This document shows positions 1-64,000 of a stretch of 64,000 nucleotides of DNA, piece after piece. The stretch comes from Domibacillus indicus (lineage in GTDB: Bacteria > Bacillota > Bacilli > Bacillales > Domibacillaceae), in NCBI RefSeq assembly GCF_000970685.1, contig NZ_LAJB01000002.1:186001-250000 (forward strand). Reading direction: 5' to 3'. The translations under genes and the position numbers were made by a program. How positions within the stretch are numbered: position 1 is the first letter of the stretch; every line of letters starts with the position of its first letter. The notes beneath the pieces were generated by a model. The model ran no database searches. It was not told where the DNA came from and saw only the letters and a list, made by a program, of their open reading frames with translations.

Positions 1-2
1 TG

Positions 3-1553
3 GCCAATTATTTCTGTTACCTTCTTGCGTTTGCGGTCCGGATCAAGCAGGAACAAAAAACCGTGCGGACCGTCCGGATCCTGTTCGATATGCTGATTAC
101 GATGACGGTTGCGGTCAGCTTCAGCTGGCAGTTTATCATCGGAACCATTATCGGGGACAAAGAATTGTCTATGCTTGACGTACTGATTAATCTCAGTTAT
201 CCTGCGACGGATCTTGCTTTGCTGGTGGCGGCCTGCACGTTTTTCTTTGGCTTCAGCAAGTCCCATGCCAGGAATGAAATCAGTCTGATTTTGTTTGGCC
301 TTGCCATTCAAATTGCGGTGGATTCCACGTACACAGCCATGACGCTCAATGGAGTCTATGAATCTGGCAATCTAACAGATCCGCTGTACATAACAGCTCC
401 TCTTTTACTGGCCCTGGCCGGCCGTTTGTACGGCAGTGCGCCGGCGGACCGCTCCCTTCCGTCAAAACGGACCAGTGTTTTGCGTTTTATGCTGCCGTAT
501 GCCGGCATCCTGATTTTGTTTATCTGCATGATCATTTACTGTGGATTGAATGCCTTGACAATCGGCTCCCTGCTTGCTATTGTCCTGCTTATGGCCCGGC
601 AGGCTCTGACGCTGCTAGAAAACCAGCGGCTCTACAGCCAGCTGCTTCAGCGCTCGAACGATCTGTCTGTCAACGAGCAGCGCTACCGCTCCCTGTTTGA
701 TTATTATCCGGAAGCCGCGTTTTCAATCGGGCTTGACGGCTGCTTTCAATCCATTAACCAGGCAGCCGCAAGAATGCTTGGCTATGCGGACGAAACGGAA
801 TTAATCGGTCAGCCCTGCCGCTCCTTTTTATCGGAGGAGGATAAACAGAAGGTGAAAGCTCATTATTATTATCTGTTAAAAGGGATCGGGCGTGAGTATG
901 AGATCACCCTTCACAGCCGGACCGGCCGGCCGTTTATAATGAATATGACTAATATTCCGATTGTCGTTGACGGCCAGGTAACCGGCATATACGGAATTGG
1001 CAAAGATGTGACCGAACAGAAAAACAAGCAGCAGAAAATGACGCAACTGGCGTATCACGACACACTGACCGGGCTGCCGAACCGGCTGACTTTCCACAAT
1101 AAGCTAATGAAGCTGATTCAGGATAATAAAAATCCGTTTGCCGTTGTTTACATGGACCTGGACGGCTTTAAATCGATTAACGATACGCTCGGACATGATG
1201 CGGGTGACGAGCTGCTTATCACGGTCAGCAGGCGGCTGTCCGCAGCGCTTCGCACATCAGATATGGCTGCACGCCAGGGAGGCGATGAATTTACGGCAGT
1301 GATCAGCGGGATTTCTTCACGCGAGGAAGTCGAGAATATCGCCAGCCGGCTGCTGCTGTCGATCAGCGAGCGGTATCACATTGCCGGCGAGCTGCTGTCG
1401 GTTACACCAAGCATCGGGCTTTCGCTGTATCCGCAGGACGGCGGCACCCCCGAGCAGCTGTTAAAAAAAGCGGATCTGGCGATGTACAGCGTCAAGCAAA
1501 ATGGAAAAGGCGCTTTCCGCTTTTATTCAGAACACAAAGAGGAGAACGAATAA
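3..1553 (+). CDS. Membrane-bound PAS-GGDEF diguanylate cyclase, 5' end outside window
   Basis: The frame is open to the window edge, and the residues before the GTG at 63 still look like a membrane helix, so the gene is 5'-truncated here. About six hydrophobic segments (to residue ~190 from that GTG) precede a PAS domain (~205-318) and a GGDEF domain (~330-490). The active-site GGDEF is intact at 406-410 and no EAL domain follows, so synthesis of c-di-GMP from GTP at the membrane is the likely activity. The N-terminus would be a membrane sensor of unknown ligand. The stop codon abuts the ATG of the next gene, suggesting co-transcription. Confidence 0.9.
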   Translation, partial: ANYFCYLLAFAVRIKQEQKTVRTVRILFDMLITMTVAVSFSWQFIIGTIIGDKELSMLDVLINLSYPATDLALLVAACTFFFGFSKSHARNEISLILFGLAIQIAVDSTYTAMTLNGVYESGNLTDPLYITAPLLLALAGRLYGSAPADRSLPSKRTSVLRFMLPYAGILILFICMIIYCGLNALTIGSLLAIVLLMARQALTLLENQRLYSQLLQRSNDLSVNEQRYRSLFDYYPEAAFSIGLDGCFQSINQAAARMLGYADETELIGQPCRSFLSEEDKQKVKAHYYYLLKGIGREYEITLHSRTGRPFIMNMTNIPIVVDGQVTGIYGIGKDVTEQKNKQQKMTQLAYHDTLTGLPNRLTFHNKLMKLIQDNKNPFAVVYMDLDGFKSINDTLGHDAGDELLITVSRRLSAALRTSDMAARQGGDEFTAVISGISSREEVENIASRLLLSISERYHIAGELLSVTPSIGLSLYPQDGGTPEQLLKKADLAMYSVKQNGKGAFRFYSEHKEENE

Positions 1554-2132
1554 ATGAAGTTACTTTGGGATTTAGATGGCACAATTTTTGATACGTATCC
1601 GGCAATTGTCAACAGCTTTGTGACGGTTCATGAAGCCGCAAAAGGAACAACGGTTGACCCGGCAGAGGCGCTGAGATGGCTGAAGAAAAACTCAAAGCTC
1701 GCATTTGCGCATTATGGCATTTCGGATGACTACCGCCCGATGTTTGCCGAGCTCGACCATAAAGAAGCGGAAGTGAGCTGCCGGCCGTTTGACGGCATAA
1801 AAGACGTTCTCGCTGCCGCGGAGGTAAACGTCATTGTCACCCACCGCAAAAAGCAATCGACGATTGAGCTTTTAACCAAATGGGGATTAGTCGACTTTTT
1901 CGATGAAATTGTCAGTCCCGAGGATGACGGCTTCCCGCGCAAGCCGGACGCTGCCGCGTATTTGTACCTGCATGAAAAGTACGGCCTTGACTGGGCTGTC
2001 GGCGACCGTTCGCTCGATTTAATTCCGGCGCGTGAAGCCGGCCTGAAAACAGCCGCGTTTCAAAATCCCGATATTGAAGCGGATGTGCACCTCGATGTAT
2101 ACGATGAGACATTTTACCAAAAAGTAAAATAA
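1554..2132 (+). CDS. HAD-superfamily hydrolase (HAD-IA phosphatase-like)
   Basis: 192 aa. All four HAD motifs are visible: the nucleophile motif D6-L-D8-G-T, the Thr of motif II (T96 in VIVTHRKK), a Lys (K130) and the acidic GDRSLD motif (D151, D155). A helical cap insert between motifs I and II fits the HAD-IA class of small-molecule phosphatases. The substrate cannot be told from sequence. The ATG follows the stop of the diguanylate cyclase without a gap, and an AGAGGAG site lies inside the upstream gene, so the two are probably translated from one message. A strong terminator follows. Confidence 0.85.
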   Translation: MKLLWDLDGTIFDTYPAIVNSFVTVHEAAKGTTVDPAEALRWLKKNSKLAFAHYGISDDYRPMFAELDHKEAEVSCRPFDGIKDVLAAAEVNVIVTHRKKQSTIELLTKWGLVDFFDEIVSPEDDGFPRKPDAAAYLYLHEKYGLDWAVGDRSLDLIPAREAGLKTAAFQNPDIEADVHLDVYDETFYQKVK

Positions 2133-2137
2133 GCGCA

Positions 2138-2170
2138 TAAAAAACCGGGCTTCTGGAAAGTCCGGTTTTT
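2138..2170. terminator. Bidirectional Rho-independent terminator
   Basis: The stem AAAAACCGGGCTT pairs with AAGTCCGGTTTTT (one G-T pair) around a short loop. A- and T-runs on both sides serve the convergent HAD gene and GNAT gene. Confidence 0.85.
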
Positions 2171-2683
2171 CTACTTTTCATATTCCGCTTCCAGCTGCTT
2201 TTCATCAGAAGGCGCCAGGTTCTTTTTCATCTTAAAATTCACCAGTTTGACTCCTTTTCGTTCTACGGTCTGCGGGCAAATCACTTTGTAGCCCCGGCGT
2301 TCAAAAAAGGGCCGGGCAGTAACGCTTGCTTCTGTTTGTATTTCCGTCACTCCCTGTTTTTTCGCCTCCGCTTCAAGCACATCAACCAGGGCAGAAGCAA
2401 TTCCCTGCCTCTGATGTTCTTTATGAACAAACAGCCTGTCGAGCCGCCCATTTCGAGTTAAATCACTGAACCCGGCAATTGTGCCATTTACTTTAGCAGC
2501 CACTGCTATATTCCGGCTTAATGATTCCTTCCATGATTTCATGACGGCCTCCCTTTCCTCTTCTGGTGCCCAGGCATTTAACTGCGCCCTGGAATAATCC
2601 TTCGCATTAACGGAATGAACGGTTTCGTAAAACAGCGATACAATTTCTTCAATATCCGATTCGGTAATGTTCTCGATCTCCAC
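2171..2683 (-). CDS. GNAT family N-acetyltransferase
   Basis: 170 aa with GTG as the probable start, behind a GGGGG-type ribosome binding site about 11 nt upstream. The acetyl-CoA pyrophosphate loop is visible as HQRQGIASAL (Q/R-x-x-G-x-A), preceded by the beta4 strand LDRLFVHKEH. The C-terminal PFFERRGYKV segment is the usual GNAT beta5-alpha4 region. The overall pattern resembles YafP-like acetyltransferases; the acceptor is unknown. Monocistronic and convergent with the HAD gene. Confidence 0.85.
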   Translation of the reverse strand: MEIENITESDIEEIVSLFYETVHSVNAKDYSRAQLNAWAPEEEREAVMKSWKESLSRNIAVAAKVNGTIAGFSDLTRNGRLDRLFVHKEHQRQGIASALVDVLEAEAKKQGVTEIQTEASVTARPFFERRGYKVICPQTVERKGVKLVNFKMKKNLAPSDEKQLEAEYEK

Positions 2684-2837
2684 GTTCTTTTCGACCCCCT
2701 TTTATTATAATTAACTTCCATAACAGTGCGGTTTTTAAAATAAATGGAAAAATATAATTTTGTTAATAAAAAAACCATTACTTTCTTTCCTTTTCAAGCT
2801 AAAATAAAAGTACTACGACAAAAGGAGCATAAACACC

Positions 2838-4793
2838 ATGAGATGGACAATCCGAAAAAAGTTAATTCTTTCTTTTTTAGCGCTGCTGCTGATTCCATCC
2901 GGCCTGATTGGTTACTTATCCTATCAAAGCGCCAAAAACGAAATGGAAAAGCAGCTTATTGATTCTGCAGATGAAAGCGTGATGACACTGGATCGGCTGA
3001 TTACCGATAATGTTAACATGAAAACCCATGATGCCGGGGTTTATTCCGAGCTGGTATCGAAAAAAGACATTGCCGGGGAAGAAAGCCCCGCTTTGCGCCG
3101 CCGTCTTGACCAGTACGCAAAGCTTCATCCGGATGTGATCAGTATTTATGTTGGCACAACGGACGGAGTGATGATCCAGGAGCCCCGGCAGGAGCTTGAA
3201 CCCGGTTACGATCCGCGCGACCGGCCGTGGTACCAGGAAGCTGTTGATGCCGGCGGTGAAACGATTATTACCGAGCCCTACATCTCTTCTTCTGGCTCGG
3301 AAGTTGTCACAATTGCCCGGCAGACAGCAGATAAAGCCGGCGTGATCGGGATTAATTTAAAAATGGATGCCCTGCTGGAAATGGCTGGCCTTGTGAAAAT
3401 CGGCCGGGAAGGCTATCCGATTCTGCTCGATGGCCAGAAAAAATTTATCGTGCATCCGACAGAAGAATTTGGAACTGAGGCCGAAGACCCTCTTTATGAA
3501 GAAATGTATAAAAAAGAAAAAGGCATTTTTGATTATACGCTCAAAAATGAAAGCAAGATTATGGCTTATTCTACAAATGAAGCAACCGGCTGGAAAATTG
3601 GCGGTACGATGTATGCGAAAGAAATTACCGATGCGGTGCGTCCGATTTTGCTGAAAACCGTTGCAACGGTTCTGATCTCACTGCTGGCAGGCCTTCTGCT
3701 TGCCTGGACAATGGTCCGCTCGATTACCCGTCCGATTTTGTCCCTGCAGCAAAGCGCCGAGACGCTGAGCCAGGGAGATTTAACAAAGCCAATCGAGGTG
3801 GAGCGCCGCGATGAGATTGGCGATTTGTCGCGTGCTTTTGCAAACATGGCGCACAATTTGCGGGAATTGATCCTGCAGGTGGATCATAACACGGAACAGG
3901 TGGCCGCTGCTTCCGAGGAATTGACGGCTTCCTCTGATGAAACAACAGCTGCTACCGGCCATGTGGCGGATTCGATCCAGAAAGTCGCCGCCGGTGCTGA
4001 CGAGCAGACAAGCGCTCTTTCTTCCGTGCTTCATGAGATGGACGAGCTGCGTACAGGTGCCGGCACGATTGTCGACCGCACGGTTGATGTTTCCAAATCC
4101 GCCAATGAAACGATTTCACATGCATCAGAAGGAGCAGAATCGGTGCGCCGGACTGTTGCCCAGATGAATGAAATTCAAGAGCATGTCCATGCATCGGATC
4201 AAATGATTCAATCGTTAAGCGGGCGCTCGGCCGAAATCACATCTATCGTCGATGTGATCAGCTCGATTGCCGACCAGACCAACCTTCTTGCGCTCAATGC
4301 GGCCATTGAAGCGGCCCGTGCCGGCGAACACGGCAAAGGCTTTTCCGTGGTTGCCGGAGAAGTCCGGAAGCTTGCTGAACAGTCACAGGCATCCGCCGGG
4401 CAGATTGCCGGCTTAATTGCGGCTATCCAGCAGGACACCGAGCATTCCGTCCGGTTAATGAGCCAGGCAGCCAGAAGTGTGGAGACCGGCATTTCCTTGT
4501 CCGATGACATCTCCGAGAAATTTGGCGGCATTTTAAGCGGCATGCAGCAGATTGCCCCGCAAATCCAGGATGTGGCGTTTATTGCCGAGCAGGTGTCCGG
4601 CCGGGTGCAGCAGCTTTCCGTATCCCTTGAGGGTGTTGCCGGCATTGCCCAGGACAATTCATCAAGCGCTGAACAGGTCGCAGCTGCGACTGAAGAACAG
4701 CTTGCTTCCCTTGAAGAAGTAAATACCGCCGCAAGATCGCTTTCGGTCATGGCTGAAGAGCTGCAGCAGGTTGTCCGCAAATTTTCGGTGTAA
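2838..4793 (+). CDS. Methyl-accepting chemotaxis protein with extracellular Cache domain
   Basis: 651 aa, the layout of the Bacillus McpA/TlpA type: TM1 (~10-30), a double-Cache-like extracellular sensor (~36-265, with the RDRPWYQEA segment typical of Cache ligand pockets), TM2 (~269-292), HAMP (~293-347) and a long cytoplasmic signalling coiled coil. The hairpin tip that contacts CheA and CheW lies at ~474-516 (core [19 protein letters not shown]). It should transmit attractant or repellent binding to the flagellar motor. AAAGGAG precedes the ATG. The ligand is unknown; Cache pockets of this type often bind amino or organic acids. Confidence 0.95.
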
Positions 4794-4917
4794 CAAAAAG
4801 AAGTCCCTCTCGTCCCAAGCAGTTCCGATAACATTGGACAGTTATAAAGGAGCAGATAAAATAACACGCTGAAACACAGTGTGTACAGCACCATAAATAA
4901 CTGTACCAATAGCAAAC

Positions 4918-4951
4918 AAAAACGCCTGGAGGATACTTTCCAGGCGTTTTT
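4918..4951 (+). terminator. Rho-independent terminator of the chemoreceptor gene
   Basis: CGCCTGG (4923-4929) pairs with CCAGGCG (4940-4946), flanked by A-rich and T-rich runs. Confidence 0.85.
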
Positions 4952-5140
4952 GTTTTTATACTGTATTGTTATGCGAAAGTTCCCGTTAGCTTACATATAT
5001 TTCTTTATAAACTAATGACAAATTGAAATATAACCAGGCTTTTTTTCGAATAAATACCCACTTGTTTTATTCGACTCCTTAAAATCCTTTTTCAATTTTG
5101 ATTTGTAAGATAAAAATGTATATTGTTGCTGTAACCACAA

Positions 5141-5176
5141 TAGTGTATGACACATAGTATAAATCATATAGTGTAT
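5141..5176. promoter_or_regulatory. Repeated TAGTGTAT motifs upstream of padR, possible autoregulatory operator
   Basis: TAGTGTAT occurs at 5141-5148 and again at 5169-5176. A related GTGTATGA overlaps the start region at 5202-5209. The 28-bp spacing and position just before a PadR gene suggest PadR binding. This is inference. Confidence 0.35.
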
Positions 5177-5208
5177 TATATACAGTAATGTGTGAAACGA
5201 GGTGTATG

Positions 5209-5547
5209 ATGGGTACTTTATTGAATTCTTTAACAACAGAGCTTCGAAGGGGAACATTGACCCTGGCCGTGCTAAGTCAATTACGCACACCGCAATATGG
5301 ATATTCACTTGTGCAGCTGCTGGAAAATTCAAGTATTACAATTGATCAAAGCACCTTATATCCTCTTCTGCGCCGCTTGGAAAAGCAAGGACTCGTTACG
5401 AGCAGCTGGGACACATCCGAGGGAAGGCCGCGAAAGTATTATGTTTTAAGTGAATTTGGATTAGAGATTTTTACACAGCTAAAAGAAGAATGGCTAAAAA
5501 ATTCAAGAGAACTCTATGAGTTGTTAAAAGGAGAGGAAGATGAATGA
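5209..5547 (+). CDS. PadR family transcriptional regulator
   Basis: 112 aa from the ATG at 5209, chosen because CGAGG sits about 6 nt upstream; in-frame ATGs at 5188 and 5206 are poorer. The winged-helix signature is clear: YGYSLVQLLE, then STLYPLLRRLEKQGLV as recognition helix and GRPRKYYVLSEFG as wing, followed by a short C-terminal dimerisation helix. PadR proteins are mostly autoregulated repressors. The gene overlaps the next by 4 nt (ATGA), the usual PadR plus HAAS-membrane-protein pair. Confidence 0.92.
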   Translation: MGTLLNSLTTELRRGTLTLAVLSQLRTPQYGYSLVQLLENSSITIDQSTLYPLLRRLEKQGLVTSSWDTSEGRPRKYYVLSEFGLEIFTQLKEEWLKNSRELYELLKGEEDE

Positions 5548-6536
5548 ACCTGATTGATGTTTATATTCAGGAAGTCACTCGAAGACTCCCTGAAAAAAAC
5601 CGCGAAGATATTGCTCTTGAATTAAGATCAACTATTGAGGATATGCTGCCTGATCGTTATAGTGAACAAGACGTACAATCAGTTCTTCAAAAAATGGGGA
5701 ACCCTGTTTCACTTGCCAGCGGCTATCGGGATCAGCCAATGCATTTAATTGGCCCGCGTTATTTTGATGTATATGTTTCATTATTAAAAATGATTTTACC
5801 GATTGCAGCTGTCGTTGCTTTCATTTCGGTGATTGCCGAATATATAAGCGGGGTTAACGGTGAAGAAGCGATTATTAATGTAATTCTAGATATAATAGGA
5901 TTTGGAATTTGGAGAATCCTTGAGGTAGCGATTCAGACATTTTTCTGGCTTACAGTCGTTTTCGCCATTCTTGAACGAGTGGATAAAGACAAAGATAATC
6001 AGCCATTATCTACAGCCTTAACAAAATGGACACCTGACGATTTAAAAAACATCACGTATATTCCAAAGAAAAAAGCGATATCAAAATTCGAAGTTTTTTT
6101 CGGACTATTGTGGACTTCAATATGGGCTGCACTTTACTTCTATGCCAACCAGCTAATCGGTATATATGAAGGCGGAGAAGACGGGTTAACACTCGTTGCA
6201 CCGGTATTCAACCAGGAAATATTGCTTCAATACTGGCCGCTGGCTGCAGCTTTACTGGCATTTGAACTTGCACTAACCCTATATAAATTCATTAAAGGCC
6301 AATGGACGAAAAGGCTGGCCATCGTAAACGCAATATATGAATTAACCGCAACTGTAATTCTCTCAATTATTTTACTGACCCCCAACATCCTGACTCCAGA
6401 ATTTGCAGACTACAAAACAGGCTTTGAACATTTAGATACATGGCTTATTCCCATGGTAATCATTATCTTTGCTGTTTTTGCAGTGAGTAATGGAATTGAC
6501 GGTTTCCGCAAAGCCAGATCCACTGTAAAGTCATAA
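5544..6536 (+). CDS. HAAS-type membrane protein paired with PadR
   Basis: 330 aa. The N-terminal ~70 residues (DVYIQEVTRRLPEKNREDIA and following) form the small helical HAAS domain often found beside PadR regulators. About six hydrophobic segments follow (e.g. ~77-97, 115-145, 180-200, 230-255, 270-290, 300-320). HAAS proteins are thought to be signalling or regulatory partners of PadR; no enzymatic motif is visible. It is translationally coupled to padR. Codon use is A+T-richer than in the flanking genes. Confidence 0.75.
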   Translation: MNLIDVYIQEVTRRLPEKNREDIALELRSTIEDMLPDRYSEQDVQSVLQKMGNPVSLASGYRDQPMHLIGPRYFDVYVSLLKMILPIAAVVAFISVIAEYISGVNGEEAIINVILDIIGFGIWRILEVAIQTFFWLTVVFAILERVDKDKDNQPLSTALTKWTPDDLKNITYIPKKKAISKFEVFFGLLWTSIWAALYFYANQLIGIYEGGEDGLTLVAPVFNQEILLQYWPLAAALLAFELALTLYKFIKGQWTKRLAIVNAIYELTATVILSIILLTPNILTPEFADYKTGFEHLDTWLIPMVIIIFAVFAVSNGIDGFRKARSTVKS

Positions 6537-6600
6537 TGATGGGCTGCGGCTTTGTATGCTAATTCAAATGTTACTGTCCAATACCATTGACCCATTATAA

Positions 6601-6635
6601 GAAAAAGAGACCAAATCATATACGATTTGGTCTCT
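6601..6635 (-). terminator. Rho-independent terminator of the minus-strand chemoreceptor
   Basis: AGAGACCAAATC (6606-6617) pairs with GATTTGGTCTCT (6624-6635). Read on the minus strand it is followed by TTTTTC. The inner 10-bp stem reappears at 31668-31693. Confidence 0.8.
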
Positions 6636-6705
6636 CCATTAGTATGCTGTTTCATATGTTTCTTCACGGAAACGGAACTACCTGCGCTGATTTGAGTACT
6701 TCTTT

Positions 6706-8319
6706 TTATTTGGCAAGCTTAAACCGTTTGACAATCCGGTTGAGCCCGTCTGTATCTTCGGATAAACGCTGAGCATGATCCGATATTTCATGAAGGTCGT
6801 GCTTGTTCTGGTCCATGACCGCCACGGTCCGGGCCACCTGCTCGGTAAACTGCTCGGCGATTTTGTTTACGTCATGGATAACGGCTTCAAGCTGCTCGCC
6901 TTCGGATAAAAGCTGCGCAGCACTGGCCCGGTTTCCTTCAACCGCAGAAAGCGTCTCGGAGGCAGCAGACGTCAGCGACGTAATCGCGCCGCCCGCTTCC
7001 CGGACGTGGCGGACCCCTTCCTCGAGCTCTCCACGGCTGCTTTCCACTTCGTCCGCGACGCGGTAAATGTCATCGCGCATTTTCTGGAGCGCTTCTAAAA
7101 TATCAGCGGAAAAGGTGTTGGTTTCCTCGGCCAGCTTGCGCACTTCCTCGGCTACAATCGCAAACCCTCTTCCGGCGTCGCCTGCCCTTGCGGCTTCAAT
7201 GGAAGCGTTCAGGGCCAGCAGGTTTGTCTGCGCGGCGATGGCGGTAATCGAGCCGACAATAGACATTGTTGAATCAGTGTCTTCTGAAACGGTGCGCATT
7301 TTTTCCGCCGCCTGGCCCACCCGCTCCTGCAGCCGGGTCATATCGGCTTCGATTTTCTGCATCGTCTGCGACCCAATATCGGCGGAAGCAGCTGTCTGCC
7401 CGGAAAAAGCGACGGTTGACTGCATATCTCCTTCCATGCCGCGGATGGCGGCCATCATTTCCTGCACGACCGCGTGGGCGGACTGAAGGGACGACATCTG
7501 CATGTCGGACCCCGCCTGAAATTCCTCCATCGTTTCTGACAGCTGCTCAAAGGTTTCGAGCAGCCTCGCCGACTGCTCTGCCTGAGAGCCGGAAACGACC
7601 TGGACCGACTGGGCAGATTTTTGCAGCTCATTCAGTATATTGCGCATTCCGAGTACGACTTTGTTTAATTCAAAGCCGATTTGATGAAATTCTGTGCGGC
7701 GCCCGCTTTTCACTTCGTCTGTTAAATCCCCCGCCGATATTTTCCGGGTCAGGCGGTACCAGGCTCTTGTCTGTGAAACAATGGATTGATAGAAAAAATG
7801 GCCGCATACCATTGTCATCACAAAAATAACAGCAAGCCCGGCAGCGGTCGTTTTCGTTAAATGGCCCGCTGCGAGGAGAAGAATAAAGGCCGCCAGCACC
7901 GGCAGCATGCTGAAGGCAAGAAAAGCCGGACGAAGAAATGGCTGCTGGGCAATCCGGCCAAGCCGCAGATTAAAGCGGCTGCCGTCGGCAAAAGAAACAA
8001 TCGGCGCCGAGGCATCGAGAATCATTTCTCCTGTATCCCGCGCATACTGCTGAATGATCGGCTCGGACGTCCGTGCAGCCCGCTGTCCGGTTTCATCCGA
8101 AAAATGAACCCCTTCCCGCAGGCGGTTCGTGTGAATCAGGGCTGTCCCTGTTTCATCCACAATAAGCAAATACTCATTTTCGTCCAGTTCTTCATCTAAT
8201 AGCTGATGCAGCGCTTCATATTCCTTGGAAAGCGCTTGCTTATTTTTTAAATACGGCTGAATTTTTTCGGCAATCCCCTGCACATCCTGCAGAAGACGGC
8301 GTTCTAGCTTGCGGCTCAT
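6706..8319 (-). CDS. Methyl-accepting chemotaxis protein with N-terminal cytoplasmic region and two membrane helices
   Basis: 537 aa from ATG 8319, which has GGGGGTGGG at good spacing; GTG 8325 overlaps that site. Unlike the first receptor there is no N-terminal TM helix. About 125 soluble residues (including [15 protein letters not shown]) precede two close TM helices (~130-152, 158-180), a HAMP-like segment and the signalling coiled coil. The tip is intact ([18 protein letters not shown], ~370-410). With hardly any extracellular loop, it probably senses an intracellular or membrane signal. The ligand is unknown. Confidence 0.9.
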
Positions 8320-8366
8320 ATTCACCCACCCCCATATGTTTATTATACAGGAAGACCCCTGACATT

Positions 8367-8396
8367 TTGACTATTTTTTGAAAAATTCGCTAAAAT
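8367..8396 (+). promoter_or_regulatory. Sigma-A-type promoter facing an ORF-less interval
   Basis: TTGACT (8367-8372), an 18-nt spacer and TAAAAT (8391-8396) on the plus strand. No plus-strand gene follows for more than 3 kb; the interval ends in a hairpin at ~8462-8493. Confidence 0.5.
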
Positions 8397-8402
8397 AGTA
8401 GA

Positions 8403-8493
8403 GGCCTTCTTTCTTATAAGCAAAGAAAGCATACGAGCCCTGGAGCTTAGCCGTTATAAAAGCAGGCTCCCAAAAGGAAGCCTGCCTGTTTTC
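8403..8493 (+). ncRNA. Candidate small RNA of about 90 nt
   Basis: A near-consensus promoter (8367-8396) and a hairpin ending in CTGTTTT (GCAGGCT 8462-8468 with AGCCTGC 8479-8485) bracket a sequence with no reading frame. Inside is a clear stem-loop, CTTTCTT-loop-AAGAAAG (~8407-8429). I do not recognise a known RNA family. The hairpin also serves as minus-strand terminator for the DUF2798 gene, which weakens the case. Confidence 0.35.
8457..8485 (-). terminator. Rho-independent terminator of the DUF2798 gene
   Basis: GCAGGCT/AGCCTGC hairpin; on the minus strand it is followed by TTTTAT. Confidence 0.7.
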
Positions 8494-8977
8494 ACGCACT
8501 TAATTTTGCTTTTGGAGTGGACGGTTTAATATATTTCGTTAAAAGCCAGCGTGAAACGGGCCCCACAATCAGCAATTGCGCCGGAAGTGCCACGATCACA
8601 TTCAAGCCGGCTGTTTTAAGGTATGCCGTGAGCAGGGAGCCTTCTATTCCCGCCGTGAACGCCGTTAACACAAGCCCGTATACCGACATAATCAAAACCA
8701 TGGCAGGGACCATGCATAAAGCAATCGCCAGGATGCGGTTCACTTCCTTTGACTTGTCATATGGCAGGGCGAAAGCCAGTTTCCGCGCTTTTGGTTCAAC
8801 GAGTGACTCGATGATAAAGGCGGCTATAAACGTTATCACAAACTGAACGATTGAGTTTCCGATTGAGATAAATCCATGTAAAGCTGTGTTATAAGCCGAC
8901 ATAATCAGAACCATTCCAAAACACATAAACAGTCCAAAAATAATACCTTCTTTCTTATTACCAGGCAAAAAAAACAT
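8492..8977 (-). CDS. DUF2798 family membrane protein
   Basis: 161 aa with four hydrophobic helices arranged as two similar halves. Each half carries a variant of 'MVLIMSxYxxxLxxF' (first at ~22-36, second at ~94-110), the internal duplication typical of DUF2798. Function is unknown. The promoter region upstream contains TATAAT near 9000. GAAGG lies just before the ATG. Monocistronic. Confidence 0.8.
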   Translation of the reverse strand: MFFLPGNKKEGIIFGLFMCFGMVLIMSAYNTALHGFISIGNSIVQFVITFIAAFIIESLVEPKARKLAFALPYDKSKEVNRILAIALCMVPAMVLIMSVYGLVLTAFTAGIEGSLLTAYLKTAGLNVIVALPAQLLIVGPVSRWLLTKYIKPSTPKAKLSA

Positions 8978-9261
8978 CCTTCCTTCTTGAGATAGATGTA
9001 ATTATATACACTCGCCATTTTTTTCATAAGTGACCATTTTGTGAACTTTTTAGCGTGATATTTTTTTGAAAACTCTCGTAAACAAGGATGTTAATTTTTG
9101 AGCAAGCCAAAAGGTAGACTGAAGATAAATTATTATTTTTTAAAAAGCGGCATAGTGGGCTGCGGGCTTGCGGCTTCGCCCATTCTTTTTCAGGAAAAAC
9201 AGCTGCAAATTAACAATGGCGCTTTGTTTCCTTTGACAAAAGAAAAAAAATAAACTTTGCT

Positions 9262-9390
9262 GGTTTTTCCTCCCACAAAGGCGGCAGGCGCGGGACGCAG
9301 ACTCCTATGGGAAAAGCAGGGCAGCAGAGATCGGTGGAGCCGGCAGGCGGAAACGAGCTAAGCGCTGTTCTCAAGCGCTTTTTTAGAGGG
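9262..9390. repeat. Decayed copy of a Bacillaceae intergenic repeat
   Basis: The G+C-rich stretch with GACTCCTATGGGAAAAGCAG (9299-9318) and GGTGGAGCCGGCAGGCGGAA resembles the common Bacillaceae intergenic element built around GACTCCTGCGGGAA and GCGGAAAGCGA. It ends in a plus-strand hairpin, AAGCGCT/AGCGCTT, followed by a T-run (~9360-9384). Identification is from memory of the family. Confidence 0.35.
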
Positions 9391-9445
9391 CAATATGTAA
9401 AGTCATTTGTTCAACTATAAAGTAAATGACATTATCTGCAAGCTG

Positions 9446-9473
9446 AAACCACGCCTGGTTTCAGGCGTGGTTT
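9446..9473. terminator. Rho-independent terminator of dbpA
   Basis: Perfect 12-bp stem AAACCACGCCTG / CAGGCGTGGTTT with a 4-nt loop. Confidence 0.85.
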
Positions 9474-9498
9474 TCAAAATGGTTCGGGGCAGGCCGGG

Positions 9499-10938
9499 TC
9501 AGCTTCTCGCTTTTTGCACTTTAAGCTGCTTGCCTTTTACAGTGGTGGTTTTCATTGCTTTTAATACCGCCGGGCCTTTGCCATTCAGTATTTCAACATA
9601 CGTTACGTTGTCCTGAATCGTGATAATGCCGATATCGGCCGCTTCAATGCCGGGCAGTCTGGAGATCGTTCCGACAAAGTCAACCGCCCGCAGCTTTTTC
9701 TTTTTGCCCCCGTTAAAGTACAGCTTCATAATGTCCCTGTTTAAGCGGGCTCCTTTGTCCTCCCTGCGCTGCGGACGGGCTGCCATTTTTGCTTCAAAGG
9801 CCGGCTGTGCCGCGGCGGCTTCACGTGCTGATGGCGGTTCGATCCGGCTGAGCACCAGCCCCGTGAATTCTTCAATTTCAGTAATGAACTTTTCTTCAAA
9901 CGGCTCCATCAGGGCAATGGCTTTTCCGCTCTGGCCGGCGCGCCCGGTCCGGCCGGTGCGGTGAACGTAGCTTTCTTTTTCAAGCGGAACATCGTAATGA
10001 ATAACGAGCGGGATGTTTTCAACATCAATGCCGCGCGCGGCCACATCCGTAGCGCATAAATAGCGGAAATCGCCCCGCTTGAATTTGTTCATAATCTGAA
10101 AGCGGTCTTCCTGCACCATTCCGCCATGCAGCATACCGGACGAAATGCCGGCTGCATCCAGTGTGTCAAACAGCCCTTCTACCCGTTCCTGGGTGCGGCA
10201 GAACAAAATAGCGCTGTCCGGGCTTTCAATGGCCAGAACCCGTTTTAATACCTCTGTTTTTTCCGCTTCCGGCACCGCGATAACCTGATGGGAAATGGCC
10301 GGTGCGGCCGTTTTCGCTGACACGTTTATTTGCTTTGGCTCCTTCATATATGTATCGGCCAGCCGGGCGATATCATTCGGGAAGGTTGCCGAAAACAGCA
10401 TGGTCACCCGCTCGGCGGGAAGGCGCTCAATAATGGCCGATACCTGGTCGATAAAGCCCATATTCAGCATTTCGTCGGCTTCATCAATCACGAGAAAACG
10501 GATTTTGCCGGCATCCAGTGTCTGCTTTTCCAGATGATCCAGCAACCGCCCCGGCGTGCCGACCACAATATGATTTTTTTGTTTTAATTCAAGCTTTTGG
10601 CGGTCAAACGGGGATTTCCCGTAAATGGCCGTGGCTTTAATCCGTTTAAACCGTCCGATATTGGTGATGTCTTCCTTCACCTGCGCGGCAAGCTCCCGCG
10701 TTGGCGTCAGTACCAGTGCTTGCGCCTTGTTTTCCTCCCAGTCCGCCAGCTGAACAAGCGGAATCGCAAATGAAGCGGTTTTCCCGCTGCCCGTTTGGGA
10801 CTGGACGATCATATCTTTTTGTTCCAGCGCTGCGGGAATGACAGCGCGCTGAACCGGCGTCGGCTCGCGGTACTCCAGTGTCTCAAGCGCGCGGAGAATG
10901 TCACTGCTCAGTGAAAATGATTGAAATGAACTGTTCAT
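9499..10938 (-). CDS. dbpA: DEAD-box ATP-dependent RNA helicase DbpA (YxiN-type)
   Basis: 479 aa from the ATG at 10938 (AGAGGG 7 nt upstream), the same length as B. subtilis YxiN as I recall it. Visible motifs: Walker A SQTGSGKT (47-54), DEAD (152-155), SAT (183-185) and HRTGRTGR (326-333). The C-terminal ~75 residues form the DbpA RNA-binding domain ([18 protein letters not shown], then an RRM-like fold). In this family that domain targets hairpin 92 of 23S rRNA, so a role in 50S ribosome assembly is expected. Monocistronic, with its own terminator. Confidence 0.93.
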
Positions 10939-11282
10939 AAATGGTCCCTCTTCTTTGTTTGTCATTCTGTTTATTATACAGGAAAAACAGACGGTTTACT
11001 CCAATTGAATGGACTGCCTCTCTTTATCAGAGAATAGAAGAGGCGGCGCTTTTGGCCGGGAGGAAAAATCAGCCGGTAACCCTCTGGTGATTTCCTTCTC
11101 CTGAGAAGAAAGAGAAGAACATGAACCGGGTTCCCCGCCTGCCCCGCGAAAAGCAGAGCCCCGCAGATGCCGCCGTTTCCAGGCACGGCGGTTCATTCGT
11201 CGCGCTGGAGACCTGAACGTTCATAGATGTGCTGGATATAAGCTGGAAAAGATACAGACAGCCGTTTAGTATTGCTTTACTC
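10939..11282. other. Intergenic region without supported gene
   Basis: Contains the dbpA leader. The G+C-rich part near 11130-11200 (CCCCGCGAAAAGCAGAG) may be another decayed intergenic repeat. No RBS-preceded frame was seen. Confidence 0.5.
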
Positions 11283-11795
11283 TTATTTTTTCATCGAGTC
11301 AAGATGCTCTTCTAAACGATCCCATGTTTCGTTAATTCCTTGTTCTATTCCCATATCCAGGACAGACTGCAGTGCTTCTTGAGAAGCGTATTCTGCGCGA
11401 TTAATGAGCTTTGTTTTCCCTTCCATCTCTTCAAATAATAAAGTGCTTTGAGTTGCAGGCATTCCTTCCGCTTCATTACCTTCTGCATCTGAAAAATAAT
11501 CAATATAAACTATTTTTTCATCCTGAAGAATTTCCTGGTATACTCCCTTTCCCCAGGATTCAAAGCCAAAAAAGTCACCCTGATTCTCGTCCATGCACTT
11601 CATACAATAATGCCAGATACCATTTACTCGAAAATCAATATCACATACTGTTAAAATCCAGCCACGGGGCCCCCACCATTTCTTTAGATGCTCCTCTTCT
11701 GAAAAAGCCTTGAACAAAAGAGCTTTTGGAGCATCAAATTCACGTTCTAATACAAGTACGTTTCCTTCTACCTTAGAGTTCATTTGAGTTGACAT
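11283..11795 (-). CDS. SRPBCC/AHSA1-domain protein
   Basis: 170 aa from the ATG at 11795, preceded by GGAGGG at 6 nt. The family pattern is clear: REFDAPKALLFKAFSEEEHLKKWWGPRGW at the N-terminus (about residues 18-46), a central beta-rich cavity, and the C-terminal GINETWDRLEEHL helix. Members of the AHSA1-like branch of the START/SRPBCC superfamily bind hydrophobic ligands; the ligand here is unknown. A stand-alone gene; no ArsR partner, which often accompanies such proteins, is adjacent. Confidence 0.85.
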   Translation of the reverse strand: MSTQMNSKVEGNVLVLEREFDAPKALLFKAFSEEEHLKKWWGPRGWILTVCDIDFRVNGIWHYCMKCMDENQGDFFGFESWGKGVYQEILQDEKIVYIDYFSDAEGNEAEGMPATQSTLLFEEMEGKTKLINRAEYASQEALQSVLDMGIEQGINETWDRLEEHLDSMKK

Positions 11796-11989
11796 AAAAT
11801 CCCTCCGCATATTTCTGATTTTTTGACAGCTTCCGTGTGTTCCTCGAGGTGGTTAATGGGCTGCACTTTTACTATATATTCTTGAAAACATTTCTATTTC
11901 CTTCCTCAGCGAACCCGCGAGGATGAGAGAAACGAAAGCAGCCATACTGATAAAGCAGGCCGAATAAAAAGGAGAGGGAGGATGCGATC

Positions 11990-12160
11990 ATGCCGAGAAA
12001 TGAAGCACGGCAGGCAATCGATCAAGTAAAGCAGGGGATCATGTTTGAATCTGGTATTGAACCCGGAGCGGATGCCCCGGCACGCATTAACGGCGAAATC
12101 ACGAAACGCCTTGTACAGCTGGCAGAGCAGCAATTGTCCCGCCGCAGAGAAGCACGGTAA
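11990..12160 (+). CDS. Alpha/beta-type small acid-soluble spore protein (SASP), short divergent form
   Basis: 56 aa. AGGAGAGGGAGGA lies just upstream of the ATG. The C-terminal half carries the SASP signature [20 protein letters not shown] followed by EQQL, the DNA-binding part that coats spore DNA and protects it from UV. The N-terminal half is shorter than in SspA/SspB, the usual GPR protease site (EIAxEFGV) is not recognisable, and the normal glycine pair before EITKR is reduced. It marks the host as an endospore former. A terminator follows 8 nt after the stop. Confidence 0.85.
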
Positions 12161-12167
12161 AAGAAAA

Positions 12168-12206
12168 AAGCAGAGGACCAAACTGCATGGAGTCCTCTGC
12201 TTTTTG
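12168..12206 (+). terminator. Rho-independent terminator of the SASP gene
   Basis: AGCAGAGGAC (12169-12178) pairs with GTCCTCTGCT (12192-12201), followed by TTTTT. Confidence 0.85.
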
Positions 12207-12244
12207 TCGTATAGGAGCTGCCTGAATTTCCCCAGGCTGCTTTT

Positions 12245-12439
12245 TTATTTTTTTTCTTTAAATGAATACAATTCTCCCTGCTTGCCGTAATCGTCCGGCT
12301 TCATGTCTTCAAAAAAGACAAAGACGTTTTCCGCGTCCACGTCGAACGATTCCTTCACAGCAGCGGTCATGCGCTTGACTAAATCCCGTTTTTGTTCAGG
12401 TGTTTTTCCTTCGAGTACTTTGACCGTAATAAATGGCAT
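12245..12439 (-). CDS. 4-oxalocrotonate tautomerase family protein
   Basis: 64 aa when begun at the ATG giving MPFITVKV. This start is chosen because the family uses Pro as residue 1 after Met removal, acting as catalytic base. The FEDMKPDDYG segment and overall length fit YwhB-like 4-OT enzymes, which are small multimers catalysing keto-enol tautomerisation. It lies 18 nt downstream of the old-yellow-enzyme gene on the same strand, so co-transcription is likely. The physiological substrate is unknown. Confidence 0.85.
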   Translation of the reverse strand: MPFITVKVLEGKTPEQKRDLVKRMTAAVKESFDVDAENVFVFFEDMKPDDYGKQGELYSFKEKK

Positions 12440-12457
12440 ACAGCCCACCCTTTCTTC

Positions 12458-13561
12458 TTAAACGCCCGGGAACCATCCAGGTGTGTTGATAATCGCCTGC
12501 CAGAGCGGGTCCGGCACAACGAGCTTTTCCTGCGCTTCTTTATCAATTTTCACCGCAATGGTCTCTTCCCTGCCGCTTTCCACCTTCTGCACCCAGTCCG
12601 GCTCAATAATGAGCCCGCGGCCGACCGCAACCATGTCAACGCCCGTACCAAGTGCTTTCATTGCATCGTCCGCTGTGTAAATAGAGCCGACGCCGATAAC
12701 CGGCACCTTATCGCCCGCACGCTCTTTGATAATTTCCAGGCGGGAGCGCAGATCATTCACGCCGCGTCTCGGCTTCGCCCAGAATTCATTCAGCGATACA
12801 TGCAGATAATCGAGTTCTTTTTCCTTCAGCGCATCAATCAAATCAAGCGTATCCGCCATGGTAATCCCTGGTGTTTCCGGCTCCTCCGGCGAAAAGCGGT
12901 AGCCGACCGCAAACGGGCGTCCGGCTCTGGCAGCGGCCTTTTTCACCTCATCTACTACCGCAAGCGGAAACGCAAGGCGGTCACCCCACTGATCGGTGCG
13001 GCGGTTTGAGTGCGGCGAGAAAAACTGCTGGATTAAATAGCCGTTAGCCCCGTGAATTTCCACACCATCATAGCCTGCTTCAATCGCGCGGCGCGTTGTT
13101 TCGCCAAAAGCAGCGATGATTTCTTCGATTTCCCCGGCAGACAGCTCGCGCGGCACCGGGCTTCCTTCCGCCTCAGCCGGCACGCTGCTCGCACTGACCA
13201 CATCACCGTTCACCAGATTCGGAGGCACCATACGGCCGCTATGGAAAATTTGCAAAATTGCTTTCGCGCCTTCATCCCGAATCGCTTTTGCCAGGCTGGC
13301 AAGGCTCGGAATCATCTCGTCACGGTCGCCCGCAAACTCTCCCGGAAAGCCTTTTCCATTCGGCGTCACATAAGTACAGGCCGTAATAACAGCCGATACG
13401 CCTTTTGAGCGGCGCGCGTAATAAGCAAGCTCGTCCTGTGTTACCGTGCCATCATCATTGGATGAAAAATTCGTCATCGGCGCCATTACAATTCGGTTTT
13501 TCAGCTCAAGTCCGCTTCGCAAAGCGATTTGATCGAATAGGGGTGAATACGTTGATTTCAT
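12458..13561 (-). CDS. NADH:flavin oxidoreductase, old yellow enzyme family (YqiG-like)
   Basis: 367 aa. FMN-binding TIM barrel with KNRIVMAPMTNF near the N-terminus, QIFHSGRM at ~104-111, and the substrate pair H170/N173 in EIHGANGYLIQQF followed by the family hallmark SPHSNRRTDQWGDR. The phosphate-binding VIGVGSIYT/VAVGRGLI segments are near the C-terminus. Enzymes of this class reduce activated C=C bonds of enones and quinones with NAD(P)H. It sits in a minus-strand run after an Rrf2 repressor and an IDEAL protein, with a tautomerase behind it, which points to electrophile or quinone stress. Confidence 0.92.
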   Translation of the reverse strand: MKSTYSPLFDQIALRSGLELKNRIVMAPMTNFSSNDDGTVTQDELAYYARRSKGVSAVITACTYVTPNGKGFPGEFAGDRDEMIPSLASLAKAIRDEGAKAILQIFHSGRMVPPNLVNGDVVSASSVPAEAEGSPVPRELSAGEIEEIIAAFGETTRRAIEAGYDGVEIHGANGYLIQQFFSPHSNRRTDQWGDRLAFPLAVVDEVKKAAARAGRPFAVGYRFSPEEPETPGITMADTLDLIDALKEKELDYLHVSLNEFWAKPRRGVNDLRSRLEIIKERAGDKVPVIGVGSIYTADDAMKALGTGVDMVAVGRGLIIEPDWVQKVESGREETIAVKIDKEAQEKLVVPDPLWQAIINTPGWFPGV

Positions 13562-13582
13562 TAAAAAACTCCTTTGTCAAGC

Positions 13583-13615
13583 CGGCCCCCTGCCGCATAA
13601 AGCAGCAGGGGGCCG
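13583..13615 (-). promoter_or_regulatory. Intercistronic hairpin upstream of the OYE gene
   Basis: CGGCCCCCTGC (13583-13593) and GCAGGGGGCCG (13605-13615) form a perfect 11-bp stem without a T-run. It lies between the IDEAL gene and the AAAGGAG of the OYE gene. It could stabilise or partly separate the transcripts. Confidence 0.5.
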
Positions 13616-13621
13616 ATCCAT

Positions 13622-13939
13622 TTATAAAAGCTGTGTCCGCAATTCATTCAGCTGCTTCAGCAGCTGTCCAAACCATTCTTCGTCTTTTGTTAAAAGAGCG
13701 ATGTCAATGAGCTGCTCAACGGCCGCTTCAGCCGGCGTTTCTTCCGCCACTTTTTGAAGCGCCTTGGACAGGACACGGATCATCCGGCCCTTCAGTTCTT
13801 TATTGACGGAATCCACAATGTACACTTTTGTGATGTCTTCCGGGTTCTCTATTTTTATGACGTATCCGTAGATTCTCTGTTTATCCCACGTTTCGCCCTG
13901 CACCCAGTCACCAACTTGAAATTGTGCTTTGTTCCCCAT
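13622..13939 (-). CDS. IDEAL-domain protein
   Basis: 105 aa from the ATG at 13939. The N-terminal half (FQVGDWVQGETWDKQRIYGY) looks like a small beta-barrel. The C-terminal half holds an IDEAL-type motif, LIDIALLTKDEEWFGQLL, a short helical module found in several Bacillales proteins such as YpiB. Its function is not established. Placement 21 nt after the Rrf2 gene and upstream of the OYE gene suggests a shared transcript. Confidence 0.7.
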   Translation of the reverse strand: MGNKAQFQVGDWVQGETWDKQRIYGYVIKIENPEDITKVYIVDSVNKELKGRMIRVLSKALQKVAEETPAEAAVEQLIDIALLTKDEEWFGQLLKQLNELRTQLL

Positions 13940-13960
13940 TTTTCTCTCCACTTCCCTGTT

Positions 13961-14389
13961 TCAAACGGTCTGGTGCCTGTTCTCTATTTTTTCCAGAACA
14001 TCCGCGACCGTATATTGATGTAAAAAAGCGGCATATGAACTTTCCGCTTCTTGAAAAATACAATCCATGACATTTTGTGTGTTGGATGAGACAGGACAGC
14101 CGTGATCGGGATCACCTGTCTGCCACTTTGGCTGCAGGGCCCCGCGGGAAATCGTCTCATACACCTGGCCAATTGTTACCAGTTCGGGATTGACAGCCAG
14201 CATATAACCGCCATGAATCCCTTCTCTCGTTTTCACAAATCCCTCATTACGGAGCGCGCCCATCACTTTGCGGATACGCGCGGGGTTTGTCGCCACGTTA
14301 TGTGCAATCGCTTCACTGGAGGCTCTGTTCCCCGGCAAATAAGCCAGGTATACCAGGCTGTGAACCGCAATCGTGAAGTCACTAGTCAA
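13961..14389 (-). CDS. Rrf2 family transcriptional regulator (YwnA-like)
   Basis: 142 aa with a probable TTG start (AAAGGGG ~9 nt upstream). Winged helix: FTIAVHSLVYLAYLPGNRAS, then ATNPARIRKVMGALRNEGFV as recognition helix and REGIHGGYML as wing, which is typical Rrf2. Only two Cys residues (GCPVSS and MDCIF) lie where IscR and NsrR carry Fe-S ligands, so an iron-sulphur cluster is unlikely. YwnA-like members are redox or electrophile-responsive repressors. A perfect inverted repeat 27 bp upstream (14416-14438) is a strong candidate autoregulatory operator. Confidence 0.88.
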   Translation of the reverse strand: MTSDFTIAVHSLVYLAYLPGNRASSEAIAHNVATNPARIRKVMGALRNEGFVKTREGIHGGYMLAVNPELVTIGQVYETISRGALQPKWQTGDPDHGCPVSSNTQNVMDCIFQEAESSYAAFLHQYTVADVLEKIENRHQTV

Positions 14390-14415
14390 CCGTGCGTTCC
14401 CCTTTCTGAAACCGT

Positions 14416-14438
14416 ACTGTAATTTTATTTTGTACAGT
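14416..14438. promoter_or_regulatory. Candidate Rrf2 operator
   Basis: Perfect dyad ACTGTA-N11-TACAGT in the promoter region of the Rrf2 gene, the size and spacing expected for an Rrf2 dimer. Confidence 0.6.
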
Positions 14439-14466
14439 TTAAAAAGTCAATAAAATTGATTTTATC

Positions 14467-14514
14467 CGACAATTTGCGACCTGTCAATGCGCTTTTCAAT
14501 CGACAATTCGCGAC
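14467..14514. repeat. Direct repeat CGACAATT(T/C)GCGAC, two copies
   Basis: CGACAATTTGCGAC (14467-14480) and CGACAATTCGCGAC (14501-14514) differ by one base and are 34 bp apart, between the Rrf2 promoter and the MFS terminator. Function unknown. Confidence 0.5.
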
Positions 14515-14543
14515 AAAAAACTGCCTTCCTATTAGGAAGACAG
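14514..14543 (-). terminator. Rho-independent terminator of the MFS gene
   Basis: CTGCCTTCCT (14521-14530) pairs with AGGAAGACAG (14534-14543); minus-strand T-run at 14515-14520. The stop codon of the MFS gene lies in the loop. Confidence 0.85.
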
Positions 14544-15725
14544 CACCTTCTGCTTAACGCTCCGCTTCTGCCAGACGATGGTAATCCCCAGCGTTACAGC
14601 GAGCAGAACGAGGCCAAGCATAAATGGATAGAAAATGTTTACGTCATAAAGCAGCCCCGCGCAGGTAGGTCCGAGCACATTGCCGATGGACATATACATA
14701 TTGTTCATCCCCATCGCAAAGCCCTGCTCGTTGCCCGCCATTTTCGAGATCAGTGTATTTAATACCGGGCGCAAAATCGACGTTGCGCAGAAAATCATCA
14801 GTGAGATGCCAAAAAAGACCCAGTAGTTTCCGGCAAACAATGAAATGAAAAAGCCAAGTGCCGCCACCGCCAGAAATGCATTGAGCACCTTGCCTTCCCC
14901 GTATTTCGTGACGATCCGGTCCACGACAAACAGCTGAACAATAACACTGACAACACCCGTGGACGTCACCATTAACGCGATGTCCTGCGGCGAGGCGCCG
15001 AATTCATTATCCACAAACAGGCCGAGTACCGATTCATACGCCATTAACCCAAAGCTCATCACAAGCGTAATAACAAGGGGAATAAAGTACGGCATGGTCA
15101 CGGAACGGGCCAGCTTTTTCATCATCGATTCCTCCGCCGGACGCTCTGTCCCCGCCGGCTGCTTCGCACGTTCCGGTTCTTTTAAAAGAGCAACCGAGAA
15201 AAACACCGCAAACAGGGAGACAACCGCTGAAATTAAAAACGGTGCTTTCAAGCCGAAATCCGCTAAAAATCCGCCGATGCCAGGGCCAACCACAATTCCA
15301 AACGACATGGCCGCCGAAATAAAGCTGTTTCCTCTGGCCCTCTGTTCAAATGAGGTGATGTCTGCCACGTACGCAAAAATCGCCGGGATTAATAAAGCCG
15401 CCCCGATGCCGCCGATTACGCGGGACAGGTACAGCATCCAGATCGAGTCGAAAAAATAAAACACAAAGCTCGAAACCGTGAGGCCGAATAATCCATAAAT
15501 AATCATGCTGCGGCGGCCGTAATCATCCGCCCACTTCCCGGCAATCGGTGAAAAAACAAGCTGAGCGCCCGCAAAAATAGCAATCATGAGCCCCGCGGCC
15601 ATTCCTCCCTGATTGATGGACTCCAAATACGCCGGCAAAATCGGAATGATAATGCCGAAGCTGCCAATGGCAATAAACATGTTGATCATTAAAATAATCA
15701 ACTTTTTCCGCTGATCACCGGTCAT
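14532..15725 (-). CDS. MFS multidrug efflux transporter (Bmr/NorA-like)
   Basis: 397 aa from the ATG at 15725 (AAAAGGAGG 7 nt upstream). Twelve hydrophobic segments; motif A GKWADDYGRRSMII follows TM2, and the antiporter motif C region GIVVGPGIGGFLADFG is in TM5, both marking DHA1-type drug/H+ antiporters. It should export hydrophobic drugs or cations. A sigma-A-like promoter (TTTCCA-N17-TAAAAT) lies at 15757-15785. It is divergent from the TetR gene, but the 17-bp TetR-type site lies on the tetR side. Confidence 0.9.
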   Translation of the reverse strand: MTGDQRKKLIILMINMFIAIGSFGIIIPILPAYLESINQGGMAAGLMIAIFAGAQLVFSPIAGKWADDYGRRSMIIYGLFGLTVSSFVFYFFDSIWMLYLSRVIGGIGAALLIPAIFAYVADITSFEQRARGNSFISAAMSFGIVVGPGIGGFLADFGLKAPFLISAVVSLFAVFFSVALLKEPERAKQPAGTERPAEESMMKKLARSVTMPYFIPLVITLVMSFGLMAYESVLGLFVDNEFGASPQDIALMVTSTGVVSVIVQLFVVDRIVTKYGEGKVLNAFLAVAALGFFISLFAGNYWVFFGISLMIFCATSILRPVLNTLISKMAGNEQGFAMGMNNMYMSIGNVLGPTCAGLLYDVNIFYPFMLGLVLLAVTLGITIVWQKRSVKQKVLSS

Positions 15726-15756
15726 GATAAAACCTCCTTTTCTTATGTGCCTGCTC

Positions 15757-15785
15757 ATTTTAGCAAATTGGTGTGAAGATGGAAA
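15757..15785 (-). promoter_or_regulatory. Probable sigma-A promoter of the MFS gene
   Basis: On the minus strand, TTTCCA, a 17-nt spacer and TAAAAT, about 30 bp before the start codon. Confidence 0.5.
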
Positions 15786-15801
15786 TCTTTTTTCTTCGAA
15801 T

Positions 15802-15830
15802 TTGACGAATTTTTTTAAAGCCCTTATGAT
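15802..15830 (+). promoter_or_regulatory. Sigma-A promoter of tetR
   Basis: TTGACG (15802-15807), 17-nt spacer, TATGAT (15825-15830). Confidence 0.7.
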
Positions 15831-15845
15831 AAGTATAGTACGAAT

Positions 15846-15862
15846 AAAACTATTTTTGTTTT
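15846..15862. promoter_or_regulatory. Candidate TetR operator, copy 1
   Basis: The 17-mer AAAACTATTTTTGTTTT begins 16 bp after the tetR -10 box. The same 17-mer in inverse orientation lies in front of the MATE gene (16486-16502). Confidence 0.65.
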
Positions 15863-15886
15863 TTCAGTTTCAAGGGGGATTGATAT

Positions 15887-16441
15887 ATGAAAGACCGCAT
15901 CATGAACGCCTTCATCGAAGAGATTCTCGACAAGAGCATGAAGTTCACGATGGACGATCTTGCACGAAGGCTTGGCATCAGCAAGCGCACGCTTTATGAG
16001 CATTTCCCGTCTAAAGTGGCCATATTGGACGCGATCATTGACTCGTCGCTCGCCGCGTTTGATGAACGGACAGACGCGATTCTCGCAGATCCGGATTTAA
16101 CGCTGCTGGAGAAAATCAAAAAAACGATTACCGTCGCGCCGACATTCACCGAGTTTTATGATCTGCGCATTCTGGAACAAATGAAGCGCCATTATCCGGC
16201 GCAGTGGGAAAGAATGAATACGGCGCTGAATCAGTGGGAGGATTTGCGGATGCTGATCGAGCAGGCAATGGCAAAAGGCCTGATCAAGGAAACGAGCGTC
16301 CCGCTTATTATGAAGCTGATCATTGATGCCACCAATACAACGCTTGACCGCCGGTTTTTCCAGGATAACCGGATTACCGTTCAAGAAGCGCTTGATTCAA
16401 TCGTTGACATTCTGCTTTATGGCCTTGTGAAAAAGAACTAG
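15887..16441 (+). CDS. TetR/AcrR family transcriptional regulator
   Basis: 184 aa. The N-terminal HTH is typical: MKDRIMNAFIEEIL, then FTMDDLARRLGISKRTLYEHF (residues ~20-40). The C-terminal helical domain is the usual ligand-binding, dimerising part without recognisable specificity. AAGGGGG precedes the ATG. The gene sits between a divergent MFS pump and a co-directional MATE pump. Identical 17-bp sites before tetR and before the MATE gene suggest it represses itself and the MATE pump until a drug-like ligand binds. Confidence 0.92.
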   Translation: MKDRIMNAFIEEILDKSMKFTMDDLARRLGISKRTLYEHFPSKVAILDAIIDSSLAAFDERTDAILADPDLTLLEKIKKTITVAPTFTEFYDLRILEQMKRHYPAQWERMNTALNQWEDLRMLIEQAMAKGLIKETSVPLIMKLIIDATNTTLDRRFFQDNRITVQEALDSIVDILLYGLVKKN

Positions 16442-16485
16442 CAGCAGCCCGCGCTGTTCTCTTTCTTTTGCCTTTGAAAACTAAT

Positions 16486-16502
16486 AAAACAAAAATAGTT
16501 TT
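16486..16502. promoter_or_regulatory. Candidate TetR operator, copy 2
   Basis: AAAACAAAAATAGTTTT, the exact reverse complement of the site at 15846-15862, 30 bp before the MATE start codon. Confidence 0.65.
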
Positions 16503-16531
16503 TTTATTCTCAAAAGGAGCGTTTTATTTTT

Positions 16532-17881
16532 ATGAGTGATTCACTCACCAGACTGCCTGTTTTGAAGCTGTTTCTCCGCTACTTGATTCCGTCGATGATC
16601 GGCATGATGCTGATGGCCGTGAATATTGTCATTGACGGCGTGATGGTCGGCAGCCGACTTGGGGCTGAAGCGCTTGCCGGCGTGGGCATCGCCGGTCCGG
16701 TGTACACGCTGTTTATTGCCGTTTCGCTCTGGATCGGCGCCGGAGCCGCTACCCGTTATTCGATGGCCATGGGTGCAGGCGAAAAAGAAAAAGCCCGCGA
16801 AATTTTTACGCAGGCGCTTGTGCTTATTTTTTCGGTTACGCTCGTTATCGCCCTCGCAGCTTATCTGCTTCGCGAGCCGCTTATTTACGCGCTTGGCGCG
16901 AATGCCGATACGTATCCCCATGCCTCAAGTTATATGACGGTGCTGCTGCTGTTCGGCTTTGTGTTTACAATTGAAAGTGTCTTCAGTGTGTTTGTGCGGA
17001 ATGACGGAGCTCCCAATCTCGCCATGGCGGCCCTTGTTACCGCTGCAGCCGCCAATATCGGCTTTAACTATTTGTTTTTATTTGTGCTGGACTGGGGTGT
17101 GGCAGGAGCCGCGGTGGCAACTGTTATTGCCTGCACACTCGCCATCCTGATTTTATCATTTCATTTTTTCCGGCCGCAGAGCAATTTAAAGCTCGTCCGC
17201 TTTTCTTTTCAAAAGCGGGTTATCTGGCTGATTATCACGATCGGCTTCCCGAGCTTTCTGGCGGAAATCGGCATGTCGGTGTTTACGGTTTCCCATAACG
17301 TGCTTTTAGAAAAACTTTCCGGAACGGACGGCGTTGCCGCTTTTTCCATCCTAAATTATGTGCACAGCGTGATGCTGATGCTGTTTATTGGCATGGGATC
17401 TGCTATTCAGCCGCTGATCAGCTATTACCACGGGGCCCAGGAAACAAAGCGGAAAAAAGAAACACTCCGCCTCGCTTTGCTTGTGTCGGTGGGTGCAGGG
17501 GTTGTTTTCTTCATCGCCGGCCAGCTCGCTGCCGGCCCCATCGTCTCGATTTTCGGCGACTTTTCTCCTTCTGTCACTTCTCTGGCGGCAGAAGCCATCC
17601 GGTGGTTTTTCATCGCCTACTTATTTATGGGCATTAACCTTGTGATGATGACTTATTACCAGTCGATCGGCCGCGTCCGGATGGCCGTCTGGATTACAGC
17701 GGCGCGGGAAATCGCCGTGATGCTTGTTTTGCTTGCGGTGCTGCCGCAGGTGTTCGGGCTGGCCGGCGTCTGGCTGACCATTCCGGTATCTGAATTGATC
17801 GTGCTTTTAACCATTCTCCAGTATGAGCGGAACCTCCGCTTTAAACGGGCGGAGCGGCACCGCGAGCAGGCCGATTTCTAA
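16532..17881 (+). CDS. MATE family multidrug efflux transporter (MepA-like)
   Basis: 449 aa with 12 hydrophobic helices in two homologous halves. The first half begins LPVLKLFLRYLIPSMIGMML with VNIVIDGVMVGSRLGAEALA, the MATE signature. MATE pumps export cationic drugs in exchange for Na+ or H+. AAGGAG lies about 13 nt before the ATG, a little far. It is downstream of tetR with an intervening operator-like 17-mer, so it probably has its own repressed promoter. A terminator follows. Confidence 0.92.
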   Translation: MSDSLTRLPVLKLFLRYLIPSMIGMMLMAVNIVIDGVMVGSRLGAEALAGVGIAGPVYTLFIAVSLWIGAGAATRYSMAMGAGEKEKAREIFTQALVLIFSVTLVIALAAYLLREPLIYALGANADTYPHASSYMTVLLLFGFVFTIESVFSVFVRNDGAPNLAMAALVTAAAANIGFNYLFLFVLDWGVAGAAVATVIACTLAILILSFHFFRPQSNLKLVRFSFQKRVIWLIITIGFPSFLAEIGMSVFTVSHNVLLEKLSGTDGVAAFSILNYVHSVMLMLFIGMGSAIQPLISYYHGAQETKRKKETLRLALLVSVGAGVVFFIAGQLAAGPIVSIFGDFSPSVTSLAAEAIRWFFIAYLFMGINLVMMTYYQSIGRVRMAVWITAAREIAVMLVLLAVLPQVFGLAGVWLTIPVSELIVLLTILQYERNLRFKRAERHREQADF

Positions 17882-17904
17882 CAAAGCCGCCCTGCAGATG
17901 AACA

Positions 17905-17933
17905 CCCGCCTGAATAAGGCGGGCTTTCTTTTT
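17905..17933 (+). terminator. Rho-independent terminator of the MATE gene
   Basis: CCCGCCT (17905-17911) pairs with AGGCGGG (17917-17923), followed by CTTTCTTTTTA. Confidence 0.8.
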
Positions 17934-18378
17934 ATTCTCCTTCCTTCAGCTCGTCCTTTTGTATCTGAATAAGATCGTGGTCTATGCCGCTTGAACAGCC
18001 GGCAGCCGTAAAGGCCATTTTCCCTTCTGCCTTCTTTGTTTCGATAATCGTTTTACAGACGTCAGTCTCCACTCCTTTCCCTTCCCCCGCAAATTCATCG
18101 TTCGAATTGTCATAACGGTATGCAATTACCTTTCCATCGAACTCCAGATCCTGAAAAATCGGGTCTCCTTCCAGGGTGTATCCCGTAATTCGCACGTTAT
18201 CGGCTTTTTTCTCAGACATGTTTTCCAGAAACACCGCCCATCTGTCCGCATTTTTTACTTCCTCCAGCACTACTGCCACATCGCCCCGCTTCACCGCTTC
18301 TTCTGACGAATACGCTTCCCCGTCCGAGCAGCCGGCCAAAACGGCCGCAAGAGAAAACACAAATCCCATAATTTTCAT
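17932..18378 (-). CDS. Lipoprotein, DUF4362-like
   Basis: 148 aa from the ATG at 18378; GTG 18381 is an alternative with better spacing to GGAGGG. A lipobox ends a short signal peptide (LAAVLAGCS), so the protein should be anchored to the outer face of the membrane. The mature part (EEAVKRGDVAVVL, RITGYTLEGDPIFQDLEFDG, YRYDNSNDEFAGEGKG) matches my memory of DUF4362 lipoproteins, which have no known function. Two later Cys residues could form a disulphide. Confidence 0.75.
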   Translation of the reverse strand: MKIMGFVFSLAAVLAGCSDGEAYSSEEAVKRGDVAVVLEEVKNADRWAVFLENMSEKKADNVRITGYTLEGDPIFQDLEFDGKVIAYRYDNSNDEFAGEGKGVETDVCKTIIETKKAEGKMAFTAAGCSSGIDHDLIQIQKDELKEGE

Positions 18379-18415
18379 CACGCTTTGTCCCTCCAAAAAG
18401 GTTTTCCGGCTCATC

Positions 18416-18447
18416 AAAAACGAGCCGCCCCTTCGGACAGCTCGTTT
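18416..18447 (-). terminator. Rho-independent terminator of the AGCS symporter gene
   Basis: AAACGAGC/GCTCGTTT stem; the minus-strand T-run TTTTT follows. Confidence 0.8.
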
Positions 18448-18460
18448 GTAAAAAATACTT

Positions 18461-19936
18461 TTATTTGTTCACCGTTTGATTCAATTCCTGAGAAACAGGT
18501 TTGTAGTCTTTTTCCCAGAAATCCGCATTTTTAATGCCAAGCGGTTTCGGGTCGAAAACCGGATCTTTGCCCAGCTTTTTCTGCGCCTCGTAATCTTTTA
18601 AAGCAACCAGTGCCGGTTTGGCCAGAATCACAATCGCAATAATATTGAGCCAGACCATGATTCCAAGACCGGTGTCGCCGAGCGCCCAGGCAAGTGCCGC
18701 TTCATTCGTCGCACCGTAAAACGTTGTAAGAAGCAAAACAATGCGGAGCGCATTAATCGCAATCGGGCTTGTACGGCCGCGCATTAAATAAGAAACGTTT
18801 GTTTCGGCAATATAGTAGTACGCCATAATCGTCGTAAAAGCAAAAAAGAACAATGCAATCGCGACAAAGCCGGCGCCAAATCCCGGAAGAACACTGTCGA
18901 TCGCTGCCTGCGTAAAGCCAGGCCCCACTTCCACCCCTGCCAGATTTTCCACAAGCATCGGGCCGTCATCGCCTCCCGAGGTCGTATTATACATGCCGGT
19001 AAACAAAATCATAAAAGCCGTGGCCGAGCAGACAAACAGCGTATCGATGTAAACGGAGAACGCTTGCACAAGACCCTGCTTCGCCGGGTGCGATACTTCC
19101 GCTGCCGCTGCCGGATGGGGACCTGTCCCCTGGCCTGCTTCATTGGAATAAACACCGCGTTTAACGCCCCATGCAATCGCCATTCCAAGCAGGCCTCCGA
19201 ATACCTGGTCTGCACCAAAGGCGCTGCGGAAAATAAGAGCGATTACACCCGGAAGTTCCGTAATGTTCATTAACACAATAATCAGAGAAATCAGAATATA
19301 ACCAAGAGCCATAAACGGAACAATCACCTGTGCAGCGTTGGCAATCCGCTTCACGCCGCCAAAAATAATAAAGCCGATTAATAGTACAACAATGATTCCA
19401 GTTACAATTGGGCTGATGCCAAAAGCATTATCAATCCCTGCTGCAATCGAATTCGACTGGACGCCAGGCATAAGCACGGCCATCGCAATGAGCGCAGCAA
19501 TCGCAAACAGCACCGCAAACCATTTTACGCCCATTCCTTTTTCAATATAGTAAGCCGGACCCCCGCGATACTGTCCGCCTTCTTTTGTTTTATAAATCTG
19601 GGCGAGCGTTGATTCCACATACGCACTGGATGCGCCGATAAAGGCGATGGCCCACATCCAGAATACAGCACCCGGGCCCCCGTAAAAAATGGCTGAAGCA
19701 ACACCGGCAATGTTACCTGTTCCAACACGGCCGCTAAGCGCGATTGCCAGTGCCTGAAAGGACGAGACACCTGCCTCTGAGCTTTTCCCCTGGAACATAA
19801 GCTTGACCATTTCTTTTAAATGACGCACCTGCAAAAAGCGGGTTAAGATAGAAAAAACAAGACCAACACCTAGTAAAATATAAATAACCGGGGTACTCCA
19901 TAAAACACTGTTTAACGCCGATACAAATGCCTCCAT
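18461..19936 (-). CDS. Sodium:alanine/glycine symporter (AGCS family, AlsT-like)
   Basis: 491 aa from the ATG at 19936; GGAGAG touches an earlier ATG and fits this one at 6 nt. The AGCS family signature is clear: FQALAIALSGRVGTGNIAGVASAI near residue 60-85, GGVKRIANAAQVIVPFMA, and GVKRGVYSNEAGQGTGPHPAAAAEV. About 11 hydrophobic helices. It imports small neutral amino acids with Na+, and some Bacillus homologues take glutamine. No riboswitch is seen upstream. Monocistronic. Confidence 0.93.
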   Translation of the reverse strand: MEAFVSALNSVLWSTPVIYILLGVGLVFSILTRFLQVRHLKEMVKLMFQGKSSEAGVSSFQALAIALSGRVGTGNIAGVASAIFYGGPGAVFWMWAIAFIGASSAYVESTLAQIYKTKEGGQYRGGPAYYIEKGMGVKWFAVLFAIAALIAMAVLMPGVQSNSIAAGIDNAFGISPIVTGIIVVLLIGFIIFGGVKRIANAAQVIVPFMALGYILISLIIVLMNITELPGVIALIFRSAFGADQVFGGLLGMAIAWGVKRGVYSNEAGQGTGPHPAAAAEVSHPAKQGLVQAFSVYIDTLFVCSATAFMILFTGMYNTTSGGDDGPMLVENLAGVEVGPGFTQAAIDSVLPGFGAGFVAIALFFFAFTTIMAYYYIAETNVSYLMRGRTSPIAINALRIVLLLTTFYGATNEAALAWALGDTGLGIMVWLNIIAIVILAKPALVALKDYEAQKKLGKDPVFDPKPLGIKNADFWEKDYKPVSQELNQTVNK

Positions 19937-20031
19937 TAGCATCTCTCCATTTCTGTCTCCAAAGGTAGATTACTTTTTTAGAATAAAGGCAAATGCAAAA
20001 AATTACAATAGGAATGTGAACTTTTCTTACA

Positions 20032-20059
20032 TAAAAAGCCCCCTGCGCAGGCGGGGGCT
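20032..20059 (-). terminator. Rho-independent terminator of the SDR gene
   Basis: AGCCCCC (20037-20043) pairs with GGGGGCT (20053-20059); minus-strand TTTTTAT follows. Confidence 0.85.
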
Positions 20060-20065
20060 GTCAGA

Positions 20066-20944
20066 TTATGAAGTAATAAAGTCTCCGCCATTCACATGAA
20101 TCGTCTGGCCGGTGACATAGGTTGAATCATTTGATGCTAAATAAACGTAAGCCGGCGCGTTTTCTGACGGCTGGCCGCGCCGCTTCATCGGCGTTGTGGA
20201 GCCGTGCTTTTCCACTTTTTCCTCGTCAAACGTAGCCGGAATGAGCGGTGTCCAGATCGGTCCCGGCGCCACTGAATTCACCCGGATGCCTTTTTCCGCC
20301 AGATTGGCCGATAAAGAACGAGTGAATGTTGTAATTGCGCCTTTTGTGGCAGAATAGTCAATGAGCTCCGGCGAACCGCGGTAAGCCGTGACGGACGACG
20401 TATTGACAATGGTGTCTCCTTTTTGCATATGCGGAAGGGCCGCCTGCGCCATATAAAACATGGAGAAAATATTGTTCTGGAAGGTTTCCTGCAGCTGTTC
20501 GGGTGAAATCTCCAGAAAGTCTTTGGTCGGGAACTGCTTGGCCGCGTTGTTGACCAGAACATTTAAACTGCCAAACTCCGAAACAACCTGTTCGACAAGC
20601 TGTCTGCAGTTATTCACATCGCTCACATCGGTCGCGACACTCAGCGCCTTCACTCCGTACGATTTCACGACTTTTACCGTTTCTTCGGCATCGCTGTGTT
20701 CATTTAAGTAGGCGATCGCCACGTTTGCGCCTTCTTTCGCAAATGCAACCGCTACCGCACGGCCGATACCGGAATCGCCGCCTGTAATGAGCGCCGTTTT
20801 GCCGGCCAGCTTGCCGGACCCCTGGTAATTGGGATCGTCGTAAAGCGGCTCAGGTGTCATTTCCGACTCAATGCCCGGCTGCTGATCCTGCGTTTGTGGT
20901 GGTGTCTGATCATCCATGCGTTCGAATTTGTTATCTTGCGCCAT
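20066..20944 (-). CDS. SDR family oxidoreductase, general-stress type (YdaD/YhdF-like)
   Basis: 292 aa from the ATG at 20944 (GGAG ~9 nt upstream). A ~45-residue N-terminal extension rich in Q, D and P (PPQTQDQQPGIESEMTPEP) precedes the Rossmann fold with TGGDSGIG, the NNAA motif, and catalytic Ser plus YSATK. The extension is typical of the B. subtilis general stress proteins YdaD (Gsp39), YhdF and YhxD. A sigma-B-like promoter lies directly upstream. The substrate is unknown. Confidence 0.9.
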   Translation of the reverse strand: MAQDNKFERMDDQTPPQTQDQQPGIESEMTPEPLYDDPNYQGSGKLAGKTALITGGDSGIGRAVAVAFAKEGANVAIAYLNEHSDAEETVKVVKSYGVKALSVATDVSDVNNCRQLVEQVVSEFGSLNVLVNNAAKQFPTKDFLEISPEQLQETFQNNIFSMFYMAQAALPHMQKGDTIVNTSSVTAYRGSPELIDYSATKGAITTFTRSLSANLAEKGIRVNSVAPGPIWTPLIPATFDEEKVEKHGSTTPMKRRGQPSENAPAYVYLASNDSTYVTGQTIHVNGGDFITS

Positions 20945-20983
20945 TCTGTCCAACTCCATCCGTTTTATTTTTACAAGAAGAGT

Positions 20984-21009
20984 ATTCCCCGCCGAAAAAA
21001 AAGCTAAAC
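20984..21009 (-). promoter_or_regulatory. Probable sigma-B promoter of the SDR gene
   Basis: On the minus strand GTTTAG, a 14-nt spacer, then GGGAAT, compared with the sigma-B consensus GTTTAA-N13-15-GGGTAT. Position 40 bp before the start codon fits. Confidence 0.6.
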
Positions 21010-21032
21010 ATGCTACAATGGAGGAAAAAGGA

Positions 21033-21425
21033 ATGGCGCCCATGATTCAATATGAACAGCTTCACCATGTCGGCCTTAATGTAACCGACCTTGCAAAAGC
21101 AAAAGAATTTTATGAAAAGGTGCTGTGCCTTCCGGAGATCGCACGCCCGCCTTTTGACTTTGAAGGAGCGTGGTATGCGGCGGGAAGCCAGCAGATCCAC
21201 CTGCTTGTGCTGCCGGAATCACAGACCATCCGCCGCGATCCGTCGCTCTCAAGCCGGGAAGGCCATCTGGCACTCCGGGTGAAAAGCTATCAGGAAACCC
21301 TTGACTGGCTGAAAAAACATAATGTTGACGTATTAGAAAAGCCAAACAGCGTCAGCGGCTTTGCCCAGATTTTTTTGGCAGATCCGGATGGAAATTTAAT
21401 TGAGCTTCATGTAGAGCGGCCTTAA
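21033..21425 (+). CDS. VOC (glyoxalase/bleomycin-resistance fold) family protein
   Basis: 130 aa from the ATG at 21033 (GGAGG 8 nt upstream). Pattern QLHHVGLNVTDLAKAKEFYEKVL, then QIHLLVLPE, LALRVKSYQETLDWL and FLADPDGNLIELHV. Metal-ligand positions of VOC enzymes are represented by H(H)VGLNV, QIHL and the final E of LIELHV, so it may be a metal enzyme rather than a binding protein. An extended -10 box TGCTACAAT is at 21011-21019. It is divergent from the stress-type SDR with overlapping control regions. Confidence 0.85.
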   Translation: MAPMIQYEQLHHVGLNVTDLAKAKEFYEKVLCLPEIARPPFDFEGAWYAAGSQQIHLLVLPESQTIRRDPSLSSREGHLALRVKSYQETLDWLKKHNVDVLEKPNSVSGFAQIFLADPDGNLIELHVERP

Positions 21426-21435
21426 GGGCTGCTTC

Positions 21436-21525
21436 AGGCTGTCCGCAAACGCTCGCTTTCGGCGTCACTTGCCGGCTGGGAATGCTCATGACCCTCTGAA
21501 AGGTCACTCCGCTTCCCAGCCGGCG
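21436..21525. repeat. Palindromic intergenic repeat with large composite hairpin
   Basis: GCCGGCTGGGAA (21471-21482) and TTCCCAGCCGGC (21513-21524) are a perfect 12-bp inverted repeat. It encloses a second inverted repeat, TGACC/GGTCA (21489-21506). The left arm, from CAGGCTG through TCGGCGTCACTTGCCGGCT, recurs at 46626-46671. No T-run follows, so it is not a simple terminator. Confidence 0.6.
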
Positions 21526-21629
21526 GCGTTCCTGGAAAGCCAAACGTTTTCAATCCGCCTGCTTTCTAACTTTGTCTATGCTCTAAAACTGTTTTTTTAT
21601 TATGAATTTTGCACATAATGAAATAAAAA

Positions 21630-22208
21630 CTAAACAGAGTCCGCTTCACGTGCTTCCGCTCCTTCCGGCTGCCGCTTTTTTCTGCGGCGCTCAAGCAGGG
21701 CATATAAAAAAAGCAGGACGGACAAGAAGGTCAGTGACACATACCACGGCATTTGTTCAATGGCTTCCCCGAATGCGGTGTATAAAAGCGCCGGCGCAAT
21801 AACGCCAAGCACTGAGTATTTCATATACTCACGGCAGGATTTCGTCATATCCATTAAGTAAATGGACAGCAGATGAAAGTGGACAAACGGCATGACCCGC
21901 AGAATCATGACCTGGCCCACGGTCATTTTCCGGTCGCCGGCCACTTTCCGCTTCACCTTCATCATCCGCTCCCGTACAGACGGAAACCAATTAACGATTT
22001 TATAAAAAACGGCTCCCATCAGCGAAAGCCCGATAATTGAATACAGCGTTCCCTGCACAAACCCGAACAAATACCCGCCCGCGATGCAGACAACCACGAC
22101 CGGCAAAAATAACAGCGGCCGCACCAGATGCAGCAAAATAAAAAAAACAGGGCCAAGCCATCCCGCCTGTTTGATCATTCCTTCAATCCATTGTTCTGCT
22201 TCTATCAT
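21630..22208 (-). CDS. TVP38/TMEM64 family membrane protein
   Basis: 192 aa from the ATG at 22208 (AGAGGTGG 6 nt upstream). Hydrophobic segments at ~15-35, 40-65, 130-150 and 155-175. The central family region runs from LFLPVVVVCIAGGYLFGFVQ to the ILRVMPFVHFHLLSIYLMDM segment, where most members have R-x-x-P. DedA/TVP38 proteins handle lipid or envelope homeostasis in the membrane. Highly basic C-terminus. Stand-alone gene. Confidence 0.85.
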   Translation of the reverse strand: MIEAEQWIEGMIKQAGWLGPVFFILLHLVRPLLFLPVVVVCIAGGYLFGFVQGTLYSIIGLSLMGAVFYKIVNWFPSVRERMMKVKRKVAGDRKMTVGQVMILRVMPFVHFHLLSIYLMDMTKSCREYMKYSVLGVIAPALLYTAFGEAIEQMPWYVSLTFLSVLLFLYALLERRRKKRQPEGAEAREADSV

Positions 22209-22394
22209 TTTGTTCCACCTCTTTCTATTAGTGTAGCAGATTTCATCCAAGAGGTGAGATGAAACAGGGACGGGCGGCCAGAGAAGGAAAAATTTTTTCG
22301 GACTCCCTTCCCTTTAAGCAAACGCTTTTCCGGCTCCAAGCAGGAAGGCCCTTATCAAAACTGGCTTTATACAAAAAACAACTCTGGCAATTTC

Positions 22395-23123
22395 TTAAAG
22401 TTCATTTAATAGAAGCGAGACGAACAGGCCAAGCGCCGCCATAAAGCCGACGACCGGCCCTCCCTCTTCAAACGCTTCGGGCATCATAGTAGAGCCGGCC
22501 ATGGCGATAATGCCGCCTCCGGCAAACGCTGCAATGGCCGCCATTACCGCTGCACTCGCCCCGCCCAGGAAAGCATAGCCGGCACCGGCGCTGGCGGCTG
22601 AAATGATAAGTACAGTTATCCATAAAATAAAAATTTTCTTTTTCGTGTAGCCGCTTTTTAAAAGGCCGGTTGTGCTCGACAGCCCCTCCGGCACGTTACT
22701 GATAAAAATCGCGATTACGAGAAGCAAGCTGACGCCCTGTCCGGCAAGCAGGCTCGCACCAATCATAATCGACTCGGGAATGGCGTCCATCACCGTTCCA
22801 ATGAAAATCGCAAGTCCCGACCCCTGATCCGAGCCCTGGGCATGGGACCGCTTCCGCTTTTTGGCTCCATTTTTGGAAATCGCCATATCAAGCAGCGTAA
22901 ACACAAGCGCACCCGCTAAAAAGCCGGCCCCTGTAGCCAAAAAACCGCCGTTTTCGACCGATTCCCCGAGCAGCTCGTAGGAAGCGGCACCGATCAGGAC
23001 ACCTGTTCCAAAAGCCATAATATACCCGATGATTTTCTTTTGAATAGGGAAAAACAGAGCCGCAAGCGCGCCTAAAAGCACAGCCGAGCCTGACACGCCG
23101 CCCCATATTAATGCATGCCACAT
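22395..23123 (-). CDS. ZIP family metal transporter
   Basis: 242 aa, eight hydrophobic helices with a basic loop (KNGAKKRKRSHAQGSDQG) after TM3. The two metal-site helices read MDAIPESIMIG and SNVPEGLSSTTGL. The usual His residues of these motifs (HN-x-PEG) are replaced by Asp and Ser, so transport specificity could differ from Zn/ZupT types. AAGGAGG precedes the start. No obvious Zur or MntR box was seen upstream. Confidence 0.85.
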   Translation of the reverse strand: MWHALIWGGVSGSAVLLGALAALFFPIQKKIIGYIMAFGTGVLIGAASYELLGESVENGGFLATGAGFLAGALVFTLLDMAISKNGAKKRKRSHAQGSDQGSGLAIFIGTVMDAIPESIMIGASLLAGQGVSLLLVIAIFISNVPEGLSSTTGLLKSGYTKKKIFILWITVLIISAASAGAGYAFLGGASAAVMAAIAAFAGGGIIAMAGSTMMPEAFEEGGPVVGFMAALGLFVSLLLNEL

Positions 23124-23474
23124 AAGCAGGCCTCCTTTTTTCCTTGCTTTTCCCTTGTTTTAAGCAATAAAACTTTTATTTTGAATTTTGCACAATGTTA
23201 AATAAAAAACAGCTGCTGAATCGGCTTGCCGTTATTTGCCTTTCATACGGCTGCTTATTCTCCATATAAGGATTGGCAGTACGGCCGGGTTTAATCGAGA
23301 TCTCATAAGTTTTTCTTTCGCCGGCCGGCTGACCGGTAAAATGCGTTAAAATAAGAATATGTATTTTGATGGAAGGGCATCGATCAAAGGAGAATGAAGA
23401 ATTCAAGAAAATAATGGCACTTTCCGTTCTGCTTTCTGTACCGAAAAGATAATATAAAATGAGGAGAGGCTGCT
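23124..23474. other. Intergenic region between ZIP and GNAT genes
   Basis: No supported gene; only very short frames follow AAAGGAGA near 23388. It contains TGAATTTTGCACA (23182-23194), which also occurs at 21603-21615. Confidence 0.5.
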
Positions 23475-24044
23475 ATGGCCCTGCATGTTAATTCATTTCC
23501 CTTACTTGAGACTAAAAGATTAGTATTAAGAAAAGTTACGAAAGAAGATGCGAACAGTATTTTGAATTACCTGTCTGATGAAGAAGTAGTGAAATATTAC
23601 GGATTAGAACCCTTTAAATCATTGAGTGATGCCTTTGAGGAGATTTCGTGGTATCAATCAATTCAAAACAACAAAACGGGGATTAGATGGGGGATTACGT
23701 TAAAAGAGCAAGGAGCTGTGATTGGCAGCTGCGGTTTTCATCACATTGTTTCACAGCATTTCCGTACTGAAATCGGCTTTGAATTGAATAAAGAGCAGTG
23801 GGGAAAAGGTATAGCAGTTGAGGCAGTGGAGGCCATAATAAGTTACGGATTTGAACATATGAACTTCCAGCGCATAGAAGCATTAATCGAGCCGCCTAAT
23901 CTGTCTTCACAAAAGACAGTAGAAAAGCTGGGTTTTATCAGAGAAGGGTTACTGAGAAATTACGAGTTTACACGTGGTAAATTTGATGATCTATATATGT
24001 ATTCTTTGCTGAAGCAGGACTTTGATAAAACGAAAAATAGTTAG
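23475..24044 (+). CDS. GNAT acetyltransferase, RimJ/RimL type
   Basis: 189 aa. ETKRLVLRKVTKEDANSIL at the N-terminus, the acetyl-CoA loop NKEQWGKGIAVEAVEAII (~100-118) and ALIEPPNLSSQKTVEKLGFIREG are characteristic of the RimJ/RimL branch (YoaA/YdaF-like), which acetylates N-terminal amines of proteins or small molecules. GAGGAGAGG lies before the ATG. Stand-alone with a strong terminator. Confidence 0.88.
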   Translation: MALHVNSFPLLETKRLVLRKVTKEDANSILNYLSDEEVVKYYGLEPFKSLSDAFEEISWYQSIQNNKTGIRWGITLKEQGAVIGSCGFHHIVSQHFRTEIGFELNKEQWGKGIAVEAVEAIISYGFEHMNFQRIEALIEPPNLSSQKTVEKLGFIREGLLRNYEFTRGKFDDLYMYSLLKQDFDKTKNS

Positions 24045-24080
24045 ACGCACAAGTATAGTGAATGTTATATTATGAAGCCA

Positions 24081-24118
24081 AAAAGCTTGAGGTTTTAAAA
24101 ATTCCCTCAAGCTTTTTT
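24081..24118 (+). terminator. Rho-independent terminator of the GNAT gene
   Basis: AAAAGCTTGAGG (24081-24092) pairs with CCTCAAGCTTTT (24105-24116), followed by TT. Confidence 0.85.
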
Positions 24119-24271
24119 GTGTGCTATTTACACTGTTAGTTGTATTGCTAATTCGTATGTTGTTTACCCTGTGATTTTGGATTTCTCCATGTTACTGGAA
24201 CTGCTTACCTTTATTAGAGAGTTCCCTTTTTTTATGAAAATCTTTACCGCCACAGGGAATAAAACCTGTTT

Positions 24272-25681
24272 TTATTGAAGCGCCCGATTTAAAAAGGCGG
24301 AAAATTCGCCGCGCTTTACCGGCTGGTCAGGCCTGAAGGTGTTGTCGCTGTACCCGTAGGCGATGCCGGCTGCGGTCACCCGCTGAATCGACTCATAGGC
24401 GCTCATGCTTCTGCCGACATCCCGAAACGAAATCGGCGCCGATTCCGTCAGCTTAAAGGCATTGGTCATAATAATGGCCATCTGCCCTCTTGTTACCGGC
24501 CGTTCCTGGTAAAACTCCCCGTTTGTATAGCCGGACATTACCCCATAGTGCTGGGCGGCTTTGATTTCACTCATTCCATTCAGCGGCAGCGCGAGTGCGC
24601 GGACCATCATTGCCGCTGCCTGCCCCCGGGTTACCTGCGCGTCCGGACGGAAGGAGCCGTCCTTGTATCCGTTAATAATTCCCTGGCTGGTCAGCGCCAT
24701 AATATCCTGGTAAAAGCCGTAGCGCGGCGGCACATCCGTAAACTGAACGGCAGGCTTGTCCGTTTTTTCAAGATAAGCGGACGAAACAAAGCCGGCCTGG
24801 CCGGAGGCGGATTTGACCGGGTACCAGACAAACTGTTCAATGGCGGCGTTATTCTCGTTAAACTGAAACGGCCCCGTTATCGTCAGGACGGTGTTTTCTG
24901 GGATAACCACCATTTTCTCTCCCCCCGGCGTTTTGCGCAGGTTCGGGCTTCCGGTTGTAACGGCCCGGTCTCCCGCTTTCCATTGATAAACCGTCCGGTG
25001 TGTTTGATCTGTTAAGGAATAGCTCATTCTGGTAAACACAATGTTTTCGCTGCTAGCCGGATCATACTGAAAATCACTTGACTGAAAAGGAAATTCAGCA
25101 AGCTCCGTGTCATTTACATAACTGAACTGCTCGAGCTTCGCAAAAACCTGCTCCTGGTAGGCCGCTCTGTTTCTCAGTCCGGTTTCTTTCTGGACCGGGC
25201 TGTTGACCGGCTTGATCCCGTTATACGCCATCACAGGAAAATACCAGTTTTCAATGACGTCACGGCCGGCGCCGGCAATCTTCGGCACACTCCGGCTGTA
25301 CATCTGATCAAGAACCGTAATGCCTGATTCAATATTATAAAGAAGATCTGTTTTCAGCCGCTCCTCGTCAAACTGCGGCTGATTCGTCAGCTGCATAAGC
25401 CCGATCCCCCCGTCTGGCGAAATGATGGCGTTCCCGCTGGCATCAAACTGCTTCCACGTCTGGCTTTCCTGTGTCATAACGGCTTTGGCGACTTCCGGCG
25501 GAATGTTTTTTTCAAGGGCTTCTGCTGTCACCAGACAATTCAAATGCTGATACGACGGGTTCACACCCGGCTGCACGCTTCCATATGCGGAGCAGGCGGA
25601 TGAAGCAGCGGAAGCCTGTCCACTGGCTGCAAATCCTGAGATTAAAAAGAAAAGCCCTGCGGCTTGAACAATTTTTTTCAT
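24272..25681 (-). CDS. Secreted lytic-transglycosylase-like protein with SH3 and three SLH domains
   Basis: 469 aa. Signal peptide (~1-25, ending ASAA), a lysozyme-like SLT domain (~45-190) with the probable catalytic E72 in VMTQESQTW and the GGIGLMQLT motif, an SH3-like domain (~240-310, SPNLRKTPGG and WYPVKS) and three SLH repeats (~315-469). SLH repeats hold proteins to pyruvylated secondary cell-wall polymer, so it is probably a wall-bound peptidoglycan-cleaving enzyme. Terminator weak. Its C-terminal arrangement resembles the SLH protein at 42.4-44.1 kb, but there SLH is N-terminal. Confidence 0.88.
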   Translation of the reverse strand: MKKIVQAAGLFFLISGFAASGQASAASSACSAYGSVQPGVNPSYQHLNCLVTAEALEKNIPPEVAKAVMTQESQTWKQFDASGNAIISPDGGIGLMQLTNQPQFDEERLKTDLLYNIESGITVLDQMYSRSVPKIAGAGRDVIENWYFPVMAYNGIKPVNSPVQKETGLRNRAAYQEQVFAKLEQFSYVNDTELAEFPFQSSDFQYDPASSENIVFTRMSYSLTDQTHRTVYQWKAGDRAVTTGSPNLRKTPGGEKMVVIPENTVLTITGPFQFNENNAAIEQFVWYPVKSASGQAGFVSSAYLEKTDKPAVQFTDVPPRYGFYQDIMALTSQGIINGYKDGSFRPDAQVTRGQAAAMMVRALALPLNGMSEIKAAQHYGVMSGYTNGEFYQERPVTRGQMAIIMTNAFKLTESAPISFRDVGRSMSAYESIQRVTAAGIAYGYSDNTFRPDQPVKRGEFSAFLNRALQ

Positions 25682-25863
25682 ATTCTCCTCCCTTCCTTTA
25701 TAGATTATTTTACCATATAAGGGTAATAAAAACGATTAATCCTCATTTTTGAAAAAGATAATCTATATAAATAAAAAAATTCCTTTCCTTATTGGCTTTT
25801 TTAAACAATAACATTGATTTTATAGTATATTTCTTTTACATCACTTAAATATAGACCTGCAGC

Positions 25864-26871
25864 TTAATTCAAATTTGATATGTGACGGGCAATTTTCTCA
25901 CAGTAATCAAGATACTCTGTGCTAATCAGCGTATCTTTGGGAGCTATTATGGCACTCAGGTAAATCAGAAGTTCTGAATTATACAAGGATGGATTTAGCA
26001 TAGAATGTCCCACCCCAGATATAGTTTTAATCTTTAATTGCTTTTCTGGCAATAACTGCTTGTAAACCTTCTCTGTTTCTTCAGAATCAACATTTTCATC
26101 CTTCTCAGCTAATATTAAAAATATTGGAGACTTTATGTTTTTAAGATCTTCTGCTGCATCTGATGAAATATTCTTTTGTACAAACAAATATCTTTCTTCT
26201 GACATACTGCTATCTCCAGTCTTTTGCTTGTATTCCTCATAAGGGATACCCGTTTTAATCATTTCAGACTCCTCATTGTACCTATTTAGTTCACTGCTTA
26301 TTTCCTGATTTGTTTTGTTCTCTCGTTTCATTTTCATCATAGTATAATATTGCCCTTGCCTAATCCAATTAATGGCAGGACCTACCAGTATAGAAGCAGA
26401 AATATCTTCTCGGTTCTGCTGTATTTTAGGAATTACCCAGCCAGCCTGGCTGGCTCCCCAAATAATAATTTTATCTGTATTAAAATTATTCTGCCCTTTT
26501 GCCCATTCAATTACTTCTTCTACTTCTCTCGCTCGGTCGTCCATCGATTGGTTTAACCAATCTCCAGATGATCCCCCTACACCGAGTTTATTCCAAGAAA
26601 TAGAAGCAAAACCTTGTTTCGCAAAACGTTCCATTAATGGCTTGTAACCGCCATCCTGAGTTGCATTTTGTGCACCATCTCCATGAACAAATATAACAAC
26701 GCCCTTGTTATCTGTTTTGGGAAGAGCAAGATAACCAGCTAACTTTCCTTGCTCCGTTTTGATAGTCACCTCTTTTTCCAACATTTCGTAATTATTTTCA
26801 TAAAGGAAACATCCAGTGAACGCCAATAGAGTCAACGCAATGCCAATAAGTAATTTACCTCTCTTTTTCAT
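25864..26871 (-). CDS. Alpha/beta hydrolase with N-terminal membrane anchor or lipobox
   Basis: 335 aa. The N-terminus (LIGIALTLLAFTGC) is a membrane anchor or imperfect lipobox. The fold shows VVIFVHGDGAQN (oxyanion region), the nucleophile elbow WGASQAGW (final Gly of GxSxG replaced by Ala), an Asp around LAEKDENVD and His in GVGHSM, so the Ser-Asp-His triad is complete. Probably an extracytoplasmic esterase or peptidase-like hydrolase; substrate unknown. Third gene of the merR operon, overlapping the GNAT gene by 17 nt. A+T-rich island. Confidence 0.82.
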   Translation of the reverse strand: MKKRGKLLIGIALTLLAFTGCFLYENNYEMLEKEVTIKTEQGKLAGYLALPKTDNKGVVIFVHGDGAQNATQDGGYKPLMERFAKQGFASISWNKLGVGGSSGDWLNQSMDDRAREVEEVIEWAKGQNNFNTDKIIIWGASQAGWVIPKIQQNREDISASILVGPAINWIRQGQYYTMMKMKRENKTNQEISSELNRYNEESEMIKTGIPYEEYKQKTGDSSMSEERYLFVQKNISSDAAEDLKNIKSPIFLILAEKDENVDSEETEKVYKQLLPEKQLKIKTISGVGHSMLNPSLYNSELLIYLSAIIAPKDTLISTEYLDYCEKIARHISNLN

Positions 26872-27460
26872 TAGTATTGGACCCTTTCCACTCCATAAAA
26901 TACCATTGGTTTATTCCATGTAAATGCCTTCCTACTTTACTTGCTCCTTCTTTCTTTATTCGAAATCCAAGTCTTTCATAAAGCTTTCTAGCAGCAGTGT
27001 TAGTTTTAGAAACATACAATGTTATAAACTGACCTTGACCTGCTGAGTTTTTAACTAATTCAATAAGTTTCGTTCCCACTCCTGCCCCTCGACTTGCTTC
27101 AGATACGGTTATAAAGTCTATATGAATTTCATTCTCTTTCTTGTCGTGATGGAGTGCACCGAAAAAGAGTAGTGCTTTGACAAATGATTTAAAACTCAGC
27201 TGTTTTAACAAAAGATTTGAAAATTCTCTGAGATACCATTTCTTTGGTTTTATCAATAAAATGCCTTGGATGCTTTTATCCCTTATTACCAGCAAGTTTT
27301 CTCTATGTTTTTTTAAAATATGTTCTGCGAGACAATGCAATAAATACTCATGTTCTCTTTTTGGTAATTTTAATGTTTGAAATTTGCCCGCGAATCCTTC
27401 CATTAACAGAACCGCTATATCCTGTATATCTTTATTTAGATTTATTATTGTCCTATGCAT
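26855..27460 (-). CDS. GNAT family N-acetyltransferase
   Basis: 201 aa. The acetyl-CoA motif is SEASRGAGVGTKLIELV (~125-141), preceded by IHIDFITV and followed by TLYVSKTNTAARKLYERLGF. A GAGGTAAGG site lies in the end of merR, overlapping the start by 8 nt. Position between a MerR-type regulator and a hydrolase recalls the bltR-bltD arrangement, in which a BmrR-type MerR protein controls an acetyltransferase. A role in modifying an amine or toxic compound is inference only. Confidence 0.85.
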   Translation of the reverse strand: MHRTIINLNKDIQDIAVLLMEGFAGKFQTLKLPKREHEYLLHCLAEHILKKHRENLLVIRDKSIQGILLIKPKKWYLREFSNLLLKQLSFKSFVKALLFFGALHHDKKENEIHIDFITVSEASRGAGVGTKLIELVKNSAGQGQFITLYVSKTNTAARKLYERLGFRIKKEGASKVGRHLHGINQWYFMEWKGSNTNEKER

Positions 27461-28205
27461 TTCGCCTTACCTCTAAGCTATATACCATTTCTTTCATATA
27501 GAAAGCAGATAACTGAGCTTCTTCCGTTATTAACAATGGATCTTCGTATTTAGCATCTATCTGAACAAGTTCTTCATAAAAATGCTCGATTTCTTGAAGC
27601 AACTCCTGCTCATTTTCTATACATATCCTCTTACAGTAATAGGTTCCTGCGGAGAAGAAATAATCCCCTTCTGGCTTGCTTGATCCGTACATTACCTTGA
27701 CCTTGCTCCCATCCGCCAGAATTAAATAAGAGATTTCATCCAAAATATTTATAGCACCCTCTTTCCGGTTTGCTAACTTTTTCAATTTAATATTGTATGA
27801 ATCATCTACAAACGCATCATCTAGAAAGATAAAATACCGTTCTTCTTTTACTTCTATGTTTAACTTATATGTTTCTTTTTGTTTAAGTTTTAAGACTGTT
27901 TGAACATTTTCTCTAAGTTTATTAAGGTGTTTAATGTCATTTTCCACCTTTATAAGAACATCAGATAAAGCTTCCGTATAATTCGTTTCCTTATCCAAAA
28001 TTCTTTTTATTTCTTTTAAAGAAAAACCTAATTCTCTTAGCAACAAAATATGTGACATAGTATATACTTCTGATTCGCCATACATATGATAACCATTTTC
28101 ATCAATAAACGCAGGCTGTATTAATTGTTGTTCTTCATAATGCCGAAGCAAATATTTAGTTATATGAAGTAATTTAGCTAATTCCCCACTTGTTAAATAC
28201 TGCAT
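27453..28205 (-). CDS. MerR family transcriptional regulator with C-terminal ligand-binding region
   Basis: 250 aa from the ATG at 28205 (GGAGGAG ~8 nt upstream). N-terminal MerR HTH: YLTSGELAKLLHITKYLLRHYEEQQLIQP followed by LLLRELGFSLKEIKRIL, then a coiled coil and a ~140-residue C-terminal domain, as in BmrR/BltR-type activators that sense small molecules. There is no Cys pattern of metal sensors. It heads an operon with GNAT and hydrolase genes, from a promoter with a 19-bp spacer and central dyad, the classic MerR activation target. Confidence 0.9.
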   Translation of the reverse strand: MQYLTSGELAKLLHITKYLLRHYEEQQLIQPAFIDENGYHMYGESEVYTMSHILLLRELGFSLKEIKRILDKETNYTEALSDVLIKVENDIKHLNKLRENVQTVLKLKQKETYKLNIEVKEERYFIFLDDAFVDDSYNIKLKKLANRKEGAINILDEISYLILADGSKVKVMYGSSKPEGDYFFSAGTYYCKRICIENEQELLQEIEHFYEELVQIDAKYEDPLLITEEAQLSAFYMKEMVYSLEVRRNA

Positions 28206-28230
28206 CCTTCTCTCCTCCCTTGATATCAAT

Positions 28231-28261
28231 AGCATAAACTATGTGGTTACCACACAGTAAA
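28231..28261 (-). promoter_or_regulatory. MerR-type promoter/operator with 19-bp spacer
   Basis: Minus strand: TTTACT, a 19-nt spacer, TATGCT. The spacer carries the perfect dyad TGTGG-TAA-CCACA. The long spacer with a central dyad is diagnostic of MerR-activated promoters. Confidence 0.8.
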
Positions 28262-28356
28262 TAGACTAATTAAATTTAAAAATTTATAGCAATGAATTTA
28301 TTAATACTCATATCTCGGAGAAATTCATCATCAATTGTACTAACCTAATACAACAC

Positions 28357-28384
28357 AAAAAAAACAGCTGCCTATGGCAACTGT
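28357..28384 (-). terminator. Minus-strand terminator with no evident upstream gene
   Basis: CAGTTGCC/GGCAGCTG stem (one mismatch) followed on the minus strand by eight Ts. Confidence 0.6.
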
Positions 28385-28471
28385 GTTTATTCAAAAAATG
28401 TATCCACTTTTAATGGGATAACAAGTAAGGAATTCTTATTTTTTCTAAAATTTTACTGGAGGGTATTTAGG

Positions 28472-28603
28472 TTGCTCATCTATCTGTTTTTTAGGTTTGT
28501 TAAGGAATGCACGCAGGCTAAGCTGCCCTTTAACGAAACAAAAAAAGCCACTGTGTTTGGCGGTCTGGATTTCCTACAGAATTATGGGTATGCAATTCCC
28601 TAA
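28472..28603 (+). CDS. Possible small protein, TTG start, unrecognised
   Basis: A 43-codon frame begins with TTG, 8 nt after GGAGGG (28458-28463), and would start with a hydrophobic LIYLFF stretch. Length is not above chance and no homologue is recognised. It could be the remnant of a larger gene. Confidence 0.2.
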   Translation: MLIYLFFRFVKECTQAKLPFNETKKATVFGGLDFLQNYGYAIP

Positions 28604-28763
28604 AAAATGTACTATATAAACGAATACAAAAACATCAGGGTAATGCATTATTTGTAAACGGAGTTACAGCACTCAATAAAGTCTTCTTATTAAATAGAAT
28701 AGAGTGTCATTGTTTATTTACGGCCGCTGCTTTTTAAAAGGAATTCTTACCGAACAACCTTTT

Positions 28764-28810
28764 AAAAAAGCAGGACAGGGAACCCCTTCAGAGAAAGTTC
28801 CCCGTCCTGC
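28764..28810 (-). terminator. Rho-independent terminator of the hypothetical gene at 28.8-29.2 kb
   Basis: GCAGGACAGGGAAC (28770-28783) pairs with GTTCCCCGTCCTGC (28797-28810); minus-strand T6 follows. Confidence 0.85.
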
Positions 28811-28825
28811 CCCCCTTCTTCCTGT

Positions 28826-29224
28826 TTACGAAAGAAAGCGCCCAAACGCTGATTTTAAGTAAGAATCAAATGCTTTTTCTTCGCCATCCCGCCAGTAGAG
28901 GCTTTCCGGATAGGAAGACCTGTCCGCGAAAATGTTGTCAATAATATCCGGTTCTTCCTCAATCGTCTTTCCACCCGATACCTGGATAAACGGCTCTGTT
29001 TCGTCAAACACCACATCGAATCGGAGAAACCGGTCTTCAATCCGGAGCGCGGCTGCATTTTCCGCTGCTTCAAACACTGCATCGAGGCCGACGGACGCAT
29101 ACTTTTCCAGCTCGTTGTCAAATGCCTCAAGTTTGCTGTATAAGTTTAAAAATAAATCTGTTAAAAACAATTCATCTTTAAATCGGACATCGAACTGGCT
29201 CACTAATTGCTCTTGAAATGTCAT
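28826..29224 (-). CDS. Hypothetical acidic protein
   Basis: 132 aa, strongly acidic, no signal peptide or membrane helix. The N-terminal half (FLTDLFLNLYSKLEAFDNELEKYA) is helical; the middle (RFLRFDVVFDETEPFIQVSGG) is beta-rich. I recognise no family. AAAGGAG-like sequence lies before the ATG and it has its own strong terminator, so it is a real monocistronic gene. Upstream is the divergent c-di-GMP protein gene. Confidence 0.75.
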   Translation of the reverse strand: MTFQEQLVSQFDVRFKDELFLTDLFLNLYSKLEAFDNELEKYASVGLDAVFEAAENAAALRIEDRFLRFDVVFDETEPFIQVSGGKTIEEEPDIIDNIFADRSSYPESLYWRDGEEKAFDSYLKSAFGRFLS

Positions 29225-29445
29225 TCGATCGGCTCCTTTTATTTTTAGAATATTCTCAATTTATAGTATAGAACACTTTTACTGGGAAGAAAACCATTGT
29301 TTGTAACCGCAAGAATTGCCCTTCTTCGAAACCCCTGCTCTGATATCTCATGCTTAAAGTCCATTTTTTTCGAAGCTTTTAATAGATCATTCGTCTGGTT
29401 TCTAGTAAAATGGTATGAAAGAAGACACTAAGGGGAGTAAGGGGC

Positions 29446-31608
29446 ATGCAAAATATCGTTTGGTCTTCATCACTGCCAGAAGTTTATCAAACGCTCTTTG
29501 AACAGGATGATGAAATTTCATTTGCGATGGATACAAAAGGGAACATTCAGCTTTTAAACAAAGCCGCCGTGCAGATTTTAGGCTATACGCGCGCTGAATT
29601 TTCCCGTGTTGATTACTCAAAAATCATTTCCGGGGACCAGCTCGAAGCGGTAACGGACCGTTTCCATTCGGTTTTACAAGGAAACAAGGCTTCGTTCCGG
29701 ATGACGGTCAAGTCAAAAGAGGGCAAAATTATTCACCTGTCCGTCAACACAGTGCCGATTTTCGAGGAGGGCCACGTAAAGGGAGCCATCGGCATCGGCC
29801 GGGTGCGGACAGAGGAGCAGTACACAAGAGAGCTGTTAAACGGGCAAAATTATATTCTGCAGATGATTGCCAGAGGAGAGCCGTTCGGTGATGTGCTGCA
29901 TCAAATTGCCGTAACGATGGAACGTATTTCTCCCGGCCATCCATGCTCGATTTTGCTGTGTGACGAGGAAAAAAAGCATCTTTCCCACGGAGCGGCACCG
30001 CATCTGCCGGCTGAATACGTTTCAGCCATCAATGGAATTTCCATCGGCCCCGCCCAGGGATCATGCGCAGCAGCCGCTTTTTTGCGAAAGCCCGTTGTGG
30101 CCGCCGATATTCAAAACGACCCTTCCTGGGCCGACCGTAATAAAGAGCTTGCGCTGGCGCACGGACTGAAAGCCTGCTGGTCTACCCCGATTTTTGACGA
30201 TGATGAGCAGGTTATCGGCACATTTGCCATGTACTCCGGTCACGTTGCGGCACCGTCCGAGGCGGACATACGGCTTATTCAAGAAGCAACCGATTTGACG
30301 AGCCTGGCCATTCAGCATTATAAAGCCAAAGAGCAAATTCAAATGCTTGCCTATCATGACCAGCTGACCGGACTGCCGAACCGCCGGCAGTTCCGCCAGA
30401 AGCTCGAGCAAACGATCAAGTACCATCCGGAGCACCCACATACGCTTTTCTTTCTTGATCTGGACCGCTTTAAGTTTATTAATGATTCGTTCGGCCACAA
30501 AACAGGCGATGACCTCCTGACTATGATCGTAGACCGGGTTGGATCATGCCTGGGTGAAAATGCGCTTTTTTCCCGCGAAGGCGGCGATGAATTTACCATC
30601 TGGCTTGAGCACACGAACAGGCAGGAAGCGGCGGATACGGCCGCGGCCATACTTGAGACGTTTCAGGAGCCTTTTCTGTTGAAAGAAACGGAATTATTCA
30701 TGACTGCAAGCCTCGGCATCAGCCTGTACCCTGATGACGGACTTCAGGAGCAGGAGCTGCTCCGGAAAGCAGACATTGCGATGTACGAAGCCAAAAAGCA
30801 GGGCCGGAATATGTTTCAATTTTACACAGACATTCTGGATGACCAGTCATTGAAAAAATTAAAAATGGAGAGCGAGCTGCGTTCCGCCCTGTCGCGGAAT
30901 GAATTATCGCTTGTTTATCAGCCCATTCAGCATTTAGAAACGGGGAAGGTGTACGGCGCGGAGGCGCTGATCCGCTGGAACAGCCGCGAATTCGGCTTTG
31001 TCTCCCCTGCTGAATTTATTCCGCTTGCCGAAGAAACCGGGCTGATTATCCCGATCGGCGAATGGGTGCTCCGCACAGCCTGCGGGCAGTTTCAAACATG
31101 GCGGGCACAGAGAATGCCGCTGACCTGCATGTCGGTCAACCTGTCGATTTTTCAGTTTTATCAGCCCGACCTGCCCGGCATGATCCGCTCCATTCTCACG
31201 GAAACCGGCATGGAGCCTTCTCATTTAACGTGTGAAATCACCGAAAGCACCACGATGAACACAGAGACGGCCGCCGCTGTGTTAATGCAGCTGAAGGACC
31301 TTGGCATCGGCCTCTCAGTTGACGACTTTGGGACCGGCTACAGCTCGCTCAGCTATTTGCGAAAGCTGCCGCTTGATACATTAAAAATCGACCAGTCCTT
31401 TGTCCGGGATATCGCAGTCAATGAAAACGCCGAAAAAATCGCCACCACGATTATTTTAATGGCGCACCATCTCGGCCTGCATGTAGTAGCGGAAGGAGTG
31501 GAAACGCCCGACCAGCTTGCGATTTTAAAAGCGTACCGGTGTGACGCGACACAGGGCTACCTGCTCGGCAGGCCCGTGCCGCCGGAGGAATTCTCCGCCG
31601 GAGCATAA
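29446..31608 (+). CDS. PAS-GAF-GGDEF-EAL c-di-GMP turnover protein
   Basis: 720 aa, no membrane helices. PAS ~15-122, GAF ~138-292 (PCSILLCDEEKKHL, ACWSTPIF), GGDEF ~300-460 with intact GGDEF at 379-383, EAL ~475-712 with E506-A-L and [10 protein letters not shown]. Both catalytic domains carry their signatures, so it could make or degrade c-di-GMP, switched by PAS and GAF sensing in the cytoplasm; one domain may still be regulatory. GGGGAGTAAGGGG lies upstream of the ATG. Stand-alone with a terminator. Confidence 0.93.
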   Translation: MQNIVWSSSLPEVYQTLFEQDDEISFAMDTKGNIQLLNKAAVQILGYTRAEFSRVDYSKIISGDQLEAVTDRFHSVLQGNKASFRMTVKSKEGKIIHLSVNTVPIFEEGHVKGAIGIGRVRTEEQYTRELLNGQNYILQMIARGEPFGDVLHQIAVTMERISPGHPCSILLCDEEKKHLSHGAAPHLPAEYVSAINGISIGPAQGSCAAAAFLRKPVVAADIQNDPSWADRNKELALAHGLKACWSTPIFDDDEQVIGTFAMYSGHVAAPSEADIRLIQEATDLTSLAIQHYKAKEQIQMLAYHDQLTGLPNRRQFRQKLEQTIKYHPEHPHTLFFLDLDRFKFINDSFGHKTGDDLLTMIVDRVGSCLGENALFSREGGDEFTIWLEHTNRQEAADTAAAILETFQEPFLLKETELFMTASLGISLYPDDGLQEQELLRKADIAMYEAKKQGRNMFQFYTDILDDQSLKKLKMESELRSALSRNELSLVYQPIQHLETGKVYGAEALIRWNSREFGFVSPAEFIPLAEETGLIIPIGEWVLRTACGQFQTWRAQRMPLTCMSVNLSIFQFYQPDLPGMIRSILTETGMEPSHLTCEITESTTMNTETAAAVLMQLKDLGIGLSVDDFGTGYSSLSYLRKLPLDTLKIDQSFVRDIAVNENAEKIATTIILMAHHLGLHVVAEGVETPDQLAILKAYRCDATQGYLLGRPVPPEEFSAGA

Positions 31609-31667
31609 AAAGCAGCCCTGCTTACACGCCAGCAGTTCCGTTTTGATAGAAAAGCATATGAAAAAGC

Positions 31668-31698
31668 AGACCAAATCCGATGCGATTTGGTCTTTTTG
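31668..31698 (+). terminator. Rho-independent terminator of the GGDEF-EAL gene
   Basis: AGACCAAATC (31668-31677) pairs with GATTTGGTCT (31684-31693), then TTTTG. Same stem as at 6608-6633. Confidence 0.85.
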
Positions 31699-31811
31699 AA
31701 TTCATGTCCTGTCCATAGTGGGAGCTTTAAGAAGGTAATTTCTCCTTTGCATGGAACTAAACTAATAGAATAGTTTAGTCAGGAAATCATGAACAAAGGG
31801 AGGAAATGAAG

Positions 31812-32378
31812 ATGACAAAGCAAAATAAGGAGCTGGCAGCTGAACGGCGTGAGGAATTACTAGGAGCCTTGAAAGTCCGTTTCGAGAAAAACATGCACCG
31901 CCATAAAAGTCTGGAATGGGCTGACGTTCAGGCGAAGCTGGAAGCAAATCCGGAAAAGCTCTGGCCGCTCAACGAGATGGAAATCACCGGCGGTGAACCG
32001 GATGTTGCTGGTTATGATGAGACGAAGAACGAATATATTTTTTATGACTGTTCAGCGGAAAGTCCCAAAGGCCGCAGAAGTGTTTGTTACGACCGTGAAG
32101 GGCTGGAGTCAAGGAAAAACCATAAACCGGAAAACAACGCTATTGATATGGCAGCTGCGATGGGCATTGAGCTGTTAACGGAAGGCCAGTACCGGGCGCT
32201 GCAGCAGCTTGAACATTTCGACAGGAAAACGTCGAGCTGGGTGCAGACACCTGCTGATATAAGAGAACTCGGCGGCGCTCTTTTTGGCGATTTTCGCTTC
32301 GGCCGCGTCTTTGTGTATCACAATGGTGCCTCCTCTTATTATGCTGCCAGAGGGTTTCGCGGCTTGCTGCGGGTTTAA
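31812..32378 (+). CDS. DUF4256 family protein
   Basis: 188 aa from the ATG at 31812, which fits GGGAGG at ~8 nt; the ATG at 31806 is too close. ELLGALKVRFEKNMHRHK, WPLNEMEITGGEPDVAGYD and SPKGRRSVCYDREGLESR match DUF4256 as I know it. The conserved IELLTEGQYRALQQLEHFD and the SSYYAARGFRGLLRV end are also typical. No function is known. Stand-alone gene with its own terminator. Confidence 0.82.
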   Translation: MTKQNKELAAERREELLGALKVRFEKNMHRHKSLEWADVQAKLEANPEKLWPLNEMEITGGEPDVAGYDETKNEYIFYDCSAESPKGRRSVCYDREGLESRKNHKPENNAIDMAAAMGIELLTEGQYRALQQLEHFDRKTSSWVQTPADIRELGGALFGDFRFGRVFVYHNGASSYYAARGFRGLLRV

Positions 32379-32443
32379 TTCGCACCCGGAGAAAAGGCTT
32401 TTCCTTTCTTCTTCAACGAGTGAGGCTTTCGTCTAACAGGGAA

Positions 32444-32477
32444 AAAACGCCTGAAATTAAATTCGAGGCGTTTTTTT
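32444..32477 (+). terminator. Rho-independent terminator of the DUF4256 gene
   Basis: AAAACGCCT (32444-32452) pairs with AGGCGTTTT (32466-32474), followed by TTT. Confidence 0.85.
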
Positions 32478-32593
32478 CTATTTGTACTGTTTATTTTCGT
32501 GCGAATCATCCTGCTTTTCTACTATTATTCCGACTGTTTTTTTCGAACTTTCTCTTCGTTAACGGAACGGACTGGCTTACCTGAAGACTGCCG

Positions 32594-32743
32594 CTATTTC
32601 TCTTTCCGAAACCCCCGGCGCTCCGCATATTCCGAGCAGGCCGGGCACAGCCTTGCTTTTTTTCCATCCCGGTCCTTATACTGGCGGAGCGGCTTAATTT
32701 TCCGCCTGCACATTGAGCATTTCCCTCCAAACAGACCGAGCAT
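32594..32743 (-). CDS. Small zinc-ribbon protein
   Basis: 49 aa. GGGAGG lies 7 nt before the ATG. Two CxxC knuckles (C9-S-M-C12 and C33-P-A-C36), separated by 20 residues rich in K and R, form a compact zinc ribbon; the end YAERRGFRKEK is basic. Such microproteins may bind nucleic acid or act in protein interactions. I recognise no named family. The residue pattern strongly supports a real gene despite its size. Confidence 0.75.
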   Translation of the reverse strand: MLGLFGGKCSMCRRKIKPLRQYKDRDGKKARLCPACSEYAERRGFRKEK

Positions 32744-32982
32744 GGCTTTTCCTCCCTTCTGCTCCGTTACCTAAATAATCGCGCTTTTTCCCGGACCCTT
32801 TGCGGTTTTCGGCACATTCGAGTTCGTTCACATGTTTAGCCCCCTGTTTCTTACGGATAAATAGATAAAGAGGTTTTGAGTGCATATCCTGTTTTTTCGT
32901 TTTATTGTTTTGCGCATAAGTACATACCGGTATGTGGATGTCCTTGACAATCGGAAAGCAGGTAAAGGAAAGGAGATCGACT

Positions 32983-33462
32983 ATGCCCACTGGAAAAAGA
33001 CCAGGTTATATTGAACGGAAGGTGATCGCCGGCGCCCTGGCCGGCACGCTGTTTTTTGTGGCAGCCGCTTTTTTGCAGCAGCTTCCGCTTAGTGCTCCGG
33101 CGGATGCATGGCCGGCGTTTCTTCAGCGGGTCGCCAATGCGCTGCCGGTTTATATGATGTATATTATGCCGGTGATGCTCGCTTATTTTGTACTCGCATC
33201 CATGATCAGCGATTCCATCGCGCGCTTTCTGGCGCGAAAGCAAAACGGGCAGTTTGAAGGCATTTACGCACTCGTCTTCCACTTGCTTTTCGGCATGATT
33301 CTGCTCTGGCTGACGGTTCTGGCGATGCTGCTGTTTTTCGTGATTGACCGTATCCTGCAAAAATGGCGGGAGCGCTATACGTATAAGCATGCGCTCACCA
33401 GCCTGCTGCTGCCGCTTACGGTCTGGTTCGCTTTAATGATCATCGCCTTTATGAAAGGATAA
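32983..33462 (+). CDS. Membrane protein of unknown function
   Basis: 159 aa from the ATG at 32983 (AAAGGAGATCG upstream). Four hydrophobic segments: ~12-32, 52-72, 95-120 and 138-156, with a basic loop KWRERYTYKHA before the last. No motif or family is recognised. Convergent with trpB across a shared terminator. Confidence 0.75.
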   Translation: MPTGKRPGYIERKVIAGALAGTLFFVAAAFLQQLPLSAPADAWPAFLQRVANALPVYMMYIMPVMLAYFVLASMISDSIARFLARKQNGQFEGIYALVFHLLFGMILLWLTVLAMLLFFVIDRILQKWRERYTYKHALTSLLLPLTVWFALMIIAFMKG

Positions 33463-33503
33463 AAAAAGCAGTCCGCGGCCGATTGGCCGGGACTGCTTTT
33501 TTG
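33463..33503. terminator. Bidirectional Rho-independent terminator
   Basis: AAAAAAGCAGTC pairs with GACTGCTTTTTT, with an inner GGCC/GGCC pairing, between convergent genes. Confidence 0.85.
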
Positions 33504-33524
33504 TACAACGGAATCTGGCCCGGA

Positions 33525-34691
33525 TCAGCCCTGCTCCATTTCAAACACCTGCTGCACGTCCTTATCGCCGCGCCCCGACAAATTCACAATGATAATCTGC
33601 TCCCTGGCCATTTCAGGCGCCATTTTCATTGCAAGCGCAACCGCGTGGGCACTTTCAAGCGCCGGAATGATTCCTTCAATCCGCGACAGCTCTTTGAATG
33701 CCTGAAGCACTTCTTCATTCGTCACTGTGTAATACTCGGCCCGGCCGCTTTCTTTCAGGTAGCTGTGCTCCGGCCCGATGCCCGGGTAGTCAAGTCCGGC
33801 CGCAATGGAGTAAGTCGGCTGCGGATTGCCTTCTTCATCCAGGAGAACATAGCATTTAAAGCCGTGAAGCACAGCGGGCACGCCTTTTGTAAGCGAGGCC
33901 GCTTCCGCCGGCTCGGCGCCGATCAGCCGTACGGACGGCTCGTCGATATAATGGGCAAACGCCCCGATCGCATTGCTCCCGCCGCCCACACACGCCATGA
34001 CCGCATCCGGCAGCCGGCCTTCTTTTTCAACAATCTGCCGCTTTGATTCTTCACTGATAATCGAATGAAAATGCTTGACCATCGTTGGATAAGGATGCGG
34101 GCCCACCGCTGAGCCAAGCAGGTAAAAGGTTTCTTTGTAATTCGCTACGTAATCATTCAGCGCCGCATCAACCGCATCCTTCAGGCGCCCTTGGCCGTCC
34201 TCCACGCCGATGACCTTCGCTCCCAAAAGCTCCATCCGGAACACATTCAGTGACTGGCGCCGCATGTCTTCGGCGCCCATGTAAATAATGCATTCCATGC
34301 CAAACATCGCACAGGCTGTTGCAGTCGCGACGCCGTGCTGCCCCGCTCCGGTTTCCGCGATCACCCGGTGCGCGTTCATACGCTTGGCAAGCAAAATCTG
34401 CCCGAGCACGTTGTTGATTTTATGAGAGCCGGTGTGATTTAAATCCTCCCGTTTTAAATAAATTTTCGCGCCGCCGAGCTTTTCCGTCAGGCGCTCTGCA
34501 TAAGTAAGAGGATTTTCACGCCCGATGTATTCTTTTAAGTAATACCGGTATTCCTCATTAAATGCTTTGTCATCTTTAAATTGTTCAAACTGGCTGCCCA
34601 AATAATCCAGCGCTTCTTTTAATTCAGGTGGAACAAAACTTCCGCCAAACTGGCCGAAAAAACCCGCTTCTGCCATTTCCCACACATCCAT
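33525..34691 (-). CDS. trpB: Tryptophan synthase beta chain (orphan trpB)
   Basis: 388 aa from the ATG at 34691; ATG 34676 and TTG 34742 are alternatives and no start has a good RBS. The PLP enzyme signatures are complete: [15 protein letters not shown] with the PLP lysine, [13 protein letters not shown], the phosphate-binding [10 protein letters not shown] and the C-terminal LSGRGDKD. It joins indole and serine to tryptophan, normally with TrpA. No trpA or other trp gene is adjacent and no T-box or TRAP-type leader is visible. It may be a second copy used with free indole, or the only trpB displaced from the operon. Confidence 0.92.
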
Positions 34692-34798
34692 TCTTTGATT
34701 TTTCTGATAAAATAAGTGTACTATATTCCTTTGCTTTTTCAACCAGAAAAACAGCCTGACTAAAGACAGCCGTTTGCTTTAAAAGATGATGAAATAAA

Positions 34799-35305
34799 AT
34801 GAATACCAGGGAGCGGATTACATTCTTGAATAAGAGAAAAGCAGCATTAGTTGTCATGATCATCCTGGTGGCTGCTGGTTTTTCAATGTATCTTGGAAGC
34901 CACACTTTATACGGAAATGATCAAGAGTCCATTGTCAGAGTCATTCAATCCATTGAAGGCTACGAAGATAAGCCAATTGAAATTTTAAGGATTACTGATT
35001 TTAAGGATGTAAGAATTGTGGGGTTTCTATATAATGACTGGCCCGCTCAAATTACATTTTATAAAAACAGTACAGGCAATTATAAGTGGCAAAGCATCGA
35101 AGTCAGGCAGGGTGAAACAGTAAGTACTTTCTTTCCTATTCTGCCGGACAGCATACGGCCCAAACTGATGTATGTTTCCAGCGGTGAAAATAAAACCACG
35201 GTGACACAGGTGGATGTAAACGGCCAGATGATAGAACAAGAAGTTCCTCCAAATAAAGCTTCCGTTATCTGGGTGGACCTTCCGCAAACAGGCGGCAATT
35301 ATTAA
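34799..35305 (+). CDS. Hypothetical membrane-anchored extracellular protein
   Basis: 168 aa. One N-terminal membrane anchor (AALVVMIILVAAGFSMYLG, ~15-33), then a ~130-residue soluble part outside the cell (ILRITDFKDVRIVGFLYN, ITFYKNSTGNYKW). No lipobox and no family recognised. The RBS is weak (AAAGATGATG). It starts divergently from trpB with little promoter space. Confidence 0.65.
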   Translation: MNTRERITFLNKRKAALVVMIILVAAGFSMYLGSHTLYGNDQESIVRVIQSIEGYEDKPIEILRITDFKDVRIVGFLYNDWPAQITFYKNSTGNYKWQSIEVRQGETVSTFFPILPDSIRPKLMYVSSGENKTTVTQVDVNGQMIEQEVPPNKASVIWVDLPQTGGNY

Positions 35306-35340
35306 ATGCGATCTGCCCAACGCGGCAATAAAGGTTTTCA

Positions 35341-35373
35341 AAAAAAAAGAGGCTGGCGACTCTGTCGCCAGCC
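35341..35373 (-). terminator. Rho-independent terminator of the PAS-GGDEF-EAL gene
   Basis: GGCTGGCGA (35351-35359) pairs with TCGCCAGCC (35365-35373); the minus-strand T-run follows. Confidence 0.85.
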
Positions 35374-35430
35374 CTGGTCAGACTGCTTGCTCCCAAATAA
35401 ACTGGTATGCGGCGCTTTCCAGCCTGTCAG

Positions 35431-37305
35431 TTACGCATCAGCCCGGTAAGCGTTTTCATATTTTTTCTGCTCTTCTGCCAGCAGCCGCCCGGCTTCGTCC
35501 TTATGCAGGGGCTTACTGAACAAGTAACCCTGCCCGACGCGGCAGCCCATCTGCTTAAGCATCTTCAACTGGCCGGTATGCTCCACTCCTTCTGCTACGA
35601 TATCTAATTCGAGATTGCGGGCCAGATCAATAATATTTTTGACGATCGCCGCTTCTTTTTTCGATGACGTTACACCACGGATAAACGACTGGTCAATTTT
35701 CAAGCAGTCTAGCGGCAGATCTTTGATGACACTCAGGGAGGAATAGCCGGTGCCAAAATCATCAATCGCCACCTGCACCCCGATCTGCTTTACGTGCGCC
35801 AGAATCTGGTTTGTTTCATACGTGTTTTGCATAATGCTTTCGGTAATTTCGATCTGCAGCAAATGCGGCTCCATTTTTGTTTCCTGAATAAGAGCGTGGA
35901 AGGATTCAACAAAATCCTTTTTCTGAAACTGCCTTACCGAGATGTTGACGCTCATTTTCAAGCTTCCAAGGCCCTGGTTCTGCCAGACTTTTGTCTGCAG
36001 GCAGGCTTCCTTCAGCACCCACTCGCCGATTTTTGAAATCAGGCCGGTCTCTTCGGCAAGGGGGATAAACTCGGCCGGAGACACGAGCCCAAACTTCCCG
36101 CTTTTCCATCTGACCAGTGCTTCAAACCCATCAATCTGCCGGCTGTAAAGATCCACCTGGGGCTGGTATTGCAGGAAAAGCTCGTTTTTCTCAATAGCGC
36201 GCCGCAGTTCTTTTTCCATCGCCGCCCTGCGCTGAATTTTATCAAATAAGCCCGAATTAAAAAACTGGTAGTTGTTGCGGCCTGCTTCCTTGGCGGTATA
36301 CAAAGCCGAATCTGCATAAGAAAACAGGGTATCCATTTCCTCCGAGTCGTTCGGGTACATGCTGATGCCGATCGATGGGGTAATCGATACTTCGTGGCCG
36401 TTCACATCAAATGGGTCCGCGAATGCCTGGATAACAGACTGCGCCATTTGAATGACTTCCTCTCCATTTGAATGTCGGTATCCGACCAGAAATTCGTCTC
36501 CCCCGTACCGGTACACCCGGCAATCGGGCCCCGCAACAGCAGCGTTCAGCCGGTCTGCCACCTGGCGAAGCAGCACATCGCCGGCCTGGTGGCCAAACGA
36601 ATCATTTACCGCCTTAAAACGGTCCAGATCCAGAATAAAAAGAGATGTTTCCCGCCCGGCCTCGATGCATTTTTTTAAATCGGCAAACAGGGAAGCACGG
36701 TTTGGCAGCCCTGTCAGGGAATCGGTGAAAGCAAGCCGTTTGATCTGCTGTTCGTTTTTTTTCCGTTCGGTAATATCAGATGTGACCCCGATTGTTTTGA
36801 CAATCTCGCCTTTCTCATTTTTAATTGGCGATAATTTAATTTCAACCCATCTGCTCTGCTCTTTGTCCATGATGCGAAATTCCGCTTCCCGGACCGTTTC
36901 CTGATGAAGGTTCCCGAAAAAATGATACGCTTTTTCCCGATCCTCTTCATGAATTCGTTCCGCAAAAAGCAGCGGGTTTTCGTTAAGCTCTTTGAGTGGG
37001 ATGCCCAGCGTTTTTTCACTTCCCTTTGACATGGAAAAGTTTTTATATTCGCGGTCTACGGACCAAATAAACGCATCGGCATTGTCTAAAATACTTTGCA
37101 GCTCATCCTTATTTTCTTTTAATGCTTTTCCTAAATATCGACTATGATCAAAATATTTGCCCACCTGCCAGGCAACAACGAAAAAAAACAGCAGTGACAG
37201 CACATGCCTGATATGGAAAAGCTGATTATACTCAAAGCCTATTGTCCATTGAATATAAGATAAAACGGCAAATAACGCCACTCCTATTCTTCCCGTATAG
37301 TTCAT
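35431..37305 (-). CDS. Membrane-associated PAS-GGDEF-EAL c-di-GMP turnover protein
   Basis: 624 aa. Two N-terminal membrane helices (~5-22 and 32-50), PAS/PAC (~65-182), GGDEF (~190-345) with intact GGDEF at 268-272, and EAL (~365-610) with E395-A-L and [10 protein letters not shown]. Both catalytic signatures are present, so net activity cannot be predicted. AAAGGAG precedes the ATG. The next c-di-GMP gene, in the same orientation, is separated from it by the xylose transporter. Confidence 0.93.
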
Positions 37306-37442
37306 TGGTTTGCTCCTTTATACTAAAGTACATCATAAATAAAACTTTCGACCTATAAATATATAGTAACAGATGAACTCGCAAATTGCACTGCAAATTC
37401 AGGATTATTCCTGTTCGGTGCTTTTTTCCCGTTTTTGAAAAC

Positions 37443-37467
37443 TTAGTTTATTTGGTAGACAAACTAT
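37443..37467. promoter_or_regulatory. XylR operator
   Basis: TTAGTTTATTTGGTAGACAA followed by ACTA contains the inverted halves TAGTTT (37444-37449) and AAACTA (37461-37466), the XylR operator pattern of the B. subtilis and B. megaterium xyl promoters. It places the transporter under xylose induction. Confidence 0.8.
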
Positions 37468-37496
37468 TTAAAAATTTGTTACACTTTACTTGCAAA

Positions 37497-37511
37497 TTGA
37501 AAACGATCTCA
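37497..37511. promoter_or_regulatory. cre site (CcpA binding)
   Basis: TTGAAAACGATCTCA matches every defined position of the consensus WTGNAANCGNWNNCW. It lies 30 bp after the XylR operator, predicting carbon catabolite repression. Confidence 0.8.
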
Positions 37512-37726
37512 ACTCGCTTTTCAAACCTATTATGAATTATACATAGAAAGGAGGAAAAGACAAATTGCCCGCCATCATTGTGAAAACAGGATGTCTCCCT
37601 CCTTCCGGTTCCTTTGCGAATCAACGAAGGAATTGAAATCGCTCTCAGCTTTTAAACAGGCAGGAAACGGGACCCGTCCTTTTCTCTTGCTTTCCGTTTT
37701 GGCGGCTGAATTTGTCTTTATCCAAA

Positions 37727-39133
37727 ATGGAACAAAAACGCAACTTATTTTATATTTTCTCCTTAACGCTCGTCGCGGCTATTGGCGGCCTGCTGTTCGG
37801 CTATGATACCGCTGTTATTTCAGGGGCGGATAAGTCGATTGAAGCGTATCTGGTGAAGCCGCTCGGCCTTGGCTCTCTCGCCCACGGCGCGACGATTTCA
37901 AGCGCCCTGATCGGCTGCATCATCGGAGGTCTCATTTCCGGCTACTTTGCATCCAAGTTCGGCCGCAAATATTCACTGATTATCGCCGCTGTGCTGTTTT
38001 TGATTTCCGCGCTCGGCTCTGCTTATCCAGAGTTTTTGTTTTTTACAAAAGGAGAACCGTCTTTTGCTTTATTAATGATGTTTAATGTGTACCGGATTAT
38101 CGGCGGAATCGGGGTCGGCCTCGCTTCGGCGGTTGTGCCGATGTACATCGGGGAAATTGTCCCTGCGGATATCCGCGGCCGGCTTGTTTCCTTTAACCAG
38201 TTTATGATTATTTTCGGTATGCTGGTCGTTTATTTTATTAACTGGGGCATTGCCAGCGGTCAGACCGTTGAATGGATCAACGACATCGGCTGGCGGTATA
38301 TGTTTGCCTCTGAAGCGGTCCCTGCCCTGCTGTTTGGTATCTTGCTGTTCCTGGTGCCGGAAACACCTCGCTATCTCGCTTTGAAAAACGAGGATGAAAA
38401 AGCGCTTGCAGTGTTAACGAAAATCAATGGCTCCAAAGAAGCCAATGCCATTATGGCCGATATTAAACAAACGCTGACGGCTCGTGCCGCTTCGGAAAAG
38501 CTGTTTGCCTACGGAAAGCTTGTGATTACAGTCGGCATTATGCTGTCGGTTTTCCAGCAGTTTGTCGGCATTAACGTGGCCCTGTATTATGCGCCGCGGA
38601 TTTTTGAAAGCATGGGCGCTGCCAAGGACGCTTCTATGCTGCAGACAATTGTGATGGGGCTTGTGAATGTTGCCTTTACCCTTATCGCCATTTTCACCGT
38701 TGATAAATGGGGACGCAAGCCGCTGCTGATTGTCGGCTCGATCGGCATGGCAGTGGGCATGTTCGGCGTCGCGGGTCTTGCTTTTGCAGGTGTGATCGGC
38801 ATCAGCACACTCGTGTTTATCATTATTTACACGGCTTCCTTTATGATGTCGTGGGGGCCGATCTGCTGGGTATTGATTTCGGAAATTTTCCCGAACAAAA
38901 TCCGCGGCCAGGCCGTTGCGATTGCCGTTGCCGCCCAATGGGCCGCCAACTACTTTATCTCTGCCACTTATCCGATGATGATGGAGTTCAGCGGCGGCTT
39001 AACCTACGGCTTCTACGGCCTGATGAGCGTTCTTTCCGCCCTCTTTGTCTGGAAATACGTTCCGGAAACAAAGGGCAAAACACTCGAACAAATGGAAAAC
39101 GTCTGGCTGAAACGAAAAAAGAAGCCTGCTTAA
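37727..39133 (+). CDS. xylE: D-xylose:H+ symporter, sugar porter MFS family (XylE-type)
   Basis: 468 aa from the ATG at 37727, chosen because it aligns with the E. coli XylE start as I recall it; a TTG at 37712 is possible. Twelve helices. Sugar-porter signatures: GGLLFGYDTAVISG in TM1, RIIGGIGVGLAS, the PET-PRYLA loop, PETKGKTLEQME at the C-terminus, and the XylE sugar site SVFQQFVGINVALYYAP plus MSWGPICWVL. Similarity to XylE is high throughout. No xylA, xylB or xylR is next to it, but XylR and cre sites lie upstream. Confidence 0.93.
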   Translation: MEQKRNLFYIFSLTLVAAIGGLLFGYDTAVISGADKSIEAYLVKPLGLGSLAHGATISSALIGCIIGGLISGYFASKFGRKYSLIIAAVLFLISALGSAYPEFLFFTKGEPSFALLMMFNVYRIIGGIGVGLASAVVPMYIGEIVPADIRGRLVSFNQFMIIFGMLVVYFINWGIASGQTVEWINDIGWRYMFASEAVPALLFGILLFLVPETPRYLALKNEDEKALAVLTKINGSKEANAIMADIKQTLTARAASEKLFAYGKLVITVGIMLSVFQQFVGINVALYYAPRIFESMGAAKDASMLQTIVMGLVNVAFTLIAIFTVDKWGRKPLLIVGSIGMAVGMFGVAGLAFAGVIGISTLVFIIIYTASFMMSWGPICWVLISEIFPNKIRGQAVAIAVAAQWAANYFISATYPMMMEFSGGLTYGFYGLMSVLSALFVWKYVPETKGKTLEQMENVWLKRKKKPA

Positions 39134-39141
39134 AAAGGAGA

Positions 39142-39170
39142 GAACCCCGCTTTCTACGAAAAGCGGGGTT
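39142..39170 (+). terminator. Terminator-like hairpin after xylE
   Basis: AACCCCGCTTT-ctacg-AAAAGCGGGGTT, followed by GTTC; the T-run is weak. Confidence 0.65.
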
Positions 39171-39239
39171 GTTCATTCTGTTGAATGAGAGATGCTTGTC
39201 TCTTGCGATGGCTGGTTTAGCATTCGCCCCAAAGGAAAG

Positions 39240-39355
39240 CGGAACCGGCAGGCCGCAGTCCCTGACACTGCTTTTAGAAGAAAACCGTTCTTTCAAAAAG
39301 GCCGTTTCACCCCGAAAACAGAATATCTTCCTGCCGGCTTTATTTTTCCATAATG
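39240..39355. repeat. Dispersed intergenic repeat, copy A
   Basis: Begins GGAACCGGCAGGCCGCAGTC and ends near CCCGAAAACAGAATATCTTC. The same order of blocks recurs at 53459-53590: GAACCGGCAG-CCGCAG-CCCTGACACT-CTTTT, later CCCGAAAA and TATCTTC. It lies between two near-identical terminator hairpins. Confidence 0.6.
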
Positions 39356-39356
39356 C

Positions 39357-39397
39357 AAACCCCCCGCTTTCTATGAAAAGCGAGGGGGGTTTTTTTG
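39357..39397 (+). terminator. Rho-independent terminator, second copy after xylE
   Basis: AACCCCCCGCTTT-ctatg-AAAAGCGAGGGGGGTT, followed by T5. Closely similar to the hairpin at 39142-39170. Confidence 0.8.
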
Positions 39398-39403
39398 GCG
39401 GTC

Positions 39404-41497
39404 TCAGCTTTTAAACAGCAGGGGGGGATGAGCGAGCCAGTTTATGTATGCTTCGTTTGGCACGGGGCGGCTGATGTAATAGCCCTGGGCAGTCTGACAG
39501 CCCATTTCCTTTAAAATCGTCAGATGCTTTTCTTCCTCGACACCTTCCGCCACCACATGAAGCCCCATGGCAGAAGCGAGCTGGATAATTGAGCGGACGA
39601 TCATCTGGTCTTTTTCGCTTTCCGGCAGGTCCTGGATAAATGAACGGTCGATTTTCAGGATATCGACCGGCAGCTCCTTTAAATGGGACAGCGAGGAAAA
39701 ACCGGTCCCAAAATCGTCAATGGAAATACGCACCCCGATGCTTTTCAGCTGCTTGATTGTTTGAATCGCCATTTCCACGTCCTGAACAATTCCGCTTTCG
39801 GTAATTTCCAGTTCAAGCTGGTCCGGCTGGATGCCCGACTGCTGAATGGCCTCTAAGATTGTGCTGGTGAGATCCTTCCGGTACAGATGATGAGGAGAAA
39901 TATTTACCGATACATATCCCGGCCGGTTCTGGTCTGTCCATTCCCTGCTCTGGCGGCACGCTTCGTGCAACACCCATCTGGTCAGTTCGTAAATTAGCCC
40001 GTTCTGCTCCGCGAGCGGAATAAAGCGGTCCGGGCTGATTAGTCCTTTTTCGGGATGATTCCACCGGATTAGCGCCTCGGCTCCAATCACCCGGCTGGTC
40101 TCGATATCCATTTTCGGCTGATAAAACAATTGAAATTCCTTTCGCTCAATCGCGTGGACGATATCCATTTCAAGCTCTACCATTGTATCGGCGCTGCATC
40201 CGATCGCCGGGTCAAAAAACCGGTACATGTTTTTCCCTTCGCGCTTCGCATAATCGAGCGCCTGGCCGCTCCGCTTGATCAGCAGCTTTTCCGTTTCGCC
40301 GTGTTCGGGATAAAGAGCGATGCCGATGCTTGCGGTAACAGTTAATTCGTGGCTGTTTACCTGCCACGGCCGCCGGAACGCCTTTACAATGCTTCCTGCC
40401 AGCACTTCGGCTTCTGCAGGCCCGGACAGCGGCTGCAGGATCAAATAAAAATCATCCCCGTCAAGCCGGTACAGCCTGCCGCGCCCCGAAATAAGCGGGC
40501 AGATCCGTTCTGCCATGCTTTTCAGCACCAGATCTCCCGCTTCCATGCCGAGCGCATCATTTATATACTTAAACCGGTCTCCATTCAAATGAAGAAGAGC
40601 AAAGCCCGCCCTCTTTTTTTCGGCTTCAGCCAGGATTTTTCTTATGTCCCTCTTGAACAAATGACGGTTCGCCGTTCCGGTTGTTTGATCATAAAACGCC
40701 AGCCGCTCCAGCTTTACTTCATCTTTTTTCCGCTTGGTAATATCGGTGGCAATGCCGTATACCCCGACAATTTCCTTGCCCACCACAATGGGGGAATTTA
40801 CGATATGCAGGTTTTTCCGCTGCCCGGAGCGGTCGATAATATCCGCTTCATATTCCTGGGCCGTTCCTTTTAAAGCCATATAAAAATGCCTGATCACCCT
40901 GTTTCGGTCTTTTGGAACGATTAAAAAAGAAAAATGGCGCTGCATCATTTCTTCAGTCGTATAGCCGATCAGCCGGGCGCAGGCCTGGTTGATGCTTGTG
41001 AATTTCCCTTCTAAATCAAAGGTAAACACGGCATGCGGATTGTAATCAAACAGCGATTTATAGCGCTGCTCGCTTTCTTTCAGCCGCTTTTTCGTCTGAA
41101 GATGCCCGTCCACTTCAACAAAAACAGAAGCAAGCGCTTTAATTTCCTCATGGGCGTCCCGCACCGGCATTAAGCCGAGCAGAACATCGGTCAGCTGCCC
41201 GTCTTTTCTCTCCCGTTTCGTTTGTTTCGGCAGAAGCCAGTCGCCGGCAGACAGGCGTTTGATATCCTGCGCAAATTCCTCCCGCAGCTCAGAAGGAATA
41301 AAAGGTAAGCTATGTATGGACCGTCCCAGAACCTCTTCTTCCTTCCAGCCAAACAAGTCCGTAAAGCCCTGATTCACCTGAATCACGTTTCCTGCTGGAT
41401 CAGTGAGTAAAATGGCATCACCTACCTGTGGAAGCGGAACAAAACACTCCTGCTTCCCGTTTTGAAATGCATGTTCTTCGTTTTTTTCCCTGCTCAT
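39404..41497 (-). CDS. PAS-PAS-(degenerate GGDEF)-EAL c-di-GMP phosphodiesterase
   Basis: 697 aa from the ATG at 41497 (GGGGGTG ~5 nt upstream). Two PAS domains (~20-135, ~145-260), a GGDEF-fold domain (~268-425) and EAL (~440-690). The cyclase motif is degenerate: DGDDF at 346-350, LNGDRF in place of the metal site DLDRF, and TGTANR for TGLPNR. The EAL domain is intact (E474-A-L, DDFGTGFSSL). It should therefore hydrolyse c-di-GMP, perhaps with GTP sensing by the dead domain. A c-di-GMP-I riboswitch and a terminator precede the gene. Confidence 0.93.
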   Translation of the reverse strand: MSREKNEEHAFQNGKQECFVPLPQVGDAILLTDPAGNVIQVNQGFTDLFGWKEEEVLGRSIHSLPFIPSELREEFAQDIKRLSAGDWLLPKQTKRERKDGQLTDVLLGLMPVRDAHEEIKALASVFVEVDGHLQTKKRLKESEQRYKSLFDYNPHAVFTFDLEGKFTSINQACARLIGYTTEEMMQRHFSFLIVPKDRNRVIRHFYMALKGTAQEYEADIIDRSGQRKNLHIVNSPIVVGKEIVGVYGIATDITKRKKDEVKLERLAFYDQTTGTANRHLFKRDIRKILAEAEKKRAGFALLHLNGDRFKYINDALGMEAGDLVLKSMAERICPLISGRGRLYRLDGDDFYLILQPLSGPAEAEVLAGSIVKAFRRPWQVNSHELTVTASIGIALYPEHGETEKLLIKRSGQALDYAKREGKNMYRFFDPAIGCSADTMVELEMDIVHAIERKEFQLFYQPKMDIETSRVIGAEALIRWNHPEKGLISPDRFIPLAEQNGLIYELTRWVLHEACRQSREWTDQNRPGYVSVNISPHHLYRKDLTSTILEAIQQSGIQPDQLELEITESGIVQDVEMAIQTIKQLKSIGVRISIDDFGTGFSSLSHLKELPVDILKIDRSFIQDLPESEKDQMIVRSIIQLASAMGLHVVAEGVEEEKHLTILKEMGCQTAQGYYISRPVPNEAYINWLAHPPLLFKS

Positions 41498-41602
41498 GCT
41501 GTCACCCCCGGCAGTAACCTGCTTTATTGTGTTTCTACTATGTATGGTTTTACTTTCCAAAATCTTCCCACTGCTTTTTTACTATTCCCGTTTCGAAAAC
41601 AG

Positions 41603-41629
41603 AAAAAACCCGCCAAAAGAAATAGCGGG
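41603..41629 (-). terminator. Riboswitch expression platform: intrinsic terminator
   Basis: Minus strand: CCCGC, 11-nt loop, GCGGG, then TTTTTT. It lies ~50 nt downstream of the GEMM aptamer and ~105 bp before the start codon. Confidence 0.75.
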
Positions 41630-41678
41630 CGGCCTTTAAAGAAAAGCGCAGAAAAACGTATGTTTCATCTGTTTCTTT

Positions 41679-41757
41679 TGGCAGCCCGGCGATCATCGCT
41701 TTTTTTGAACATTAGACCCGTAGCTTTGCGTCCTTATTTTTCAATAAGTTTGCTATT
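41679..41757 (-). promoter_or_regulatory. c-di-GMP-I riboswitch (GEMM) aptamer
   Basis: Minus strand, 5' to 3': AGCAAAC, the helix CTTATT-GAAA-AATAAG with a GNRA tetraloop (41733-41748), the invariant GGACGCAAAGC (41723-41733), ACGGGTCTA (41713-41721) and the closing GCCGGGCTGCC (41680-41690). The order and spacing are those of the GEMM-I family that binds c-di-GMP. It controls a gene for c-di-GMP hydrolysis, an evident feedback loop. A cGAMP-binding variant cannot be excluded. Confidence 0.88.
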
Positions 41758-41796
41758 TTCATGAATTTGATTTCTTTTTATAGATCATATGACCTA

Positions 41797-41825
41797 ATTA
41801 TATCCACTTTTTACGGAAGGAACAA
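41797..41825 (-). promoter_or_regulatory. Sigma-A promoter of the riboswitch-EAL transcript
   Basis: Minus strand TTGTTC, 17-nt spacer, TATAAT; about 40 bp before the aptamer. Confidence 0.75.
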
Positions 41826-42099
41826 GATAAATTTCAAAAAAAGTCGACTTGTGACGAAAATAGAAATTCAAAGAGGATTTTATCTTCTTTGGATTTATTA
41901 TCCAAATCGATCCAGAATTTAGCGCTGAATTTCAGCCCGGACTTTTTTGGCCGTTTTTTCAAAAATGAGCCGGCATGATAATAAGGCCTGTCTGCATCGA
42001 AGTAAAGCGGATTTCAGTGGATTTTATTGATAAAATAGCCGGGCACAGTTCCTGTCCTATTTGTTTATTCACAGAAAAAGATCCCCTTTTTCCAAACAA

Positions 42100-42130
42100 A
42101 AAACCCGCACCGGCCTTTTACCGGTACGGG
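42100..42130 (-). terminator. Rho-independent terminator of the DUF3006 operon
   Basis: CCCGTACCGG/CCGGTGCGGG stem; the minus-strand T6 follows. Confidence 0.85.
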
Positions 42131-42140
42131 CTTCTATCGT

Positions 42141-42395
42141 TTATGACTTGTTCCGCTTCAATAATTCTTCCCTTAGTTTGCGGGCCTGGCTGCGGATGCT
42201 TTCCGTCCGGTTCTCCTGGAAACGGAAGGTCCATTCACCGTTTTTCAGGATGGCCTCAACCAGATCCCCCGCTTTGGCCGGGTATCCGAGCGCGTCAGCT
42301 TCAATCAGCTCTTCAACCGATTCATCATCCCGCCACAGAAGCTTCGCTGTGCCGTTTTCAAGGGAATCGATGGTATAGATGCCCTGCTTCATCAT
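42141..42395 (-). CDS. DUF3006 family protein
   Basis: 84 aa. GIYTIDSLENGTAKLLWRDDE and GYPAKAGDLVEAILKNGEWTFRF match DUF3006, a small beta-rich domain whose genes often follow ComEC/MBL-type proteins. Its ATG overlaps the stop of the SLH-MBL gene by 4 nt, so translation is coupled. The C-terminus is a basic helix. Function unknown; a partner of the upstream MBL protein is plausible. Confidence 0.82.
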   Translation of the reverse strand: MMKQGIYTIDSLENGTAKLLWRDDESVEELIEADALGYPAKAGDLVEAILKNGEWTFRFQENRTESIRSQARKLREELLKRNKS

Positions 42396-44149
42396 TTTAA
42401 CCCGCTCACATGCTGGCCGGCCGAGTTATACAGCTTCGCCGCATCCCCGCTGTTCAGCCAGATATTGGCGTTCGTCCATTTTAAGTATGTCGGGCGCTGC
42501 TCCTTCGCGTTCGGTCCGGAAGTCACATAAACCGTCCTGCCGGCTCCCAAAATAAAGCCGGCCGGGAATGTGTACTTTTGGTTTCCTTCCACGCTGACAA
42601 GCTTCCAGCCGCCCATGTTTACGCTGGTCGATCCGCTGTTTTTAATGCCGATCACTTCTGTTTGCAGGTTCTTGCTTGAAAGCGCCACTTTGCCGTTATC
42701 CGCCGGCACGGACGGAGCCGGGGCCGGAGCCGGGGCCGGGGCAGGCTTCGGCGCTGGTGCTGGAGCTGGAGCTGGTGCCGGCACCGGGTCTTCTCCCTGC
42801 TTCACGTAAACAAAGATGCCGTCGCTCCAGGTTTCAATCGTTCCGTCCGGCGTTGCATACATTTCAGCGCCGGCTTTTTGCAGGCGGCTGGCCACGGAGG
42901 CGGACGGGTGCCCGTACGGATTTCCTTCCCCGTAGGAAAGCATGCCGTACGCCGGCGACACTTCATCAATAAAAGCCTGGGAGGAGCCGGTGTCCGAGCC
43001 GTGGTGCGACACTTTGAGCACTTCCGCGTCAAGGTCGTATTTCGCTGCCAGTTCCGCTTCGACCTCTTCTCCCGCATCCCCCGTCAGCAGATAATCCGCT
43101 TCGCCATAGCTCACGAAAAGAACGATTGAGCCGTCGTTTAAATCCGCCGCATCCGAACCGGCATGAAGCACGCGGACCGTCACTGACGGATCAGGCGAAA
43201 TATTCTGTCCTTCCTGTGCTTCTTTAAACACAGCTCCTTCCGTTTGAACAGCCGTTAAATAGTCCAGATAAGTCTGGGTGGTGTGATCCTGGCCGGAGTC
43301 GATCACCGTTTTTACATGATAGTTTTTAATTACGTAATCCGCGCCGCCAATATGGTCCGCATCCGGATGCGTGGCGACAAACGTATCAATCGACGCCGCC
43401 TCAAGGCCCGCAAGCGCTTCTTTTACTTCCGTGTCGCTTCTGGACGCATCGACAAGCATGTTTTTGCCGTTTGGAAAGCTCAATAAAATGGCATCTCCCT
43501 GCCCGACATCCAGAAAGTCCAAGTCAAACGCCGGCAGTTTCTTTCCGGTCGCAAAAGACGGATGCAGCGCCCGCGACATAAACGCCGCAAACTGGGCACG
43601 CGTAACCGCCTGGTCCGGACGGTATGTATCGTCTCCGTAGCCGGACGTAATCCGGGCGGAGAGAATTTTGCCGATAAACGGGTACGCAGCCGAGGACGGC
43701 GATACATCTTTAAACGCCACCGGCGCGGACTCGGTCAGTTTAAAAGCCCGGGCCAGAAAGATTGCCAGCTGGCCGCGCGTAACCGTTTCATCCGGCTTGA
43801 AGGTGCCGTCCGAATAGCCCGAGATAACGCCCGCTTTTACCGCCGACTGGATGTAGCCGGACGCAAAGCTGGATTTTCCGACATCGCTAAAGACCGTGGT
43901 TGTTTTCGTTCCATCGAGCTCAAGAGCCCGGCCGATAATGGCGGCCGCCGCTGCCCGCGTCACCCGCTCATCTGGATGAAACGTTCCGTCCGCGTAGCCG
44001 GAAATAGAGCCCTGGTTGGATAAGTATTGAATTTCCCGGTAGAAACCGTATGTATCCGGCACATCGTCAAATGAAGCGGCCTGTGCAAAAGGTGCGGCCA
44101 CACCCAGCGCAAGCGCCGCACCGGCCAGAAAAGCAAATGGTTTTTTCAT
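42392..44149 (-). CDS. Cell-surface protein: three SLH domains, ComEC-like metallo-beta-lactamase domain, Pro-Ala linker, lamin-tail domain
   Basis: 585 aa. Signal peptide 1-24, SLH repeats ~25-70, 86-130 and 146-190 (GYADGTFHPDERVTR type), MBL domain ~208-450 with LDVGQGDAILL, the metal motif H261-P-D-A-D-H266, LLTGDAGEE and VSHHGSDTG, a (PA)n linker ~453-480, and a C-terminal lamin-tail (LTD) domain ~485-585. The MBL type is that of ComEC C-termini, and LTD often accompanies extracellular nucleases. A wall-bound nuclease or phosphodiesterase is likely; substrate unproven. GGAGGGGG before the ATG. Confidence 0.92.
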   Translation of the reverse strand: MKKPFAFLAGAALALGVAAPFAQAASFDDVPDTYGFYREIQYLSNQGSISGYADGTFHPDERVTRAAAAAIIGRALELDGTKTTTVFSDVGKSSFASGYIQSAVKAGVISGYSDGTFKPDETVTRGQLAIFLARAFKLTESAPVAFKDVSPSSAAYPFIGKILSARITSGYGDDTYRPDQAVTRAQFAAFMSRALHPSFATGKKLPAFDLDFLDVGQGDAILLSFPNGKNMLVDASRSDTEVKEALAGLEAASIDTFVATHPDADHIGGADYVIKNYHVKTVIDSGQDHTTQTYLDYLTAVQTEGAVFKEAQEGQNISPDPSVTVRVLHAGSDAADLNDGSIVLFVSYGEADYLLTGDAGEEVEAELAAKYDLDAEVLKVSHHGSDTGSSQAFIDEVSPAYGMLSYGEGNPYGHPSASVASRLQKAGAEMYATPDGTIETWSDGIFVYVKQGEDPVPAPAPAPAPAPKPAPAPAPAPAPSVPADNGKVALSSKNLQTEVIGIKNSGSTSVNMGGWKLVSVEGNQKYTFPAGFILGAGRTVYVTSGPNAKEQRPTYLKWTNANIWLNSGDAAKLYNSAGQHVSGLK

Positions 44150-44283
44150 AAATCCCCCTCCTTATTGTTATTTTATTATAACTTTTACCAGAACGGATTT
44201 TAAAGGGAATTTTATAAAAAATATAAAAATCAATATTTTTCCATTACAGACCAAAAAAGAAAACAGCGGCTGCCGTTTTCTTT

Positions 44284-44642
44284 TTACTCCTGTTTCGTCT
44301 TTTTTAAAACAGGTATCCATATTTCACTTCGGAAAAGAGGCAGAGTCACATCTTTCCCTTCATTCCACAACAATTCCGGCCCTTCCCGCACCTCGAACCA
44401 CTCTGCATAAAGCCGCCCGGACTCGTTTTTGTCGTCTCCGCGCCAATATAATGATCGAGTTCTCCTTTTTCCTCCATCCGTCCTGCTGAAAAGTTCATGG
44501 ATGCGCTGATAAGCCCGTACGCCTCTTCATTGGAAAGGGCTTTTAGCGTTTGAATCATGTCTGCGTCCAGCCGTTTCCACATCGCCTCGATTTCAGGATG
44601 GACACCGTTAAATTGAATTGGGATTCTTTTCTTCATTCCCAC
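44284..44642 (-). pseudogene. Frameshifted GyrI-like/effector-binding-domain gene
   Basis: The 5' part codes [20 protein letters not shown] up to LDHYIGAE in one frame. The 3' part codes [20 protein letters not shown] through [15 protein letters not shown] in another, ending at 44284. The switch lies near 44435-44450. Relative to AraC-effector/GyrI-like proteins the middle strand (about 30 residues, IPA-x-x-WAVF region) is also missing. So a deletion with frameshift has inactivated it. No good RBS. Confidence 0.65.
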
Positions 44643-44905
44643 AGAGGAAGGAGATTCTGGCTGGACAGCAGTAAACGGCTGGGAAGATGATGATTTTCTA
44701 AGTGATTCTGAAAATTTTCAAATTCTCTGAAAAACAGCAATCATTGATTACGTGGCCGATTATGCGAGTAACGCACCTTTTCGTCTTTGCCCAAAACGGA
44801 TGTAAAGAATCATTTGATTTTGTATAATGGTATTTGGATGATTTGTGTATTTTTTACAGAGTGCAGCATATAGATTTCGATTTTTTAATTGGGAGGATGA
44901 TTCAT

Positions 44906-45472
44906 TTGGCACAACCAAAAAACAATACATATCTATTTATACTTCTGGGCGTGTATATATCACTATTGCTGTACTTCATGTTTTTCGGATTTGGCCGTCC
45001 GCAGCGGCTCATAGAGATGCGCGAATTTCGGTATTCATTCGAATTTAGCAGCATCCCTTTATGGATGCCTGACCATTTTTCAATAGATATTTTAAAACTG
45101 TGGATATTTGCTGTTGGCAACCTTTTAGCATTTGTTCCGTTTGGAATACTGGTTCCAATGCTGTTTGAAAAACCGGGAAAATCCTGCTTCCAGTTTATTG
45201 TCCTGTTTGTATTTTTTATTGTATGTATGGAACTTTTACAAATGGTAACGTATTTAGGCAGCTTTGACCTGGCTGATATTTTTATAAATACAGCGGGCGC
45301 AGCCATTGGGTACTGTTCATATCGAATAAGTGGACGTATGAATACTTTAAGTACGTATTTCGTTACTATGGGAATGTCCATTTTGGGATTTTCTGTGCTG
45401 ATGTTCTTTATAGCATGGATATATAACAGTACAATCACGCCATACCTTCTAAAAACACTCAATATTGATTAA
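44906..45472 (+). CDS. VanZ family membrane protein
   Basis: 188 aa from a TTG at 44906, placed 9 nt after GGGAGG; an ATG at 44897 touches that site. Membrane helices at ~9-28, 65-85, 92-115 and 150-170. The VanZ-like core is GNLLAFVPFGILVPMLF, then VCMELLQM and RSFD-type FDLADIFINTAGAAIGY. VanZ-like proteins are associated with glycopeptide tolerance or envelope function, mostly unproven. No van genes are adjacent. A+T-rich. Confidence 0.85.
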   Translation: MAQPKNNTYLFILLGVYISLLLYFMFFGFGRPQRLIEMREFRYSFEFSSIPLWMPDHFSIDILKLWIFAVGNLLAFVPFGILVPMLFEKPGKSCFQFIVLFVFFIVCMELLQMVTYLGSFDLADIFINTAGAAIGYCSYRISGRMNTLSTYFVTMGMSILGFSVLMFFIAWIYNSTITPYLLKTLNID

Positions 45473-45574
45473 TTACTGATAAAGGCATGGCTCCTTTCCT
45501 GTTTAATGAAACACCCTCTGCTTAAGAATGGTAAATGCGGAGCAGGCGGCCCCGGGTGCTTCATTGTCTACAGG

Positions 45575-45600
45575 CAAAAAGGCTCTAAAATAAGAGCCTT
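45575..45600 (-). terminator. Rho-independent terminator of the SDR gene
   Basis: AAGGCTCT (45579-45586) pairs with AGAGCCTT (45593-45600); minus-strand TTTTT follows. Confidence 0.8.
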
Positions 45601-45610
45601 CTTGACCGGT

Positions 45611-46384
45611 TTATCTTTTAAATCCACCTTCTGAATGAATGATCTGCCCTGTAATCCAGTCTGCCTCTTCACTCACCAAAAATGTAATTATTTTCGCAGC
45701 ATCCTTCGGTTCACCCATCCTCCCAAAAGGAAACATCGGTTTTAATTGCGTTTTTATTTCCTCTGTCATCCAGCCTGTATCCGTTGGACCAGGATTTACG
45801 GCATTAACGGTTATACCCAGCGGAGCAAGTTCCGCCGACAACGTAATCGTTAGAGCATCAACGGCTCCCTTTGTTGTTGCGTATGCCAGTTCACCGGGCA
45901 TCGCTCCTTGAAACTGGCCTGAAGTCATATTGACTATTCTTCCACCCGATTTCTTATCAAACCCCTGAGCAAATAAACTGCTTACTAGTGTCGCAGCTCG
46001 TACATTTACCATGTAGTGTTTATCCAGTACGTCAGCCGTCACGTTAGAAAAATCATTATTCGTTGAGTAGGCAGCGTTATTAATCAAAATATCAGGAAAA
46101 CCAAGTTTTTCAATCACTGTATTTATAAGCTGCTGCGGTGCATCATGCTGTGTTAAATCTAATTCCATACATGCTACCTTCACGCCTTTTTTCAATAATT
46201 CCTCTTTCAGTTTCAATGGTTCATCTGAGTTAATGCTCCAGGGCATCTTTTTATCATATTCCATCCAATATGTAAAAAAGATATGGTACCCCGCTTCCGC
46301 CAACTCCTTACATATTGCCGCTCCAATCCCTTTAAGGCGGCTTGCACCTGTAACAATTGCCACTTTATCTTTTAATTGGTTCAT
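45611..46384 (-). CDS. SDR family oxidoreductase
   Basis: 257 aa from the ATG at 46384 (GGAGGGG 5 nt upstream). Rossmann motif TGASRLKGIG (with a 2-residue insertion typical of one SDR subgroup), DILINNAAY, Ser in NMTSGQFQG, YATTK and a C-terminal GQIIHSEGGF. NAD(P)-dependent, substrate unknown; 3-oxoacyl-ACP-reductase-like. Stand-alone. Confidence 0.88.
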   Translation of the reverse strand: MNQLKDKVAIVTGASRLKGIGAAICKELAEAGYHIFFTYWMEYDKKMPWSINSDEPLKLKEELLKKGVKVACMELDLTQHDAPQQLINTVIEKLGFPDILINNAAYSTNNDFSNVTADVLDKHYMVNVRAATLVSSLFAQGFDKKSGGRIVNMTSGQFQGAMPGELAYATTKGAVDALTITLSAELAPLGITVNAVNPGPTDTGWMTEEIKTQLKPMFPFGRMGEPKDAAKIITFLVSEEADWITGQIIHSEGGFKR

Positions 46385-46625
46385 CCATACCCCTCCAAAT
46401 GAAGGACACATTAATAAGAATAACAGGAGATATCATTTTTTCCTGCTAAAAAGACAGGCACAAAACAGGCGTCTGTCCTTTTAATAAAGGATTTTAAATT
46501 CATATAATGCAGTCCTTCAATGATTATAAACAGGTTAAATAACCCTCATGAATGAGAGAGAACATAAATCTATCTTTTGATCCTGTTTCCTGATTTTCAA
46601 AACCGCCTGGTGGAGCCGTTGTTTG

Positions 46626-46671
46626 CAGGCTGCGCCTCAAACTCTTCCCCGCTCGGCGTCACTTGCCGGCT
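46626..46671. repeat. Second copy of the left arm of the palindromic repeat
   Basis: CAGGCTG, a CAAAC block and then the exact 19-mer TCGGCGTCACTTGCCGGCT (46653-46671), as at 21436-21477. It ends where the UlaG-like gene's stop codon begins; the right arm is absent. Confidence 0.55.
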
Positions 46672-47535
46672 TTATTCGTCCTCTTTCTCCGCAAGATACA
46701 GCATCCGCTCTCCGGGTACCAGCAGCTTAAAGCACTGCGCTGGATAATTCCGGTACACGTAGTCCACAAAATAAGACGGATTGTCGGCATTAAAGGGAAA
46801 AAGGTCATAGTGAACCGGCACCAGCAGATCCACTTCCAGCAAATGCGCGAGATCCGCCGCTTCCCGAAAGCCCATGTTCCCGACAATCCCTTTTTCCCGC
46901 CGAAGAAAATCCCCGCCGTTGACCGGCAAAAAAGCAACATCAATTGAAACCGGCTGCAGCGTATCAATCAGCTCCCGGTGCAAAACCGTATCTCCGGCAT
47001 GATAAAATGTCACGCCGTTTGCACTGACAACATAGCCAAGATACGCATGATTTCCATGTTCATCAATCTCATATTCTTCGTGCTTGCAGGCGACCGGCAG
47101 GATTTCCATGCCCGCTTCTTTGATCAGCTCCCCTGCTTTCGCCGCGATAATCCGGCTCTCTTCAATGCCAAGCCCGCTCAGTAACGGAACAGACGGCGCC
47201 GGGCAAACGAACCGCACATGCGGTGAAGCGCTGTCAATCCCTTTAATGGTAACAGGGTCTAAATGATCCGGATGCTCATGCGAAATAAACACATACGCGG
47301 CGTTTACAGCCTCCGCCGGCTCAAGCGGCGGTTCAAACTTCCTCGGCCAGCTGCCGCTTGTATTCAAATAGTCGGATAGGTATGGATCAAAATAGCAGAC
47401 CGCCTCTCCCGTTTTAACGGCAACGCCTGACTGGCCAAGATGCCAGAACGCAATCGCTTCCTCCGGCACAGCCGTGCTGTCCATCTGGCGGACCAGGCTC
47501 TGGCCCGACCGGTATATCTTTTTTTGTTCCTTCAT
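46672..47535 (-). CDS. MBL-fold metal hydrolase, UlaG-like
   Basis: 287 aa. FWHLGQSGVAVKTGEAVCYFDPYLSD start, metal motif ISHEHPDHLD (~84-93), HAGDTVLH and the late PVHYDLFPFN His. This is the UlaG (L-ascorbate-6-phosphate lactonase-like) branch of the metallo-beta-lactamase fold. The substrate cannot be assigned; no ula genes are nearby. GAGGGGAGAGG lies just before the ATG. Confidence 0.88.
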   Translation of the reverse strand: MKEQKKIYRSGQSLVRQMDSTAVPEEAIAFWHLGQSGVAVKTGEAVCYFDPYLSDYLNTSGSWPRKFEPPLEPAEAVNAAYVFISHEHPDHLDPVTIKGIDSASPHVRFVCPAPSVPLLSGLGIEESRIIAAKAGELIKEAGMEILPVACKHEEYEIDEHGNHAYLGYVVSANGVTFYHAGDTVLHRELIDTLQPVSIDVAFLPVNGGDFLRREKGIVGNMGFREAADLAHLLEVDLLVPVHYDLFPFNADNPSYFVDYVYRNYPAQCFKLLVPGERMLYLAEKEDE

Positions 47536-47608
47536 TTCTGTCCTCTCCCCTCTTTCAATCTACTTTCATGTTTACTGTTCCTCCCGGCTTTGTCAACCGA
47601 TCATAAGC

Positions 47609-49000
47609 TTATCGTTTCCAGGCCGCCTTCAGCTTGCTGATCCCTGAGCGGATATCGTCCTCCGGAACTCCTGCGAATCCAAGCAGGACGGTCGCTGCCG
47701 GCGGCTCCTGCTGATAAAACGGGGAAGCCGGATACATTTTCACGCCGTGCCTGCTCGCTCTCTCGATCAGTTCTTTTTCACTGAACGGCGTGTCCACATC
47801 AAGCAGAATGTGAAGCCCCGAGTTTTCGCCCCGGATCTGCACCTGACTTCCCAATTCGCTTTGCAGGGCTTCCAGCAAAACGGACCGTTTTTTCTGATAC
47901 AGCTTTCTCATTCTGTTCATATGCTTCTGCCATTCGCCTTTCTGAATAAATTCCGCCAGTGCCAGCTGACTGTGGCGGGAAACCGTCTGCTTGTACAAAG
48001 AAGCGATGCCCCGGCCTTTTTCCAAAAGAGACGGCGGAAGAATCAAATAGCTGATGCGCATGGAAGGAAGCAGCGACTTGGAGAACGTGCCCATATAGAT
48101 AACCCGGCCGTGCCGGTCGAGTCCCTGCAGTGATGGGATGGGCTGCCCGCTGTACCGGAATTCCCCGTCATAATCATCCTCTATAATAAATGCCCCCTTT
48201 TCCGCCGCCCACCTGAGCAGCTGCATTCTCCTGTTAATCGTCATAACCGTTCCGAGCGGAAACTGGTGTGAAGGCGTAACATACACAAGGTCCGGCTGCG
48301 CTTTTTGGAGTTCCTGCACTCGGATTCCTTCCTTATCGACCGGAACAGGAAGAATCTTCATATGGCCGGCTTCAAAAATCGTTCTTGACCTGGATGAACC
48401 GGGGTCTTCGAATCCAATGGAACGATCCGGGCCGAAAATCTGGCACAGCAGATGCATTAAAACAGGGCTCCCGGCTCCTATCACGACCTGCTCGGGAACG
48501 CAGCGGACGCCGCGCGACTGATACAGGTATTCTGCAATCAGCCCTCTCAGCTCAAGCTCGCCCAGCACATCTCCCGGCTGGTAAAGCAGGTGCCCGTACT
48601 GGTCCAGGCTGCCGACCATGCTTTTTCGCCAGGCGGAAAACGGGAAGCGGGCGGAATCCACATTTCCGTAGTGAAAATCAATGATTTGTTTCGTATCTTC
48701 CGCTTCGAGCTTCATAGCCGGCATGCCCGGCATTTTCATCTGCACAAAATCCGAACCGTCGTAATCCGCAAACCAGCCGCTTCTCGGCCTGCTCACAATA
48801 TAGCCCTCCGCCGCAAGCTGTTCATACGCCCGCTCCACCGTCGTCTGGCTGATCGAAAGCTGCGCGGCAAGCAGCCTTTTGGAAGGAAGCTTCACCCCCT
48901 TTTGGATACGGCCTTCATGCATTGTTTTTTTGAAAAACTGATAGAGCTGCTGATAAAGCGGAATCTCCAGGCTCCGGTTTAAAAAAGGTGTGATATCCAT
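47609..49000 (-). CDS. MocR/GabR-type transcriptional regulator (GntR HTH fused to aminotransferase fold)
   Basis: 463 aa. GntR winged helix (~1-75: IPLYQQLYQFFKKTM, LPSKRLLAAQLSISQTTVER, AEGYIVSRPRSGWF), then a fold-type-I aminotransferase domain (~110-460) with FIIEDDYDGEFRY and the PLP lysine in GTFSKSLLPSMR. Such proteins bind PLP and an amino compound to control a neighbour. It is divergent from an EamA transporter, its probable target. Candidate operators lie between them. Confidence 0.92.
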   Translation of the reverse strand: MDITPFLNRSLEIPLYQQLYQFFKKTMHEGRIQKGVKLPSKRLLAAQLSISQTTVERAYEQLAAEGYIVSRPRSGWFADYDGSDFVQMKMPGMPAMKLEAEDTKQIIDFHYGNVDSARFPFSAWRKSMVGSLDQYGHLLYQPGDVLGELELRGLIAEYLYQSRGVRCVPEQVVIGAGSPVLMHLLCQIFGPDRSIGFEDPGSSRSRTIFEAGHMKILPVPVDKEGIRVQELQKAQPDLVYVTPSHQFPLGTVMTINRRMQLLRWAAEKGAFIIEDDYDGEFRYSGQPIPSLQGLDRHGRVIYMGTFSKSLLPSMRISYLILPPSLLEKGRGIASLYKQTVSRHSQLALAEFIQKGEWQKHMNRMRKLYQKKRSVLLEALQSELGSQVQIRGENSGLHILLDVDTPFSEKELIERASRHGVKMYPASPFYQQEPPAATVLLGFAGVPEDDIRSGISKLKAAWKR

Positions 49001-49040
49001 TTGCGCGGCTTCTCCTAACTGGCATGATGTTTTTTATTAA

Positions 49041-49066
49041 AACTGGCTGTTTATCAAAAGCCAGTT
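49041..49066. promoter_or_regulatory. Inverted repeat between mocR and the EamA gene
   Basis: Perfect dyad AACTGGCT-N10-AGCCAGTT, a candidate MocR operator. Confidence 0.55.
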
Positions 49067-49099
49067 CCCATTTATAGTCATTGTAATCTATTAGGAAAG

Positions 49100-49118
49100 G
49101 ATTGGTAAGATGATTGGT
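49100..49118 (+). promoter_or_regulatory. Direct repeat GATTGGT in the EamA promoter region
   Basis: GATTGGT at 49100-49106 and 49112-49118, 12 bp apart. GabR-type regulators are known to use direct repeats, so this is an alternative or additional site. Confidence 0.4.
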
Positions 49119-49172
49119 CAAAATTGATTTACCTGCCTTACTCAACAGAAAACATGATTTGGAGTGATTGTG

Positions 49173-50033
49173 ATGAACAAAGCAGCCAGTGGCTGGGTAA
49201 ATGGTTTTGCAGGTGTATTGATTTTCAGCGGCTCACTGCCGGCGACACGCCTGGCAGTGGCTGATTTTGACCCGTTCTTCCTCACCGTCTGCCGCGCTAC
49301 GATCGCGGGCGTTCTGGCCGGCGTTCTTCTTCTCGTCTTCCGGCAGCAGCGGCCGTCCGGAAGCGATATGATCCCCCTGCTCGTGGTGGCGTTCGGCGTG
49401 GTGGCAGGCTTTCCGCTGCTGACGGCGCTCGCCCTTCAATATGTCACGTCGGCGCATGCCATTCTCTTTATCGGCCTTCTTCCGCTCTCAACGGCAATCT
49501 TCGGGGTGCTTCGGGGCGGCGAGCGGCCCCGCCCCGCCTTCTGGATTTTTTCAGCGGCGGGCAGCTTTCTCGTCGCGGGATTCGCCCTGCTGCAGGACGG
49601 GGAGTCCTCACCGATCGGCGACGCATTGATGCTCGCTTCTATTATTGTGTGCGGCCTCGGCTATGCAGAAGGAGCCCTGCTTTCAAAAAAGCTCGGAAAC
49701 TGGCAGGTGATCTCCTGGGCGCTCGTGCTGTCGCTTCCCCTGATGCTGCCGCTTGCGCTGGTTTTTGCGCCGGACTCGTGGGCGGACATCGGTGAGCCGG
49801 CTCTTCTCAGCCTTGCGTATGTGTCTTTATTCAGCATGCTTATTGGCTTTGTGTTCTGGTACCGTGGCCTCGCCCAGGGCGGCATCGCCGCAGTCGGGCA
49901 GCTGCAGCTTCTTCAGCCTTTTTTCGGGCTGCTGCTTGCGTCTTTCCTTGTCAATGAAACAGTGGGCCTGGCACTTATCGCCGTAAATATCGCCGTTGTT
50001 CTGTGCGTGGCAGCCGCCCGGCGGTTCGCCTGA
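49173..50033 (+). CDS. EamA/DMT family transporter
   Basis: 286 aa from the ATG at 49173 (GGAG ~9 nt upstream). Ten hydrophobic helices in two EamA halves, with conserved FSGSLPATRLAVADFDPFFL and the LLQPFFGLLLASFLVNE end. DMT exporters move amino acids or other metabolites across the membrane. The divergent MocR regulator is its probable controller and would sense an amine or amino acid. Confidence 0.9.
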   Translation: MNKAASGWVNGFAGVLIFSGSLPATRLAVADFDPFFLTVCRATIAGVLAGVLLLVFRQQRPSGSDMIPLLVVAFGVVAGFPLLTALALQYVTSAHAILFIGLLPLSTAIFGVLRGGERPRPAFWIFSAAGSFLVAGFALLQDGESSPIGDALMLASIIVCGLGYAEGALLSKKLGNWQVISWALVLSLPLMLPLALVFAPDSWADIGEPALLSLAYVSLFSMLIGFVFWYRGLAQGGIAAVGQLQLLQPFFGLLLASFLVNETVGLALIAVNIAVVLCVAAARRFA

Positions 50034-50135
50034 TCTGTATTCAAGCTTGCATCATATGCGCTATAATCATTGTAAGCATTTTCCTGCTGATGTAAATGAG
50101 CAAAGGAGAAGCCTCAAGCAAGGGAGGATAGATAA

Positions 50136-50933
50136 ATGGCAGATCATCAAAGCGAAGAAGAACTGGCAGGCGGAAATGTTTCACGCGTCAGCCGCGTGGG
50201 AGATACGGTCCGGCGGGAAGTAAAGCCTGTAAGCCCGCACATTCATAAGCTGCTGCTGCATCTCGAGAACAAAGGCTTCTCTTATGCACCACGGTTTTTA
50301 GGAATGGACGGGCAGGGCAGAGAAATTCTGTCTTTCATTGAAGGAGAGGCCGGCCACTACCCTTTAAAGAAATACATGTGGTCAAAGGAGGTGCTGGCAG
50401 AAATCGCGGGGATGCTCCGGCTGTATCATGAGGCGGTGTGTGATTTTCCGTTCATACATAACTTTGAGCCGATTGATCGCACTCCGCCAAACGTGGAAGT
50501 ATTGTGCCATAATGACTTTGCCGTATACAACATTATTTTTAACGGGCAAAAGCCGGTCGGCATCATTGACTTTGACACCGCCGGGCCCGGCCCGAAAATA
50601 TGGGATATCGCGTATACAGTGTATACGTGCCTGCCGCTCAGCCGGTTTTCTCTTTCCGAAGCAGGAGAGCCGGTTCATTATACCCCTTCACGGCACGCCA
50701 GCTCTATTAAGGAAAGATTACAATTGTTTTTTGAAGCCTACGATGAGAAAATGCCCCCGGACTTTCTCGAAATCGTCCTGCTGCGTCTGGAAGGGCTGTG
50801 CCGGACGATCCGAAGAAAAGCCGGTGAAGGCGATCCGGCTTTTCAAAAAATGATAGACGAAGGCCACCTCACCCATTATCAGGACGATATCGCGTTCATC
50901 CGGGAACACGGAAACGAATGGATCGAAGGATAA
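50136..50933 (+). CDS. Aminoglycoside phosphotransferase (APH/choline kinase-like) family protein
   Basis: 265 aa. The kinase catalytic loop is H125-N-D127-FAVY-N132, and the metal Asp is D145 in GIIDFDTAGPGPKIWDIAY. The N-lobe is short and lacks a clear glycine loop. The family phosphorylates small alcohols (sugars, choline, antibiotics); resistance should not be assumed. The RBS is a modest AGGGAGGA. Its 3' end and terminator have a decayed counterpart at 57285-57403. Confidence 0.85.
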   Translation: MADHQSEEELAGGNVSRVSRVGDTVRREVKPVSPHIHKLLLHLENKGFSYAPRFLGMDGQGREILSFIEGEAGHYPLKKYMWSKEVLAEIAGMLRLYHEAVCDFPFIHNFEPIDRTPPNVEVLCHNDFAVYNIIFNGQKPVGIIDFDTAGPGPKIWDIAYTVYTCLPLSRFSLSEAGEPVHYTPSRHASSIKERLQLFFEAYDEKMPPDFLEIVLLRLEGLCRTIRRKAGEGDPAFQKMIDEGHLTHYQDDIAFIREHGNEWIEG

Positions 50934-50941
50934 TGGGATAG

Positions 50942-50979
50942 AAAAAGCGTGTTTTGAAACAATCAAAGCACGTTTTTTC
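50942..50979 (+). terminator. Rho-independent terminator of the APH-like gene
   Basis: CGTGTTTTGA pairs with TCAAAGCACG (one G-T), followed by TTTTTTCTTTT. Confidence 0.85.
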
Positions 50980-51056
50980 TTTTGGCTGTTTTCTAAAGAG
51001 GGCTGCTTTTCCCATAAATCCATTTGAGGTTCAAATTACATCCATTTTTACATAGA

Positions 51057-53393
51057 TTAAAAGATAAATTCATAAATGGGCTGGATCTTGATTTGATTCA
51101 CTTCTGCCGTTTCTTTCGCAGCAGCCTCACTTCTTGCCGCCATAGGTGAATCGCTTTTTACTACTTTCTTTTCCTTTATTGGCGATATGAATAAATAGAT
51201 CGGCTGATCTTTTAATTCTTGCTGCAGGTGTTTCAGTCCAATTTCCCAGGCTGCCCCATTATGGAAATTATCATGAATTAATTCATTATTCATAAAAGCG
51301 TACCCGATATCACCGTTATAATGAACTTGCAATAACGCTTCTTTTAAACCGGCTAATTGTGAGTGATCAACAAATACTACTGTACGCCGGTTATCCATTT
51401 TTTCAATTTTTAACGAAATATTTCTTTGCTCCTGTGAAAATGTATAGGAGGTAAGCAATCCTTTTTTCTCTACTTCACTTGAAAAAAATCTTTCCATCAG
51501 TGTTTCATCTGCCAATTGATCTATTGTAGAAAATGTTACACAATTATTGGCAGATTCAAATCGGATACTCGTTTCATCGACTAACAATGTGGCATCCGTA
51601 AGCAATACCTGCTCTTTGTTTCCCCAGGTGAATTTCCAGAAATTCATACTTTGCTCATCCGTTAACGTATACACCTGAATGATTTGCCCGTCTTTCGATT
51701 TGATACTTATTTTGGTTACTATGTCTTCCTCCGGTTTCACAAAGACGAACGGTTCGATTTGTTCCACTGTTCCTTTATCCAGGATAATGCTTTGAATATT
51801 TTTCAAATCAAAACAATATTCGGGCTTCATTCCTGCTGGTATAAAGAAAAAATACGACGTTTCCTTCTCTTTTTCCACTTTCGTAATCAATTGTGCAGCG
51901 GCATATTTTAATAAGACTGAGTCCATTTGTAAATTGAATGGCAGCATACAGCTTGCGTCCGGGGCTAACGACAATCCATCTTTATTTGGAACCCGAATAG
52001 TTTCGTTATCCAGCGATAACTCGAAAGCAAAATTTTCTTTAGCAGATGAATTCAAATGGTCCTGGTAATTATTGATAAAAATATAGCCGCTTCCATTATG
52101 AACACGTACTGCATAACGAAGTGTTTCTGTATCTTTCGGATCCATGCTGCTTGTGTCGTATGGCAGAACGGTTTTCGTTGGACAAAAGGACTCTTCAAAT
52201 TTTTGAAAAAAATAATGCAGGCGTTTCAAACGTTTATACGATTCGCGTACCTGTCCAAACTCCCCAATAGGAGCCTGGTAGTCATACGAAATTTTTGGCG
52301 CTGCATTTTCATTCAAAAAAGGCGTTTTCTTTCCCGCCGGATTTGAACCGCCATGAAACACGTAATATCCTACAAAATTACAGCCCCCTGCAGCTTTCAT
52401 ATTCGCCATGGCTTCTATGCTTTGATAAGGCAATTGAAAACGATATTTATAGAAAACCGTCATTCCCCCGCCCATTTCGCAGCAGGCAAAAGGCACTGTC
52501 GAAGGGTCATACTGCGGCTCAAAATTATATGCAGGCTGGCGATAATCTCTGTATATAAACTCCGGGGTTACGGGATGTTCTTTCACCGTGTCATCATAAA
52601 AAATCCATGGCCGAAATGCATATCCGCCCCATAACGGCAGGACAGCATCTATGGGAGCCATAGCCCCTCCCCAGCCGGTGGCCGTATACAGAGGTGCATC
52701 CATTCCAGCTTCATTGGCATACTTTTTAAGCGCAAGAAGGTGGTCTTTCCCATCCTCACCTGTAGGAATCCACTCATTGCTTGTACCTGCTGTTATTTCC
52801 CAGGGGGCACCCGCATGATAAAATTCATTTTCTAATTGAATGCCGATGATAGGCCCGTTGTCTTTAAAAAACAGCCCTTGAAGCTGCTGTCCTATTTCAT
52901 TGTACAATCGTTTAACGTACTGAAGATAACGCGGATCATTCGATCTCACCCTGCAGGGCTCTCCATACAGCCAATCCGGGAATCCTCCATTTCTCACTTC
53001 TCCATGAACAAATGGCCCGATACGGATAATAACGTGAATACGGTGCTTTTTACAAAGAGAAACAAAGGAACGCAGGTTTTTTGAGCCAGTCCAATCAAAC
53101 TGGCCTTTAATCTCTTCATGATGATTCCAAATAATATAGGTGGGAATAATGGTGATGCCAGCCATTTTCATTTTAATAATTTCATCTTCCCACTTCTCAA
53201 AATGATACCGGCTGTAATGAAACTCACCACAAATGCCGAAATACGGTTTATCATTTTTCATCATATAATAATTAGTGAAATGAATGTGATCTCCGTTTAA
53301 ATTCGCACCTTGAAAATGATCAAGTGTTGGATAAATTTTATTTTCAATACTATGTAACGCTATTTTATTTACATTCACCCTATTCTCGTTCAT
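51057..53393 (-). CDS. Beta-galactosidase, glycoside hydrolase family 35
   Basis: 778 aa from the ATG at 53393 (GGGGGAAATTG upstream). The GH35 TIM barrel spans ~45-380: GICGEFHYSRYHFEKWEDEI, TYIIWNHHEEIKGQFDW, the acid/base E190 in GIQLENEFY and the nucleophile E306 in CCEMGGG. Beta-sandwich domains follow. No signal peptide is present, so it acts inside the cell on imported galactosides. A 230-bp gap with a dispersed repeat separates it from the TIM-barrel/PhyH genes upstream. A+T-richer than neighbours. Confidence 0.92.
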   Translation of the reverse strand: MNENRVNVNKIALHSIENKIYPTLDHFQGANLNGDHIHFTNYYMMKNDKPYFGICGEFHYSRYHFEKWEDEIIKMKMAGITIIPTYIIWNHHEEIKGQFDWTGSKNLRSFVSLCKKHRIHVIIRIGPFVHGEVRNGGFPDWLYGEPCRVRSNDPRYLQYVKRLYNEIGQQLQGLFFKDNGPIIGIQLENEFYHAGAPWEITAGTSNEWIPTGEDGKDHLLALKKYANEAGMDAPLYTATGWGGAMAPIDAVLPLWGGYAFRPWIFYDDTVKEHPVTPEFIYRDYRQPAYNFEPQYDPSTVPFACCEMGGGMTVFYKYRFQLPYQSIEAMANMKAAGGCNFVGYYVFHGGSNPAGKKTPFLNENAAPKISYDYQAPIGEFGQVRESYKRLKRLHYFFQKFEESFCPTKTVLPYDTSSMDPKDTETLRYAVRVHNGSGYIFINNYQDHLNSSAKENFAFELSLDNETIRVPNKDGLSLAPDASCMLPFNLQMDSVLLKYAAAQLITKVEKEKETSYFFFIPAGMKPEYCFDLKNIQSIILDKGTVEQIEPFVFVKPEEDIVTKISIKSKDGQIIQVYTLTDEQSMNFWKFTWGNKEQVLLTDATLLVDETSIRFESANNCVTFSTIDQLADETLMERFFSSEVEKKGLLTSYTFSQEQRNISLKIEKMDNRRTVVFVDHSQLAGLKEALLQVHYNGDIGYAFMNNELIHDNFHNGAAWEIGLKHLQQELKDQPIYLFISPIKEKKVVKSDSPMAARSEAAAKETAEVNQIKIQPIYEFIF

Positions 53394-53458
53394 CAATTTC
53401 CCCCGCCTTTCCTGTGTCTTTAAACGGACAACTCTTTATCTGTTTCCTTTTTATTGTT

Positions 53459-53590
53459 CAGAACCGGCAGACCGCAGCCCTGACACTCCTTTTGAAAGAA
53501 CATAGCCCGTTTCCAGCCCATAAAAGAAAGATAATTTCAGCCCGAAAAAGGACTATCTTCTTGACGACTCCCTTTTTCAATGAGGAAGCA
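53459..53590. repeat. Dispersed intergenic repeat, copy B
   Basis: GAACCGGCAGACCGCAGCCC, TGACACT-CCTTTT and later CCCGAAAAAGGACTATCTTC in the same order as copy A at 39240-39355, with indels. It lies in the gap between the GH35 and TIM-barrel genes. Confidence 0.6.
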
Positions 53591-53625
53591 GGTTTTAACA
53601 CTCAAAACCTTAGCCTCTTTTTTAT

Positions 53626-54537
53626 TTAAACCTGCTCCCATAAAGAGCGGGCGATCCTTGCAAACAGCAGCGCCTGCTCCCAGCGGTCGCTCACCTCATG
53701 CTGCACGCCATTCAGGTCCTGGACCGTGATTGCATAAGGCGGCGGCCCCAGCTCGCAGACAAAAGGCAGAACTTCGCCTTCCTGTGCCGCCTGGCGCCAG
53801 CTGCGCATCCCTCCGAGCCACCAATTTTGAAACCGCTTTACCATTTGATGCTCGAAGCCGTACTCAGCAGCACCTTCCTCGTTTACCCTTTCAGAAATGG
53901 GCACGTCGACCTGTACCTGTTCCCCGTTTGATACACGAGCGTGTATACTCTTCGTCCGATGAAGCAGCTTCTGAAGCATTTCTTCTGCCTCGTCTGACAC
54001 CGTACGCATTTCTCCGGCCACAACGTAATGGGAGAAGTCGATCGTCAGCTCAAGCCCGGGTAAGCGCTGAACATACTCTACTGTACGGAGCAGATCCTGC
54101 GTAATTGTGCCGCGGTGCGTTTCGATATACGCCGGGATGCCCGCAGACCGCGACAGTTCTCCTATGTCCGCAAGCAGCTGCACTGCTTGCTCTCCAGCCA
54201 GAAACGGCCTTAGCACCTGCACATTGATGAAATCGACCCTTCCGAACAATTTTGCCTTATGAAGAAAAACGTCCAGCTCCTCCGCCGTTTTTGGATACGC
54301 ATTTACACTGTATGAAAGGTTGTATTGATCCAGCAGCCGATGCCATTGTTCGGCCTCCCTGCTCTCCGGCAGCATCCCGTTAATGCCATCGTACCCGGCT
54401 TCAGCGATAAAGCGTATCTTCTTCTCCAGGCTCCATTCCCCGCCAGATCCGCTTTGAACTCCCAATCCGTTCATCCCCCACCAGGACATCAGGACTTCGA
54501 GCCGCGGCTCACGCTTAGTGGATATACGGTGCATCAT
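53626..54537 (-). CDS. Sugar-isomerase/epimerase-type TIM-barrel protein
   Basis: 303 aa from the ATG at 54537; start uncertain, as the RBS-like GGAGGG is >12 nt away. It overlaps the PhyH gene by 23 nt. Pattern: IRFIAEAGYDGINGMLPES, PAYIETHRGTI with a metal-type Glu, LTIDFSHYVVAGE, SIHARVSNGEQ and late VCELGPPPY. This fits the AP-endonuclease-2/xylose-isomerase-like fold that uses divalent metals to isomerise sugars or inositols. Substrate unknown. Confidence 0.8.
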   Translation of the reverse strand: MMHRISTKREPRLEVLMSWWGMNGLGVQSGSGGEWSLEKKIRFIAEAGYDGINGMLPESREAEQWHRLLDQYNLSYSVNAYPKTAEELDVFLHKAKLFGRVDFINVQVLRPFLAGEQAVQLLADIGELSRSAGIPAYIETHRGTITQDLLRTVEYVQRLPGLELTIDFSHYVVAGEMRTVSDEAEEMLQKLLHRTKSIHARVSNGEQVQVDVPISERVNEEGAAEYGFEHQMVKRFQNWWLGGMRSWRQAAQEGEVLPFVCELGPPPYAITVQDLNGVQHEVSDRWEQALLFARIARSLWEQV

Positions 54538-55324
54538 ATTCAACGCCGCACGGCCCTCCATTAGGATTGCTCTCCAGTTCCACTGGCGTACCGTCGGAAC
54601 GAAATAAAGGACGATAATGCGTCGCAATGCGCGTGGCCGAGCTGTTGGCATAGTGGCAAATGAATGAGCGGCGGAACCGGTCTTTCGTCTTATTGCGGTA
54701 AGAGCCGTGAATGAGATTTCCATTGAAAAAGAGCACATCTCCCCTCTCCATCAATGCCGGAATGGCCTTTTGATCCTTCGGCGGTTTCACGTAATGCGTG
54801 GTGAAGGACTCCCTGGAATCGGACAAATCAGGGCATACGATATCATACGAACTCGTCTTTGGCACAACCAGCAGACCGCCGTTCTCCTGATCTGCCGCGT
54901 CGATCGCCGTCCAGGCAGCAATGCAGTTGCCCGGCTCGACCTTCAAGTAAAAATTGTCTTGATGAAGCGCCTGTCCCCGTGCTCCCGGAGGCTTGTAATA
55001 AAACATGCTCTGGGCTGCCAGCGGTTCTTCCTCATACAAATCAGCAAGTACATCCATTACCGGCTGATGCAGCATATACCGTTTAGCTGTTTCGTTAAAC
55101 CGGTGTGGATGCATGACCCTCGGATAACGCTTTAGCGGGTCAACCGTTTCCTGCTGCAGGTCCGGCTCAAAATGCCCTGGAATCACCTGAGAGCTAATGT
55201 CCTCAAAGGTTCTATCCATTTCCGCCAGCTGCTCCTCTGTAAACAATCCTTTGACCATTAAATAACCTTCCGCTTCAAACTGCCGCTTTTGATCATCCGT
55301 TAACACTTGAGGCTTATACACCAT
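54515..55324 (-). CDS. Phytanoyl-CoA dioxygenase (PhyH) family protein
   Basis: 269 aa from the ATG at 55324 (GGGGAGGG upstream). Fe(II)/2-oxoglutarate dioxygenase features: H121-Q-D123 facial triad in ALHQDNFYL, distal H206 in LIHGSYRN, and an Arg for 2-oxoglutarate in DRFRRSF. PhyH enzymes hydroxylate diverse small molecules. It heads a transcript with the TIM-barrel gene and faces an AraC regulator, suggesting a catabolic unit for an unknown compound. Confidence 0.9.
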   Translation of the reverse strand: MVYKPQVLTDDQKRQFEAEGYLMVKGLFTEEQLAEMDRTFEDISSQVIPGHFEPDLQQETVDPLKRYPRVMHPHRFNETAKRYMLHQPVMDVLADLYEEEPLAAQSMFYYKPPGARGQALHQDNFYLKVEPGNCIAAWTAIDAADQENGGLLVVPKTSSYDIVCPDLSDSRESFTTHYVKPPKDQKAIPALMERGDVLFFNGNLIHGSYRNKTKDRFRRSFICHYANSSATRIATHYRPLFRSDGTPVELESNPNGGPCGVEYDAPYIH

Positions 55325-55523
55325 GCCTTCGCCCTCCCCTGTTTTTACAATAAATGATATGTAATACACCTTTAGTATAGGGTTGAAATAACAAGTAGAA
55401 GAAGGACGAATCTTGCTAATTATTCATACGATTCTGCTATTTCTTCAAAAGCCAGCTTGTGTGCCGCCGTAAGTTAAGCTACACTAGCCTTGATAAAGTA
55501 CTGCTTTGAAAGGGATGAGTACC

Positions 55524-56372
55524 ATGGAGCGAGACCGCCCCTTTAACTATGACGGATTGGCCTATGGCATGGTGATTGCCGGGCATTTTCATAAGCGCGA
55601 CACTTATTCTATCGAACGTCCGGATGGTATGAATGACTGGCTTATCACGTACACGCTGGATGGTGAAGGCTGCTTCGAGACAGACGGCTGCGAGCGGCGT
55701 GTAAGAGCTGGTGACCTGACACTATTGAAGCCGGGAACACCCCATCTTTATGGCACACCCAAAGGAAAAAGGTGGCATTTCGTCTGGGCGCATTTTCCGG
55801 GCGGGCTCATGGATATAAGCCTGCTGCCCCTTGAGGCGCTGACCATCCGGCAGATTGAGCAGCAGGCGGTGAGGGAGCGCGTCTACCGGGCTTTTCGCCG
55901 TATTTTGTCCGACTCCCGGGAAGGAGGCCCTTATTGGCACGAGCTGTGCCTGGGCGCATTGCGGGAAGTCCTGATGCTGCTCGAAAAGCAGCAAACCAGC
56001 GGACTTGACCCGCGGATCGAAGAAACACTTTATTTTCTTGCCCAGCGGATGCAGGAGACGGTTCGAATCGAGGAGCTGGCACACAGCGTCGGGCTCTCCG
56101 CATCGAGACTGTCGCATTTATTTAAAGAAAATACCGGCGAATCGATTGTGGAAGCGCTTAACAGAATGCGAATTAAACAGGCTGCCCTGCTTCTTGCACA
56201 TATGGACCGGAATGCCACGGAAGCCGCCCGCGACGTAGGCTTTCAAAATTACAACCACTTTACCCGGCAGTTTCGCAAATATACGGGCCTGACTCCAAGC
56301 GAATTCAGTCAAAGCGTCCGGTCTAAAGAAAAGCAGCGCGCTAATAAGCAGCTTTTTGACACACTGAAATAA
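55524..56372 (+). CDS. AraC family transcriptional regulator
   Basis: 282 aa from the ATG at 55524. N-terminal cupin-like ligand domain (WLITYTLDGEGCFETDG, RVRAGDLTLLKPGTPHLY) and a C-terminal double HTH (VRIEELAHSVGLSASRLSHL, then ATEAARDVGFQNYNHFTRQF followed by TGLTPSEF). It is divergent from the PhyH gene, so it probably activates the PhyH/TIM-barrel transcript on binding a sugar-like compound. Confidence 0.92.
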   Translation: MERDRPFNYDGLAYGMVIAGHFHKRDTYSIERPDGMNDWLITYTLDGEGCFETDGCERRVRAGDLTLLKPGTPHLYGTPKGKRWHFVWAHFPGGLMDISLLPLEALTIRQIEQQAVRERVYRAFRRILSDSREGGPYWHELCLGALREVLMLLEKQQTSGLDPRIEETLYFLAQRMQETVRIEELAHSVGLSASRLSHLFKENTGESIVEALNRMRIKQAALLLAHMDRNATEAARDVGFQNYNHFTRQFRKYTGLTPSEFSQSVRSKEKQRANKQLFDTLK

Positions 56373-56403
56373 GCATTTGCTCTGCTCGTTCAGCAAATGC
56401 TTA
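56370..56403. terminator. Hairpin after the araC-type gene
   Basis: Perfect 12-bp inverted repeat TAAGCATTTGCT/AGCAAATGCTTA directly at the stop codon. No T-run on the plus strand. Confidence 0.6.
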
Positions 56404-56505
56404 TCCGGGGCAGCGGAACCAATGGGTTAGCGCCTGTATCTGCGCATAACAAAGCAAACTCGCGCTTCAGGAGAAGCCGGCTATTATTCTATCACCCTGC
56501 TGCCT

Positions 56506-57138
56506 CTATATCGTTACGTTAAAGAGAATAGTATAACCGGCTAACCCGAGAACAATAACGGGCACGAGAAAACGGCAGCAGCGGAGTCTTTCTCTCCAAG
56601 TTCTCTGGAGTATCAGGACGAGCAATAAACCAAAAATAATTTCCGCAATCGGCACCGGGATCATATGCTTGTAATCCTCCAGGTGGATCAGCATGTTCAG
56701 CCCGTCTGCTATAAAAACGCCTGACAGTAAAGCACTGCCTGCTTCATGAAATTTAGCTTCTTTATGCCCCCACAGATACCCCGCTAACCCGAAGATGATC
56801 CCCCCGACTGCGGCGCAGCCAAGCCAGACGAATATAAAATAAGTAAACGAAAAAGCATATTGATCGATCAGCGAATGAAAGAAATAATATCCCATCACTT
56901 CCCCTATTAAGCACAGCGTACAGGAAAGAATAGAATCTCTTTTTCTTTCACCAAGGGAACTGATCAAAAAAGCGGGAACCAGCCAGACGGGTCCCAGATT
57001 CGCGAGTGAATTCCAGTGGCCTTCCAGGTGACCCTGTCCAAATATCGTCAATAAACCCACCGCAGCACCAAGCAGCAGGGATAACAAAAAATATAAATAG
57101 ATATTTCTTTTCATGCTCTTTGCAAATAATGACTTCAT
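56506..57138 (-). CDS. Membrane protein, DUF6518-like
   Basis: 210 aa with six hydrophobic helices (~12-33, 48-60, 68-90, 98-122, 138-160, 185-208). LGPVWLVPAFLISSLGERKR and AAVGGIIFGLAGYLWG resemble DUF6518 membrane proteins. No known function. Stand-alone. Confidence 0.7.
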   Translation of the reverse strand: MKSLFAKSMKRNIYLYFLLSLLLGAAVGLLTIFGQGHLEGHWNSLANLGPVWLVPAFLISSLGERKRDSILSCTLCLIGEVMGYYFFHSLIDQYAFSFTYFIFVWLGCAAVGGIIFGLAGYLWGHKEAKFHEAGSALLSGVFIADGLNMLIHLEDYKHMIPVPIAEIIFGLLLVLILQRTWRERLRCCRFLVPVIVLGLAGYTILFNVTI

Positions 57139-57284
57139 TTTACCGCCCCTTCATTTGAATGATTGTTATTCGCAGCACAAAGCGAAAATTCTCCCAATCC
57201 CTTATTCACATTTAATCCTATTCTGTAATATATTACCTGGAATTATAACGTAAAGAAAGAACAAAATCAGCAAATGCTTTTTGA

Positions 57285-57344
57285 TTGAAGGCGCTGTGCC
57301 GGACAATTAAAAAACTGGCTGACGGCGATCCGGCACACGCTTGA
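57285..57344 (+). pseudogene. 3' remnant of an APH-like gene
   Basis: Codes LKALCRTIKKLADGDPAHA then stop, matching LEGLCRTIRRKAGEGDPAFQ near the end of the APH-like protein at 50136-50933, also at DNA level (GCTGTGCCGGAC and GGCGATCCGGC shared). An in-frame stop lies just before it. The following hairpin also resembles that gene's terminator. Confidence 0.65.
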
Positions 57345-57362
57345 ATAAGAGGATGCTGAAAT

Positions 57363-57403
57363 AAAAAAAGCATGTTTTGATTTTCTTCAAAACACGCTTT
57401 TTT
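57363..57403. terminator. Terminator associated with the APH remnant
   Basis: AAAAAGC-A-TGTTTTGA pairs with TCAAAACA-C-GCTTTTT (one mismatch), similar to the hairpin at 50942-50979. It may now serve the convergent small membrane protein gene. Confidence 0.75.
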
Positions 57404-57470
57404 CAGGATGTTTCGCATAAAAACCAATTGCTTCAGGTGCATTCCCTTATAAAACAGCGGATATTGGATT

Positions 57471-57680
57471 TTAATGGCCGCCGTTATGTATGGCAAATTT
57501 CCGGTACGCTTTCGCGGTGATCATTGAAATCAAATAAACGCTTGCAAACGAAGCAGCGCCCACGAATAGTAAATAAACGGCTGTATTTGTGTTAGAACTG
57601 TCCCCTATGAAAAAAGCCAATATTATCATGAACAAGGAAATGCCGGCTGCTTTTTTGATGTGTTTATTTTTTCCGCTCAT
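57471..57680 (-). CDS. Small membrane protein with two helices
   Basis: 69 aa from the ATG at 57680 (GAAAGGAGG 6 nt upstream; the ATG at 57686 touches it). Basic N-terminus, two hydrophobic helices (~10-27 and 35-58) and a short tail ending HNGGH. No family recognised. The strong RBS supports translation. Confidence 0.65.
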   Translation of the reverse strand: MSGKNKHIKKAAGISLFMIILAFFIGDSSNTNTAVYLLFVGAASFASVYLISMITAKAYRKFAIHNGGH

Positions 57681-57798
57681 AAACATCCTCCTTTCGTTAT
57701 ATATGAAACTAACAGGATTTTGCTACTGGTATCAGTTTATCATATGCTTCTGTATTTTGTATGAATTTTCCTTTCAGAACATCGACTTTACCAGCTTC

Positions 57799-58230
57799 TT
57801 ATATAGAATGTATGTTTACATGGATCACTCCGACAAGAGCAGGAAACGAGCCGCATTCGGAAATCATTTCCTCTGCGGTCACCGCCCGCCCGTTCCGCTC
57901 CACCGCATAATCCGGACGGCAGCGCGCCACATAACCCGGCGGACCGCCGTGCTCACTGGCTTTTTGCAGCGCCTGTTCCTTTGAAGCCGCCGCAATCAGC
58001 AGCCAGAGCGTCCGGTTGGAGGTGACCGCATATACATGAACCGGACGAAAGCCGAGCGCGTTCCGGCTTTTCATTTCCCCGATGGCGTTATTGTCCATTT
58101 TCTCGAATGGAATGGCTTTTTCATCCGTTTTCCCGTCGACCACCCCGCGCCGCAGCAAATCGAGCAGCCCGTATACAAGCGTGTCGTCCTGCCGGCGGAA
58201 CGCTTCTTTAAACAGCGCTCTCACGTTCAT
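57799..58230 (-). CDS. Unrecognised protein, last gene of the replication operon
   Basis: 143 aa from the ATG at 58230 (TTG 58236 is an alternative at better spacing to GGAG). It overlaps the helicase gene. N-terminal helix VRALFKEAFRRQDDTLVYGLLDLLRRG; the centre (RPVHVYAVTSNRTLWLLIAAASKEQALQKA) is mixed alpha/beta. No motif found. Its position suggests an accessory replication or regulatory role. Confidence 0.7.
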   Translation of the reverse strand: MNVRALFKEAFRRQDDTLVYGLLDLLRRGVVDGKTDEKAIPFEKMDNNAIGEMKSRNALGFRPVHVYAVTSNRTLWLLIAAASKEQALQKASEHGGPPGYVARCRPDYAVERNGRAVTAEEMISECGSFPALVGVIHVNIHSI

Positions 58231-59461
58231 GATCAATCAGCACTCCGCTTTCTTTTACATAGGTGACCGTCACAAAGCCGGTCGGGCCGTTCCGGTTTTT
58301 CGCCACAATAATCTCCAGCCGTTCGTCTCCCGCTTCCTTCGTGTAGTACGCCTCCCGGTACAAAAACAGCATTACATCGGCATCCTGCTCCACCGATCCG
58401 GAGTCCCGCACATCCGAAAGCATCGGCCGCTTGTTCGCCCGCGTCTCTACCGCCCGCGACAGCTGGGCCAGGCAGATCACCGGGCAGGAAAAATCCTTTG
58501 CCAGTGCTTTTAAGCTGCGCGAAACGGCCGCCACCTGGGCCGCTGTATTCCCGTCGAAAAAATGCGGCGGCGTAATCAGCCCCAGGTAATCAATAAATAC
58601 GACCGGGCGCGCCTCCGGGTGGTCAAGCGAGAGCCGCCTGAGCGACGCGCGCATATCCGGCACCGTCACAGCAGGCTGGTCGGACACATACAGGCTGAGC
58701 CCGCTCACTTCGCGGATCACATGCGGCCAGTTTTTCCGGTTTGTTTCATCAAACAGCTTGTACGGATTGCGCAATTTCGCCCGGTTCAGCCGCCCCGCCG
58801 CCGCCAGAAGCCGCCTCGTCAGTGCGCCGGCGGACATTTCAATTGAAAAAATAACCGGCAGGCAGCCGCTTTCAGAAGCCATCCGCGCGAAATGAAGCAT
58901 CACATCCGTTTTCCCCATTGAAGGGCGGGCGGCGATAAAGGTGAGCTCGCCCTCCTGAAAGCCCCCGAGCGTTTCATCGAGCTTTTTGATGCCGGTAATG
59001 GGACGCTGCACTTCTTTTTCTTCCACAAACGGCGCTTGTTTTAGCGGCTCTACCAGCTCGGAGACCGGCTTTGCTTTTTGAATCGAGACGCTGCCGATAC
59101 GGGCCGCTTCCCCAATAATCCGGTCTGCCGGCCACTCCTCCGCCGATGCCTGAATGCACATCGACCGGACCGCCCGCTTCTGCCACTCCTCAATCAGCAG
59201 CGCTTCATAATGTGAAAACCGTTCGATATTTGCATGAGCGAGCAGGTCATTGATGTACGGCGCGCCGCCAAACGACTCAATCTGTCCGCCGACCGACAGC
59301 GTCACCACATCGACAATCCGCCCCGCGTCCGCCTCCGCCCGGATAAGAGAAAACAGCTCCCGGTGCAGCGCCGACCCGAAATAATCCGGCACAACCCGGG
59401 TATCAAGCGCCACGCGGCTGTCATGCAGGCAGGTGCCTAAAACGGCCATCTCGGCTTTCAT
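58208..59461 (-). CDS. DnaB-like replicative helicase
   Basis: 417 aa. Compact DnaB N-terminal domain (EMAVLGTCLHDSRVALDTRV, ~1-95), linker, and RecA-like DnaB-C domain with Walker A ARPSMGKT (178-185), Walker B VVFIDYLGLI (~288-297), AQLSRAVETR and RDSGSVEQDADVMLFLYRE. All helicase signatures are intact; about 30-40 aa shorter than chromosomal DnaB/DnaC. ATGA overlap with the DnaD-like gene. Phage and plasmid replication modules carry such helicases; this one would be loaded at an origin by the upstream protein. Confidence 0.92.
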   Translation of the reverse strand: MKAEMAVLGTCLHDSRVALDTRVVPDYFGSALHRELFSLIRAEADAGRIVDVVTLSVGGQIESFGGAPYINDLLAHANIERFSHYEALLIEEWQKRAVRSMCIQASAEEWPADRIIGEAARIGSVSIQKAKPVSELVEPLKQAPFVEEKEVQRPITGIKKLDETLGGFQEGELTFIAARPSMGKTDVMLHFARMASESGCLPVIFSIEMSAGALTRRLLAAAGRLNRAKLRNPYKLFDETNRKNWPHVIREVSGLSLYVSDQPAVTVPDMRASLRRLSLDHPEARPVVFIDYLGLITPPHFFDGNTAAQVAAVSRSLKALAKDFSCPVICLAQLSRAVETRANKRPMLSDVRDSGSVEQDADVMLFLYREAYYTKEAGDERLEIIVAKNRNGPTGFVTVTYVKESGVLIDHERESAV

Positions 59462-60231
59462 CCGATTCCCTCCCCGGCCGTAAGATCGAGTACAAGCGGC
59501 TCGTATAAAGGAACCTCCGCTGCTTTTTCCGGCTTGGGCCGCATGTCCTGAAGCGTGCTTTTTCCTTCTGCCTGCCAGCTTGTTAAAATCGACTGTGCGT
59601 ACGCGTAGGGCCTGTCCGCCTCACACGACAGCTTCAGCGCTTCGATCACCAGCTCTTCACTGAGCGAGGAGCACCACTCCAGCAGGCCCTGCTCCACAGC
59701 CGGCGCCGGGGTGCCGAACACTCTTTCAAAAAACCGCACCGCCGCCGGACGGCTCTCTGTTTTCTCCGGTTCCGTTTCGTTTTGTTTTTCTTTTCTTCCG
59801 TTTTGTTTTTGGTGCCGTTCCGTCCACGTATCGTATAAAGACCGGATGCGGCCCGGCGGAATATGCGCCGCCACAAACGAAACAAGCGACGCATCCTTTA
59901 CAAGAGACAATTCCTTTTCCACACAGTCCTCCACCGGCTTGCCGCCCCGGGTGAAATTGTAGCGGCCCCAGTGCCGGACCGCCATTTCCCCTGTATCCCT
60001 GTTAAAGCGGATCAGCCCGTTTTCCTCAAACCGCCTGAAATACTGCTCCACTTTTTTCGGCGGAATGCCCATATCAAACGCCGCCTTGCGGATATTCAAC
60101 GAATAAATGCCAATCTGCGTCGTCTGGCTGTTGGTCAGCACATACAAAAAACAAAGCTTCTCGGCCGCCGCCATATCCATCACCCTGTCATCGCTCCAGA
60201 AGTTCGCGTATACAAACCGGTACTTCGCCAT
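59458..60231 (-). CDS. DnaD-like replisome organiser/replication initiation protein
   Basis: 257 aa. N-terminal winged helix (~1-95: FVYANFWSDDRVMDMAAAEK, TTQIGIYSLNIRKAAFDMGI, RRFEENGLIRF) typical of Firmicutes phage replisome organisers. A basic/acidic linker (KQNGRKEKQNETEPEKTE) and a DnaD-domain-like C-terminal region (RFFERVFGTPAPAVEQGLLE, YAYAQSILTSW) follow. Such proteins bind an origin and help load a DnaB helicase, here encoded next with 4-nt overlap. Confidence 0.85.
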   Translation of the reverse strand: MAKYRFVYANFWSDDRVMDMAAAEKLCFLYVLTNSQTTQIGIYSLNIRKAAFDMGIPPKKVEQYFRRFEENGLIRFNRDTGEMAVRHWGRYNFTRGGKPVEDCVEKELSLVKDASLVSFVAAHIPPGRIRSLYDTWTERHQKQNGRKEKQNETEPEKTESRPAAVRFFERVFGTPAPAVEQGLLEWCSSLSEELVIEALKLSCEADRPYAYAQSILTSWQAEGKSTLQDMRPKPEKAAEVPLYEPLVLDLTAGEGIG

Positions 60232-60405
60232 TTACCAGCCCTCCTCCTGGCGGCCGATCCACTCCGACAGCGTTTCCTGCGTAAAAAAAATCCGACGCCC
60301 GACCCGGTAGTGCGGCACCGTCCCTTCCTGCACGTACCGATACAGAGTCCCCGGATACACGCCCAAAAACACCGCTGCCTGCTTAATCGTCATTCTTGTT
60401 CTCAT
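60232..60405 (-). CDS. Small HTH (excisionase/MerR-like) DNA-binding protein
   Basis: 57 aa from the ATG at 60405 (GAGAGGAAAG upstream). MTIKQAAVFLGVYPGTLYRY with VQEGTVPHYRVGRRIFFTQE is the HTH_17 excisionase-type fold (winged helix of the MerR class). Stop and next ATG are adjacent. As first gene after a phased decamer array (60484-60613) it is a good candidate to bind that array. Confidence 0.85.
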   Translation of the reverse strand: MRTRMTIKQAAVFLGVYPGTLYRYVQEGTVPHYRVGRRIFFTQETLSEWIGRQEEGW

Positions 60406-60483
60406 TTTCTTTCCTCTCCTTTCCCTTTCTATATACGCACCTGTTGAAAAAATCGATACTAAAAACAAAAAAGAAACACGGGC

Positions 60484-60613
60484 GGCGCGATTTGGGAACC
60501 CTCTGGCGTGTTTTTCCCCGGCTGCGGCGCAATTACCCGAAAGGATGGCGCGTTTTAAGAAAAAATGCGCCGTCCTGATATGAAATCGCGCCGGCACAGC
60601 ACAAAAACGCGCC
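60484..60613. repeat. Phased iteron-like array, 4 direct + 3 inverted decamers at 21-bp steps
   Basis: Direct: GGCGCGATTT 60484, GGCGTGTTTT 60505, GGCGCAATTA 60526, GGCGCGTTTT 60547. Inverted: AAAATGCGCC 60562, AAATCGCGCC 60583, AAAACGCGCC 60604. Every step within an arm is exactly 21 bp, about two helical turns. Spacer sequences between units are unrelated, so the decamers are under selection. Located directly upstream of the HTH-DnaD-DnaB operon. Confidence 0.9.
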
Positions 60614-60656
60614 GATGAAGTCTTTCCAGCCGAGCACCCCGCTTCAGCTGTATTCA

Positions 60657-60686
60657 TTGACATATCTAAAAACATCGATATATAAT
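60657..60686 (+). promoter_or_regulatory. arsR promoter with overlapping ArsR operator
   Basis: TTGACA, 18-nt spacer, TATAAT (60681-60686). The spacer carries ATATCTA-N6-TCGATAT (60662-60681). Predicted transcription start coincides with the ATG at 60694, so the mRNA would be leaderless. Confidence 0.8.
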
Positions 60687-60693
60687 GTGAACC

Positions 60694-61008
60694 ATGAAAC
60701 CAATCGATATATTTAAGGCGTTATCCAATGAAACCCGGCTTAATATTTTGCAGTGGCTGAAGGAACCGGAGAAGCACTTTCCAAAACAGGGCGCTCACCT
60801 GCCGAAGGAGGTCAGTATCAAAGGGGGAGTGTGTGTAGGAGATATTCAGGAAAAAGCGAATGCTTCTCAGTCTACCGTTTCCCACTACCTGAATATGATG
60901 CAAAAAGCGGGTCTGCTTGAATCCGTCCGTTATGGGCAGTGGACCTACTACAGGCGAAACGAAGAAGTGATTCGCCAGATGGCTGACTTCTTTAAAACAG
61001 AAATCTAA
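60694..61008 (+). CDS. ArsR family transcriptional repressor
   Basis: 104 aa. IDIFKALSNETRLNILQWL, then GVCVGDIQEKANASQSTVSHYLNMMQKAGLLESVRYGQWTYYRR is the ArsR winged helix (recognition helix ~45-62). No CxC metal site in the helix; only one Cys. No RBS precedes the ATG, consistent with a leaderless message from the strong promoter. It controls, by matching operators, itself and the downstream YdcZ pair. Confidence 0.92.
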   Translation: MKPIDIFKALSNETRLNILQWLKEPEKHFPKQGAHLPKEVSIKGGVCVGDIQEKANASQSTVSHYLNMMQKAGLLESVRYGQWTYYRRNEEVIRQMADFFKTEI

Positions 61009-61030
61009 GCGGGCTGATTTCTGTTTTTTT
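60995..61030 (+). terminator. Rho-independent terminator of arsR
   Basis: AAACAGAAATC (60995-61005) pairs with GATTTCTGTTT (61016-61026), then T4; it overlaps the stop codon. Confidence 0.85.
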
Positions 61031-61040
61031 ACCGCCTTTT

Positions 61041-61060
61041 ATATCGATTATTCTAGATAT
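61041..61060. promoter_or_regulatory. ArsR operator upstream of the YdcZ genes
   Basis: ATATCGATTATTCTAGATAT, whose reverse complement has the ATATCTA-N6-TCGATAT form of the site at 60662-60681. Confidence 0.75.
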
Positions 61061-61094
61061 TTAATTATAAGGATAGTAAGGAGAGCTTTATCTT

Positions 61095-61523
61095 ATGCGT
61101 TATATTGCTTATATACTGGCGCTGCTCGCAGGGTCGGCACTTAGCTTTGAAGGAGCGATCTACGGAGAGCTGGGAAAAACAATCGGCCAGCTTGAAACGA
61201 GTTTTTATAACTTCTTTGTGGGCTCCATCATCATGGGCTTGTTATGGGTGTTCTTCGGAAAAGGGAAGCTTTCCTATACGGTGGAAGCACCGAAATGGTC
61301 CATCCTCGGGGGCCTGCTCGGGGTTGTGTATTTAACCTCGATCGTGATCAGCGTTCCATTTGTCGGGGTCGGAATTACGATGGTTGCGGTTATTATCGGC
61401 CAGCTGGTTATGAGTATGGTCATTGAACATTACGGCTGGCTCGGCAGCAAAAAAACGAGAATCAATAAAGAAAAAGTATTCGCTGTTATTTCCATGATTA
61501 TTGCACTTGTTTTAATAAACTAG
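61095..61523 (+). CDS. YdcZ-like DMT family transporter (DUF606), subunit 1
   Basis: 142 aa with five hydrophobic helices. SALSFEGAIYGELGKTIGQLETSFYNFFVG and GVVYLTSIVISVPFVGVGITMVAVIIGQL are DUF606/YdcZ features; the half-size DMT proteins act as dimers. Paired with a second YdcZ gene 11 nt downstream, suggesting a heterodimer in antiparallel topology. Under ArsR control. Substrate unknown. AAGGAGAG before the ATG. Confidence 0.88.
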   Translation: MRYIAYILALLAGSALSFEGAIYGELGKTIGQLETSFYNFFVGSIIMGLLWVFFGKGKLSYTVEAPKWSILGGLLGVVYLTSIVISVPFVGVGITMVAVIIGQLVMSMVIEHYGWLGSKKTRINKEKVFAVISMIIALVLIN

Positions 61524-61534
61524 GAGGTCCGGAC

Positions 61535-61996
61535 ATGAGTATCGTCATGATTTTATTCACCTTATTGGGAGGTATTACCTTAAGCGCCCAGTCGTCGATC
61601 AATGGAGCGTTCAGCCGAAAAGCCGGAACCATTGAAACGACCTTTTTAACGTTTATCACTGGAACCCTGTTTCTTGCCCTTTTTATTCTGTTTTTTGGCC
61701 AGGGAAACGTGCTTGGAATACTGGAAGCACCGAAATGGCAGTTAAGTGCCGCTTTTTTAGGTACGATGTATTTGCTTCTCACCGTAATGGCTGTTCCACG
61801 AATCGGGGTCATCGCGGCGAATATTGCCGGCATTATCGGCCAGCTGGTTATCGGCTTGCTGATTGATCATTTTGGCTGGTTCGGCAGTTTAGTTATCCCT
61901 TTAGATGCAAAACGCTCGTTTGCCCTGTTGTTTATGGTGATCGCTCTTTATTTTATCTACAAAGGAAACAAACGCTCCAGCGAAGAACCTTCGTAA
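61535..61996 (+). CDS. YdcZ-like DMT family transporter (DUF606), subunit 2
   Basis: 153 aa, five hydrophobic helices. It is homologous to the gene before it: TLSAQSSINGAFSRKAGTIE and GTMYLLLTVMAVPRIGVIAANIAGIIGQL align with the partner, including the IGQLV(I/M) and DHFGW/EHYGW ends. Pairing of paralogous half-transporters is typical of DMT heterodimers. TAGGAGG before the ATG. Confidence 0.88.
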   Translation: MSIVMILFTLLGGITLSAQSSINGAFSRKAGTIETTFLTFITGTLFLALFILFFGQGNVLGILEAPKWQLSAAFLGTMYLLLTVMAVPRIGVIAANIAGIIGQLVIGLLIDHFGWFGSLVIPLDAKRSFALLFMVIALYFIYKGNKRSSEEPS

Positions 61997-62004
61997 ATAA
62001 TAGA

Positions 62005-62045
62005 AAACACTGCAGCCGGGCTAAAACCGGCTGCAGTGTTTTTTT
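62005..62045. terminator. Bidirectional Rho-independent terminator
   Basis: AACACTGCAGCCGG pairs with CCGGCTGCAGTGTT around a 6-nt loop, T-run after. Between convergent operons. Confidence 0.9.
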
Positions 62046-62080
62046 ATTCCTTTTAAAAAAGCAGTGCTCTTCCTGCCCTT

Positions 62081-63049
62081 CTACATTGTAATGACAATTT
62101 TCCCCCGGGCGTGCCCTTCCGCAAAATACGTGAATGCCTCCCTCACTTCCTCGAGCCCAAACTGCCTGTCGAGAACCGGCTTTACTTTCCCGGCTTCAAT
62201 CAGGTCTTTTATCAAAAGAAGATCGTCCTGATTCGCCCGCTGCAGCAGGCTGCCGACTTTCTTTTTTTTCGTCAGCGAAATCCACGGCCCGAGCATCATC
62301 GCCTGCGCCATCTGGGCACCCGACCCGCCGATATGAACGAAGGTTCCGTTCGGGCGCAGGGCACGCTCATACGCCGAAATCGGCTGGTGCCCGTTTACGC
62401 CGGCAATTAAATCATACTGCTCCTGCCTTTCGGTAAAATTCTCTTTTTTGTAGTCAATCGCATGATCCGCCCCGATTGATCGCAATGTATCAATATTTCT
62501 CGTACTGCACACACCCGTTACCTCGGCCCCGAACGCTCTGGCAATCTGAACGGCAAAAGTGCCCACGCCTCCCGAGGCTCCGTAAATCAATACGCTTTGC
62601 CCTTCCTTGATCCCGCCTTTATTCCGCAGGCCCTGCAAGGCGGTCACAGCCGCCATCGGGACCGCGGCCGCTTCTTCAAATGAAAGATTGGAAGGCTTTT
62701 TCACCAGGGCCGTCTCCGGAACACAGGCATACTCCGCAAAGCCGCCCCAGCCCGAGCCGGACAGATCCCCAAACACCTCGTCGCCCGGCGCAAACTGTGT
62801 TACTTCTTTTCCGACCGCTTCCACCCGGCCGGCGATGTCCCCGCCCGGCACCGGATACTTTGGCCGGCGGAGGCCGAACGCAAAGCGGGCCGCAAACGGC
62901 TCTCCTTTTAACAGCACCAGATTGCCGTAATTAACCGAGGCGGCCTCCACCTTCACCAGCACCTGGCTGCCGTCCGGAACCGGCTTTTCCACCTCTTTTA
63001 CCTCCAGAACATCAGGCGGGCCGTACTTCGTATACACGATCGCTTTCAT
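62081..63049 (-). CDS. NAD(P)-dependent MDR oxidoreductase (quinone oxidoreductase-like)
   Basis: 322 aa from the ATG at 63049 (GGAGAGGAG ~8 nt upstream). GroES-like N-domain (PGGDIAGRVEAVGKEV) and Rossmann domain with the dinucleotide motif YGASGGVGTFAVQ. No structural zinc Cys cluster and no catalytic Cys/His zinc ligands, so it belongs to the zinc-independent quinone/enone reductase branch. Detoxification of quinones is plausible. Stand-alone. Confidence 0.9.
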   Translation of the reverse strand: MKAIVYTKYGPPDVLEVKEVEKPVPDGSQVLVKVEAASVNYGNLVLLKGEPFAARFAFGLRRPKYPVPGGDIAGRVEAVGKEVTQFAPGDEVFGDLSGSGWGGFAEYACVPETALVKKPSNLSFEEAAAVPMAAVTALQGLRNKGGIKEGQSVLIYGASGGVGTFAVQIARAFGAEVTGVCSTRNIDTLRSIGADHAIDYKKENFTERQEQYDLIAGVNGHQPISAYERALRPNGTFVHIGGSGAQMAQAMMLGPWISLTKKKKVGSLLQRANQDDLLLIKDLIEAGKVKPVLDRQFGLEEVREAFTYFAEGHARGKIVITM

Positions 63050-63185
63050 CACCATTTCTCCTCTCCTTTTTCATCATGGTGAATTCGTGCCAGAGGTGAA
63101 CATTTCCTATTAAAAGACAATTCCCTTACCAGGCGCTTTTTTCCTGCCAGAAAGCGGCCCCGGAACCGGCTTTAACACTGTTTAT

Positions 63186-63665
63186 TTACATATGGCCGAG
63201 GTATTCCCTCAGCTGCTTAACGGCGGATTGCTGCCACTTGCGGACTGCCGCCGGTGTAATCCCGTACTTTCTCGCAATATCCGGATTCGACAGGCCGCCG
63301 ATCACCGAGAGCCCAAACCATTCCTTCGCCCGTCCTTCAAGTCTCTCCCCGCACATCTGCACAAATGCCGCTGACTCCGGCGACAAATCCATGTCTGCTC
63401 CCTCAAACAAAGCCGTCTCACCCGTCAGCACCGTTCCGTCACTGAACGCGGCGTCTTTCGTTAACGCATTTTTCAGGCGTCCCTGAATATAAGAATACGC
63501 GTACGGCGCAAAATCGCCTTTTGTTTCATCAAACCGTGTGTATGCCTCCCACAGGGCGATCAGCCCCACCTGATGAAAATCGTCTTTGTTTTTGTAAATG
63601 TGCAGCTTGTTCATGATGCGGTGAATCATTGGGTTGTATTGCTGCGCGAGTTGTTCAAATTGCAT
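63186..63665 (-). CDS. Sigma-70 family RNA polymerase sigma factor, short (Xpf/ECF-like)
   Basis: 160 aa from the ATG at 63665; an upstream hydrophobic extension to 63785 is probably not translated. Region 2: MIHRIMNKLHIYKNKDDFHQVGLIALWEAYTRFDETKGDFAPYAYSYIQGRLKNAL. Region 4: LSNPDIARKYGITPAAVRKWQQSAVKQLREYL. No anti-sigma gene is adjacent. Phage-type factors such as PBSX Xpf have this size, and a DnaD/DnaB-like module lies 3 kb away, but a link is unproven. The promoter region has TATAAT ~30 bp before 63785. Confidence 0.8.
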   Translation of the reverse strand: MQFEQLAQQYNPMIHRIMNKLHIYKNKDDFHQVGLIALWEAYTRFDETKGDFAPYAYSYIQGRLKNALTKDAAFSDGTVLTGETALFEGADMDLSPESAAFVQMCGERLEGRAKEWFGLSVIGGLSNPDIARKYGITPAAVRKWQQSAVKQLREYLGHM

Positions 63666-64000
63666 GTGAAACATCCAATCCAGCCAGCGCCAGCCCCAAT
63701 ACTCCTTAAGGGCATGACCATCGTAGCGGATTGCCAAATAAGTGTAAATACCCACAAAAATGGGGATTGTAAAGAAAAAAATCACTCATTTTGAATGAAA
63801 CTTGCATTTCCAAAACATGCCGATTATACTACTTTCCGTCCCAAAGGAAAAATCAGGACATTCCCTTGTTTTATCCACCATTCGACATTTTTTGTAAATT
63901 AAATGTAAAGACAATATTATTTTTTCGAAGAAGAGAAAAGCAGAATTTAGTTTTCTAGGATACTATTTTTATTTTTCATTTTTAAAACCTGCCGGCATTG

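Follow-up and report, generated by a model that had tools for sequence, protein, structure and literature searches.

Plasmid iterons are direct repeats that lie about two helical turns apart. Repeats of constant size, either 20-21 nt or 52 nt, were described in Bacillus genomes by Subirana and Messeguer in 2021 (PMC8161180), and an earlier account by the same authors, from 2019, dealt with the constant-size tandem repeats of Bacillus (PMC6749651). In the available portions of this work the repeats are called enigmatic, and a protein requiring the constant size is proposed with none named (PMC8161180). Dispersed repeats with a cognate enzyme are represented by the REPIN-RAYT systems. According to the accessible part of the 2011 report by Bertels and Rainey on P. 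fluorescens SBW25, this genome has three REPIN types, each clustered beside its own RAYT gene, every RAYT that was examined there is flanked by REPs, and co-evolution of the two was proposed (PMC3116915).

Here we analyze an array of short phased units in a stretch of 64,000 nucleotides from Domibacillus indicus, referred to below as the window. The window's own genome is denoted G000, and other G numbers stand for related genomes. The features of the array and its surroundings are listed in Table 1.

Table 1. Units of the phased array, neighboring features of the window, and the NERD gene of the same genome
Feature	Position	Strand	Remarks
Left-arm unit L4	60484..60493	+	GGCGCGATTT, exact match to GGCGCG(A/T)TTT
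Left-arm unit L3	60505..60514	+	GGCGTGTTTT, one mismatch to the decamer
Left-arm unit L2	60526..60535	+	GGCGCAATTA, two mismatches to the decamer
Dyad core, 25 bp	60547..60571	.	units L1 and R1, 5-bp gap, axis 60559
Right-arm unit R2	60583..60592	-	GGCGCGATTT, exact decamer
Right-arm unit R3	60604..60613	-	GGCGCGTTTT, exact decamer
TTGACA-18-TATAAT	60657..60686	+	perfect match; precedes the ArsR gene and is not part of the array
ArsR-family regulator	60694..61008	+	neighbor, outside the array system
57-aa HTH_17 protein	60232..60405	-	neighbor
DnaD-like (DnaB_2) protein	59458..60231	-	neighbor
DnaB-like helicase	58208..59461	-	neighbor
Lineage-specific stretch	60459..62088	.	array, ArsR gene and two YdcZ-like ORFs; ~111 bp in relative G012
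NERD gene	G000:C23:495374-496303		arrays of the window motif on both sides

A preliminary description of this DNA had reported seven sites, four direct and three inverted, with 21-bp steps within each arm and a dyad near 60559. Its coordinates and geometry proved correct: the steps are 21, 21 and 21 bp in the left arm, 15 bp across the dyad, and 21 and 21 bp in the right arm. The form GGCGCG(A/T)TTT that it gave for all seven sites is exact in four of them (60484, 60547, which is unit L1, 60583 and 60604), while the sites at 60505 and 60562 (unit R1, GGCGCATTTT) deviate at one position and that at 60526 at two. In 30 Markov-1 sequences of window length, the largest linked cluster comprised five units and arose once, and clusters of six or seven units never arose. 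The A+T-rich block said to adjoin the array is seen by eye at about 60421-60483, and Pfam matches agree with the earlier naming of the minus-strand neighbors as an HTH (HTH_17), a DnaD-like (DnaB_2) and a DnaB-like (DnaB_C) protein. A search of window positions 60200-60800 against Rfam gave nothing near a gathering score (best 23 bits vs 76). In blastn comparison with G012 (blocks L034:314-2960 and 4589-5563 against L093, where L034 position + 57499 equals window position), homology stops at window position 60459, with 25 bp left to the array, and sets in again at 62088. The array is therefore placed at the edge of lineage-specific DNA.

The preliminary description interpreted the array in front of the HTH-DnaD-DnaB operon as an iteron origin or a cooperative operator, for which the operon's own HTH or DnaD-like protein would be the binding partner. 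The location directly upstream of the operon and the 21-bp phasing are consistent with this interpretation. That description had also named related genomes with the same operon and no array as the result that would speak against it, and such genomes were found. The operon is orthologous in G010, G008, G005 and G012, with DnaB-like proteins 75-77% identical, and no array is present at the operon loci of these four relatives, so the array is not kept beside an initiator operon, as that of an iteron origin would be. Furthermore, eleven arrays of this kind are dispersed across the genome, and nine of the ten outside the window lie on a different contig from all three DnaB-like matches of G000 or more than 50 kb away from them. 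Because the operons of the relatives have no array and these nine arrays are distant from any DnaB-like match, the tie to the replication operon is unsupported. The exception is the array on contig C30 (~525.6 kb), at a distance of only 3.7 kb to a DnaB-like gene with 36% identity. It lies at the end of an apparent integrated element, and between array and gene lie ORFs that we take to be integrase-like and small HTH-like. With the C30 array as a caveat, which raises the chances of an origin or operator very slightly, we rejected this function for the array at the HTH-DnaD-DnaB operon and consider it hardly credible. The element on C30 (L095 3081-8225, ~520.6-525.7 kb) carries, next to the DnaB-like gene, an ORF that presumably encodes a replication-protein-like product. 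In G002, the operon that occupies window positions 58208-60405 is represented by a remnant of the DnaB-like gene.

A two-unit pattern search in G000 returned about a dozen clusters and scattered weak matches. Eleven clusters are arrays, ten of them in addition to that of the window, with 71 units altogether. Their arms have two to four units, except for one array with a single left unit. The steps are 21 bp in 43 cases and 20 bp in 6; since units were linked at any step of 20-22 bp, it is the proportion of 21-bp steps alone that carries information. The start-to-start distance across the dyad is 15 bp in 11 of 11 arrays. The consensus of the 71 units is YGGCGCRWTW with invariant G2, C3 and T8 (T8 in 71/71), and the spacers carry low information. 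The proposal that the sites lie on one face of the DNA is supported, as an inference, by the 43 of 49 genome-wide steps of exactly 21 bp and by outer mirrored units that do not co-vary as paired strands would. On the scale of the order, the GGCGC word had a match in 18 of 397 genomes. More than one match was seen only in G000 (24), G027 (12) and G001 (4), and single matches in G002, G004 and 13 others, five of which were inspected (G032, G093, G135, G283 and G343); single matches of a reversed control pattern were about as common as these. In G027, which belongs to another family of the order, we observed 21-bp direct arrays of GGCGCGATTTCGACAA with conserved spacers and higher-order repeats of ~104 bp (L058, L065 and L108). 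Palindromic arrays of the ACGGCGTATTTTT type with 21-bp steps and a build similar to that of the window array were also seen in Treponema MAGs (L047-L051).

How do these arrays compare with the described systems? Unlike plasmid iterons, they are dispersed over the chromosome and no initiator gene is tied to them. The claim that the window array had no described match must be revised in part, since constant 20-21-nt repeats have been published for Bacillus; it stands insofar as none of the papers listed by searches of the open-access literature was seen to assign a protein to them. In the available text, the Bacillus repeats are alike in having a 20-21-nt period, a species-specific sequence and a short conserved signal (PMC8161180), as well as several families per genome and mostly non-coding locations. 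Our arrays likewise have a 20-21-nt step and a species-specific sequence with a conserved short signal. The 21-nt signal TCGCGG published for B. weihaiensis sits within the consensus ...TTCGCGGATAT... of the NERD-gene flanks in G086 and G119 (NERD genes are introduced below), judging from the portion of the source at hand (PMC8161180). In contrast, inverted arms with a fixed dyad, both present in the G000 arrays, are not described in those portions. The window array might escape the tandem-repeat program of those authors because its spacers are poorly conserved. Among the described systems, REPIN-RAYT offers the nearest working model. Like REPINs as covered in the accessible text (PMC3116915), the arrays are dispersed extragenic inverted repeats that cluster beside a putative cognate gene, and they contain an inverted pair able to form a hairpin. 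They differ from REPINs, which in the text seen have one REP per arm, in having several phased units per arm, and no RAYT gene is adjacent. RAYT is a tyrosine transposase, whereas the enzyme here is, according to Pfam, a NERD-domain protein. A text search of PMC6749651 and PMC8161180 gave no mention of a nuclease or of NERD, and among the papers listed from the open-access literature, covered by titles, abstracts and term counts, none evidently connects NERD proteins with repeats or a cognate DNA array. The repeats as such are known; the novelty lies in the NERD-array pairing, for which homology points to no known system.

The arrays are gained and lost between species. The GGCGC arrays downstream of two genes that we take to be BaiN-like and metA-like are each present in one of 13 genomes of the genus. 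Behind a gatB-like gene, the longer array occurs in G000 only, and G008, G010, G005 and G012 have the 25-bp core alone, which with its hairpin and T run looks by eye like an ordinary terminator. These lone cores (L145, L148, L149 and L150) could represent a stage in the birth or decay of arrays. The array that G006 carries at the BaiN site is built alike but uses a different word, RGCCGRWTT; in G002 (L133), a different palindromic-looking insertion is seen 3' of the BaiN-like gene where G000 has its array. A motif-blind detector, which required an inverted core and two or more further units outward of it at 20-22 bp, found 9 arrays in 482 kb of loci, which had partly been chosen for their arrays, vs none in five Markov-2 shuffles, and 0, 1, 0, 0 and 0 arrays at five other step sizes. 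In G006 the RGCCGRWTT word recurs at a 21-bp step, with one mismatch allowed, 150 times vs 19 for the reversed pattern, and the array copies share spacers (14 of 37 fetched loci could be oriented by the rule used and were aligned). Both the excess and the common spacers mark this word as an amplified element.

Two of the G000 arrays, 1.1 kb apart, enclose a single gene encoding a NERD-domain protein (Table 1), and the same gene is also enclosed by arrays in G010 and G001. The G000 protein matches the NERD domain PF08378 with E 3.6e-20, as did four of four further proteins tested. It carries a Zn-ribbon pattern (CxxC-CxxC) and a C-terminal segment that looks helix-turn-helix-like from its sequence, in which Pfam reported no HTH family. 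Among 54 NERD proteins, the residues E41 (53/54), D75, E/D88 and K90 (each 54/54) are kept, which correspond to the D...(E/D)xK arrangement of a PD-(D/E)xK-like residue set. A sequence search of PDB with the NERD profile found no significant relative, the best match (E 0.079) being a ribosomal protein over the Zn-ribbon part. Assignment to a defense system was considered and rejected: PADLOC yielded PglW (E 0.0063) and MkoA (0.0061), and NCBIfam MADS6 matched over the NERD part only, with at best 34 bits vs a cut-off of 460.

NERD homologues were detected in 10 of 13 genus genomes (E<=1e-5), and 13 of the 17 places are full-length. Arrays flank these genes on both sides in 11/13 cases and on any side in 12/13, G009 having none by this count and at most a weak downstream array by eye. 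For 39 control genes the respective numbers were 0 and 6, and three of those six were loci picked for an array. The words read by eye in the NERD flanks are GGCGCAATT (G000a, G010 and G001a), GGCCGGAA (G006a, G011, G005 and the G012 fragment), GGGCGGTA (G000b), GGGGCGGAA (G002), CGCCGGTAT (G001b), GACCGGTAA (G001c), TTGCAC-CT (G001d) and AACGTGACC (G006b); the arrays of G001d and G006b are direct-only, with no inverted arm. The G010 gene adjoins a 6-phosphogluconate dehydrogenase gene (Pfam), and several other NERD genes follow DNA that by eye encodes the same C-terminal peptide. The same slot can therefore carry different words. On contig C7 of G001, the 80 kb from 92 to 172 kb contain a cluster of four full-length NERD genes, each with a word of its own, together with a NERD fragment. 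Broken NERD genes were seen in G004 (L248) and G012 (L249/L253), and GGCCGG-type arrays persist downstream of the latter.

A profile of 13 NERD proteins, for which seven candidates per genome were scored, has matches at E<=1e-25 in at least 223 of 299 genomes of the order. NERD genes and phased arrays are paired far beyond the genus: altogether, a 20-21-bp array flanks 46 of 65 NERD genes vs 9 of 246 control genes, where the NERD loci were the best-scoring among the matches listed and not a random sample. Of the 25 NERD genes in the first set, all from outside the genus, 19 have four or more units chained at 20-21 bp within 450 bp (counted from the table; the best step had to include 20-21 bp), and shuffled flanks gave a chain at any step in 2 of 150 cases. 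In the second set of 40 loci, such a chain is found within 600 bp of 27 genes, and one gene has a chain at another step (19 bp) only. Among the 246 other genes, taken from 20 of the same genomes, 9 have a 20-21-bp chain and 6 a chain at other steps (27/40 vs 9/246, Fisher p 1.3e-20). A scan of steps from 12 to 60 at NERD genes peaks at 20-21. The remaining 19 of 65 NERD genes (6/25 and 13/40) have no qualifying array; either arrays are really missing there or they lie beneath the detector's reach. At L333 (G093) and L330 (G208) we observed repeat chains whose steps measure 52 bp, which is the second constant size reported for Bacillus.

For 54 NERD genes with at least four units, we compared the similarity of array words with the identity of different protein segments (residue numbers of G010). 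Word similarity correlates best with residues 250-306 (r 0.217, with 0 of 500 permutations as high), followed by the whole protein (0.103, 10/500), residues 150-215 (0.062, 41/500), residues 1-150 (0.061, 52/500) and the Zn-ribbon part (0.041, 81/500). In partial Mantel tests, the C-terminal segment retains its correlation given residues 1-215 (0.211, 0/1000), whereas residues 1-215 given the C-terminal segment have none (-0.042, 827/1000). A sliding window peaks at the C terminus (0.152 and 0.197), with a smaller rise of 0.11 at residues 31-70. The Mantel correlations are small and the sequences related, but such a contrast between segments of one and the same protein speaks against common descent as the only cause. 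The array word tracks the C-terminal segment of the NERD protein, and not residues 1-215.

The dispersed arrays were compared with NERD-flank words of at least three units, as against at least four in the correlation above. Among 71 words, the dispersed G000 units score best with the three of GGCGC type (10.3, 10.1 and, for their own, 9.0; next 5.7). The G011 units have their own word first (11.1), and the G006 units match GGCCGG-type words with their own third (8.2), although the G006 flank word GGCCGRAAW and the dispersed RGCCGRWTT have only the first six letters closely in common. Of the two dispersed types in G001, one ranks its own word first (9.2) and the other third (6.8, a score shared with one more word and exceeded by 7.4). 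We also placed 45 stretches of 20 kb (900 kb) arbitrarily at round coordinates, and these contained 15 arrays at 20-21 bp vs 0, 0, 1 and 1 when four other pairs of steps were used. Fourteen of these arrays are in genomes with a sampled NERD word, and the own-genome word was the best of 64 in 7 of 14. Five of the seven own-word scores are 10.4-12.7 and two, 6.5 and 7.1, fall under the point of 7.7 below which 99.9% of foreign comparisons lie. Six of the NERD loci (G250, G125 and G016) were added after arrays of these genomes had given no first-rank match, after which 4 of 5 ranked first. The seven arrays that do not match a sampled own-genome word are from G208 (three), G068 (two), G259 (one) and G125 (one), and several of these genomes have further NERD paralogues outside the sample. 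G208 has a single NERD match at E<=1e-25 among the matches listed, and this one was sampled; the three unmatched arrays of this genome indicate that the explanation is not complete. In addition, G007 (77% complete) has GGCGC arrays and no NERD match, and in G002 a GGCGC array of three units stands at the end of a contig, yet the NERD word of this genome is GGGGCGGAAA.

We estimate the probability at roughly 0.7 that the window array is a dispersed copy of a lineage-specific phased binding array whose cognate NERD protein is encoded elsewhere, in a REPIN-RAYT-like system with an unrelated enzyme. A possible, though rather less probable, alternative is that the arrays serve regulation or scaffolding only: arrays flanking the NERD gene would mediate its autoregulation, and the dispersed ones would be a regulon, decoys or a nucleoid scaffold, with no mobility. 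This alternative is compatible with the NERD-array pairing itself, and both the two-sided arrays in 11 of 13 genus cases and the distance left between the upstream array and the start codon in the flanks examined agree with it. However, arrays also occur 3' of the stop codon, and the gains at single sites and the many G006 copies with common spacers look like spread. As for a neutral repeat of constant size that shares a hot spot with NERD genes, constant-size repeats of many sequences are indeed known in Bacillus from the text available (PMC8161180), but an association in many genera and on both flanks, with a word that tracks the protein C terminus, makes this very improbable.

The arrays could also act at the level of RNA, as a bidirectional terminator or 3'-end hairpin whose phasing is a by-product. 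By our reading of unannotated ORFs, seven of the eleven arrays lie between convergent ORFs, three between co-directional ones and one, that of the window, between divergent ones. The folds predicted for the RNA are strong (z -3.7, -3.2, -2.0, -7.4 and -6.2), and the core arms co-vary (positions 6-10, 0.80 vs 0.62 shuffled, p 0.0002), with a weak mirroring of the spacer bases beside the inner unit (0.526 vs 0.418, p 0.009). The convergent setting, the folds, the core and the terminator-like lone core behind the gatB-like gene in four relatives all favor such an element. It is nevertheless unlikely, as the outer unit pairs do not co-vary (0.60 vs 0.62, p 0.74), direct-only arrays also keep the 20-21-bp step, the word follows a protein segment, and the window array itself is situated between divergent genes.

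Under the preferred reading, a phased array with a cognate NERD protein, this protein would bind, cut and mobilize the arrays. Its C-terminal segment would recognize a word at every second helical turn, and the protomers in both arms would line up towards the dyad on the same DNA face. The inverted units of the core may fold into a hairpin or cruciform, on which the candidate nuclease domain could act, and the NERD part, with E41, D75, E/D88 and K90, would cut or resolve array DNA. Array copies would spread and be kept by the enzyme. Arrays come and go between species, reach high copy in some, and change their word together with the protein. As with REPIN and RAYT, dispersed non-coding repeats would be kept by one cognate enzyme gene seated among the copies. 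Autoregulation and a nucleoid role may exist alongside this mechanism, as they are not exclusive with it. On a broader level, and with somewhat less assurance, we regard as probable a hitherto undescribed two-part element of Bacillales-type genomes, in which a NERD-type nuclease with a changeable C-terminal reading segment is combined with dispersed arrays of words two turns apart. Its spread and persistence would be REPIN-RAYT-like, with an unrelated enzyme, each paralogue would have its own word, and the element would explain many of the 20-21-nt repeats of Bacillus.

For the enigmatic repeats, our analysis offers a candidate protein family, a candidate reading segment made up of approximately the 55 C-terminal residues, and dozens of word-protein pairs provided by nature, 54 of which entered the comparison. 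Should the NERD protein bind as we infer, these pairs would document, as a natural data set, how DNA specificity changes within a single fold, and the way of life of REPIN-RAYT would have been arrived at a second time, independently.
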